Shown here piece by piece: positions 1 to 64,000 of a stretch of DNA of 64,000 bases. The notes below the pieces were generated by a model. It saw nothing but the letters and a program-made list of their open reading frames with translations, searched no databases and had not been told where the DNA came from. The translations under genes were made by a program, and so were the position numbers. The DNA is from Chrysoperla carnea. Its lineage: Eukaryota > Arthropoda > Insecta > Neuroptera > Chrysopidae. Positions within the stretch are counted from its first letter, which is position 1; each line of letters opens with the position of its first letter. The stretch spans positions 103,286,368-103,350,367 of the forward strand of contig NC_058337.1 of the NCBI RefSeq assembly GCF_905475395.1. The letters run 5' to 3'.

Positions 1-310
1 CGCCTAATTGGCGCCCTCACGGGTAAACAGTGATGTTTACGAAAAAATGTTTCAAACAAAAGTTGTTTAATTTTTAATAAGGAACATTTTTTACATTTAA
101 ACTTTTGTTCTATCTCTAACGGTTTACAAGATGGGTCCTACGGACCCAGGACCCAATTGACCTATGATGCTCATTTACGAACTCGACCTCAATTTTTACG
201 TCCTGAGTACGCTGTAAAAATTTCAGCTCGATATATTTTTTCGTTTTTGACTTATCGTGTCCACAGACGGACGGACAACCGGAAATGGACTAATTAGGTG
301 ATTCTATAAA
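1..310 (-). repeat. Interspersed repeat, copy 1 (partial at window edge)
   Basis: The reverse complement of this block matches 62530-62770 over most of its length. Shared landmarks are a 'gtccgtc...ggacacgataa' stretch, 'gctgaaatttttA', 'aggacgtaaaaa' and 'cataggtcaattggg'. No coding sequence is visible. This is an old dispersed element of unknown class, and it probably continues beyond the window start. Confidence 0.75.
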
Positions 311-424
311 CAGCTATGACAAAATTTTTTTCCTAGCATCATTATTTTTAAGCGTTACAAACTTGGGACTAAACTTAATATCTTATGTATATTTCATATA
401 TACATGGTATAAAAAATAGACTTT

Positions 425-760
425 ATTATCCCCGAACCAAAAAAAGGGGTGTTATAAACTAGACCACTGTTTGTCTGTGTGTCTGTCTATGGCATCATAG
501 CGCCTAAATGGATGAACTTATTTGGATTTTTTGTTCCGTTTGAAAGGTTAATTAATGAGGAGTGTTCTGAGCTATGTTTCAAGTGCGAATTTATAGTTAC
601 GTACCAGGAACAATTAAAAAATAGGCGATGATCATCAAAATTGATTCAGTTTGGAGAAGGCTCTAAGGAAAAAGGTAATTTAATGGAGAGTGTTCTTAGA
701 TACGTTTCAACTTCCAGTCCAGGGTTCTGTACCCAAAAAAATTTTCGAGGGTTTTTTTAA
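425..760 (+). repeat. Interspersed repeat of the 'cccgaac...tgtctgtgtgtctgtct' family, copy 1
   Basis: This block shares order and spelling of several blocks with 35350-35590 and 61610-61790, both in the opposite orientation. Shared blocks are 'ggggtgtta', a tandem 'gtctgtgtgtctgtct' stretch, 'gcgcctaaatggatgaac', 'gtttgaaaggtaatt' and 'gggttctgtaccc'. It is non-coding and looks like a degenerate non-autonomous element. Confidence 0.7.
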
Positions 761-1689
761 TTTTGTAAACTTCACTTGTGATTTAATAGTCAACCCAATA
801 TGCTCTTGTATTACCTACATTTGGTTTGATCATGATATTTATTAAACTATCTCTATTATCTTTAACTTCTGATAACTCACTTTTACAACTCAATTTTTTT
901 AATGAAAAAACATAAAATTTTGATAGTAAATACAAATTGACAAATTATAAAATTTTTTTGCATAAGTATTCTCAAAACTCATAGCAAGCTGAATCGCTTG
1001 AAAAAGTTTTAGTTTCCTTGCTGAAAATGTTCGGTTTTTCATGTCGTTCTTTTTGTTACACTTTCTTGGGTTTTCAAATCAGAACGATAACGTGCGATAA
1101 GGAACACAGTTTCAATAAAAAATTTATGAGCCCAATTTGATCATCTCAAATAAAAACTGCTCAGTTTACTCATTACTGTAGATTACAATACATATGCATA
1201 GAACTTGATAAGTTGAATGACTTATAAATTAAATAAAAATTAATTGCATTTTATAAGTATATTACAATATTTTTTTACATCAAATCAATGATTTTTGATA
1301 TTTAATTATAAAATTATTTATATTTATGTATTATAATATGTACATGTTAAGTGCAACGGAAAAGCACTTTATTTGTATTATAAACAATATATGAAGACAT
1401 TTACTTATTTTTAGATATTTTATTCATCATATAAAACGAATATATTCATTGTTTTATTTTAATTATTATTATTTAATATATAAAATGACATTAACATTAT
1501 ATTACTATATATTTATATCGTATATGGTATCGAAAACATGTTGAAAAATTAACGATTTATAACTTTCTTATAACAAATTTTATAATAATTTTTTCTTTCT
1601 GAATTTATTACAAAATATAAACCGATCAAATATATTTTGCTTCAATTCTTCTTTAAGTCTATATATTCAAAGCTATATAATATGCGTTT

Positions 1690-2275
1690 ATTTGCGCTCC
1701 CACCATATTTTGAAATTTACCTCGCACAAATTAGATCTGCATAATCTGCATTTCGATCAAACTTTTTCTAATTTTGGCAAATGATAATTTCAGCCATTCT
1801 AAAGTAAAATTCTCATGGTCACAAGTCATGAAAATGGCAGGATTTAATGTTATAGCTAAATTAAAGTTGGAAAATGTACTTATTTGTATAATATATGCTT
1901 ATGAGTGTATAGGCAAATACATATACAGATAGGTATAACTACATGCATACGTATGTTTTTTAATGTAAGGAAGTCTTGTTTTTTTGAAGAATATGTTACA
2001 AAATTCAAAGAAGAAGCAGCGTTAAATGTTCAGTGGATCAATAATATGAATTGTTAAGATCAATATTTTCATCTACACATTAAATTACAATAATTTTTTT
2101 ATACAAATGAGTACATTTTCCAACTTTAATTTAGTGAAAACTTGAAATTCTGTCATTTTCATGACTTGTGACCTGGGAACTTTTATTCAGAATGACTTAA
2201 ACTATCATTTCTCAAAATTTGAACAAATTTGACCGAAATGCAGATTCTATTTAATTTGTGTGAGATCTTTTATGA
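1690..2275. repeat. Foldback element (inverted-repeat arms of about 170 bp)
   Basis: Positions 1721-1892 are an imperfect reverse complement of 2099-2265. Both arms contain 'ggtcacaagtcatgaaaatg' and 'ttaaagttggaaaatgtac'. The loop is about 205 bp. The left outer side carries 'tttgcgctcccaccat', a motif seen at the edges of other foldbacks here (36.07, 51.4, 54.7 and 60.6 kb). No ORF lies inside. Confidence 0.85.
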
Positions 2276-4369
2276 AAAATTCTCTCTATAGTAACAGTTA
2301 AATAATAAGCCATAGAAGGAAAATTCGAATCAGTTAAAATTCACATTTCTATAAAAAAATTATTTTAGCTGGGTGTGCATTTTTAGTAGATTATATATTA
2401 GATTAAGCTAGCTAAATCCAAAAATAATATTTATTTCTTTCTATCACGGCATATTTTCTTGCAAAACTCAAATTCTATTAATTGAAGAGGTTAGTAGCAT
2501 TAGATTAAGGAGCAAAAGAGATTAGTAGGTGTTAATAGAGACTTCGAGATCTGTGAAATTTACCTTTTTTGTATTGGAAACAAGTTTAACTATTTGCCAT
2601 TGAAACATTTTCTTATTCTTTCTTCTTCCTCTTCTTCTCCTTTGAGCATGTTTTTAATTTGATGCGATATGATCAACTGACAATTTTCAAGACTTCAAAG
2701 TTCAGCATCCCCCTGTTGTCCTCCTGAATTCTAAAAATCTTGTGCTGTCTTTAGTTGAAGACCTGTAAATTATTATTCTTCAGTTTAAAGTTTTATATCT
2801 GAAAACTTTGTTTAACCATACGAACTTCTACTTTATGTACTTCTTTCTACCTTGTTGTTTACTAAAGAGTTAAAATAATGTTTTCTTAAATTAAGTGAAG
2901 ATACCTCTATTTCTAAACGAAATGTGGATTTACAATTTCATCTTCCTAAGTAATGTGGTTATTAAAATTTGAAGAGACATCGAACATTCAAAATCGTTGG
3001 TATATATAAATACATAGTTATATGGGTTGTTCTACAAACTAAAAAAAAAAAAATGATTCTGATTTCGACTCGACATTTTTTCTTGCAGCAAAATTAAGTC
3101 TATTATCAAGAATACAACGTCTTTTAGCCTGTGTTAAGTGGAACAGTCAAAATAGTTTAAAGTTTTAGATTTATGGCCATATAAAAAAAATCAAGCGGCA
3201 CAAAACTGAAAGTGTCTATCTGCATGGAGTTTAGAATTCAATCCAGGAATTAATAAAGTATTCTGTAAATTAATAAAGTATTCTGGATATTAATAAATAA
3301 TATCCAGATTATAAACTATCTGTGTTCCAAATTACACCCCCTATTGTGTGTCCGCTCACCCGACACACAAATAATATTTTAATATAAACTTCCCTTGATA
3401 TAAATTGGGAAAACAAAATAATAATATGTCTCCCAGCCAAGAAAAAATAATAAACTTCAATATTTTGGTTTAATTTATGGTCTCAAATTACAATTTTGAC
3501 TATTTTATTCGGGGAACTGCAGGATATTCAGAATTTAGCACTTTGAATTGTAATTACGTCAAATTATTTTTAGTGACTAACTAGAAATAGGTGAAAAACA
3601 GTATGTTATAAAAAAAAAATTAGTTTGTAACATATTTTTCATAATATTTTAACTGAGACGCCGAAAATTCGTTAGTTTCTAGAACTTCCCATATATGTAA
3701 TTAGCTATTTGCTCCTACGGAAATAATTTATAAACAACGACTATACAGGATGGAAATCACTACTGAAAACATCCTAATACATATTAGTTAGGAATATAAT
3801 CAATTTACATTTCAACGGTCCTATTATTTTTCTTTGAAAATTACACGTTTGAAGATTTTAAATACCGTAATTCGGAGTTTATTTCATTATCGCATTGAAT
3901 AAGCTACTCGAAAAAGCTCAGAGTATTAGCTCTTCTATACAAAATCGCACTAATTTTTTTATTAAAAAAAGTAACGAGTTTGCAATCGTTTTCACCACTA
4001 TTAACCAAATTGTAAATTTAGTATATTTATGTTCAATTTAAAATGCAATTATAAAATGCATAATATTTATGCAAATTGCATATTTTTAATTTCTTATAAA
4101 TCAATTTAGGTAACAAAGTTTTCTGAAGCTCTAAAAAAGCGAATACAGAAAACCGTATTCAAATTCTTCTTACTGTTCAAATTTTTCGAACTTTGGCCGT
4201 TTTTAGTGTTTCGTTTCCCCGACTCTGAATTAATTCTAACATATCGAATAAATGTAATAACTTTAAAGTAATTTGTTATCCGATTGATTTGAAATTAAAT
4301 AAGTTCGATTGTAAATAATTAATCGATTAAATAGAATACTAATAAAACTTTTGATTAATTTTGTTTTAG
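2276..4369. other. Non-coding stretch before the first exon, probably intron or 5' flank
   Basis: No gene is recognisable on either strand. There is a pyrimidine-rich run near 2607-2643 and a small direct duplication at 3248-3290 ('aattaataaagtattctg' twice). The stretch ends in a pyrimidine-rich tract and AG (4361-4369), the 3' splice site of the next exon. It is therefore probably the intron of that + strand gene. Confidence 0.5.
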
Positions 4370-4762
4370 TTGTATGATGAACGTTTATTACCGTGGGAAG
4401 AAGAACAACGTAGTAAATTAAAACGTTCACCAACATCAGCTACAGCATCAGCAACCACAGCTTCAACATCATCAACAACCAATAAATTAGATAATGACCA
4501 ACAAGAAGATAAGATAAAAAGAAATATTAACAAATCAAAAGATGAAAAAGATGATAATAGTAGTAGTAAAAATATTAATTTAACAACTAAAACAACTCCA
4601 AGTTTAATATTAAAACGTGGTAATCTACATTTAGCAATCAATTTTCCATCAGATACAAATGTTATTTTAAAGAAAGATGGTCATATTGAAAAAGTTATTA
4701 TGAAAGATTTATGTGAGTGTAAAAGTTTACAATTTAATCAAAAGCATAAAATTAACAAATAA
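4370..4762 (+). CDS. Terminal coding exon of an unrecognised gene
   Basis: The frame opens directly after a good acceptor (polypyrimidine then AG at 4368-4369) and runs 130 codons to TAA. The first codon, TTG, encodes Leu of 'LYDERLLPWEEEQ' and is not a start, so this is the last exon of a multi-exon gene whose other exons were not found and may lie outside the window. The exon starts with an acidic/aromatic segment. A low-complexity S/T/A-rich then K/D/N-rich linker follows (residues about 20-75). A more ordinary, possibly folded tail comes last: 'LILKRGNLHLAINFPSD', then 'KKDGHIEKVIMKDL' and 'CECKSL'. Codon use matches the confident genes (A/T third positions, CAA/GAT/AAA). I do not recognise the family. 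The minus-strand ORF over the same DNA is a shadow of the low-complexity linker. Confidence 0.6.
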   Translation: MYDERLLPWEEEQRSKLKRSPTSATASATTASTSSTTNKLDNDQQEDKIKRNINKSKDEKDDNSSSKNINLTTKTTPSLILKRGNLHLAINFPSDTNVILKKDGHIEKVIMKDLCECKSLQFNQKHKINK

Positions 4763-4852
4763 ATTAATAATTTTCTAATACTTATTTTATTAACTTATCT
4801 ACGCCAAGCAGAATAATTTATATCGAGTATAGGTATTTTACAGGTACTCATA

Positions 4853-5180
4853 CGGTATACAGAATATTCGATTTACATCTAGGCATATAAATATCACGAG
4901 TATGACAGAATACATGCGTTAAGCAATGTATCTAAATAAGAGGTATTATGTACATGTGTTGAAGCTTCGATATGCGTTGAGATAGTTGTAAGGCGCTTGG
5001 AGAGTGGGAGTTTCTTAATTGAATAGATGAACTACAACAGATAAGCCACGATACAAGTCACTTTTGCAATTTCATATAACACCTATAATACCTCTTACTT
5101 AGATGCATTGCTTAATGCATGTACTCTGGCATACTCGTGATATTTATACGCCTAGATGTAAATCGAACATTCTGTATATG
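4853..5180. repeat. Long hairpin A (arms of about 95 bp)
   Basis: About 4855-4950 pairs with the reverse complement of about 5085-5180 with few mismatches. Both arms contain 'cgatttacatctaggc', 'tataaatatcacgagtatg' and 'taagaggtatta'. The loop is about 135 bp. It is the first of three consecutive foldbacks downstream of the 4370-4762 exon. It could be a foldback MITE or the DNA form of a structured RNA. Confidence 0.9.
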
Positions 5181-5266
5181 CTATTCAAACTTAAAATCGA
5201 ATAAAATATAGCGTATGTATGTGTAGATCATAGAGATATTATAAGAATAGGGTGTGCGAGATAACA

Positions 5267-5401
5267 GTGAGATTGTCCGCAGGTAAGAGAGAGAACCCTG
5301 CTGAGATACCGTATCATTTCCTCTATGGTGGCGTCAACATACGATACGTAAAGATACGGTAGTTCGGCAGCGTTCTTTCTCTTAATTGTGGACACTCTCA
5401 C
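5267..5401. repeat. Long hairpin B (arms of about 49 bp)
   Basis: 5267-5315 (gtgagattgtccgcag...gataccgtatc) pairs with 5353-5401 (gatacggtagttcggcag...gacactctcac). Arm identity is roughly 80 percent and the loop is about 37 nt. It is GC-richer than its surroundings. This is the middle hairpin of the group of three. Confidence 0.85.
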
Positions 5402-5487
5402 TTAATAAGGCTAGCGTAGGCATTCGGTAACCTTACCTGAGCATATCTTCATGCTCTCTCGAACAGCCTCGCTTCCATTTTGAATAG

Positions 5488-5997
5488 CCTATAGTAGTAA
5501 AGTAAAAGATGTTACAAAAATCGGCTAATAAAGAAAAATTAATGAAACTGCTCGCATTTTTCCTCATAGAATGTGTTTCTTAAGTGTCAAATATTATTAG
5601 TAATGCATGAGTAAGTGGCGCAAATGTTCTTTTTGTTAATAAACAATAAATTTTTAATTCAATGGAACGATCAATGTTAAAGTTTACTTAAAAAATTATT
5701 AATTAGGCAACTTGTATGACGTAAATGTTAAGTGTTTGTCAAATAATCGAAAACAATTATATATGTATACGTAATTCAAGTTGCCTATTTATTAATTTTG
5801 TAAGTCAACTTTAATATTAACCGTTCCATTGAATTAACAATTTATTGTTTATTAACAAATAGAAACATTTGCGCCACTAACTCATGCGTTACTAATAATA
5901 TTTGACACATAAGAAGCACATTCAATGAGGTTTTAGCAAAATGCGAGCGATTTCTATCATTTTCCTTTATTTGTAACATCTTTAACTGTACTATAGG
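5488..5997. repeat. Long hairpin C, foldback element with arms of about 220 bp
   Basis: The left tip CCTATAGTA at 5488 is mirrored by the right tip TACTATAGG ending at 5997. Arms 5488-5716 and 5777-5997 are near-complete reverse complements around a 60-nt loop. Both carry 'aacaataaat' and 'caacttg' or their complements. A related, rearranged copy lies in STAM intron 5 (about 11705-12450), so this is a mobile family. Confidence 0.9.
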
Positions 5998-7704
5998 TAT
6001 AATATGTTCCCGCTAAAGTATACAGGGTGGTCCAACTTATAACAATAGGCCTTTATTAAATAGTAAACAACGTTTAAATAGTTTCATAATAATAGTTCAT
6101 ATATAGTTTATATAAAATCTAGAAATTCTATAGAATGACATCAAAAAATCGGTTACCTAACGTTAAAATAACGAAAATGGAATTGAAAATTAACTGTATT
6201 ACTTTAGGTATATCTTTAACTAATTGCTCATTGCGTGCGACAAACTTGTGTGTAGCTTGTGTAGGATTGTCTATTTATTACCGATTCGAGTAGTAAATGT
6301 TCGGTTCTATAGTTCCGCTCTTGTATGCAATTAACGACTTAACGCACTCGTTATAATGAAAATTAAATATGACTGTAGTATACAATTGTATATTAAAAAA
6401 TTTATAGACTTTGTGTAAGGGGATGGGGCCAATTTATCGTTGTTATTATAATAAATCCGTTGAAATAATGTGTATGGGCACATTGTTCATAATTGCAACT
6501 ACTATATAATAAATATGTTATGATACTTTAATTTAATATACCTAATTTTTCCATAGCCGTAAGTATGTCTATATATGGGGTTTCATGTGAAGTTTCCTTC
6601 ATAAAAATAACAAAAATTGCATATACAAATTTTTTTCATTTTGCTTTTAGGGTTCTGTACCCAAACAGTAACCAATGACAGACCCTATTACTGTGACTCC
6701 GCTGTCTGTCTTCGGTCTGTATCTCATAAACCGCCATAGTTAGATCGCTGAAATTTTGTCGGAGTATATATAAAAAAGCAGTTAAATGCGAGTTTAAGGT
6801 TCCGTAGTTATTGTGTTATACCTTGTACAATGGTACGAAACCTTTCATGCACGAGTTGGATTCGCATTTGGTCAAATTAATGAGATTGGTATCGTATGGG
6901 ATGATACAAATTATTTGAAAACTTTATCGTCATATACGTCAAAAATAAAAAGCGTTTGAACATATTTTTATGTCAACTTTCTTTCTTTCTGTAAGTGACA
7001 CATGATCAACAATTAATGTCATATGAACTTTTTCTTATTTTTGTGAAGGTCCTCTTCTTAAACATTTGTGCAATATTAAAGATAGACCCAGTATAGTATA
7101 ATATTATAAGGTATACTTATAAGAAAGTAAGTTTTTATAACTCACATTTTAAAAAGAGTTTTCGCTCTCTGAAATTTTTGCTCTGATGCGTATCGTAATA
7201 CAAACACAAAAGGTTTTTCATGAGTAAAAACTGTCTTAAGATATTTTAATGAGCATGCAATTTTTTATGCAATCAATATCGTTTTTCCTAAGTATTTTAC
7301 AGATAGTAAATAAAACTGTCTTGAATATTCAGAAGGCATTCAAGGAGATTAATTAAGTTAATTTAAGTTAAAACTTGAAAAGTAAATTCATGTTGTTTAA
7401 TTGTGATTTGTAATATATATGTGTGTCTAGATTTATTTAAATAAACCGATTATGAATAGATGAGAATTATAAATATTTTCATTTTATTATCCCAAATCAA
7501 CTCAATGTACCTCGCATAAAACTTTTCTACACAATATGGACTATAAAGAAAGAAGCATAAAGAAAAGTGTCTTTAATTTTCCCAGCTTATACTGAATTTG
7601 AAAAATAAATATATTAATTTTGGAAGAAGAAAGTAGAAATCCAGCGAAGCGAACAGGTAACGATTAGTAAATAAATAAAACACATAAAATATAAATATAA
7701 AGGT
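5998..7704. other. Intergenic DNA 3' of CSN8
   Basis: No gene is supported. Near 6640-6830 is a block containing 'agggttctgtacccaaa' and 'ctgtctgtcttcggtctgtatc', typical of short degenerate insect transposons. An outward-facing 'tatacagggtgg' tip occurs at 6020. The last part, near 7705, should hold the 3' UTR of CSN8 (-). No AATAAA is evident immediately after its stop. Confidence 0.5.
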
Positions 7705-9790
7705 TTAATTTTCCAAGAATGATACAAATTCAGTTAATTTATAAAGTTGATCTTCACTAGATGTGGTTAATGTTTGATTATTATTATTGTTAATTAATGA
7801 TTGTTGTTGTTGTATTGTTGGTAATATAATAATATTAGAATCAGTTGTATCTAATGTCCAATGATATTTACTTAAAATATTATTTTTAATATCATCTTGT
7901 GTTAAACCAGTCATTGTTGATACAGCATTTATTGATAATGATGAATATGATTGTTGAATTAAATTTATAGCACGTTCACGTACATTATCTAAATGTAATA
8001 AATAAAAATAATAAATAAAATTAATTTAATAATATATTAATTTATGGCCTGATATGTGATAAATATCGGGGGTTTTGATCTCGGTACCTCTTGCATAGAG
8101 AGTGAGTATTTAAGCCATGGATATAGGAATATTTTAGAAGGGATGGAGTATAACCGAGTGGGACGAGCCTCACTCAGGGGGAAGAGGCAGGGTATCATTG
8201 TGCCTACTTTCTATTGGCTGTTAACTAGGCACATGCTGAAAGTATGCTCAAAGCCTCCTTTAAGTGTTTTTGATTCGTTTGTAAGCATGGAAACATGTTT
8301 GACATATGGTTGACGTGTGTGGAGAACATAAATAAATAATCTTGTATTCAAAAGAAAAGTAAAATTTGTAAAGAAAAATAAATACGTGAAGTATATATGC
8401 TTGATTTAAAACAATTTTTTCAACGATATAAGTAACCTAAACGCAACAATATTCTATTCAATTTAGTGAATATTCAATCTTCAATCCTAGTGTTACAACT
8501 ATTATAAGTTAACTAATGAAATTCAAAAGAAGGCTTAAGAATGTCTCGAAAATACGTCGATTAATTTTCAATACTAAATTTCAACGTATTATAGAATTTT
8601 TAAAATATGAAATTAATGTAAAAATTTATTTAGGGAAATTATTACTTATTTATGTATTGAATTATGTACCCGTGAACCTAATCTTAATTTAAAGAAGTAA
8701 AGTTTTATTTTTATTCTTTTACGAATTATTTACGATATATTCTTTAGGTAATTAGTCGGTCATATGAATATTAAAGGTATATTCCTTCATCCACGGGTAA
8801 TTAGTTAAAAATATTATATTTGTAATTAATTTCTAAATTGTATTTAAAAAAATATACATTTTTTTCTTTAGGATAAAAGATTTTACTTTAAATAGACGAC
8901 TCATTTAAATTTTCCCGCAATTGAGAGTGCGAAATATTAAAATTTAAAGCACACGAAATATTATCGTTCTATTTGAATTTCCCGCAAATGAGAGCCGCAG
9001 CTAATCAAAAGTAGGCACATTGCTTCCCCCCTGAGTGATACACCCCCATCGTCTAAAGTAGGACTTTATACTACATCCCTACTATAATTACTAGATCCGT
9101 GATTTAAGATCTAAGTTACAAATCTATGTTGAAATAAGATAATTAACATTGAAGAGTTTTAGGCAGTTGTAAAAAGGCATTAAAAACTTTAAAATTTAAA
9201 GTCGATGACACTTTTTTTTTGTGATAATATTTTAGTTCTTACCTAATAAACTTTTCATAATATCTTTAATATATTCAGGCCATGTAGTTGTTGATAATGT
9301 AGAATAAGTTGATTGATAATCACGTTTCCACATATGCTGTCCAACACTCCATATTTGTAACAGTTCTGAATGAGTATTCTTTACATTTTGTGGGATACGT
9401 TTCCATAAATATTTAGCATTACACCTGAATATCATTAATGATTATATAAATTAAATATATTATTCATTTAAATACTTGTCTCCATTATCGAGGTCGGCAA
9501 CGAATACTTTATTATTGTTATGTTAAAGGTTTATGAATATACCGTCGTATTACCGGCATCGATAATGGAGATAAAGCTTTAATACTTACAAATCATTTTG
9601 ATACAAGTAAACTGCTAATAATTGTGCATAGACTTGTACAGACGGTACATTATTTTGTACCTGTATTAATTTAACAAAAATTATTATTTATTAATTGTAA
9701 TAATACTTATGAATTAATATATTATCATACCCATGCTTCTAATTCTTGTTTTTCTAAGTCATCACCGAGTTTATCAAAATTTACAACCAT
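7705..9790 (-). CDS. CSN8: COP9 signalosome subunit 8 (CSN8), complete, four exons
   Basis: Exons on the minus strand are 9731-9790, 9590-9660, 9243-9424 and 7705-7988. All have GT donors and AG acceptors and they join in frame to 597 nt (198 aa plus stop), close to the roughly 200 aa usual for the family. Recognition rests on 'QELEAW' followed by 'VYAQLLAVYLYQND', then 'NAKYLWKRIP' and 'ELLQIWSVGQHMWKRDY', and finally the terminal 'LYKLTEFVSFLEN', all hallmark CSN8/PCI positions. CSN8 is the smallest subunit of the COP9 signalosome, which removes NEDD8 from cullin-RING ligases. A Q/N-rich insertion sits in the C-terminal exon (residues about 163-185). The start is the only ATG before the first donor. 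Introns are 70, 165 and 1254 nt, and the last two contain inverted-repeat elements. Confidence 0.93.
8141..9085. mobile_element. TIR element in the last CSN8 intron, with no recognisable transposase
   Basis: About 8141-8230 and about 8990-9085 are imperfect inverted repeats. The left 'gggatggagtataa', 'cactcagggggaag' and 'attgtgcctacttt' are mirrored at 9085-9000. The outer tip is 'gggatg(g/t)agtataa'. Inside the right half, two direct repeats of about 30 bp contain 'tttcccgcaa..gagag' (8906-8940 and 8970-9000). The 85-codon ORF at 8056-8313 overlaps the left end and matches nothing I know. It looks like a non-autonomous DNA transposon. Confidence 0.7.
9479..9571. repeat. Short hairpin/MITE in CSN8 intron 2
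   Basis: 'tctccattatcgaggtcgg' (9479-9497) and 'ccggcatcgataatggaga' (9553-9571) are inverted repeats with about two mismatches around a 55-nt interior. The element occupies more than half of the 165-nt intron. Confidence 0.8.
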
Positions 9791-10690
9791 GTTTATAATA
9801 TTTTATAAATAATTAATGTTGAATCAAATGAATTAATAATTATTATTTTTATAAATACAAATACAACAACAATAATTTTATACTTATTTCATTTTGTACA
9901 TATTTATTTGACATTCATAAACAATACAATTACTCTGATGACATTTATGAGAATTCAAAATGGATTCCGGTACGAATTTTAACGAATATACACGATGTAT
10001 GAATAAACCATGCCAAACAAATATAACTTTAAAGCTGGGCTGAAATGAGTGAGTAATTCTGATTCAGAAATCAAGAGTTGTTTTTATTCATTAGAATCAT
10101 GGATCATTTTTCTTTTGGACTAAATGATTATAAACAATGTGATAAACTATGTACTTGCGGTTATGCCATGTTGAAAAAACCTAAAGTATAGGAATTGAGG
10201 CACCCTGGAATTGAATAATCATTTTCATTTCAATTACGATTCATTATTGCTTCGGACAGACAGTAATAAGTTGGACAAAGATACAAAATATTTGTTATTC
10301 ATTTTATTACATTATTTTTTGACATACTGTCCGACACAAAACTTTTTAAAATGAAAAGGTCTATTAATAATTTCGACAGACGTGAGTTTTCGTTAAAAAA
10401 ATACATTTTCTGCACTAAAGTAGATCAAGTTAACTTTTTTAACGTAAATCTAATTTTTGAATTGTTTCATCAACGAATAAGGGTCAAAATAAATTGAATC
10501 TGAGAGAGAATCTCTTTTCTACGCTCAGTAGATGCGCCTAGCTGAATTGAGTGCTGACTATGCTTGTTTATGAATTGAGTAATGTTGTACAAATCGACTG
10601 TCTATAAAGATTTCTTAAATGATTATTAAGCAAAACATATGTTAAATAAAAGTTTCTTGAATTATCATTTTAATCAAAATATTTTTTATA
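9791..10690. other. 5' flank of CSN8
   Basis: No gene is recognised. The first part should contain the CSN8 promoter (minus strand). A second ATG-rich, GC-richer patch lies near 10500-10570. No clear TATA or initiator could be assigned. Confidence 0.4.
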
Positions 10691-10723
10691 TAAAGCGGGC
10701 TGAAATTTTAACGTATTCTACAG

Positions 10724-10981
10724 ATGTTTGATCCCGACCTACTAATGAACAGATGTTTAATGCCTGACCTATTAACAATGACAGATCCTCAATTACGACC
10801 TTTGAAGCGTAGAACACTCGTTTTAATCGATGAAGTGGTTGGCACTACCCCTTTGGAATACGTTTCTGTATCTTTTTCACATTCTTCTGGTCGAACGTCA
10901 CCACAAATGGATTCAACAATGACAAATGATTTTGACAATGCCTATTCTTCGGAACATCACGTTAAGCACGAACATTTATAA
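10724..10981 (+). CDS. Unrecognised exon-like ORF between CSN8 and STAM
   Basis: This is an 85-codon ORF on the + strand. Its ATG directly follows a plausible 3' splice site ('cgtattctacag' ending at 10723). It ends with TAA, and AATAAA signals follow about 110 nt later (11085-11094). It may be a terminal exon whose upstream exons were not found, or a processed fragment. The DNA at 10721-10782 is two imperfect 30-bp tandem copies, giving the related peptides 'MFDPDLLMN' and 'CLMPDLLTM'. The rest reads 'LRPLKRRTLVLIDEVVG' then a S/T-rich and H-rich tail ending 'HHVKHEHL'. Codon composition is less AT-biased at third positions than random intergenic ORFs, which favours coding. I do not recognise the protein. 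An overlapping 64-codon ORF (10926-11120) is not favoured. Confidence 0.35.
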   Translation: MFDPDLLMNRCLMPDLLTMTDPQLRPLKRRTLVLIDEVVGTTPLEYVSVSFSHSSGRTSPQMDSTMTNDFDNAYSSEHHVKHEHL

Positions 10982-11300
10982 GTTTAATTGTAGTCATTTA
11001 GGCAGAATATTTCACTATCACGAAAGTGAAATGAACAATTCAGGCGAAAGGATAGAAGGAATTGAACAATTTTTTGGAATTCAAATAAATAAAAGTAATA
11101 TTTTATTTTACTGTAAATGATATTTAATTTGAATCTGAATTAATTATAATACAACAGAATATAACATAATAATATAGTGATTATTATATATATATTTTTT
11201 AATTATTTATTTATATATATATTTTTATTTATTTTTTTTATTTATTAAATAATACTACAACACAAACATAATAATAAAATAAAATATTTTTATTTAACTG

Positions 11301-14300
11301 TTAATATGTGGTATATGTACCACTTGGTTGCTGTTGTGGATTAACACTTGTTGATGATGCTGATCCTGGTAATGGACCTGGAACTGGACCTTGTGTTGGA
11401 TTTACTTGTATTTGTTGCTGAGGTTGTTGTCCCATGTATTGTTGTTGGGGTGGTGGCGGTGATATTACACTATAAATAAAATTAGAAAGACTACTATTTT
11501 AGCTCATCGATTTATTAACCAAATATAATAATATTCTTGCTATCGACACTGCTTACACATTTTCGTGTAGTTTATATTTTACCTATAGCGAATCGTTTGC
11601 GTTAATTGAAGTTATATGACAATTGTGTTCAATCCTTCCATTTCTTTGAATGTAATATATTTTTAACTTTAAATTGTCTTTGACTGATATACTTATTTAT
11701 ATTACTACAGTAAAAGATGTAATAAAAATCAGCTAATTAAGGAAAATAGACCTTTTTCACATTTTTTGCCTTTTTTTTAAATGAAAGTAAATGTCTTGAT
11801 AAATGGGCTAATTTTTTTCCGCGATTTTTTTGAAGCCATATGACCGAAAAAACAGACAATGAAAATCATTAAAATTCAAATTGGCACAAACGATCCGGAA
11901 ACACACGAAGTTACACGAAGGTTGGTTTAACGTCATTGAAGTTGATAATAATGATATATTAATACAACTTTTGACACTGTTTTATTGTCATTGCTTGTCG
12001 GATTGACATCACAGATCACGTGTGCGGTGAAGCAAAAAAAAAAAATCGTTTTAAATTATTTCAAATATTGAGACTTTTTTACAATTTTTTTCATAGTGTT
12101 TTTATTCTTAAAAATGCGTAATTTTCGAGTTACAGGCTCTACTCGACCTATATTTTCATAAAAAATTATCAAAAAGCATTTCTGTTTTTCATTAAATTAA
12201 AGCATACAAACCACTTTTTGCTAAAATCTGGTGGAATGTGTTTCTTAGGTGTTAAATATCATTTGTAAACCATAAGTTAGTTGTTGAAGTTGTTCATAAA
12301 TGTTTCTATTTGTCAATAAACAATAAATTGTTAATTAAATGAAATAATCGAAAACTTTTATACATGTATAACATATACGTAAACAAGTTGCCCATTTTTT
12401 AAGTCATCTTAATACGGTTAGTTAACAATTTATTGTTCATTTCAGAGTTTCTATAAAAAAAATAGACTTGCTATCTAACACATCAGAAATATTTTCCTAA
12501 AACTATACACTAAATTTAAAAAAAATACACATACACTTACGTATTTGGATTATAATTCGGCATAACACCACCGACCATTGTCATTTGTTGTGATGATGGA
12601 GGTGGAGGAGGTGGTCCTTGCATGTATCCAGCAGGAGGTGGTGGTGGTGCATATTGTTGTTGTTGAGGCGTACCCGGGGGTGGTGGACCATATGAGGATA
12701 CCATAATATGACCATGTCCACTACCATTATACATCTGTAAATATGTAAAACAAAGTGAAGTTAACAACTAAATGTGTTAATTATTTAAACCTGCAATAGG
12801 TTTAGGGCCACGCGTAGTATTGGATAGTAATTTTAGATAGGCTGTTGTTACGGTTGTGCCTACCAAGCTTTTCTTTTACGAAAATTTGCAACCGTTCTAA
12901 AATTACTGGCAAATACTTTGCCTGATTCAATCTTTGTAAAATTCGATAAAAATATATTACTACATACCATTTGTGGTGGAGGTTGTTGAGGCAACGTACC
13001 AACATTATAATTATTAAATGCAGGCGGCGGGGCAGGTAAACCAGTCGCATATGGTGCACCAGGTAACACTTGTAACGGTGGCTCTCTCATTAATTGATGA
13101 TATAAATTTAATGCATCAACTAAATCACTAGATAATTGTGTTAATTGTGCATGTTTACGATCAACACGTTCTAATTCTGAATCAATTAACGGTGCCATAT
13201 TATTCACTTCTGATTCTAATATTAACAACTCTTTTGGATCATTATGTACGGTATCGTTTGGATCAGCCTCATGTAATAAATGTAATAATCGATCGATTTT
13301 TAATTCATCGATTTCTACAATTGTTTTAGATGCAGTTATTGATGTATCATTTAATTTATTCGTTATAACGGTTATATCACGATCTTGTTTTATTTTTAAT
13401 TGTTCTGGTTCAACTGATAAATCAGCTGTTACAAAATTCGCTGGAAATAAACCTTCACCACGTTGATTGTAACCTTTCCACCAATTAGGATCGGTATCAT
13501 CAATAACATGTACTATTTCACCAGCTTTAAATGTTAATTCATTATCTTCAGCTGCCTCAAAATCGTATAAGGCACGTACTTTACGTGCTTGTGTTGTTAC
13601 ACTACTAGCGGCACCTGACGTAATAATATTTGATATATTTGTTGATGGGTATAAACTATTTGAAGTTGTCGTTGCAGTTTTGGCACTAGCTGGAGGTCCT
13701 TCTTTTAATGATAATTCAATAGCTTTGGCTATATCAGCTTCTTCTTGTTGTATTGTTGCTATATCTTTATTTCCACTAGCTGCCGTTGTTGTCGCTGATG
13801 TTAATAATGTTGGTAAGCGTTTTAATGACTAAACAGTAAATAATTAATTTAAATTAATATTAATTAGTAAAATTTGCATGTTTGTAAAAGTATTACAAAA
13901 CATTTCAAAAGTATATATTTAACCCATCAAATTGGAAAACAATGTGAGTGAGTTTGTGAGTTTGAATTCGTTCCAGGAAGAACAGGCATTCAAAATCTCT
14001 TCTAATTTAAGACTAGAACGCAACGATCAATAACAGTATTCGTTAGATTTAATCTTGCCTCATTACGGTTTACTCTCAAAACTGAAAACGTCTCCTGTAA
14101 ACAACCGTTTTTAGTTGTTCGAGTTCATAAAACAAAGAGTTTCGGTGAATCGAAAGAAAAGCTGACGATAAATAGGGTTTACTCAAGAGATGACAAAATA
14201 TATGATTGGACGAATATTGTTACATAATTTACGGGAAATTTATTATAAAGCAATATTTTTTTAATTAAAAAATATTATAGAGATAACAATAATGTGCCAA

Positions 14301-16909
14301 TTTTATCTCATTGTTTGATAAATGAATCATAGATATTTTGATAATGACTCATGATTTATGACTCACACACGCCTGAACCGGTTGAAATAATATTATTGTC
14401 CAATTTTTCAATTATTTTGTAGATTGTGAATTTAATTTTATTTAAACATAATTTGTTTAACGAAAAATATTAGATTTATAAGAAAAATTTGTTCGATTTG
14501 ATGATGATATAAATAATTATTTGTAAAATTTCTTACCGAAGTCTCATTTTGTGATAAAAATACATGCCCTTCTTGACGTAATTTATAATATAATGCAGGT
14601 ATTAAATTTAATTGTGGATCATTTTTAAATTCATTCTCTGACCATTTCTTTAATAATGCTTTTAATCGTAATTGTACAGTTTGATGTGCACGTCCTAATA
14701 ATTTACGAAATTCATTTTCAAATTCACGTGATGCTACTTCTAAATGGAAATTTTTACCACAATTATTAACACATGCATCTAATAACTAAAAAAAAAATTA
14801 TATTTATTAATTAAATATATAAATATTTATTTAAGAATGAGAAGTAGGGATACATTTCTGATACTGTTTTATCGCTCATTGATTCGTTTACCTTGTATAT
14901 ATTAGTGGAGCTAAATTATCACTTATGGTATTGAGGAACAGGAAATTAAAATAATCGATTTTCAGTTAATGTTTTTTGTCTTGATAAAAAAGTACGCAAA
15001 ATAAAGCATTAGCGACGAAGTAATATGTTCTGTGGCAAAGCAAACATCTCTTTCGAAAATCGGACAGACTTTTTCGCTGGGACAAATTGTTAGTGCTCAG
15101 TTTCTAACTTGCCTAAAGTAATTAAGAGTCAGAAGTCACGAAACACCAGTTTATTTGACTATTAGACAAATCTATTCTAAAATATTGCCTGAAATCGATC
15201 CTAAAAATCGGTCTTTGTAAGAATTTGAACGGTACTATGGATCTAATCATCAAATGAACCAGATTTTTGCATTTTTTGGGTCAAATAGAGGCTCCACATT
15301 CGAGAGCCAAGCCATTTTTTGTTTCGAAATTTTGACTCATAAAATAATTAATATAATAATTTCAATCATACTTCCTGAAATCGTATATGAAAATCTATAC
15401 TTTGGAGAAATTTTAAACGGGATATCTAGAATATACTCACCGTTACTGCTTGTATTGCCACATGTGGATCATTATGATTTAATCGTTTTATAATGGAACG
15501 TAAACAATCTTTAGCATTGACTGGATTATTACCAACTTTATCACATATATCCATAATCAGACCCCAATCATCTGTTGTATTCTTTTCATTCGTTGCTCTT
15601 TCTACACAATAATTACATAATTAAATTATAATCAAGTCAGTCGCTATTACTTTGAAATCAAATCTTTTCAGTTTCATTTCGATCCTCAATTCTCTTTTAA
15701 CTGAACAAAGCGGGACCTTAGTGTGAGTAATAAAAATAAATAAAAACTCCACAAATCCAAATAAATTTGACCCAAGTAAAACAACCTGGGACATATAAGA
15801 CTTTGTAGGAATATATTAGTCGATCTGTTTTACATGTATAGATTTTGAAACTATTGATTAATTGATTCAAAAAGGAACATATTTGAATCAGAAAACTACT
15901 CCTTTGTTATATCGTCAATAAAACAGCTTAATATCATCAGTGAATTATTACGAAGAAATTTAAAACATTTAAATAATATTGTTTGAGAAATGAATACAGA
16001 TTTCATTGGGTTTTGTGAACATATTGTCATTCAATAGAGCTTAAAATGATTGTTGAATAATAGGGTATTATCTTTAGTCAAAAATAAATAATGAAATTTG
16101 AAAAAAATTAAAATTTATGTAAAAATATACTTAAATATTCTGATTTCGAGTCATAAAAGCACTTTTTTCTTTTATAATATTAAAATTAAAAATCGTAATT
16201 TTTAAACTGTAAATCACGTGACCTAAAACGCGAGTAAGCCCCGCTGTGATGTCATAGCGGTATGAGTCATAGACCATCAGTTAGTTCAGTGTCGACAGCC
16301 GGGTATAATATATCCATAGATAATAAGTATTTATATTTATTATAATCAGATGTCTATGAATATATCTGTCAAACTTATTTGTGTTATTTCGTATAATGAT
16401 ACCCATATTACCCATCAAATTGGATGCCCGCGTTTTTGATAGTTTATAAAAAGTTTAAAATTTAATTTAATTTTTTGGCGTATTTTTCCGAAATAAATTT
16501 TTGGTAGTTTTTTATTAGCAAAATCAACATTTTGAAGTGCTTTTTCAAAAATAGTGGAATACCCTATTATAAGGTTGATACAAAAAACACATCTCGATAT
16601 CTATAATCTTTTGTGAGGTTTACACACAAACACAAGTGGAAAGAAAGAAAATTTCTGTATATCTTTATTTATCTCCTTGTGTTTTAATAAATTCCAAGGA
16701 TCATATTTGCATATTTATAATTATAAGTGGTTTTTAAAAAGTCTTTCTTTATGTCAAAAACTGAACAAAACATCAGTTTTGACTTTTCAGTTTTTGTTTA
16801 TTCGCTTTAATTTTATTAAGAAAACTTATGGCCCCAATAAAATGGTAATATTGCATTGTATCTTACCAACATCTGCATCAAATGGTGACGAAGATCCAAA
16901 TAAACCCAT
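11301..16909 (-). CDS. Stam: STAM, ESCRT-0 signal transducing adapter molecule, complete, six exons
   Basis: Exons (minus) are 16867-16909, 15441-15601, 14537-14785, 12968-13828, 12541-12734 and 11301-11469. All have GT-AG junctions and together give 1677 nt, 558 aa. A VHS domain covers residues about 1-145 ('DVERATNE', '[14 protein letters not shown]', '[19 protein letters not shown]', '[13 protein letters not shown]'). A ubiquitin-interacting motif lies at about 180-195 ('[15 protein letters not shown]'). An SH3 domain covers about 233-288 ('[15 protein letters not shown]', 'DPNWWKG', 'GLFPANFV'). A helical GAT/coiled-coil segment of about 80 residues follows ('[22 protein letters not shown]'-like). 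The C-terminus is a P/Q-rich tail of about 150 residues. STAM pairs with Hrs on early endosomes to sort ubiquitinated cargo to multivesicular bodies. The start at 16909 agrees with the family N-terminus (short 'MGLFG..SPFDADVE'). AATAAA follows the stop at once (about 11290). Confidence 0.96.
11705..12450. repeat. Foldback-family copy in STAM intron 5
   Basis: 11705-11740 ('acagtaaaagatgtaa') and 12235-12445 ('gaatgtgtttcttag', 'caataaacaataaattgtt', 'acaagttgcc') match the foldback at 5488-5997. About 450 unrelated bases lie between the matching parts and the right arm is truncated. This shows the family is mobile and older than the 5.5-kb copy. Confidence 0.7.
15602..16866 (-). other. STAM intron 1, with a CLEAR-like E-box and a GC-rich patch
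   Basis: This is non-coding by splice logic. At 16213-16222 the minus strand reads GTCACGTGAT, a full match to the CLEAR consensus GTCACGTGAY. Just beside it, 16241-16260 is a small palindromic 'ccgct...agcgg' block enclosing TGATGTCA. The patch is GC-richer than the surrounding intron. It could be regulatory DNA or the end of a transposon. Confidence 0.45.
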
Positions 16910-18986
16910 TTTAAAATGTTAAATATTATATTGAATAATATGTAAATGTATGTGTTGATGTTTCAAGTTCTGTTTATAATTTATTTTAATAATCATGTAA
17001 ATGTTACTACAATTAATTTTAAATTACCAAATCAGTTTATTTAATCATTCTTCATATAATTATGATTAATAATATTATTAATTTATTTGTATATCAGTGC
17101 CACTATCAAAGTTTTTATTAAATATATTCTACTTATTCCTATGACTATCAGTAATGTATGAACTAAATGACATTTGATCAAAAAATCACTCCACTCCCTC
17201 TAGTCATGACTATTTGTAATCTGTTACCTTGTTACCAACTGTATCAAAATATTACATATCATGTTGTATTTATTAATACCAATACAATAAAAATAAATAT
17301 TTAAATATGTTCCCGAAATGTTTATTCAAACCATTCAAACACTAACGAGCGACATTGTACACGTTAAATTTTTTGTTTGCTTTATTATAAAAATAGTCTC
17401 ATTATTTTATATTCTCGTGATCGTAAAGTAATGACGTCGAAAATATAAGCGAAAAATATATACCTAAATTCGGGACGCACATTTATCCAATTTTTGTAGC
17501 TCACATTTTTTAGATTCAAATAATTTGTAATTACCTTCTAAAAGAACTAAACTATAATTAAAAAATTATCGTTTAAACTGCAATTAATTAAAAACCTTTC
17601 TCCGCAGCGAGGGTGGGAGTAATGGAGAGTATAGAGTAAGTTGCCCAGAAAACTAAACCATTTGAATTAGTCATCCGTTACCCCTTGTATGAAAGCTAGA
17701 GGTAAAAATTTTAATTTTTCAATTCTAATTCTATTTCATTCTCCAGCAAAATTAGTATTCAATTTAATTTTTTACTTTTTACTTAATATAAGCAGTATCT
17801 ATACTTTAAATTTTCTTTTGAAAAGTTTCTATTAGCATCTTTTTTAAAATAATGTATTTTGCCATTTCTATAGTAATATTAAATGAATGAAATAATTTGT
17901 TTTTAAAAATAAATTTAATCAGTTATTAGTATTTTATAATCATTTTATTTACGTGAATTCGTATTGAAATGAAAATGTTTGATTAGGGACGGGCCTCAAA
18001 ATTAATTCATAAGTCATATCATGGATTTCAATTAAACTACATTATTTGACGGTGATTGATTACAAATTATACACTTTATCGATTTATTAAATTAATAATT
18101 GCATTCGGTTATGACAAGTATGTGTATTTTTTGAAGTAAGTTGTTCTTGATTTATTTTAATCTAAAGTTAAAAGTATACATACAGTAAATAAAATCATTT
18201 GAGTTCAAAGAAACGATCACTCTTTCGATTAAAAATGGTTGTTAAATTATTAAATTAAAGATAATGAAAAAACTACGAAAAAAGCAGATAACCTAATTTT
18301 TGGTATTTAGTGCTCTTTTTCGATTTAAAAAAAGATTCATTTAGAAAATTTAACTTTTTAAATTAAAATCCAGATTGGTCGTGGAATAACTTTGTTTTGC
18401 TAATTATGTTTTTAAATCTGATAATAATCGTTAAGACTGTATTTTGAAAGGCAAAGTTTTATACAATTATGTAATACAAGTTGCCTATAAAACTAACAAC
18501 AAAGAGTACCTAGTTCCAATCATGTTTGTTCTTTAATAAGGAATAATTTTATAATTTTAAGCGTTCTTCTATCCCTTACCGACTTCTTCCTGTTTAAAGC
18601 GAATGTGAATGTAAAATCACTTACATTGAATAAATTTGTAGAGTTTTCAGCTTCCAGTTCCGATCAAAAGTGGCGTTTGTAGACTTAATCTCATTACGAG
18701 TCATAGATGGAGGAACATTTAAAATTAGAAAATTGTTCCTTATAAAATAACCAATAACTTTTTTTGCCGGAAAGATTTTTTGGAAAACGAACTTTTGGCA
18801 GAAATTAGTTACAAAAAAGTATTTGAAAATTAGTTATTTTATAGGTAATATTTTTCTAATATAATTTATTCCATTGGTTTTTAAAAGTTATGAGATAAAG
18901 TTTGTCAGAACCAGAAGCGGAAAATATGTCTCATTGATCTGGCATACTTACTTAGTAACTAATGAGCATTGGCTTTTTGATTATAG
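16910..18986. other. Divergent intergenic region: STAM 5' flank (-) and upstream DNA of the micropeptide exon (+)
   Basis: STAM starts leftward at 16909 and the first micropeptide exon begins rightward at 18987. The region should therefore contain STAM's promoter and 5' UTR, and any first exon of the micropeptide gene. I could not identify that first exon. There are no long ORFs and no repeats that I recognise apart from simple AT tracts. Confidence 0.45.
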
Positions 18987-19190
18987 ATTTCAAATTATAA
19001 TTTACACAAATTATTATTGTATCTACTAATCATAAATACAACAATGGCTTGTTGGAAATGGGTTGGTCTCCTATTATTGGCCCAATATGTTTTAAAGCGA
19101 TGTGCAAAAGTTTAAATATGTACCCATCATCAATATTTAAAGTGATTTTTTTTTTTTTAAATAAAACTTATTTTATGAAATCTTAAAATG
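18987..19190 (+). CDS. Micropeptide exon, copy 1 (23-aa ORF at 19044-19115)
   Basis: An acceptor 'ctttttgattatag' ends at 18986. The ORF starts at ATG 19044 in a strong context (ACAACAATGG), ends at TAA 19113-19115, and AATAAA lies at 19160-19165. The peptide begins MACWKW, continues VGLLLLAQYVLKR and ends CAKV. It has a short hydrophobic core of about 12 residues between a Trp/Lys N-terminus and a basic tail, compatible with a tiny membrane-associated peptide. A second copy 683 bp downstream keeps the first 19 residues with one V/I change and six synonymous codon changes, which indicates protein-level selection. In this copy the frame is open back to the splice site, but similarity to copy 2 starts only a few codons before the ATG, and copy 2 has an in-frame stop there. 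The shared ATG is therefore the likely start. I recognise no known family, and its location in the cell is not known. Confidence 0.72.
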
Positions 19191-19661
19191 TAATTTATTC
19201 TTTAATATTGAAGTTATGTATAAAATAAGATGATTGATTAGAATTTTGGATAAAAAATATCGAAAAATTAACATATTTTTTTCAATTATTATTTAACACT
19301 CGTCGCAAAGTATATTTAAGTTTCAATTTCTATCAAAAACTTTTAATTATCAAAAGCAGGTGTTTCGTCATTCTAAACTTTGCTTGAAGTTTCCGTAAAA
19401 TACATTTTGACTGATTGCTTCACAAAATTCCTTTTTACAAACCCTGAGCCAGCGACTAATTTTTGGAACCAATTCGGTTAAGTTTTCAGATAATGCACTG
19501 AAGATTCGTGAATGCCAGTGCGGTACCGCTGTAACTACTTCTTTTACGAAGTATATTATTATAACATATCTATTATCAAAGATAATAAATGAGAACTCTA
19601 GGATTTTGGAGCATTCTAGGATTAATCAGGCAAAATACTAATGCCATTGTTTTGATTGTAG

Positions 19662-19860
19662 GTCCAAATCCACATATCACTGTTATACCTAATTTTATAC
19701 GAGTACAATAGGTAATAAATACAACAATGGCTTGTTGGAAATGGATTGGTCTTCTTTTATTAGCGCAATATGTTTTAAAACGTGCGAGATTTTAAAATTA
19801 TGTAACATAATATCTAAAGATATTTCATTTTTTAAATAAATTAATATGAAATAATTGAAC
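19662..19860 (+). CDS. Micropeptide exon, copy 2 (22-aa ORF at 19727-19795)
   Basis: The acceptor 'ttttgattgtag' ends at 19661, the ATG lies 65 nt into the exon, and AATAAA is at 19835-19840, 40 nt after the stop. This repeats the layout of copy 1. An in-frame TAG 12 nt before the ATG (19712-19714 region) confirms the start. The peptide is MACWKW, then IGLLLLAQYVLKR, then ARF. Differences from copy 1 in the first 19 codons are GTT/ATT (V/I) and synonymous CTC/CTT, CTA/CTT, TTG/TTA, GCC/GCG, AAG/AAA and CGA/CGT. The tails diverge completely. The two exons may belong to tandemly duplicated genes or be alternative last exons of one transcription unit. The 5' exons are unknown. Confidence 0.72.
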
Positions 19861-19869
19861 TGTTTACAT

Positions 19870-20170
19870 TATTCTTTATCATTGAGATTTAGTTCAAAAT
19901 ATGAATCAGTAAAATATATAATAACTACGTAGCCTGGACAAAATGTGCCCAATTCTTGAGAAAAATTAGAAAAACTACTAATAATAATAAGTTCTCAGGA
20001 AAACATCATCATATCCGTGGTCTAACGCTAATATGCTAGGCGCAAAAGCTAGTGGCCTGTTGGTTAATTCCCGAAAATTTCTAGTTATTTATCTTCATTA
20101 TATATTATTTCTGAAAAATATTTCAAATTTTTAAAGCAGTAACAAAATAAATTAGAAGATCTTAAAAATA
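19870..20170. other. Short intergenic stretch between micropeptide copy 2 and the GST 3' end
   Basis: No gene is seen. The convergent 3' ends of a + strand gene (AATAAA 19835) and the minus-strand GST (AATAAA on the minus strand at 20172-20177) bound it. Confidence 0.5.
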
Positions 20171-20217
20171 ATTTATTTAAAAAACAAAATTAAAACAAAT
20201 TCGTAACAAAAAAAAAA

Positions 20218-28850
<8,633 letters not shown>

Positions 28851-28869
28851 TGCTTTGGTGTATAATTTA

Positions 28870-29190
28870 AAAGTACCTGGATTACCCAGCTTTACTCGGT
28901 ATTTTTTGAGTTATAAAGAACATTTAAAATGTCTCCACTCAAAAACCCATTTGAATGTCCCGGTAATGTACTTTATTTCGTCACCAATAGATGTCAGGAA
29001 GAGTCAAAACAAAAAAGTTATGAAAATACGGATAAAACGACGTTTTCTAAAAATGAAACCTAGCTAGATCGATTTTTCGCCCCAAAAACCCCCAGCATAC
29101 AAAATTTCAGGAAAATCGTTGGGGCCGTTTCCGAGATTTCTGATATAGAACAATTCTTGTTCTATACAAGAATGGCTCGTCATAAGTACA
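28870..29190 (+). repeat. Interspersed repeat, 'ttactcggtattttttgag...cgtttccgagatt' family, copy 1
   Basis: It shares ordered blocks with 50555-50990: 'cggtattttt.gagtta', 'cccggtaatgtactttattt', 'aaacctagctagatc.att', 'ttcgcc.caaa' and 'gtttccgagatt.ttgata'. The 70-codon ORF on this strand is encoded by the repeat and has a counterpart ORF in the other copy. Both are probably non-coding. Confidence 0.75.
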
Positions 29191-29758
29191 TAAGTGAAAA
29201 CGGATTCGATTTCCTGCCATTGTGACGTAATAACAAATTATTAAATATTAGAGGTACTCAGAGGACATATTAAACTAATACAATTTATTTTTTGGTTCAG
29301 CCGTTCACAACTACCATAGATTCAAAACCAATTTGGCTGAAAATAACGGCAATTTCTTTTGAACAACTCTAGTGAATATAAAACGTAATCGTGCATAAGG
29401 TACTTATATTAGAAATATCTTTTTGAGGGGTTATTTAAATCGAAGATTTTTATTTGTTATTTTTTGAAAAAAATACATATAATAATTAAAAGTTAACACT
29501 TATTATGATCTCTATTATAACCATCTAATAGTCTTATGTGCTTCCATCAGTCTAAATACCCTTTTAGATATGCCTGTTTGACCAGAATGTTGATCTTTGA
29601 TATCCAAAATTTGTACATATTTTTTGTAACCATTTCACTCTATGAATATTTCTCAATAATAAATCAACTTTATCTTATAACTATACTTACAATTAGATAA
29701 ATAAAACTATATAAAATATTATTAATATATTAGTAATTTATAAAGAATTAGCATATAA
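29191..29758. other. 3' flank of Hr38
   Basis: This should contain the Hr38 3' UTR on the minus strand. A minus-strand AATAAA lies near 29450, about 300 nt after the stop. Nothing else is recognised. Confidence 0.45.
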
Positions 29759-32700
29759 TTAAAAAGGTAAAGATGCCATAAACATATTTTCAATAAAGGG
29801 TGGTGGCGTAACTAAATCCTCTAATTTTAAATAAAATATCCTCTGTAAGCCTTGTACAGATAATGATCGTAACTCCGGTAATTTCGATAAAATTTTACTA
29901 AAATAATGTTGATTATTAATATTTGTTGTATTATTAAAATTACTTTGTAAATATTCTTGTAAAATATGTATATATTTCATTTGTAATTGTTCAACTTTAA
30001 ATGGTTGCTTTAAACCATGCCGTTCCGTGATTACACATAAAACACATAATATAACAAATATATCTAAATTTAATGATAATTGTGATAATGTTATACAAAA
30101 ATCATAAATTGATAATAACCATTCATCACCAAACGAACGTAAACATTGTTCTTTATTTAATACTAAACCAGTATCAAAGATAATATTTGTATCAGATGAT
30201 TTTAAACGATATGCTAAACGTAATACAAATAATTCTAATGATGCTGATTGAAATAATAATTCTTGATCATCCGGATCTAATTCCGTTTGAAAACCGGGAA
30301 TTTTCATAACAAATTCTTTAATAACATCAATACTTGTTGTTAATAACGTATAAAATTGTTCAATTTTATCTGATTCTGTTGTTATTAATTGTAATTTATT
30401 TGTTCGTTTATTACTATCATCAGTATCATCATTATCACTTGTATTATTATCGTTTATATTAATATTGTTATTATTATTATTATAATTATATTGTGAGTAA
30501 TCTAAATTTAATAAATTTGGTGATGTTTCGATATGTGCTTGTACTAATTCTTGTAAAATTGATAATGATGAGGATGATGATGAAGATGATGATAAATTAT
30601 TATTATTAACTACTAAATTATTGTTATTTATCGTTGATGTTGTTGTTGTTGGTACTGATGATGATGATAATGTTGTTGATGAAGAAGTTGATTGTTTTGG
30701 TTTTGATGGTAAACGTCCACGACGTCCTTTCAATGAATCGGTACGTACAACTTCTTTAACCATACCAACTGATAAACATTTTTGATAACGACAATACTGA
30801 CAACGATTACGTCGTCGTTTATCAACTGGACATTGTTTATCAGCTAAACATACATATTTACTACCCTTTTGTACGGTTCGTTTAAAGAATCCTTTACAAC
30901 CTTCACATGTTCGTACACCATAATGTTGACATGCGGCTTGATCACCACATACAGCACACAATTGTGATAATGTTGTTGTTGTTGTTGTTGATGATGATGA
31001 TAATGATGATGAGGAGGAAGATGATGCTGTTGTTGTTGTGGTTGGTGTCGATGATAATGCGGTTGTTAATAAAGATGATGATAAAGTTGATGTTGTTGTC
31101 GTTGTTAACGATAATGTTGTATTTGATAATGATAATGTTGGTGATGAACATGCTGATGAATTATTTGATGATGATTTATATTGCTGTTTATATTGTTGTT
31201 TGTGTTGATGCTGTTGTTGTACGGGTAATGATGCACGTCGTTGCTTGTGATGTTGAGGTCGTAATGATAATAATGATGATGATGATAATTGTTGCTGTTG
31301 TTGTTGTTGTTGTGGTTGTATAGGTAAATTTGTGAGGTTATTGTTACTATTATTTATAAAAGGAAATGCTGGTAATGAATGATATGTATTTGAACTTGAT
31401 GGTGATGTTGATGATAATGGTAATAATTGTTGTTGTTGTTGTTGATCATTATTACACATTATCACATTATTACTCATTATCACATTACTATTATTATTAT
31501 ATGTTATCATATCATCACAATTATTATTATTATTGTTGTTATACATAGATTGCTGTGATAAATGAGGTTGTTGTTGTTGATGATGATGATAATACATTGA
31601 TGATGCTGAAGCATTATAAGATGATAATGGTGATGATGAAGATGATGATGATGAAGGTGATGGATTATTACTCATATGATCGTACATATTTTGTGATTGT
31701 GGAACTTGATGATAATGATGTGATGATGATGATTGATAATGATTTTGTTGATGATGAATTTGTTGACGTTGATGATGATGATATGATGATATATTTGATA
31801 TTGATGGTGTTAAATTTAAAGGATGTTGTTGTTGATGGTGAGGGTATAGCGATAATGGAGGAGATGATGTTTTTGTTATTTTTGGTGATGAAGTAGGTGG
31901 TGGAGGTGGTGGAATTGGCGGTGGTGATGAATGATGTTGTTGTTGTAACTTTGATAACAAAGCTGATGTTGATAGTTCTGTTGATGTTGTTTGATTTGTA
32001 TAACAATCTTCATCCTCCATTTTAAAACCAAATTCAGATAATTCAATGTCACTTGAATATTGACGTATGGAATACGTCTCTTGAAAACTTGGTAACAACG
32101 ATGATAATAGCAATGAAGTTGTTGATGCTGTTTCTGTTGTTTTTGTTAATGGTATTGTTGTTGTTGATGCTAATATTTGTTCGATTTGTTGATTATCAAC
32201 ACTTTCAATACTATCACATGAATGATTGTCTATAATTGCTGTAGTTGCTAATAAATTATTGTTATTGTTATTATTAAATAATTGTTGTTGTTGTTGATAT
32301 AATAAATTATCACAATCACTTATATATTCTTCCTCATTATCACATTCACAATCACTATTATTATTATTATTATTATTATTGTTATTGTTTATATTTGTTG
32401 CTAATAATGTTTTTGTTGTAATATTATTAAAAATAACATCAGGAAATGGATCTAAATCATTATCATTATTATATTCATCACTTAATATTGTATCATCATT
32501 TGATAATGATAATGATAATGATAATGTTGATGTTGTTGTTGGTACTATTGTTTTTATATGTTGTTGTTGTTGTTGTTGTTGATGATGATGTTCATTTATT
32601 AATAATAAATTATCGTCTTGTTGTAATTGTTGTTGTTCATTTAGTTCTTCAAATAAATTTAATGAATTAAATGATGAATTATTATTCTGTAAATAATAGA

Positions 32701-35700
32701 AAAAAAGAAATTAGGTATATAGTAATTTATTTTATAGAATGAATTGATTATTTTATTATTTATAGGAGTTTCCGAATTTTCTATTTCTGTATATATGTAT
32801 ATACATTTTTCTTGATAGAAAGTTATTGTTTTCACCTCAAAAAATGAAATCGATAACTTTAATAAGACTATAATACGAAAATAACGCTTAAAAAGGTATG
32901 CATATTTGTATGTGCATGAGTGTGCCTGCCTGTCGTTCTGTGGCTAAATTTTTGGGCTAACTACCATTTAAATATTTCAATTAACTTTAAGTTTTACTGA
33001 TATTAAAGTTTTTTGAGGAATCGATGCGATTTGATTGGGAATCAAAGTGGAACGTAGCAAAGTTCAGTTTTGTGAATGATGAAGGAACAATTAGTTTGAA
33101 ATTTCTTTATTAATACTCGCAACTCCAAGAAACCATAGATAACACTGTAATGGCGAATGAAGAGCATATAAATTTCTATCTCCATGGTAAAAACAAACAA
33201 AAAATAATAGTAGAAATTCCTTACAGTGCTTTCTGAAGTCGTGGATTATAAGTACCTATAGACCTACAGTTCTAATAGTACCTAGAAATTTTTAAGGACT
33301 TTACATGTCTTCTTACTGCTTGTTTGTAACAGCAATTATTAAGGCTGTACGAGCCAAGGCAATTTTAAATAAAAAGCTTGATTTATTTTTTATGAAGTTA
33401 GATTAGGTCTAAATCAATGCTGAAAATTTTAAGGAGGGAGAGGGGTTGCTCGATTATTTAAATAAATTATCGCCTTCAAATGTAGGCATATTCATCCTTG
33501 GTTTTGAGGTAAAACGGATGATGGATAATATGTTTTCATAGATTTGTCCAAAACTAGTAGAAATTAAAAAAAAACTATTTAAATTAAAGTTGAAACCTTA
33601 ATAAATTATTCAAAACAAAAAAAAAACCCGCTGTGTCCGCCTAAGGATGTATGAGCAAGGTAGTGGGGACACAAATTTAAAAAAATATATTTTTTCCATA
33701 TGGTGAATTATGTTATATATTGACAAAATAATGCGAAAGGTAGGAATAAAAGTTTTTAATGTCTGAAGTAATTTTAAAATATCGCAATTGAAATTTTTTT
33801 TGATTATTTAGCTTTCGATATTTCGAAAACCAAGCAGATATCGAAAAATTGTATTCATATTTTCTGTCTACATTTTTGAAGTTATAAGAAAATTCATCAT
33901 CAAAGTTGAAAATAAGGTAAAATTAATTTCAACCACAAGTCTAAAATTGCTTTGGTGCTCGTACTTCCTTAACTAGGTACATTTCAATCCGATAGATTAT
34001 CCATTATTTCTCGAGAGCATACAAAAATTTGGATTTTATCGGCTAATAATAATAAAATTAATTGAAATTTTGTTAACATAAAATTTGGCCTATTCTTATA
34101 TTTGGAACAATGAATTCATCCATGTATGTTATCAGCTACGGTCCTAGAGTAGAGCGAGAGGAGCGGTTCCTCTAGGCTCCAGATAGGGGCGTCAAAATGC
34201 CAAAAGTAAAAAATTATTTTGGTCAAAACTTAATTAGTTTACAAAAAAAAAAAAAATTATTTTATATAAATTAAATAAGTTTTGATAATTGAAATAGAAG
34301 TTGATTTATGAAAAAGTTGGTAATTATTATTAAAAGCGTCGACCAAAAGGCGCCGAAAGACAATCTCACTCAACTATGATTAAGGGCTAGGGCCGGCGCT
34401 GTTGGTTATATATTAATGAATATATATATATATAGGTATTTCATTTGACTAAATCAGAAAGTGATTGATGTTTACCCTTAAAGACCATTATTCTCACACA
34501 TGGGTTTTTATGTTTTGATACATGAACATTGAAGTTTAAAAACTATTGGTTGGTTGATATAAATGTCATGCGTATATATGTATAAGTATATTATTGGTTA
34601 CATTATTAATATAATACGGTATGTTGTTATGGTTACATTACATACAATTGTAACTATTGGTTCTAAACTAACAAAGTACTAACAATTAAATAAATAATAA
34701 TCATATTAACCATATACTTTCTACTGGTTATTATTATTATTATTAAAATTAATTATAATTATTAATATATGTATATGTATATGTATGTATGTACTTCAGG
34801 CTAGATTTTAATCTTTATAATTTAATATATTTAATGTAACGCTATTGGCAAAAATTAACACTAATGAACAATAAGAATAATGTTATTAGGGTGAAAAAAA
34901 AACATGGTTGCTCATTTCGATCGATTTTTTCAATTAAAAGTTTATTCAGTTTAAATAAACTAATGAGTGAAATTTACAAAATTTAAAAATCCCTCGACAA
35001 ATGCGATTTATTCTTTGTAAACCGATTTTTGGAAACTTAGCTATAAAATGTTCTCAATCAAGCCGGTTCGACTGTTTAGGGGCTACGATGCCACTGAGAA
35101 TCACACAGATAAACACTTTAAACTTATAATACTTCTTCTTAAATCAATATCAAAGTGCTTAGTGAGCTATCATTTTTTTGGACAAATTTTTGAGTTAACT
35201 TTGTTCTTTTGAATTATTGTTTTTTACCTAATTATTTTTCCATTTCTTTTTTCAAAATGAATTGAGCCAGGTTTATTTTACCATTCAATTCCATAGAAAT
35301 TATGTATATGTTAAAATTATATGTCATGTCTTTTAAAACTGAATCGATTTTGAAAATCATCGCCAACTTTTTTGTTTTTTTGGGTACGGAATCCTAAACA
35401 CGTACTAAGAACTAAAATAGAACTAAATAGCTAAGAACACTCTCTGATAAATTACCTTTCAAATGAAACCAAAAAACTTAAAATCGGTTCATCCATTTAG
35501 GCGCTGCGATGACACAGACAGACAAACACACAGACACACAAAAGCGGTCAAACTTTTAACACCCCTTCTCTTTAGTTCGGGGGTTAAAAATAGATTTCAT
35601 ACTTTTCAATTTCTTTCAAACGTTTGTTAAAGATTTTAAAAAAAACTTTGAAATTTCGACTTTTTTAAAACGATAAAAGCATTCAAAATTTAAATTTAGA

Positions 35701-38632
35701 TTGGTTCAAAACATTCTTTCATTTTCTGACTTGAATAGGAAAAGATTAAATTAAATTGCGAAAAATTATTAAAAAAAATTATAAATTGTATTTTTGTTTA
35801 AGAAATTCTATTACTAGTCGAAAACGAGATTGCTATTTACAATTTCAAAAAATTTAATCGTATGTTTTTAACACGTTTTTATTAGCTGCATACGTATGTT
35901 AGTATTTATCGAAAACTTTGATCATGATTTTGACCTTCGTCAAAACATCGGATTAACTCAAAATTTGGCACATTTATCAAGGATTGATGACAAAACAATA
36001 ATTTATTTGATTATTCTGACCAGGATTATCAGGAATAACGACTTCCATATATGAAAATATTTACATTTATTTGCGCTTCCACCATATTTATACGAAATTG
36101 ATGAGAAATAAATAATAGTGCAAAAAACTAAAAATCACCAAATAAATAATAGTTTAAAAAAACTATAAAACACGCTTTTGTAACTAGCTGAACTAAAAGG
36201 TAAAAAATAATTTCTTTAAATTCAAAAAAAAAAATATATTTTATCGTAAAAAGGCGTGGAGTGCTTTGGTAAGATATTTTATAATGACTTTACTTTTACC
36301 AATATCTGTCTATAAAATAAAAGGATTTTTTTGAATTTAATTAAATTATTTTCTACCATTTAGCTCACCTAGTTCCAAAAGCGTGTTTTTTAGTTTTTTT
36401 AAACTATTATTTTTTATTGCTCGATTGCAGTTTTGAAAAACTAACATCTAAGTAGATATTTTTGTTTTAAATTAATTTTTCTAAATTTGGCAACTTGTTT
36501 TTTTAAATTTATTTGATAAAGGAATCAAATTCTATTAAAACTAGATAATTCTAGAGACTGCCGAAAAGTTTGTCCTGGCCATAAATAACATTAGATGACT
36601 GGTTATATTTCTATGAATCTTTATCCCGTAGTATCTAATCCACAAAATTAAATTAATTTAATAAAAATGGGATATCCCTTTTGTACAAAATCTAATCATT
36701 TTTATAGTTTTAAAAATTTTTCATTGATTAATTAACTAATGAACCATTAATAATTTATTATATAGCTGTATTAATATTAATAAATGACTAATTCATAGGC
36801 ACAAATATTATTTTTATGAGTCATTATTATTAATTAATTTTCTTAATTTTTTGAATGAATTTTGAATGTGATATTTTTATAATAATATTAATGAACTATA
36901 GGTATTATTTATTCATTAATATGTTGTTATGCTAGATAATTAAAAATAAATTGGCAACACTTGATAATTAATTATAAAGAGGATTAATTTAACAGGTGAC
37001 AAGCCGATAAAAATAATATATTTATTCGATAATAATCAAATTTGAAGATAAAAGAAGTTATTGATTATAGATAATCTAAAATTCTAAGCTAAAAAAATAA
37101 TTAAATATCGCCTACAATTAAAAATAGCTTTGTTTTTGGATTCTAAGATGTAGGTACTGTATATAAAACTTTATGGAACCTTATAGATCCTTCATTAATA
37201 ACTATTGATTTCCCGATTATCGAATATACAGTTTTTTTTAATTGGTTTTAAATGCTTTTTTTTTTCTACTTTTGCTATTAGAATATATTTTTATCAACGT
37301 TTAAGGTATTCAGTTATCGAAAATTACTTGCAAAATGGTTGGTTGTTATTCTACAAAGTTTCAATCTATTGTAAAAATCTTCTTGGGTTTCCTGACCGTT
37401 AAACGGAAAAATAACACTTTTTGCTATCTGGAATATCGTGTTGGAAGTAACCTTATTCACGACAACAATTTGGACTGATACACACTCATTAGTTGTTATA
37501 AATTGGTTTCACAATGATTGGAGTATAAGTTTAATAAAAATTTATTTGCAAGTTTTGAAGAAATAGTGTCTAGCGTTGAAATTGAATTATATTCCTTTCG
37601 GAAAGTACGGTTTTAGGTTTTAGATTTTTTTATCGATTTTCATTTCCTGATATAAACAACAAACGGTTATACAGGATGAACCATTTTCTATACACCTAAA
37701 TATCTCCTCTTGTAGTTAACCAATCAAAAAATAACTTAAACAAAAGTTTCAGAATTTGATGGAGGATATCATGTTCTGACATCAGTTTGGACCTAGTTTT
37801 TGAGATTTCTTCAATAGCCAATTTAGATCCTAAACGGTAAGAGATATATTAACACTTTATATTAGAAAGCTAATCCTCATAAAAGAGCTAACATTATTGC
37901 ATTTAATCGAACGAAAACATGCTTACTACACGGGAAAATTTTTTAGCCAAATTTCGCCAAGGGCAATAGAGAACATTCGCCTGTGTCCATGAATTTTTTT
38001 TTTTATTAAATGAAATAATGACATATATTTAGTTGCATTTCCTCCGAAAGCTAACATTTTCCGAAAAAGTGTTTTAACAAAAATTGTTAGTTTTTTTATG
38101 AGGATCAACTTTCTAACTTAAAGTGTTAATCTATCTATTTACGATTAGGATCTAAATTGACTATTAAAGAAACTCGAAGAACTAGGCTCAATTTGATGGC
38201 AGAACATGATGTCCCCCATCAAACTCTGAAACTTTTGTTTGATTGGTTAGCTATAAAACGAAATATTTAGGTATATCTAAAAAATCTCAAATCATGTTTT
38301 CCTAAAAAAATAATATTATCCTAGAAAATGAGATACAGTTTACAAAAATTTTAATCAATATTTTTCATATCTAATCCATTAATTTTTTCATCATATTATA
38401 AGTATACTTACTTGATTTGATGATGTCGATGATTGTTGAAGTAAAAGCATACTTGATCGATCTATAATTTTTGTTAATGTTGTTGTTGTTGTTGTTGTTA
38501 TTGTTGCTGTATTCGATTGTTGTTGTGTTGTTTGATTATTTATTTCACAATCACAATCATTAATAATTAATTGTTGTTGGCCTTTAACAATTATCTGTTC
38601 ATGATTATCTTCTTCAAAGATAATATTTTGAT
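29759..38632 (-). CDS. Hr38: Hr38, NR4A-type nuclear receptor, 3' two coding exons (5' end not identified)
   Basis: Exons are 38412-38632 and 29759-32686 (976 codons including stop), joined in phase 0 across a 5.7-kb intron. The large exon begins with about 575 residues of Q/N/S/T/H/P-rich low complexity. The DNA-binding domain follows from Cys at 30956-30958: '[15 protein letters not shown]', P-box 'CEGCKGFF', then '[17 protein letters not shown]'. The NR4A-specific C-terminal extension is '[18 protein letters not shown]', which reads AAAGGTCA-type NBRE sites in family members. The ligand-binding domain covers about residues 770-975 of this exon and ends '[15 protein letters not shown]' and 'MFMASLPF', diagnostic of NR4A. 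NR4A receptors are constitutively active, nuclear, and induced as immediate-early genes. The 5' exon starts mid-codon after an AG, so an upstream exon may exist. An internal Met at 38448-38450 ('MLLLQQSS') is an alternative start. Confidence 0.94.
33341..33976 (-). mobile_element. MITE with TTAAGG...GTACGAGC terminal inverted repeats, copy 1 (Hr38 intron)
   Basis: The left tip 'ttaaggctgtacgagcc' with 'aaggcaatttta' is mirrored at the right ('taaaattgctttgg' then 'tgctcgtacttccttaa'). Ends carry TTAA. The inside matches, in reverse, the repeats at 43930-44585 and 48926-49500. An extra internal tip-like 'taaggatgtatgagca' at about 33640 suggests the full element was built from two units. No transposase is present. 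Confidence 0.8.
34140..34400. repeat. GC-richer repeat remnant in the Hr38 intron
   Basis: Blocks such as 'ggagcggttcctctaggctcc', 'ggcgtcaaaatgcc', 'aaggcgccgaaag' and 'gggccggcgctg' stand out from the AT-rich intron. They resemble edges of old transposons, but no second good copy was found here. Confidence 0.35.
35350..35590 (-). repeat. Interspersed repeat, copy 2 of the 425-760 family
   Basis: It is the reverse-complement match of 425-620 ('aaaatcggttcatcc', 'atttaggcgct', 'acagacagacaaacac', 'acaccccttctc'). Confidence 0.7.
36065..36425. repeat. Foldback element in the Hr38 intron (arms of about 84 bp)
   Basis: 36147-36230 and 36331-36415 are inverted repeats containing 'aaacacgcttttg.aactag' and its complement. 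A nested shorter inversion ('ggtaagatattttata' / 'ttttaccaatatct') lies in the centre. 'tttgcgcttccaccat' sits just left of it. The copy at 51010-51415 is related. Confidence 0.8.
37691..38273. repeat. Foldback element close to the Hr38 5' coding exon (arms of about 190 bp)
   Basis: 37691-37886 pairs with 38094-38273. Both arms include 'aaaagtttcag' plus 'tttgatgg', 'tcatgttctg', 'caatttagatcctaa' and 'taacacttta'. The loop is about 207 bp. The right edge is only 140 bp from the exon's donor site. A partial copy is at 42880-43000. Confidence 0.88.
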
Positions 38633-41600
38633 CTATAACAAAATGATACAAAAATTATGTTAATTATGTTTATGTTAAGTTAATAAAATAACATGTATAA
38701 TAAAAAATTAAAAATTTATGAATTAAAAAATTTAAAATACCGTTGGGAAATGTTTCATTGCTTCGAGGGATATATTTGTTTAATTAACAGAAATAATATG
38801 TGGAGGCATATAGTAAAATGTATTTTTTTCTTATCTTACAAATTTTTTCAAGTTATTAGATTTTATTGTGTAAAAGTGCAAAATTAGAAATCACCAATTT
38901 TTTTTTTCAATCTTTACATGTGACGTTGCGGGCTAGTTTGAGCTTTTTAGTGATAAAAGTCATTTTGTTATGTTTGAAATAAGTAATATTCTAGGTTTAT
39001 TCATATAGCATACATAGTTATTGGTAGGAAAGTAATACATTCATCTCGAAAATAAAAAAAACAAATTAATTACAAATACATTATATAATACATTTTTTAT
39101 CAATTAATCATTAATTTATACGTCTTTTCTGAATAATTCATATCAATTCTCTGAACGGTTTAGGAGAAATTAACTATCAAAATCACTATTTTTATAAAAT
39201 AAGGGCACATTTCTCATAAGCCGAACAGAGAATCGATATAAATTTTTCACAAAAGACCTATACAAGAGTGATTCATTTATGGAATTTCGATATCGTAAAT
39301 TAAAAATGATACCAAAGATTTGAAATTTTATTAATCAATTAATCATTCTTTCATATGACTTTTATAAAAAAAAATTCATATCGATTCTCTGTACGGTTTA
39401 GGAGAAATAAACTATCAAAGTCAGTGTATTTACCAAAAAAAGCTTTCATTTTTATGCACAGTTCTTAATTTTAGTATGATTTTAAGGTAGTACCAGCATG
39501 AAATCACTTTTCGACAGATTTGGCCGAATTTTTTTTCTCGGGTTTATAATAGCTTTATTTATGAATTCCTAAAATTTCATAATTTTTGACCGTTTAGATC
39601 GCGAGATATTTAAAGACAAAGTTCGCGATTTTGAGGGTCATGTCCCATTTAAAGCATGTAAAATGTCCGGTCTCTCCAACTATTTTTTATGATATTATTA
39701 TATATTGAAGAAAAAGTAGAAAAAAATGTTTATACAATACAATTCTAAAAAAAAAATTTAGAAATTAATTTTCACTTTCGAGATATTAATTTTGACGTAA
39801 ATTGATCGAAATTGGGACGTTGGCATAATTATTTCCCATTTTAAACGGTCAAAATTTCTGAAACTTTGGGAATTAATAGTAAGCATTATTAAATTCTTAA
39901 ATTTAATTTTTCGTTAAATTCTGTCGAAAAAAAAATTGTACCATTGCTTTAACATAGAAACTGCGAATACCATGCTGGAACATCCTTAAAGTTTAAAACT
40001 TGGTGAATATTGATAAAAGCTTTTTATGTAAATGTAAAACATTTTTAAAAGCATTTATTAACTAAAAAACCAACATTTATTAGGATTTATTCATCATCGT
40101 AATAGTTAACTTATAGTAAACCGTACAAAGAATCGACTTGAAATTTATACAGAAGGCGTATTAAGTACTTGACACACAAAATTTCAATTTTTTGGTAACG
40201 TTTGGTAATTTCAATTTTCCTTTTGGTATTGAAACACCTTCACAGATTGAAAACGCTCTCCATTTTCTATATCTATGGTCATTTCAATATGTACTATAAT
40301 TTACCTTGGATAATTTTTTCGATTTAAATAGTATGCTAATTAGATTATTATTCATTGCACCCATAAAAGAAACATAATACATTGTAATACTTTATAAGTT
40401 TGGGGTTTGAAACTTCGAAATTTGTATTGCAAATCAAGTATTTAGCCATTGAATCGTGTACTAAGTGCGTAGATTGGAACGACGGCTGCAAAGAATGATT
40501 TTTTTGAACGTGTCCAGAGTGCCCAGAGGAAAAAATGAGCCTGTACCTACTTTGATGTGAGGTCCGTTATTTCAGTGCTTTGCGAAATTCCAAGCTATTG
40601 ATCAGACATCAACTATTCAAATCCACAACGATTTATATATTTAAGGTATCTATAACATATATATCTATATAAGTATAATATAAAAGTTATGATATAAAAT
40701 TAATTTATATTGTCATAATAATAAAGTGAATATTATTCCCAAAGGACTATAAAATCAGTGATATTTACAACCTAATCCTATCCTATATCATATCCTAACT
40801 ATCTATGCATATAATATATCATTTAATATTACGTTTTTTTTTTAATATTATTACTTTTTTTGTATATATTTTGCACCCCATTTTAAATATACTCTATACA
40901 AATACTATACTTATATAGATATAGTATATTAGATAAAATTTTAGTATATTTATTTAGAATACCGTGACGAAATGTTATCATATAACCTACCTACCACCTT
41001 CTATAATGAAATATAATACAATATAGGTACTTATATTATATATGTGTATGTATTTAGTAGGTACCTAACTATAATGTAAGGTACTGATTGAATATATAAT
41101 TAAAAAATTTATTAACCATGACTTTATTATTATATTCAATATTTTATATTTATATTATATTAAATATATGATGATGCAGAGAAGTGTGTGATTTTGAAAA
41201 TATTGTACAACAAAAATTCATCATTATTACAAAATTTTTTTCCCCCAAATTCATCATCTTTTCCCGAAAATATCCTCTGGCGAATAGTTAAGTAAAATAT
41301 CTTAATAAATGAACGAAAATTTGTTTCTGCCATATTTGAAAAATACAAAACACGATTATTTATTATTTTTAGTAATTAAATATTTACAGAAATCCGATTA
41401 CTAGTGAAGTTACACGCACTTTTTGAATTTTACTCAAAATTTAAGCATTTTAGATAGAACATTTGACTCAAAATTTATCGGATGTAAGTATTTCAATCGA
41501 TAATCTACATAAACGTACAATTTTTCTTGTTTTTGGTAGATTTTTTTTAAATGAATAACTGGGCATTCAAAGGAAAAAGTACTTTTTCCGCATTTTTTTC

Positions 41601-42870
41601 AAAAAATATGCATTTTAGTGGAAAAACATTCTTGTTTAAAGTTGTGAAGCGTAAAATTTTCAAAAATAAGAAAAGTACGGAAAAACACGCAAAACTTTAT
41701 TTAAAAATCGATTATTCCGAATTTCATTTAAATATCGAATTTTAAATGCGAAAGATTAGGAACAAAAAATATACAAATCGAATATATATATAAAAATGCA
41801 AATCGGCATTTCTTTCCTAAAATGCATAATTTCGAATAAGTTGCAAAAAATTGTGGAAAAACGTGAAAAATTGTTCATTTTTCTGAAATAAACCTTTTTT
41901 CAGCACATCTGTACATTTTACCTATAATAAACTAGAACTTAACATAGGTGGCATTGCGGTCTTCAAAACTTCAGTAATTTTCACTTTTGTGTAAGTTTTC
42001 ATGGAAGTAATCTAAGTGGAGCTGTTTTTTGAAGTCAGTTAAATAAATTTACTTAATCTTCTTTAATGATATTTTTATATAATTAAATAATTTAAGATGT
42101 TAAAATCACAATGTATTTAATTTTAAGATGGTAAAAACATAATTTAGAAAAATTAAGAAGTTTTGTTTTTCAGTGTTTTTAAAATCGCACATTTCTTTGC
42201 CAGATTTATAACACAAATTGTTAATGCGCTGAAAAGTTAAATAGAGAATTTCTGAATCAATCTCATCAAGGTTTAGCATCAAATGGAAGGGTGAATCAAA
42301 TAAAATAATTTATTTTTTGGGACAATTTTGGCAACTTTATTATTAAGATAATTTGATGAGGCGTAAGAAAAATCAAATTAATTAAATTTTAGTAATTTTT
42401 GAGCCGTAATTACGTACAAAAATGATATTAGTTTAGGTTTATTCTATAAGTTCTAAGTAAAAAAAATTATTATCTTAGATTTTAAACTTACTGTATAAAG
42501 CAAATTGGATTCTATAAATATGAAAAAACGTGTTTGAATCCATTTCTACCACCCCCACACTTTCTATTAAATTTTATTGAACGGTAAAAGATAAAGTAAA
42601 CCTTGAGATTATAAAGTTGTTCCTTAAACAAATATTATATAGGGTAAGATGTAATACCTAGAATACCATGTACCTTGAATCATTCTGTTGTTTCTATTGA
42701 ATAGAATCAGCTCTTTCAAATATTGATTTTTTACAGGACAGCATTTGTATTGAAATGAGGATATTTTTTCAGAATGTAGGTAGGCTAAAGACTGATTGTA
42801 AATATGGTTCTGTTTTTGATTAAATTGAAAAGTAATTTTTTTTGCGGAAAAAAGTAAAAAATTTTGTTTC
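38633..42870. other. Region upstream of the identified Hr38 exons
   Basis: No exon was recognised on the minus strand. At 39120-39440 there are repeated, partly inverted blocks of about 45 bp ('tctctg(a/t)acggtttaggag'), with a weaker inverted copy at 40110-40135. The rest is AT-rich DNA with short chance ORFs. An upstream Hr38 exon could be hidden here but is not supported. Confidence 0.45.
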
Positions 42871-42879
42871 TCTTTTGAC

Positions 42880-43010
42880 TGACGTCAGAAGAAGATCTCT
42901 CGTCCCTCATCAAACTCTGCAACTTTTATTTAAATTATTTTTTGATTGGTTAGCTACAAAACGAGCTAATAGCCATTATAGATTAAAATGACCCATCCTG
43001 TATATATCCA
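42880..43010 (+). repeat. Partial copy of the 37.7-38.3 kb foldback family
   Basis: 'catcaaactctg.aactttt' and 'ttgattggttagcta' are shared with the right arm at 38215-38255, ending near 'catcctgtatata'. The first bases include TGACGTCA (42880-42887). Confidence 0.65.
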
Positions 43011-43929
43011 CAAAATTTTAAAATTATATTAAATTATACTATAAGTGGGAAAAAGAAATATCATTCACTTCGAGTCATTAAAAATACCGTTTGGACTCGT
43101 TAATTTAAATTATACTCAAAGTAGTGGATAACATTAAAAATTCATTCACATGCATTTTATGATGCTGTTTCCTAAAGCACACTGCAAGAAATTGCATGTT
43201 GAAGATAGGGATGATCTTACACATTAAAGTGTTGTCTATGGTACATTATGATGTTGTACCATGGATCACACTTCTTGTACTACATTTAACGGATTTTTAA
43301 TCGATAGGTGTTTAATAATTATATTCTAGAAAATAATACATAGTATTGTGGAATAAGAGTGCTTGATTCATAGCTTCAAAAAACACATACATGTAAAAAT
43401 TCTAAGTAGGCGTACTACATTTTACCCTATTTGTTTATAATTTGTGTAGCAAAAGTTAATTCACACATTAATTTATTCCAATATAAAAACATTGAAACTG
43501 TTTTCTTGTGAATCTTTTTTATCTTTTTCTGTCTCTCATGCGTCCAATATATGTGAAGTGGACATATTTTAAGTTAATTATAATATACAATTATATAAAA
43601 TTACATTCAATTAAATTAATATAAATCAAATAAAAATATTAGGTATATCTATATTATTTAAATTCAGATGTATATAATATATATATATATATAAATATAA
43701 GAAGTGACCTTATAAAATTTTCCAAAATACAATTAAAATAACTGGTTTTTAAAATAAACTGCACATTAATAATTTTTATATATATATGTATTTTATAATA
43801 ATATATTTAATATAGGATGTTTTTTTTTCATATTTTAATAATTTTTTATATGATTAATATAACTACCCAAAAAAAGAATAACACCATACAATATGGAGCA
43901 CGTGGAGAGTTCCTTCATATTCCAATTTT

Positions 43930-44585
43930 TTTTTTAAATTGACTAATTTTCCTCATAATTAAAGTAGTACAAATCCCAAGGAAATTTTAGATTTTTTTAG
44001 GTTGAAATTATTTGTACTTGATTTTCAACTTTGATGATGAATTTTGTTATAACTTCATGAATTTAGGCGAATAAAATTTTTCGATATCTATCTTCTTTTT
44101 AAAAACATCGAAAGCTAAATAATTTTACAAAACTTTCAATTTCCGATATATTAAAAATTACTCCAGATATCGTTAAAGATTATTCTTACTTTTCTTATAT
44201 AGTCCAGTTATAACATCACCATCAAAATTGAAAAGGTATATTTTTTAAATTTGTGTAACCACTGTCAAGCTCATACATCCTTAATTAGTCGGACCCAATG
44301 GTTTTTTTTCCAATAATTTATCAAGATTTTAACTTTAATTTGAATAGTTTTTTTTTTAATTCCCACCGACTAGTTTTGGAGAAATCTATGACAACATATC
44401 ATCCATCTATCGTTTCCCAAAAGACCAATTTTAAATATGCCTACTTTTGAAATCATTTATTTATTTAAATAATCGGGAAATCCACCCCCTCCCTAAATTT
44501 TTCAGAATTTATTTAGAGTTAGTCTTCATATAAACAAAAATCTATCCTTTTATCCAAAATTCCCATGGTGCTCGTACATCCTTAA
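43930..44585 (+). mobile_element. MITE of the TTAAGG/GTACGAGC family, copy 2
   Basis: It is the reverse-complement match to 33341-33976 over most of its length. It ends 'atggtgctcgtacatccttaa' and has an internal tip-like 'gctcatacatccttaattag' at 44270. The two poly-T runs and 'ccgactagttttggagaaat' are shared. No ORF is present. Confidence 0.75.
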
Positions 44586-44589
44586 ATAC

Positions 44590-44972
44590 ATATATTTATA
44601 TTTTTTTTTAATTTATATTCCTACTATCGTGCTCATACATCCTTAATTAGTCGGACCCAAGGGTTTTTTTTGTTTTCAATAATTTATAAAGGTTTTAACT
44701 TTAATTTAAATAGTTTTTTTTTTTTAAATTTCCATCGACTAGTTTTGGAGAAATCTATGAAAACATATCTACCATTTTACTATACCTAAACCATCTACCG
44801 TTTTACTATAAACCCAATGTTAAATATGCTTACTTTTAAAGTGATTTATTTATTTAAATAATCGGAAAACCTCCCCTAAAATTTTCAGAATTGATTTAGA
44901 TATAGTCCAACTTCATATAAAAAAAACCAAGTTTATATTTAAAATTTCCTTGGTACTCATACATCCTTAAGT
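44590..44972 (+). mobile_element. MITE of the TTAAGG/GTACGAGC family, half-length copy 3, tandem to copy 2
   Basis: It begins at the internal tip ('cgtgctcatacatccttaat', about 44629) and continues collinear with the second half of copy 2 to 'ggtactcatacatccttaa'. Copies 2 and 3 form a head-to-tail array of one and a half units. Confidence 0.7.
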
Positions 44973-45744
44973 TAACCACTCAAAGATAAACATTTTAATT
45001 TTGAAAATATAATCAAAATGAAAATTAACGATTTGATCGAAGTATTGGAAAAATATATGAATTATATAGAATATTTTTTAGTCCAAATTAATACACCAAG
45101 AAAAGTAAATTAAAAGGTTCGAAATAATTATTAAATGTTATATAAAACCGTGTACAGTGTCTTCATTTAAATTTTCACAATTCATTAGCGATCATATACT
45201 TAAGATACTTGAATAAAATAAGATATTTTAATAAAAGCGCATTGTCCTAGTTCTTTTTATTAAACTATAATTTTTTTTATTATCTTGGCCATAACATAAT
45301 TTATTATTTTTAATAAAGGTATAAATGAGAGACAATATGAAATTGATTGAAGCTAATGATTGCTTAATTGAATCTGTTTTACCAGCCTAAGCTATTTCTA
45401 TTTAAATGAATGACTTGTTTTTTTTTATGGTTATTGCTTTATCAATGATTTAGAACGACACCTTTGTGTGTGTATTTAATAGGTATTAGTTATTCTTAAT
45501 TATTGTATCTTAAAAGAATATTTATTTAGCCATGATTTCAAATTAAAAAAAAATTTTGAATAAAAAAATCACACGTTTCCTTTTTCTGAACGAAATACCA
45601 AGGAGAAACTTTTTTAGCAATTCTATTAAAATTAGTTTTTTTTTTTAACTGTATTCTCATCAATTATATTTCAAATCGATTAATGTAATTTTAATTTTAT
45701 AAAAACTACCAATACAGTATTTTCTCGTCGTGAAAACCTCTTAT

Positions 45745-45977
45745 GGTAGGTCCACACGATACCAACTTCACACAGACTTCTATAGAATTTTGTATGCGCA
45801 ACAAATCAGTGCAAGCAAAAGTCGATATGATGGTAAAGTGTCAGTTAAAAAAGTCTGAGCACGGAAGTATTCCCATTCTAATGATAAGTCTGCACATACA
45901 TTTCGTCATCATATTTACATGAACACTCAGACTTTCAGTCTGTACGAACAATAGTCTGTATCGTGTGGACCCACAAT
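45745..45977. mobile_element. MITE with GGTCCACACGATAC terminal inverted repeats
   Basis: 'taggtccacacgatac' (45748-45763 region) is mirrored by 'gtatcgtgtggaccca' (45958-45974 region). The total is about 230 bp. Inner 'acagact' words are also mirrored. It has no coding capacity. Confidence 0.8.
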
Positions 45978-46151
45978 TACTCTTCACAATATGTGTGTAT
46001 GAATGTTTGTTCGGATCAATTCTTGCAACTGTAAAAAGTTTTGCGTGATCTTACATAAAAAATATAGGATGAACGGGTCTAATTGAAAACCTTCTCCTTT
46101 TAAAAATGCGTTAAAAATTAATTAAATTTGGTTCTTCATTTTGGGAGATAA

Positions 46152-46410
46152 AATTTTAAGGCGGTACGAGCGCCAAGGCAAGTTTAGAAATTATTTCTAC
46201 CTTATTTTCAACTTTGATGATGAATTTTGTTATAACTTCATGAATGTGGACGAAAAATAAAAATAAAATTTTTCGATATTTGACTTGGTTTTCAACTAAC
46301 TCCCCCCCCCTAAAATTCTCAGAATTTCTTTAGACTTAGTCCAACTTCATATAAAAAAATAATGAAACCTTTTATCCAAAATTGCTCTGGCGTTCGTACA
46401 TCCTTAAATT
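46152..46410 (+). mobile_element. Internally deleted MITE of the TTAAGG/GTACGAGC family, copy 4
   Basis: Both tips are well preserved ('ttttaaggcggtacgagcg' at left, 'gcgttcgtacatccttaaa' at right), while the centre is reduced to about 200 bp. A C-run (nine C) lies near 46302-46311. This copy best defines the terminal inverted repeats. Confidence 0.8.
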
Positions 46411-47799
46411 CATATATTTAAAATTGTTTGAGATTCTATTCTTGGGGAATTTTTTTAAATTAAATATAATCCTTTCAAGCGCGTATTTTAAAATTGGCGC
46501 CACACTGATAATGATTTTAATAGTGCACTATATACGTACAAAACACGGTATTTACGCATATATATATTTACAATGTTAAAAACACAGGAAGACAATATAC
46601 AGAGTAAGCTGTAGACTATTTCATGTGGATGCGATAGTTTAGTTCGCGTAAAGCTGTGCATGTAAAAGCACATGTTATATTACGCCGAGCTTTCAACACT
46701 AACTGTCATTGTTATATTATATTGTTATACAATTTTATATCGGTTTCTATATATGATAGTCCAAGTTATAACAGCAAGACTTTAGGCAATGGTAGATAAC
46801 GTTAAACTAAGAAAACAAGTGGTGGAAACTTAGACTTGTCATAAACCTGTTTCGAAAAAAATCTCTCACACTACTAGTTTTATTGAAAATGAAAGAATTC
46901 TTAACGTTATTGTATCTGCAACGTAGTCAGTGTCAACATCCATATCGCCACCAATGTTTTTCGTAATTTATGACCATAAGCTGTAAATCATGAAAAATCC
47001 TCAGCTCATATTGTGTGACAAATTTCCAATTTTTCCTAACAGCTTTTTTAGCAATACTCGCACAAAAATGTTAATTTTCCAAAATTTCAACACTCCGTAA
47101 TGAAAGCATCCCGGCTATAAGTGTATTGAGAAAAAAACGTAAACAGACATTTGCTGAAGTCCTTCTGTTTTAACTAGGACCACATTCTTTAGCTAAGTGC
47201 TATAGATACAGGCGAATGAGCTCGAAATTCTATCGCTTATGACTTTTCAAATTAATTATATTGTAAAATTTTTACGGTTTCTTAATACATTTTTTTCAAG
47301 TGCTTCTAAGCACTTTCAAATTGTTAATTTCTACTTTTAAGTAATATTTCCAATTTTAGGAATATTTTTATATATTCTAAAAGTTGATGCCATTTCAGAA
47401 GTGGGTAAAAATGAATCTCTAGATTAAAAAAAAATTGTCAGTGTGTCAAGTCACTGCAATTAAATTTATTTTAAGTTACAAAATTTTAAAAAAGTTAATT
47501 TATTTGACGGTTTTAAAGTTTGTCGCTTATATACCCTCAAGTACAATTATTAGGAATACATTTCAAAAGATCTGAGTAAAAAGTGTAGACACACGATTAT
47601 AAATCAAATTAGTTATTTAAATAAAGATAATAAAATTTGAATTTTTTTCCAATCAACTATACAATTTAATTGAGTATCCAATGTCTTTCATCCAAATTTG
47701 TGCTAAATTTGGAAGCATAAATGCACTATTTACGTTGTTAGATGCAAAACGATTTTAGTAAAGGGTGCTGAAAAACTGTTTTGGCATGCATTTATTACA

Positions 47800-48070
47800 G
47801 TAGAGTCTCGGTAATGTCCAATAATGGGACCCACTTTTCGCACGCCCGCACTTTCCACATCGCTCATTACTAATCACTCAAAAATGATTGTTTTGTTGTT
47901 TCTACATAATAACACGTGTTTAATGCTGTGCATACAATTTTTAAATGATGTTTTTGTAATGTTTTATTTTATTTCTAATTTTTCCATACAATCCCATTAA
48001 TCGGAATCAGAGATGGATTAAGAAATTTTGCGCCTGTAGTAAGATTCCAAATTTTTCGCCCCCCGTAATA
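47800..48070 (+). repeat. Possible pogo/Tigger-like element edge
   Basis: 'acagtagagtctcggtaat' at 47802 resembles the CAGTA-starting, 'CTCGRT' tips of pogo-type elements. It is followed by a GC-richer patch with 'ttcgcacgcccgc'. The opposite inverted end was not found, so this is a remnant at best. Confidence 0.35.
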
Positions 48071-48925
48071 AAAAACTTTCAATAAATATAATTTTTTTTA
48101 TTTCTTTTGTTTCAAGTTCTTTTTTTCTTAAAACCTGTAACATCGCGTTGGTTTTTTTGGGCAGTTCTCCGACTCGAGCTATCGTTGTTAAATAAGAACG
48201 TAAATGGTTAATAAATAACTAAATACATATATATAAAGTTTTATTTTTGTTCCATTTTAATCGTTGAGATTTAACGTTGTTGGAAAATTATTGTTTCCGA
48301 TATGGGGAATCAAACTTGATCTTCCAGAATGCAAAATGAGTTCAGGGTAATAATAGAATTCATTACCAAGTTCCTGTAATGTATTTAAATTTATATTTAT
48401 ATATAACAAATATTTTTAAATTTTTATATAAGTTTTAACAATGGTGCTTTATTAAGTATATACCGGGTATTAAAACAATTATGGCTTTCTGGATCTGGAT
48501 TGTTCTACGCAGATTTTGTAATTTATTGATATTTTCAATTTATATGGTAAACATAAAATAATTCGAGAGGATTCTTAGATTTCCATTTCCTTAATCGATT
48601 TTTTTTTTCACGTAGAGCTTTGATCTACTATAAGAGTTTGCTAAACACGGTTCTGCAATATGATCCGTTATTTTTCTCAACGTGTATAATTTTTTTGCAC
48701 ATTATTAATTTAATATTTAATTAAAATACATACATATACATGTATTTGTATATATGTCACCGGATTACTGTAAGAATCATTATTTTATAATAAATCTGGT
48801 AAAATTGTAAACTGATGATTTGAACGGAGAATAAAATTTACAATCTAACGCTTAAATTTTCATAAGTTTATTAGCTGACCATGTTAACAATTAAATTGTA
48901 ATTTTGTAGATGACGAAATGTGCGT

Positions 48926-49500
48926 GTTAAGGTAGTAAGAACGTCTATTTTCAACTCTTATGAGAAACTTTGTTATAACTTCATGAATGTAAACGAAAAA
49001 TAAGAATACAATTTTTCGATATGTGCCTGGATTTCGAAATATCGAAAGCTAAATAATTAAACAAAATTTTCAATTTTCGATATTTTGAAAATTATTCCAG
49101 ATATCGAAAAATTTTATTCTTACTTTCTGTCTTATATTGTCAAGTTATAACATAATTCACCATCAAATTTGAAAATATATATTTATTTTTTATTTGAGTT
49201 CCCCCTACTGTGCTGATACATCCTTAATTAGTCGGGCAAAATTGGATTTTTTTTAAAATAATTTATGAAGTTTTTAACTTTAATTTTAATAGTTTTTTTT
49301 TAATTTCCACCGACTAAGTTTTGGAGAAACCTATTAAAACTTATCATGCATCTACCGTTTTCTCATAAGACCAATGTAAATATGCCTACTTTTGAATTAC
49401 TCCCTAAAATATTCAGAATTGATTTAAACTTAGTCCAACTACGTATAAAAAAAAACAAGTCTTTCATCCAACATTGTCCTGGTGCCTGTGCATCCTTAAT
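48926..49500 (+). mobile_element. MITE of the TTAAGG/GTACGAGC family, copy 5
   Basis: It starts 'gttaaggtagtaagaacg' and ends 'ggtgcctgtgcatccttaat'. The interior shares 'tataacttcatgaatgtaaacg', 'gatatcgaaaaatttta' and 'ccgactaagttttggagaaa' with the other copies. The tips are more decayed than in copy 4. Confidence 0.75.
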
Positions 49501-50056
49501 AAACAAATTGAACGTGTTATTATTTAGTTAAAAATTATTTATTATTTTAATTGCTTAAATAATATACATTATAAATATAATTAATTAAATTTAATTATAA
49601 TCATAATGATAACTTTTAAGTGATACTGGATAATTATTTAATGATTGCACCTTGCAATCACTTATTTGGCAAAGATTTAAATTGGTTTTGTTCACTTGTA
49701 AATGAGCTTGTTCGACAATATTCAGCTGTCATCTATAGTAGGCTTGATAATTTATAAATTTCCGGCTGAAGATCATAAGATTATAAACTAACAGCTAAAC
49801 ATGAACAGTTTATAATTTTCGAAAATAAAAGCTTTAGATTTTAAATTTTATTGTCTATTCATAATACATCGTTAACTTAAATTCTAACTAGATTTATTAA
49901 AATCTAACGATTCTTACTATAATCCGGTGACATATATATACAATACAAATACAAACATATGTTGAATAAAATACATGGTTATATAAAAATCGTGTTTTAA
50001 AATAAAATAAAATGATGATACCTACATTTATTATATAATAATAATAAGTATACATC

Positions 50057-50092
50057 TTTATACATATACATACATACATACATACATACTTA
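50057..50092 (+). repeat. (ACAT)n microsatellite
   Basis: About seven tandem 'acat/tacat' units. It is simple-sequence DNA. Confidence 0.85.
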
Positions 50093-50554
50093 TAAACAAG
50101 TTTAAGTATTGTTTAATAAATAAAGTATTATAAATAAGTATAGATAGTGAAAGTATTACATATATAAAATACATATAAATATATCTATAGGTACTATATA
50201 TATGTTATACTCAACTCATTCAATATATGATTATTATTTATTATTAATATATATTTTATATGTTTTTATAATATAATCTGCACTCAAATATATATTATAA
50301 TAATAAAATTTATAAAAAAAATGAATATTCATCCTACCGCGCCTCAAATTAAGAATCTCTTACTATCTATCCTAAGTGAAGGCTCTATCAATTAAACTCA
50401 TAAGAGATGGTTGTAGCGACGTATTTCATTTCAGCTAAATTATTATGGATATCAACATATCTTTGTAAATATTTAATAATTTACGAGTATCAAAGAAATC
50501 GACCAATCCCAGCACCGCACAAATTTCCAGATTGCAAATATAGAAGTAATTATC

Positions 50555-50990
50555 TGGATGACCGAACTTTGTTCGGTATTTTTCGAGTTAAATATAAACA
50601 AATTTTATCACTAATATAAGAACCGTTTAATATTTCTTCGCACAAATAACAATTTTAATTTCCCGGTAATGTACTTTATTTCATTAACTACGATATTCGT
50701 GTATCACAGCAGCTATCTATCAATCAAAACTAACATAGCCACACGGACAGCACACTATACAATACATACAAAACGAACCACGTACAACGTATATACTCGC
50801 CTACAGATGTTAAAAAGAGTTATATTATGTAGTTTTATGTTTCAGTTTTTCCTGAAAACACGAAAAAAACGACATCTTCTAAAAATTAAACCTAGCTAGA
50901 TCAATTTTTCGCCTCAAAGTCCCCTGCATACTAAATTTCATGAAAATCGTTTCCGAGATTCTTGATATATATACAAGAATTGCTATAAAT
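50555..50990 (+). repeat. Interspersed repeat, copy 2 of the 28870-29190 family
   Basis: It has the same block order as at 28.9 kb, with about 110 extra bases in the middle. It includes 'gaactttgttcggtatttt' and ends in 'tacaagaattgct'. The two ORFs here (50407-50619 and 50669-50899) follow the repeat and are not accepted as genes. Confidence 0.75.
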
Positions 50991-51009
50991 ATTTTTATAT
51001 TTATGTACA

Positions 51010-51415
51010 TATATATAAAATTAAAAACACGCTTTCGTAATTATCTGAAAATAAGTTTAAAAAAAATAGAGTGATTAAGAAAAAGATCATTTTATGGTAA
51101 AAAATCGTGAGATGCTAGATTTCAATTATAGTAAATATTCGATAGACAGACATTGGTAAAAATAAAGTCATTAAAAAATATCTTAAAAAGCACCCGACGC
51201 TTGTTTACGATTAAATGATTTTTTTCTTAATCATTTTTTGTTTTTTTGAAAATAATTTCTATTTGTTAGTTTGCTATTTACAAAAACGTGTTTTAAACTA
51301 TTATTTATTTTCTACTTTTATAATGCAGCTAGCTACAAAAGCATGTTTTTATTTTTTTTTTTTTAACTATTATTTATTAATATTATAGAATGTTATCTGC
51401 GCTTCCACCATTCTT
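51010..51415. repeat. Foldback element related to 36.1-36.4 kb
   Basis: Edges 'aaaaacacgctttcgtaa' and 'ctacaaaagcatgtttttat' are inverted to each other and match the arms at 36.17 and 36.38 kb. It is followed by 'ctgcgcttccaccat'. Confidence 0.65.
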
Positions 51416-52589
51416 TAGTTGATAGTCAATTTTGATAATAATCAGGCAAACTTATTAAATTATTATATTATGTCATCGGTCCTTGATAAGTTTGTGAAAT
51501 TTCAAATCATTCCGAAGTTTTGTAGTGGGTGAAAATCACGTTTAAATATTCCGTTACATCGATACATAGTTTTTAACTAATTCACTAGAAGTGAATTAGA
51601 ATTCGTATCTACTAATCTGGGTTTTTAAGCAAAATGGTTAAAAAAACAGGAAACGGAAGAATTTATTCAAGATATATTTGAAACTAAGAAATAATTCGAA
51701 TACCTTTTTAATAATTTTATAACAGTTCGCATTAATTAAACTCGAATAAGATTCTCAAAAAGTTTATCCCAAACGTGGGATATAAGACAACGTTATAACA
51801 TCTCTATAACTTAATTCTCAGATCATTCACCCGGAAGAGTAAATTTGCGCTTGAATGTGTACAATTAGATAGAAGTCTAATTCTAATTTGTCTAAATATT
51901 GAAAAAAAATTTTGTTAAATAATTCATATTTAATATATCATATCATATATAATATAAATACTGGATTGATGACGCGTATGCACGCTGACAATAACAATAC
52001 AGTTTAAAAAATTATTGAATTCCATAAATCTTTGTACATATTATATTTATCGAAAACATGATAATAAATTATAATAAAATATATCTTCTACAACTATGCT
52101 AATGATTGTTTTTGTAAATACTAACACTAACCCAGAAATTCCTAGTTTTATACTTTTACTTAAAGCTGCAAATATATCCATAGATATTAGACTTTCAGCA
52201 AAAATAGTTGAATGATAAATTAACTGTATTGTCTGGAGCTCTACTTAGTGGAACATATTTATAATAAGGAATGTTAAATGATAAATTTTTGTAAAATTAA
52301 TTTTTATAAATATTTGTAGTTATTAAAAAAAAATATAGTGTACTAAGCAAAGTATATTAGAAGTTTTATTTCTTCAAAATCCTGTATGTATTCCCTTTTA
52401 ACTAATCGCAAAATTTTTGTTTAAACTTTAATCGAGAAAGGACCCCACAATATTAGATAGGATAATGCATTTCTATGAAACTTTTTCTAGTCCATCCTAA
52501 AATGTTTATTGGATCATGGTTCATTGGATTATGGATGTTAATTGGAGATATCGAAAGCTCCCGTGGCCACTAAAATTGTTAGTTTTAGT

Positions 52590-52905
52590 TTATTCGCTCC
52601 GTGCGTGAGTTTCGTTTCCATGGTAACGATACACTACTTTAATTATAGAATTGTATGGATGCATATATAATTGTATGGATTGCATTTAAGACATACATTT
52701 AAAATTTATTATTATTGTCTCACAAATTTAAATAAATAATTATGATAATTTACATTTGAAAAATAATATTTGTGCAATTTGATTTCTTATTTTCACAATT
52801 TTTAATGCATTAAGTTTAATTAATTCGTGTTTTTCAATAATTTTAATTTGACATTTCCATAACATTAACATGTAAAGAATTGCAAATTAGTCATAACAGC
52901 CCCCT
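52590..52905 (+). repeat. Long inverted repeat, left member
   Basis: About 315 bp, nearly identical to the reverse complement of 55620-55935. Shared landmarks are 'ttcgctccgtgcgtgagttt', 'tttccatggtaacgatac', 'ttgtctcacaaattt', 'aattaattcgtgtttttc' and 'acatgtaaagaattgc'. Confidence 0.93.
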
Positions 52906-53539
52906 TTAACTCCAAAATTGTTCACTGGAAGCGCTGGCATCGATTTTATTGTCCCTACCATGACTACGCACACAACGAATATGACTAGGAAAATGGTTTT
53001 CCATGAAACTTTTTAAACCGCCCCCAAAATGTACTTCAGATCGTTCTGATCCAAACTCCCATGGCCACAAAACTTTTTAACGAACAGTTTCAAGTTACAG
53101 GCAATCAAAGCTACACATATATTGTATTTATAGTATCTATATGCCTAGGAAAATGGCTTTATATGAAACTTTTTCAAACCGCCTCCAAAATGTTCTTCGG
53201 ATTGTTCTCATAAAAGCTCTCATGACTACAAAACTTTTTAACGGGTAGTTTAAGAGCGATCCTTTGTTCTAAATACTTCCTTTTCCCTCTAAATTCCTAT
53301 TCCCACAAACTTATTTGAAAATATAGTGAGATCGAAGAATCACATAGTCCAATCATTTGCCAAAATTTCGAATGAAAAACATAACTTTATCGCGAGTTAT
53401 CATCATAGTTAGAAATATACCCATACACATATATAGTAGAAATACATATACACGTATATCCACACTTATTACTTTAGAAATACAAAACTTCAACTGTAAC
53501 TTTTGGAGCGACTATTTTGAAACTAAAAATTTATCTTTC

Positions 53540-54110
53540 AAACTTACCCATTCAATATTTTTATAATTGATAATTAATATATACATTTATATATATTTTA
53601 TAATATAGAAACACACTTAAAATACAATAATATATTTTTTAATACTTTTTAAACACACACATATAATATAAATAAATATATAATCACATATATAAATATA
53701 ATTAATTAATATAATCACATATAAATACACATATACAACTTTTAATATAAACTATAATAATAACTGTAATTAATTTAATTTTTTAATAATTATATTTATT
53801 ATCAAACTTTGATATAATAATTCTTTTAATTAATATAATTAATTTTTTATTTATATAATTAATTATTAAGTGATAATGATGATAATATTAATATTGTTGT
53901 TACTTTGTTAATTGATAATGTAACAGCTACTAAAATCTGTTCCGTTCAATTGATAAATGATAACTGATCATATGTTTTATAAAATATTATATTATATATT
54001 CCTTATTTTTCTATATTATATCATATATACATTTTACATATCCTGTATTCCTTTTTCTACTGCGCATACATTTTCATTCATACTATATATTAAAACTCTA
54101 TAACTATATA
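53540..54110. other. Extreme AT-rich tract
   Basis: It is nearly all A/T with short (TA)n and 'aattaatt' words and no ORF. It lies between the two members of the long inverted repeat. Confidence 0.6.
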
Positions 54111-54140
54111 GATATTATTGTATATTCTACTGTGTAACAA

Positions 54141-54166
54141 TGACGTCAATTATATGTATGACGTCA
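54141..54166. promoter_or_regulatory. Two CRE palindromes (TGACGTCA) 18 bp apart
   Basis: Perfect 8-mers lie at 54141-54148 and 54159-54166. The second sits in 'gtatgacgtcattgttatat', similar to the 58.5-kb site. CREB/ATF factors bind this palindrome. Function here is inferred from clustering 5' of Hr38. Confidence 0.5.
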
Positions 54167-55619
54167 TTGTTATATGGTTGTTTGGTTCAGTTATATATAT
54201 ATAGATATAGAAATGTATATATTATATATATAGAGTTTTCTATTAAGTCCTATGTTCTAACACCTAGGAGAATGAGACATTGCATGCACGAGATACCTAT
54301 ATGAAATTTTTTTAGTTCAATACATCCTTTAGACAGTTAACACTCGGGAAAAATTTAGTCATTGGAAAATCATACTTCCGATTTGAATTATTTTGCATAG
54401 TGGTCATAAACGTTCGACTAGAGAATTTATTAAATTAAAATTACATCAATTTCTGATTACAGTCGAAAAAATTTGTTTAATGATACTAATTGTCAATTCT
54501 CGTTAGTTTATCCCATAGAAAATATTTATGTGCATCATTTGTCACACCTCCATGATGTTCGAAAAATTTTCCCAATCCTGCTATGAATACCTGATATGAC
54601 TTTAAGAGTACAAGTTCTCTATTGTTCTAAGTTCTGGATATTGGAATTTTAATTAAATGTAAAAATGTGTTAAAACAATTATTTCTTAAATGGCTTTTGT
54701 GTATAAAAATGGTGGAAGCGCAAATCAATAAACGAAAAGGAATTTTACGTAGATTGAAAAGTTAGTGATTGAAAGGACATTAAAATTATTGTACATACTC
54801 TAATTTGACAACTAATACTTTTATGTTTTCGATATATGATGATTTCTTTAATAATCATTATATACACAGTTCTGGACTGAGAAGAGTCTGATTTTAAAAA
54901 CGCTGTAAAATAAAAAGTCTTAAAATTATTATATTTTTGCCATCATAAAATAAATTTAAACAAACATTACATAAATTTTATTTTTAAGTTAATTCAAAAT
55001 TGAATTTAAATTAAAACAATTTATAATTCACTTGAAAATACAATTAATGTAATTTTCTTAAATACTTCTTCTAAGTGGTAAATACATCCTGTATTTGCCA
55101 CTTTACAATCGAGAATACCTCAAAAAAACTTTCTTGAAGTGGAATATTTGGCATTCTTATATTAAATTTAGTATGAACGATTTTCAAATGATATAAATGT
55201 TCATATTATATTGATCAATTGATAGCTGACTACTTTGGCTATGACATCTGGTGATTAAAATGCTAACTTTAATAAAGTTGCATGGTATGCTGTCAATACA
55301 TAAGATTCATTTTATAATTATAAATAAAAACAATTAATTAGTAGGTATCAAAATATAATGAAAATCAGGCTGCTCAAACTAATTCTACAGCAGACTCTCT
55401 TCGAGAAAATGTCATTCTGACTTCGTTATCTTGAAAAAACCTTATTTTTCATCATAATTCAAGAGTTGACATTCTATAATCAAACATTATCACCCCTAAA
55501 TATCAATCGCCATAATATACAACACCATAATCAATAACTTGAAAATTTTCATCTGTAAGGATCGATATTTCAAAAACATAGTTTTTTCATCTTAGATTAA
55601 CATTTTGGCGATAAAGGAC

Positions 55620-55935
55620 GTTGCTATGACTAATTTGCAATTCTTTACATGTTAATGTTATAGAAAATGTCAAATTAAAATTATTGAAAAACACGAATTA
55701 ATTAAACTTAATGTATTAAAAGTTGTGAAAATAAGAAATCAAATTACACAAATATTATTTTTCAAATGTAAATTATCATAATTATTTATTTAAATTTGTG
55801 AGACAATAATATTAAATTTTCAATGTAAGTCATAATTGCAATCCATACAATTATATATGCATTCATATACTATAATTAAAGTAGTGTATCGTTACCATGG
55901 AAACGTCTTCAAAAAAACTCACGCACGGAGCGAAT
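55620..55935 (-). repeat. Long inverted repeat, right member
   Basis: It is the reverse-complement partner of 52590-52905. The unique interior between the two is about 2.7 kb and contains no transposase, so these are either two insertions of one element in opposite orientation or the long arms of a composite element. Confidence 0.93.
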
Positions 55936-56208
55936 ACAAGTCAACATTTCACCCAGCTTCCCGGAATAAAACGTCTCCAATCAAAATAACTCTTTAAAAT
56001 CTGTTTATAACGTAAATAATTTTGATTTGTATTCAATAATTTTGAGAGGTACATAATTTCTGATGTCTGTGCTAGAGACCTTGACATTGTTATGAAGATG
56101 ACCATGAAAAGTATACTTATTTTCACTGTCAAAAACCTATAATCATTCCCTCTTTCAATGGGTTTCATCTACATGTTATACACAAAACTGTATATCTATA
56201 TACAGCAT

Positions 56209-56216
56209 TGACGTCA
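56209..56216. promoter_or_regulatory. CRE palindrome TGACGTCA
   Basis: Perfect palindrome. A half-site 'tacgtcattg' follows about 90 bp later (56308-56317). It is a member of the 54-62 kb cluster. Confidence 0.45.
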
Positions 56217-57116
56217 TAAACGTGTACCTACATAGGTACACATATAGATATATCTACCTACAAAATATTCATATATAACTTGTAGTATAGTGTACCAGTA
56301 TTCTATATACGTCATTGTTATAATATTGATTATATGAATTGTTATATATATTGTTGTGTAGGTAATGACCATAGTATATGCAGTTCTTGGGCTAGTCGTT
56401 GTATTTGACAGTAAATTTAGAACGGTTGGGAATTTTAGATGCTTTTGTCAAGGTCAGGATTAATTTTTTTTTCATATTATGGTACGAGAGCCGGTTTTAT
56501 TTTAAGAATTACTGAATTTCGGATATTTTTTTCTTTATTGAATTAGGATAGGGATGGAGATTGTCTTACAACCGAGAGAGGCTACGTTAATAAACAGGGT
56601 ATGTGATTTTACAGGGTAATCATAATAACATTACAGTCCCACTAAAATGATTTTAATACGTTATTTTCAACTATTAAAATAATATTAAGAATGCGTAGTG
56701 GTAACGGAGTCGCTCTCAGATACGAAACGTTCTTCGTCTCTATCTAATTTCCAGCTGAAAACCAATATCCTAGAACTATTTTAAACTTATTATAAAATTA
56801 TTTTATATATATTAAAGACGATTTTCAAATATGAAAATAACTGAATAAAAATGTAAAAATTTGTCCGATAAAGCACTAATCAAGAGTCCGTTGCCGAAAA
56901 TTGCAATTCAGCCCATATATAACTAATCGTTCTGAAATGAGTGGCAAAGACTGACTGGGACCGAAAAGTGCGTGACTTTAAAAACTCTTTAAAATGAATA
57001 AATTGAAGCACCGAAAGAGCTGATTTAACAAAACGTGGTTAAAATCCTACTGGAAATACTAGAGCATTTGATGCATAACTTCCAAATTCATCGGCAAAAA
57101 ATTTGCATTCCTAGAC

Positions 57117-57124
57117 TGACGTCA
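57117..57124. promoter_or_regulatory. CRE palindrome TGACGTCA
   Basis: Perfect palindrome in 'agactgacgtcatctta'. It is flanked by non-repetitive sequence, unlike the TATA-rich contexts of the others. Confidence 0.45.
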
Positions 57125-58462
57125 TCTTACTGGAACTTATTAAGAATTTGAATTTTCTTAATAGTACTTTACAATTTGCTTAAAGTAGAATATCCGTAAG
57201 TCCAGTTTTTTACAGAATGAAATAAAATTTTAAGTAGTCCTAAATTTGAAAAATTGATTTATACGTCACTTTGTATTTAATTTACACCAAAGAAGTATTA
57301 TTTAAAAAAAAAAAAACACTATTTGCATTATGTATTTTGCATTTTCAAAAACCAATTCGAATTTACTTCGAAAACAATGTAGAGTATCATGGCGTCTTCA
57401 ATGACCTCCCGACTCGTATAAAAGCATCTTTGTGTATGCAAATTTAAGAAGTTGTAATAAAGCAAAAAAAAAAGAAGTTGTAATAAAGCTGCTGCGTTCT
57501 ATTAAAATGTAACGTTGCTTACACTTTCTGATTGGTGTTTGCTGTCACTCTGTATTACTTTTTATTTCAGATTTGAAACTTTTTGCCTGGATTAAATGTA
57601 CTAGTTGACTAAAACTGAGAAATTTTATTGGAAGTATGTTCCTCATCGCACGTTATGGTTCTGATTTGTTTACTGATTGAAACCGACCATTTTCATCTAG
57701 GCTACCTAGGAAAAATCAACCATTTCCATCTAGGGTACCTAGGCAAACTTTTTCAATCGATTCAGTTTGCCATGAGTTTTGACAAAATGCAAAAATATTA
57801 TAATAATTGACAATTTGTATTTTTTGTCAAAATTTCTTTTCTCTTTAAAAAAAAATTTAATTTTTTAAATAATTGAGTTACGAAAGTTATCAAAAATAAA
57901 AGATATCAGAGATAATTTAAAGTAGGTACAATGAAATGTTTATGTAATGTCATAGTAAATATCCTGATCAAACCAAACGTAATGTACTCACATATTGGGT
58001 TGACTTTTTGACAGGTTCTTATCCATTTTATTAAGAAGATAAACAAAAAATTATTAAAAAAATATCAATGTGCGTGTGTGTATAATTTGTATATGTATAC
58101 ATCATATACGATATATAAGTATTATTGACTTGACTATAACGCGCATTATACTTAATTAATTAAAACCTAATTAATTTTCTTAAATACCCTTTAAGAAGGT
58201 GATAAAAGGAAAATTTAGAAAAATTGATGAAATTTCTTTTTACAGTATTTTCAAAATCGTACCCTTCTCAAGGAAGTGTGGAGCTTCCTTCCCCTGGTCC
58301 AAGATCTAATACACTATGTACTGTACAGTGTACAAACCTGCAAAGTCATAACTTATTCTCTATATTTGTTTTACCTATGCTATACTATCTGCTAAAACTT
58401 TAATATAGATAGAGATACCTTTATCTACACAACATATTATATATGTATATATGTATAATGAA

Positions 58463-58507
58463 TGACGTCAATATAGACATACCTCTTTTATCTAATGTAT
58501 GACGTCA
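58463..58507. promoter_or_regulatory. Two CRE palindromes (TGACGTCA) 37 bp apart
   Basis: Perfect palindromes at 58463-58470 and 58500-58507. The second context, 'gtatgacgtcattatat', matches the sites at 54159 and 62069. Confidence 0.5.
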
Positions 58508-58869
58508 TTATATAGGTGGTAGATGGGTATATTATGTTTTATATGATAACTGATTTTATAAATTAATTACCTATGTAGATATGTATGTTTACAGCTATTG
58601 TTTTATATATATAGGTGAAAAATCTATTACATACTGATACAGCGAACGGGTAGTGAGGCGCCAACGTAAAAATTATAGATAATTCAGGGTTAAATTAATA
58701 GAGTATGAATAAATAGACTATTTAACACTCTGTTTTTTTCAATCGATATTATATCCCACGTTTAAATGAAAATTGAAATGAATTGTACAATTTATGAACA
58801 CTTCTAATATGAAAAGTAAGGATTGCGGAAGTTAAATACTGATTTCAACAAGCTTCTAATGTCGAGATT

Positions 58870-59695
58870 ATATACTAGAGATGTGCTAACCACCTCCAAT
58901 TGTCCAATTTGAGGGAAGATGTGATTAGCATCTGCACAGGCAGTCAAGCAGGACTCAAAGCGCTATCAAACTATACAATGTCATCGCAACTCGTCAAGGA
59001 GACTAGAAACAGTCTAAACAACCTGGCGAGGCACAATAAAGTCAATATTACCTGGATCCCCGGACACTCTGGTTGGAACGGTAATGAGAGAGCAGACAAG
59101 CTGGCCAAACTGGGAACCACCATGGCTCCCACTCAATAAAAGCTTGCGAGGATGCCATACCAAGAAGGTCTTAACAGATTAGAAGATAATCTGAAAAACC
59201 AACAATTAAAGGCATGGACCAGCTACGAGGGAGGGCGAATCGCCAAAAGCCTGTTGGGTGAAGGAAACTCGCTCGGTAACAGAGCCGAGGAGATCTTGAA
59301 ATTAAACAGAGCTGATATTAGAGTCATCGTTGTTACTCACAGGGCATGATAACCTGAACAAGTTCCAACATCAGATTGGAAAAAGACAATCTCCCGCGTG
59401 TGACAGATGCGGAGAAAATTCAGAAGAAACATCGATCTACTTTCTCTGTTACTGTCCGGCGCTCATACAGCAGCGAAGGAAATGGTTTGGTCCGGCCATA
59501 ATCGAACCAGAAGAAATTAGGAAACTCAGCGCTAGGCAGATCCTGGGTTTCAGTACATCAGTTGGTTATAATAGCCACTGAAAAGCGTAACGGGGATAGA
59601 GTACAAGGGTCTATTTGGTTAAGTGCGCTGAACCATTGCTTCGAGACCCGATGCTCGAGCATGGCCCGCTAACCTCCATACTCATACTCATACTC
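58870..59695 (+). mobile_element. 5'-truncated, decayed non-LTR retrotransposon (RNase H and C-terminal zinc-knuckle part)
   Basis: The fragment encodes the end of an ORF2. The RNase H-like region is 'ICTGSQAGLKAL' followed by 'NITWIPGHSGWNGNERADKLAK'. A downstream Cys/His segment reads 'CDRCG...CYCPALIQ'. The reading frame is broken by a TAA at 59137-59139 and by a frameshift near 59335. The Asp normally present in the 'T-D-S-Q-A' motif is Gly, so RNase H is catalytically dead. The 3' end is a short (ACTCAT)n-type tail (59678-59695) in place of poly(A). The insertion is bounded by a 12-bp target-site duplication, AATGTCGAGATT, at 58858-58869 and 59696-59707. An RNase H-bearing clade (I/LOA/R1-like) is likely. 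Confidence 0.92.
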
Positions 59696-59707
59696 AATGT
59701 CGAGATT

Positions 59708-60550
59708 GGTTTTGTAAATGCTACTAATATCATGAAATTGTATGAGGAATAATTAGTTGAATAGGTAATATCGATGAATTTTTTACAAAATATAAATATT
59801 CCGTAAACGAAATGACAAAAAATATAATTAAAATTAAAATCTATATATAAAACGATAAAACAAGATATCGATTTTTTAAAAGATCGCAAATGGTATTTGA
59901 CGGCATATACTATGTTTGACATAAGAACTCCATGCTAAATTTTGTTTTGTGAGAAAGCGATACAAACAACTCTTTAATAGTCTTGAAACTCTTTTATAGT
60001 TGTTCGAAAAATAAATTTTTCTCTCATATTTGTTACATAAATGAATTTTTATTAAAGCAAAAAAATTAACAAATAATGGATATTCAATTAGAAACAGTAA
60101 ATGTTCTTTGACAGACTCCAATCAATAATTGTCTTGTAAGCAATTACGCTTCCAATTCGACTCCTGTGAATCAATTTTTGCTATGGATATGGCTAGCATC
60201 GAGTTCAAAGCGTACATTACTTTAAAATTATTTTTACTTTTTTGCATTTTTTCAAACGGTTATATTTTTTGTACTTTTTACATTTTACACATATTTGTGA
60301 ATTTAGATCTACCTTCGTACGCTATAAATAAAGTCAGTTACACGTATTAGTCCATATGTGAACTTTTGACCTTATTTTGATGAAAATAAAAAAACAAGGG
60401 GCAATTTTTGTACCAACTTCGAAGTATACCCTATCCAATAAAAAGATGTAGTCGAAATCGGACTTCTCTGTAGTTATAAGTATTCATACGAAAAAAGAAA
60501 CAGGCAAGGCAGCCTTTGGGGACTGAAAATAGAACTAAGTAATTTGTGAA
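59708..60550. other. Intergenic DNA, no gene seen
   Basis: Only short chance ORFs are present (for example 59876-60121 minus and 60129-60350 plus), with no recognisable motif, splice signals or conserved composition. Confidence 0.5.
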
Positions 60551-60625
60551 TTTTATGGCGGAAGTGCAAATAAATACATTTGAATAGTAAGATGTAATGT
60601 AATATATTATTTATATGCGTTTCCA
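60551..60625. repeat. Miniature foldback with ATGGCGGAAGTGC / GCGTTTCCACCAT tips
   Basis: 'ttatggcggaagtgcaaataa' is mirrored 40 bp later by 'tttatatgcgtttccaccat'. This 75-bp element shows the same tip motif found near the larger foldbacks at 1.7, 36.1, 51.4 and 54.7 kb. Confidence 0.75.
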
Positions 60626-61104
60626 CCATTATTTCATGGGTCTTAATTTTTGGTGCGGAATCCAAAATTTTGTGGTGGACCTAATTGTGAATCTAAAACA
60701 TTCTCGTATCCACTTGAACACACATACAAAATTTCTTCAACGCTGAGGAGGACGCCAGTTCCATGATTTTTGTTCACTCAAAAAGTGCACAACGTGCCAA
60801 AAGAAGTTTTAACTTCAATAGTGTATATACGAATTGATTTGAGAACGTTCTACGGTTTTTTGTCGGTTAAAAAGTTAAAACTAGAATAGCCACCATATTT
60901 ATACAACCATTTATTTTACTGCCATTATTATTGATTTGACAATAATATGGTAAAATATTGTAAATATTTCCATCTATATCTTCATAACATTATACAAACA
61001 TTTAGTAAACATTAGCACAGTAAAAAAATGTACTTATTACATGAAAATATGTTTTCAAATGACATTAAATATTTTCTTGAATCAAGAAAGTAGTTTAATT
61101 TTTA

Positions 61105-61165
61105 AATAGTCAAATACTTATTTTCTTGAATTAAGTATTGAGATCGTTGAATCATAATTACTTGT
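61105..61165 (+). repeat. Short repeat shared with GST intron 1
   Basis: It matches 21145-21205 ('caaatacttattttcttga', 'cttgttata.aa'). Confidence 0.6.
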
Positions 61166-61609
61166 TATAAAAACATCAACAGCCAAGTAAACACGTTAAC
61201 TTCAATCCAGTAATTTTTATACTCTATATATATTAAAATAGGAGATTGGAATAAATTTCTTTTATCACTTAAGATGAAGAATTCTTTTCTCACTTCACGA
61301 ATAAAAAAGTGAAGTTCGTTTTTAAAAATCTTTAAAAATCGTTTTTAATACTAGTATGCAAGATATAAATGTTTAAAATTATTAATTAAACAAAGAGGAA
61401 GATACCCACTAGTGATGTCATACGTGGGTATCGCCATAAAGATTACATATAAAACTTTGTTTTGCTAAAAGGAGATGGGTAACCTTTGAATGCAATCTTT
61501 GATTGCTTATAACTTCTTCGTTTTTTAATCAATTTTAATTTCACTTACAAATTTTGACATGGTATCAAGTCTAGTTTTACATTTTTATGGGTAATTTGTA
61601 CAATTTGAA

Positions 61610-61790
61610 AATCGACAGGGGCGGTTTTTCCTGCAAAGAGAAGCGATTTTCTTGAAACATAGCTAAAACGCTCTCCATTAAATTTCTTTTCAAACAAAAC
61701 AACAACAACAAAAAATCGGTTCATCCGTTTATGAGCTATAACCCCACAGACACATATAGCGATCAAGCTTCGCCAATTATAAAAATGTAC
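61610..61790 (-). repeat. Interspersed repeat, copy 3 of the 425-760 family
   Basis: 'gaaacatagctaaaacg', 'ctctccattaaatttctttt', 'aaaatcggttcatccgttta' and 'acagacacata' align with the other copies. A (AAC)n stretch interrupts it. Confidence 0.65.
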
Positions 61791-61962
61791 CTAGAGTATT
61801 TAAATAATTAACTACTCGCTAACTATTCACTTGTTAAAAATAGCACGTTTATTTTTCTTGTAGATAAGACTTATATTAATTAAAACCCCCATATAAACGA
61901 GTTTTCTGCCTCGTACACAACATTTTTTTTAAAGGATATATAACATAAATTTCTTTAAACAA

Positions 61963-62076
61963 TGACGTCATATACCTACATACTGTATAGGTATAGTATA
62001 TGTATTATAATATGTAAAATAGCTTTAGGTATAGATTTATGATGACGTCATATATACAACATAAATAATGACGTCA
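61963..62076. promoter_or_regulatory. Three CRE palindromes (TGACGTCA) within 114 bp
   Basis: Perfect palindromes at 61963-61970, 62043-62050 and 62069-62076. A near match, TGACGTAT, is at 62139-62146. This is the densest part of the cluster. The sequences between them are rich in 'gtatag/tatatgta'. They could be a CREB-responsive element array or part of a local repeat. Confidence 0.55.
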
Positions 62077-62529
62077 TTATATGGTATAGTATATGTAATA
62101 TACATGTAATATACATTACATTATGTATGATATAATGATGACGTATTAAAAATAATATTGATTTTTAAATGTATAGCGCGGTATAATAAGGTTCTATATA
62201 TATAAACATTTTATTTTCGAGGTTAAGGTCTTGTATAATATACACCGAGTGCCACCAAAGTAACGTTACTGCCCAAGAACTCTCCATGACAGCATTTTTT
62301 TTAACGTTTCAAATAAAAATTTTGAGTATCAAAAGAATCTATTGATATAGTGACCAAATTTGTATGATCTAGAGAAATGACTATGGTCGAAATCATGAAC
62401 CTTAGTTTCAAAATTTCAAATAGAAACTCCCATTCTTACACAATCTATATATGAAATATATCAAGGTATACTAAGATTAGTTCCAAGTTTGCAACACTTA
62501 AAAATATTGATGTTACGAGAAAAATTTGG

Positions 62530-62770
62530 GTGTAAATAAAATCCATTTCCGATTGTCCGTTCGAATGTCTGCCCGCCCGTCTGTTTGTCCGTCTATGGAC
62601 ACGATAACTCAAAAAGAGATATCAAGCTGAAATTTTTATAGCGTGCTCAGGACGTAAAAAGGGAGGCTAAGTTCGTAAATGAACAGCATAGGTCAATTGG
62701 GACTTGGGTCCGTAGGATTCATATTTTAAACCGTTCGAGATAGAGCAAAAGTTTTAATGTAATAATTAAC
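62530..62770 (+). repeat. Interspersed repeat, copy 2 of the 1-310 family
   Basis: It is the reverse-complement match to 1-310 ('gtccgtctatggacacgat', 'caggacgtaaaaa', 'cataggtcaattggga', 'ttgggtccgtagga'). Confidence 0.78.
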
Positions 62771-62779
62771 CGATTAACC

Positions 62780-64000
62780 GATATTTCACAAAATTATTAA
62801 TTAACTCCGACAACTACCTATACTTGAAGCTTTTTACAATTTAAATGTGCTTTTCTCTTTAGTTTACTATTGTTGGCCTTATAAACGACTTTTAGAAAAA
62901 TCTATTTTCAAATATTTAAAAAAAAATGATCCTTTCAAAAGTTCTTGAACTGTCCCGTTACTTTTGCGATACCTTGTATTCAAACACAACATACAAACAT
63001 AGAATGCCTCCTACTGAAAGTACAGGAATAGGATGTTTGTTAAAAAAAATGTAGAAAAATATAATAAGTATACAAGGGCTTGCACTGAGGCTTCTACCCG
63101 CAAAAACTTCCTTTTTTTGAATTGTCGGAGTGTTACTTGTGGAAAATTTATTATAAATATGAAAACGAAACAAATTTTTGAAATTTACATAAAAAATTTA
63201 ATTTTTTCCGACATTTTCGGCAAATAGCTTGACCGATTTCAATGCGATTTTATTTTGAAGCATGTTTAACTGCGATGAAAAAGGAAAATATATCCAAACG
63301 TTTATAGAATTATCGTATTTGCTAACCATAAATACACCCATATGGTATGAACACAGGTCAATACGCTGCTGGACTTTGGAAGAACAAAAGAAAATAATAA
63401 TAAAGTCAAAAATTGTTAAAATATTTAGGTACTCATTTTACTTTTATTGTAGGAAATTTTATTTTGTTTTTTTTTTCCGTAATAAAAAATGCAAATGGAA
63501 ATTTTCTAATTATGAATACTTTATTCGATCCTGCGATAAGTTGCATTCAGGTTTTTTCTAGGCAGACTTTCCGATACAGATAAAAATGTTATTCTTTTTA
63601 AGTGTTCCTCTCTATATGTTTATTACAAAAATATCATGATATGCAAGTACTATCGGAATCATGAACTTTTCTATGCAATATCCTTTTTTTTATTTTAATA
63701 GATTGAGTTTTTAATTGAGGAAAATTTATCGGAATTTTTTTTATTTATTTGTAAAATTTTCAGTAAACAAGTGCCTGATACCCCTTGGTTGTTTAATTGG
63801 TATAATAATTGATAATCTATTCAAACGCATACAAATTCTCTGTTTTGTTCCTAACATGTCAGAAACGCAGCTCAAAATTTTTTACATATTAATTTTTAAC
63901 AAAATTGAATTTATAAAATTTAAAACTAAAAAATATTACAGTGTTACATCGGGTTTTTTATTTTAAATTTTGGAAATTTCATTTGTATACAAAAAAATTT
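62780..64000. other. Right end of window, no gene supported
   Basis: ORFs at 63033-63227, 63262-63561 (99 codons) and 63715-63966 are Phe/Lys/Ile-rich, as expected of AT-rich non-coding DNA. None shows a recognised motif. The 99-codon one has a potential donor after 'atttag' at 63428, but no support for a gene. Confidence 0.45.

Follow-up and report, generated by a model that had tools for sequence, protein, structure and literature searches.

A tandem pair of very short open reading frames in a green lacewing genome, with a substitution pattern that points to selection on a putative membrane micropeptide

Introduction

Functional peptides of about 20 residues evade both annotation and homology search. 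A duplicated pair within one genome carries a built-in test of selection. On the plus strand of a 64-kb stretch of green lacewing DNA, which we analysed whole and call the window, an earlier note had described two matching open reading frames (ORFs) that encode peptides of 22–23 amino acids. Do these ORFs encode a peptide that selection has kept, or are they debris of local duplication? The pair passed the test, and we consider it probably a real, unnamed membrane micropeptide, as judged from the sequence of this one genome.

Results

We found both ORFs on the plus strand as described, together with the layout attributed to both copies (Table 1). The acceptors end at 18986 and 19661, the leaders measure 57 and 65 nt, both starts read ACAACAATGG, and an AATAAA follows each stop. 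The spacing from stop to AATAAA is 44 bases in copy 1 and 39 bases in copy 2. Both intron ends contain ACTAATG, which we take to be branch-point-like. The earlier note had also stated that the peptide stands alone. Copy 2 shows that it can, as an in-frame TAG precedes the ATG; in copy 1 the leader contains no in-frame stop as far back as the acceptor, and a stand-alone peptide is therefore evident from copy 2 only.

Table 1. Coordinates of the two copies and their flanks in the window
Feature	Positions	Strand	Remarks
Copy 1 intron end with ACTAATG, T-rich tract and acceptor TTTTTGATTATAG	18927–18986	+	homologous to 19602–19661
Copy 1 leader, 57 nt, open in the peptide frame	18987–19043	+	only the last 12 bases detectably conserved
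Copy 1 ORF, MACWKWVGLLLLAQYVLKRCAKV plus stop	19044–19115	+	used for codon comparison
Copy 1 3' flank, AATAAA at 19160–19165	19116–19245	+	homologous to 19796–19925
Copy 2 intron end with ACTAATG and acceptor TTTTGATTGTAG	19602–19661	+	homologous to 18927–18986
Copy 2 leader, 65 nt, in-frame TAG at 19709–19711	19662–19726	+	
Copy 2 ORF, MACWKWIGLLLLAQYVLKRARF plus stop	19727–19795	+	used for codon comparison
Copy 2 3' flank, AATAAA at 19835–19840	19796–19925	+	homologous to 19116–19245

The codon list given earlier proved exact: across 19 codons, 12 are identical, six differ silently and one is V/I. The copies thus differ at seven bases in these 19 codons, with one difference at a first position, none at a second and six at third positions, and 18 of the 19 core residues are identical. 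The comparison was right, but its extent was too short, since a single in-frame codon gap aligns 22 codons up to the stop. This longer alignment, in which the 3-base gap was placed after the data had been seen, shows seven silent and three replacement differences (V/I, K/R and V/F).

We then placed seven substitutions at random in the 19 codons in 100,000 simulation runs and counted those with at most one amino-acid change. Such runs made up 0.00069 of the total when starting from copy 1 and 0.00043 when starting from copy 2; the simulation for 22 codons gave 0.0038 and 0.0022. The dN/dS estimates, which are rough because a single pair of sequences was compared, were 0.022/0.845 (NG86) and 0.024/0.958 (ML) for 19 codons, and 0.060/0.824 (NG86), 0.068/1.99 (ML) and 0.073/0.418 (YN00) for 22 codons. 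As controls, we took the three independent ORF pairs that ranked next in the window, all of which derive from inverted repeats. These pairs, of 19, 19 and 15 codons, had three, five and four amino-acid changes for four, eight and four base changes, respectively (12 for 16 in total). The control pairs are rich in replacements, which indicates that origin from a repeat does not in itself produce silent changes only. Purifying selection on the duplicated micropeptide, as proposed in the earlier note, is therefore supported by the substitution pattern and the three control pairs, for this single pair of sequences. By the same single comparison, the ORFs look like smORFs, having fewer than 100 codons and differences that are mostly silent. 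Gene conversion could also maintain the likeness of the copies, which counts against the selection reading.

DNA outside the ORFs had been described as strongly diverged. We observed this in an ungapped register; with gaps allowed, it applied to the leader and to the DNA further upstream, but not to the last 60 intron nt or to the 130 nt after the stops. Gapped local alignment at the exact boundaries, compared with 1000 shuffles, revealed that both of these segments are homologous between the copies, with scores of 36 for the intron ends (shuffle mean 18.9; 0/1000) and 98 for the 3' flanks (shuffle mean 54.5; 0/1000); global alignment of the intron ends gave 2/300 shuffles. Homology of the leaders was not significant (149/1000 shuffles, or 654/1000 without the last 12 bases, which are identical in both copies and lie directly 5' of the ATG), nor was that of the 340 nt before the intron end (618/1000). 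With approximate boundaries for copy 2, the 2 kb upstream of copy 1 compared with the inter-copy DNA gave 72/200 shuffles, and the region 70–300 nt after the stop gave 22/500. The ORF alignment has one gap, 3 nt long, where shuffled ORFs average 9.8 gaps. The 15 gaps in the 3' flank alignment are no evidence by themselves, as shuffled flanks average 16. The homologous splice and poly(A) surroundings indicate that the duplicated unit comprised at least a terminal exon, and both copies have kept the frame.

In a six-frame scan of the 64-kb window with the 19-residue core, the two copies reached scores of 105 and 104, against 37 for the runner-up position; the scan found no third copy, leaving two in the window. 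A 79% repeat at 16501–16524 was considered as a third copy and rejected: it lacks the MACWKW start, has stops in the translated frame and gave no six-frame match. Among the 529 ATG ORFs of 18–40 codons in the window, the pair ranked best of 139,313 pairs. Direct repeats (at least 45 nt, within 4 kb) also form 22 families in the window, and other repeats, too, gave rise to short matching ORFs in the ORF-pair comparison. Because local duplications are so frequent here, duplication of the micropeptide exon is unremarkable per se; what sets the pair apart is the coding pattern rather than the duplication.

The best 12 residues of the peptide form the core W(V/I)GLLLLAQYVL, preceded by Lys and followed by Lys-Arg, and the peptide has a net charge of +4. 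On hydrophobicity scales, the water-to-octanol sums of the two cores were −7.6 and −8.2 kcal/mol, with low hydrophobic moments of 0.17 and 0.15, respectively. By composition, the core would fit a short helix that spans the membrane or lies buried in it better than one at the surface. Its 12 residues are short for a membrane span, which counts against the membrane reading. A 22-residue chain leaves the ribosome before co-translational targeting can act, so any membrane insertion would likely follow synthesis.

The earlier statement that no named family matches the peptide agrees with our searches, all of which have low power at this length. Pfam returned no families for either peptide at E values up to 10, the PDB had no match to the copy 1 peptide, and the exon frame of copy 1 (42 residues) yielded no candidate in a protein collection. 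No full-text literature match was obtained with the start and core strings of the peptide, and topic searches of the literature listed none of this sort for Neuroptera. A 23-base degenerate pattern had no matches in viral contigs, and Rfam had none in the window at gathering scores.

The GC content of the window is 27.2%. The two copies lie between two minus-strand genes. Upstream is a gene with UIM and SH3 domains, whose first residues, read from about 16909, resemble those of STAM. On the other side, a glutathione transferase gene occupies 20218–21720; it agrees with Chrysoperla carnea record P0125 at 201 of 210 positions, and the other nine are a gap introduced by our joining of the exons, with the residues readable in the window. 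This match assigns the window to C. carnea or another green lacewing very close to it. Within this gene, beside the end of exon 1 (21183–21421), are repeated blocks of 45 and 53 nt (93% and 87% identical; 121–128 nt apart) that also contain a duplicate of the GTAAGT donor region.

Several other features were noted in the window. An imperfect inverted-repeat cluster (49 nt, 82%; 44 nt, 77%) lies at 18525–18872, just upstream of copy 1. MITE-like inverted-repeat pairs occur at 1834–2156, 4915–5119 and 37782–38196, with matching short ORFs in their arms, on opposite strands. An HR38/NR4A receptor at 29759–32710 on the minus strand, with long runs of Q, S, N and T, is encoded by a single 983-codon open frame. 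Among the 120 relatives listed, which include no C. carnea HR38, none exceeds 57% identity to it, and it sits on a long branch (0.55) in the tree. A non-coding-looking tandem repeat with a spacing of about 360–390 nt covers 44237–44970, with related pieces at 46.2–46.4 and 48.9–49.5 kb. An RNase H fragment (58879–59139, plus strand; Pfam PF00075, E 1.6e-9) probably belongs to a retroelement. ARAGORN found no tRNA genes.

Discussion

The reading that we favour, to which we give about an even chance taken as a whole, is that a micropeptide locus in the green lacewing underwent an old tandem duplication, either of its terminal coding exon or of the small gene in full. Each copy would be spliced to an upstream 5' exon, start at its own ATG and use its own poly(A) signal. 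Each would encode a complete peptide of 22–23 amino acids, and purifying selection on the peptide would have kept both. After synthesis, the peptide may enter the ER or mitochondrial membrane as a short helix and there bind a membrane protein or complex and modulate it, in the manner of other membrane micropeptides of insects.

A variant of this reading has the same peptide made from a single transcription unit with a choice of two last exons, in which a shared 5' exon upstream of 18.9 kb would be joined to copy 1 or copy 2 and the resulting isoforms would differ at V/I and in the tail. It is attractive because detectable homology starts only about 60 nt before the acceptors and the homologous flanks are about 360 nt apart, a short interval in which to fit another promoter and 5' exon; each exon also carries an AATAAA of its own. 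Upstream homology may, however, have decayed, and a search by donor consensus did not find the 5' exon. The donor candidates were all weak (the best at 17613, 18136 and 19518), and we therefore claim no 5' exon. Weak candidates also occur between the copies (19360 and 19518), which makes two compact genes possible. The 2.8 kb scanned contain four TATAAAA motifs, which are hardly informative. The choice between two genes and alternative last exons is near even, and we regard the single transcription unit as a serious contender that falls somewhat short of an even chance. A bolder version, which we offer tentatively and think rather unlikely, is that the pair represents a lacewing or wider insect family of membrane micropeptides of about 22 residues that has no known relatives; duplication of its last exon would let a single gene choose between two peptides that share a membrane core and differ in their basic tails.

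The remaining explanations do without a selected micropeptide. The ORFs could be accidental ones in repeat or mobile-element debris, their likeness being due to a recent origin or to gene conversion and not to selection acting on a peptide. The abundance of local repeats and the matching short ORFs that other repeats yield speak for this, yet the silent-only pattern is unlike that of the three control pairs, the window has two copies only, the splice and poly(A) context was duplicated along with the ORF, and two inter-copy ORFs that we tested had no Pfam match; we judge debris unlikely. A basic start followed by a hydrophobic stretch resembles a signal peptide, and here 11 hydrophobic residues follow a basic start, so that the ORF might open the coding sequence of a longer secreted protein whose remainder lies on unrecognised exons. 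That seems very improbable to us, given that KR comes immediately after the core, that both copies stop at most five codons after KR at homologous places, and that the 3' flank with its AATAAA is homologous. Scarcely to be expected, finally, is a conserved RNA element instead of a peptide: the 12 identical bases before the ATG, outside the ORF, speak for such an element, but six of the seven differences cluster at third positions and Rfam had no match at gathering scores. We set aside a role as a uORF or stalling peptide because no long plus-strand ORF that is homologous between the copies follows them.

If expressed, the favoured candidate, a selected micropeptide in two copies, would represent, in Neuroptera, a membrane micropeptide of very small size that bears a signal of selection. 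The locus also suggests a simple genome screen, for neighbouring ORF pairs whose differences are nearly all silent. Judged by analogy to sarcolamban and Sloth1/2, the most likely role of the peptide would be to tune a membrane protein or complex.

Known insect systems offer three comparisons. Sarcolamban A and B are Drosophila SERCA-inhibitory membrane micropeptides present as two related copies at one locus (PMC9338278, PMC11475943), and the lacewing pair likewise consists of very small putative membrane peptides in two related copies at one locus. Sarcolamban is made from a single polycistronic transcript, whereas the lacewing copies are two exons, each with an acceptor and an AATAAA. The luminal C-termini of sarcolamban are YLIYAVL and YAFYEAAF (PMC9338278); the lacewing tails, KRCAKV and KRARF, are basic and, compared by eye with those sequences, their K and R depart from the uncharged or acidic aromatic C-terminus of the sarcolamban type.

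Sloth1 and Sloth2 are Drosophila mitochondrial tandem smORF paralogues with one predicted membrane span each (PMC9681215), and the lacewing ORFs are similarly tandem paralogous smORFs and candidate membrane peptides. The Sloth proteins are larger (a size of 79 aa is given), only 27% alike and encoded on one bicistronic transcript with a 5-nt spacer (PMC9681215), whereas the lacewing peptides have 22–23 aa and share 18 of 19 core residues. Drosophila 'dwarf' smORFs of about 20 aa are reported to be less conserved and to lack indicators of peptide function (PMC4359375); the lacewing pair has their length, yet, unlike them, its peptide appears constrained. The lacewing peptide is new by sequence, and its putative mode of action is that of known smORF membrane micropeptides.
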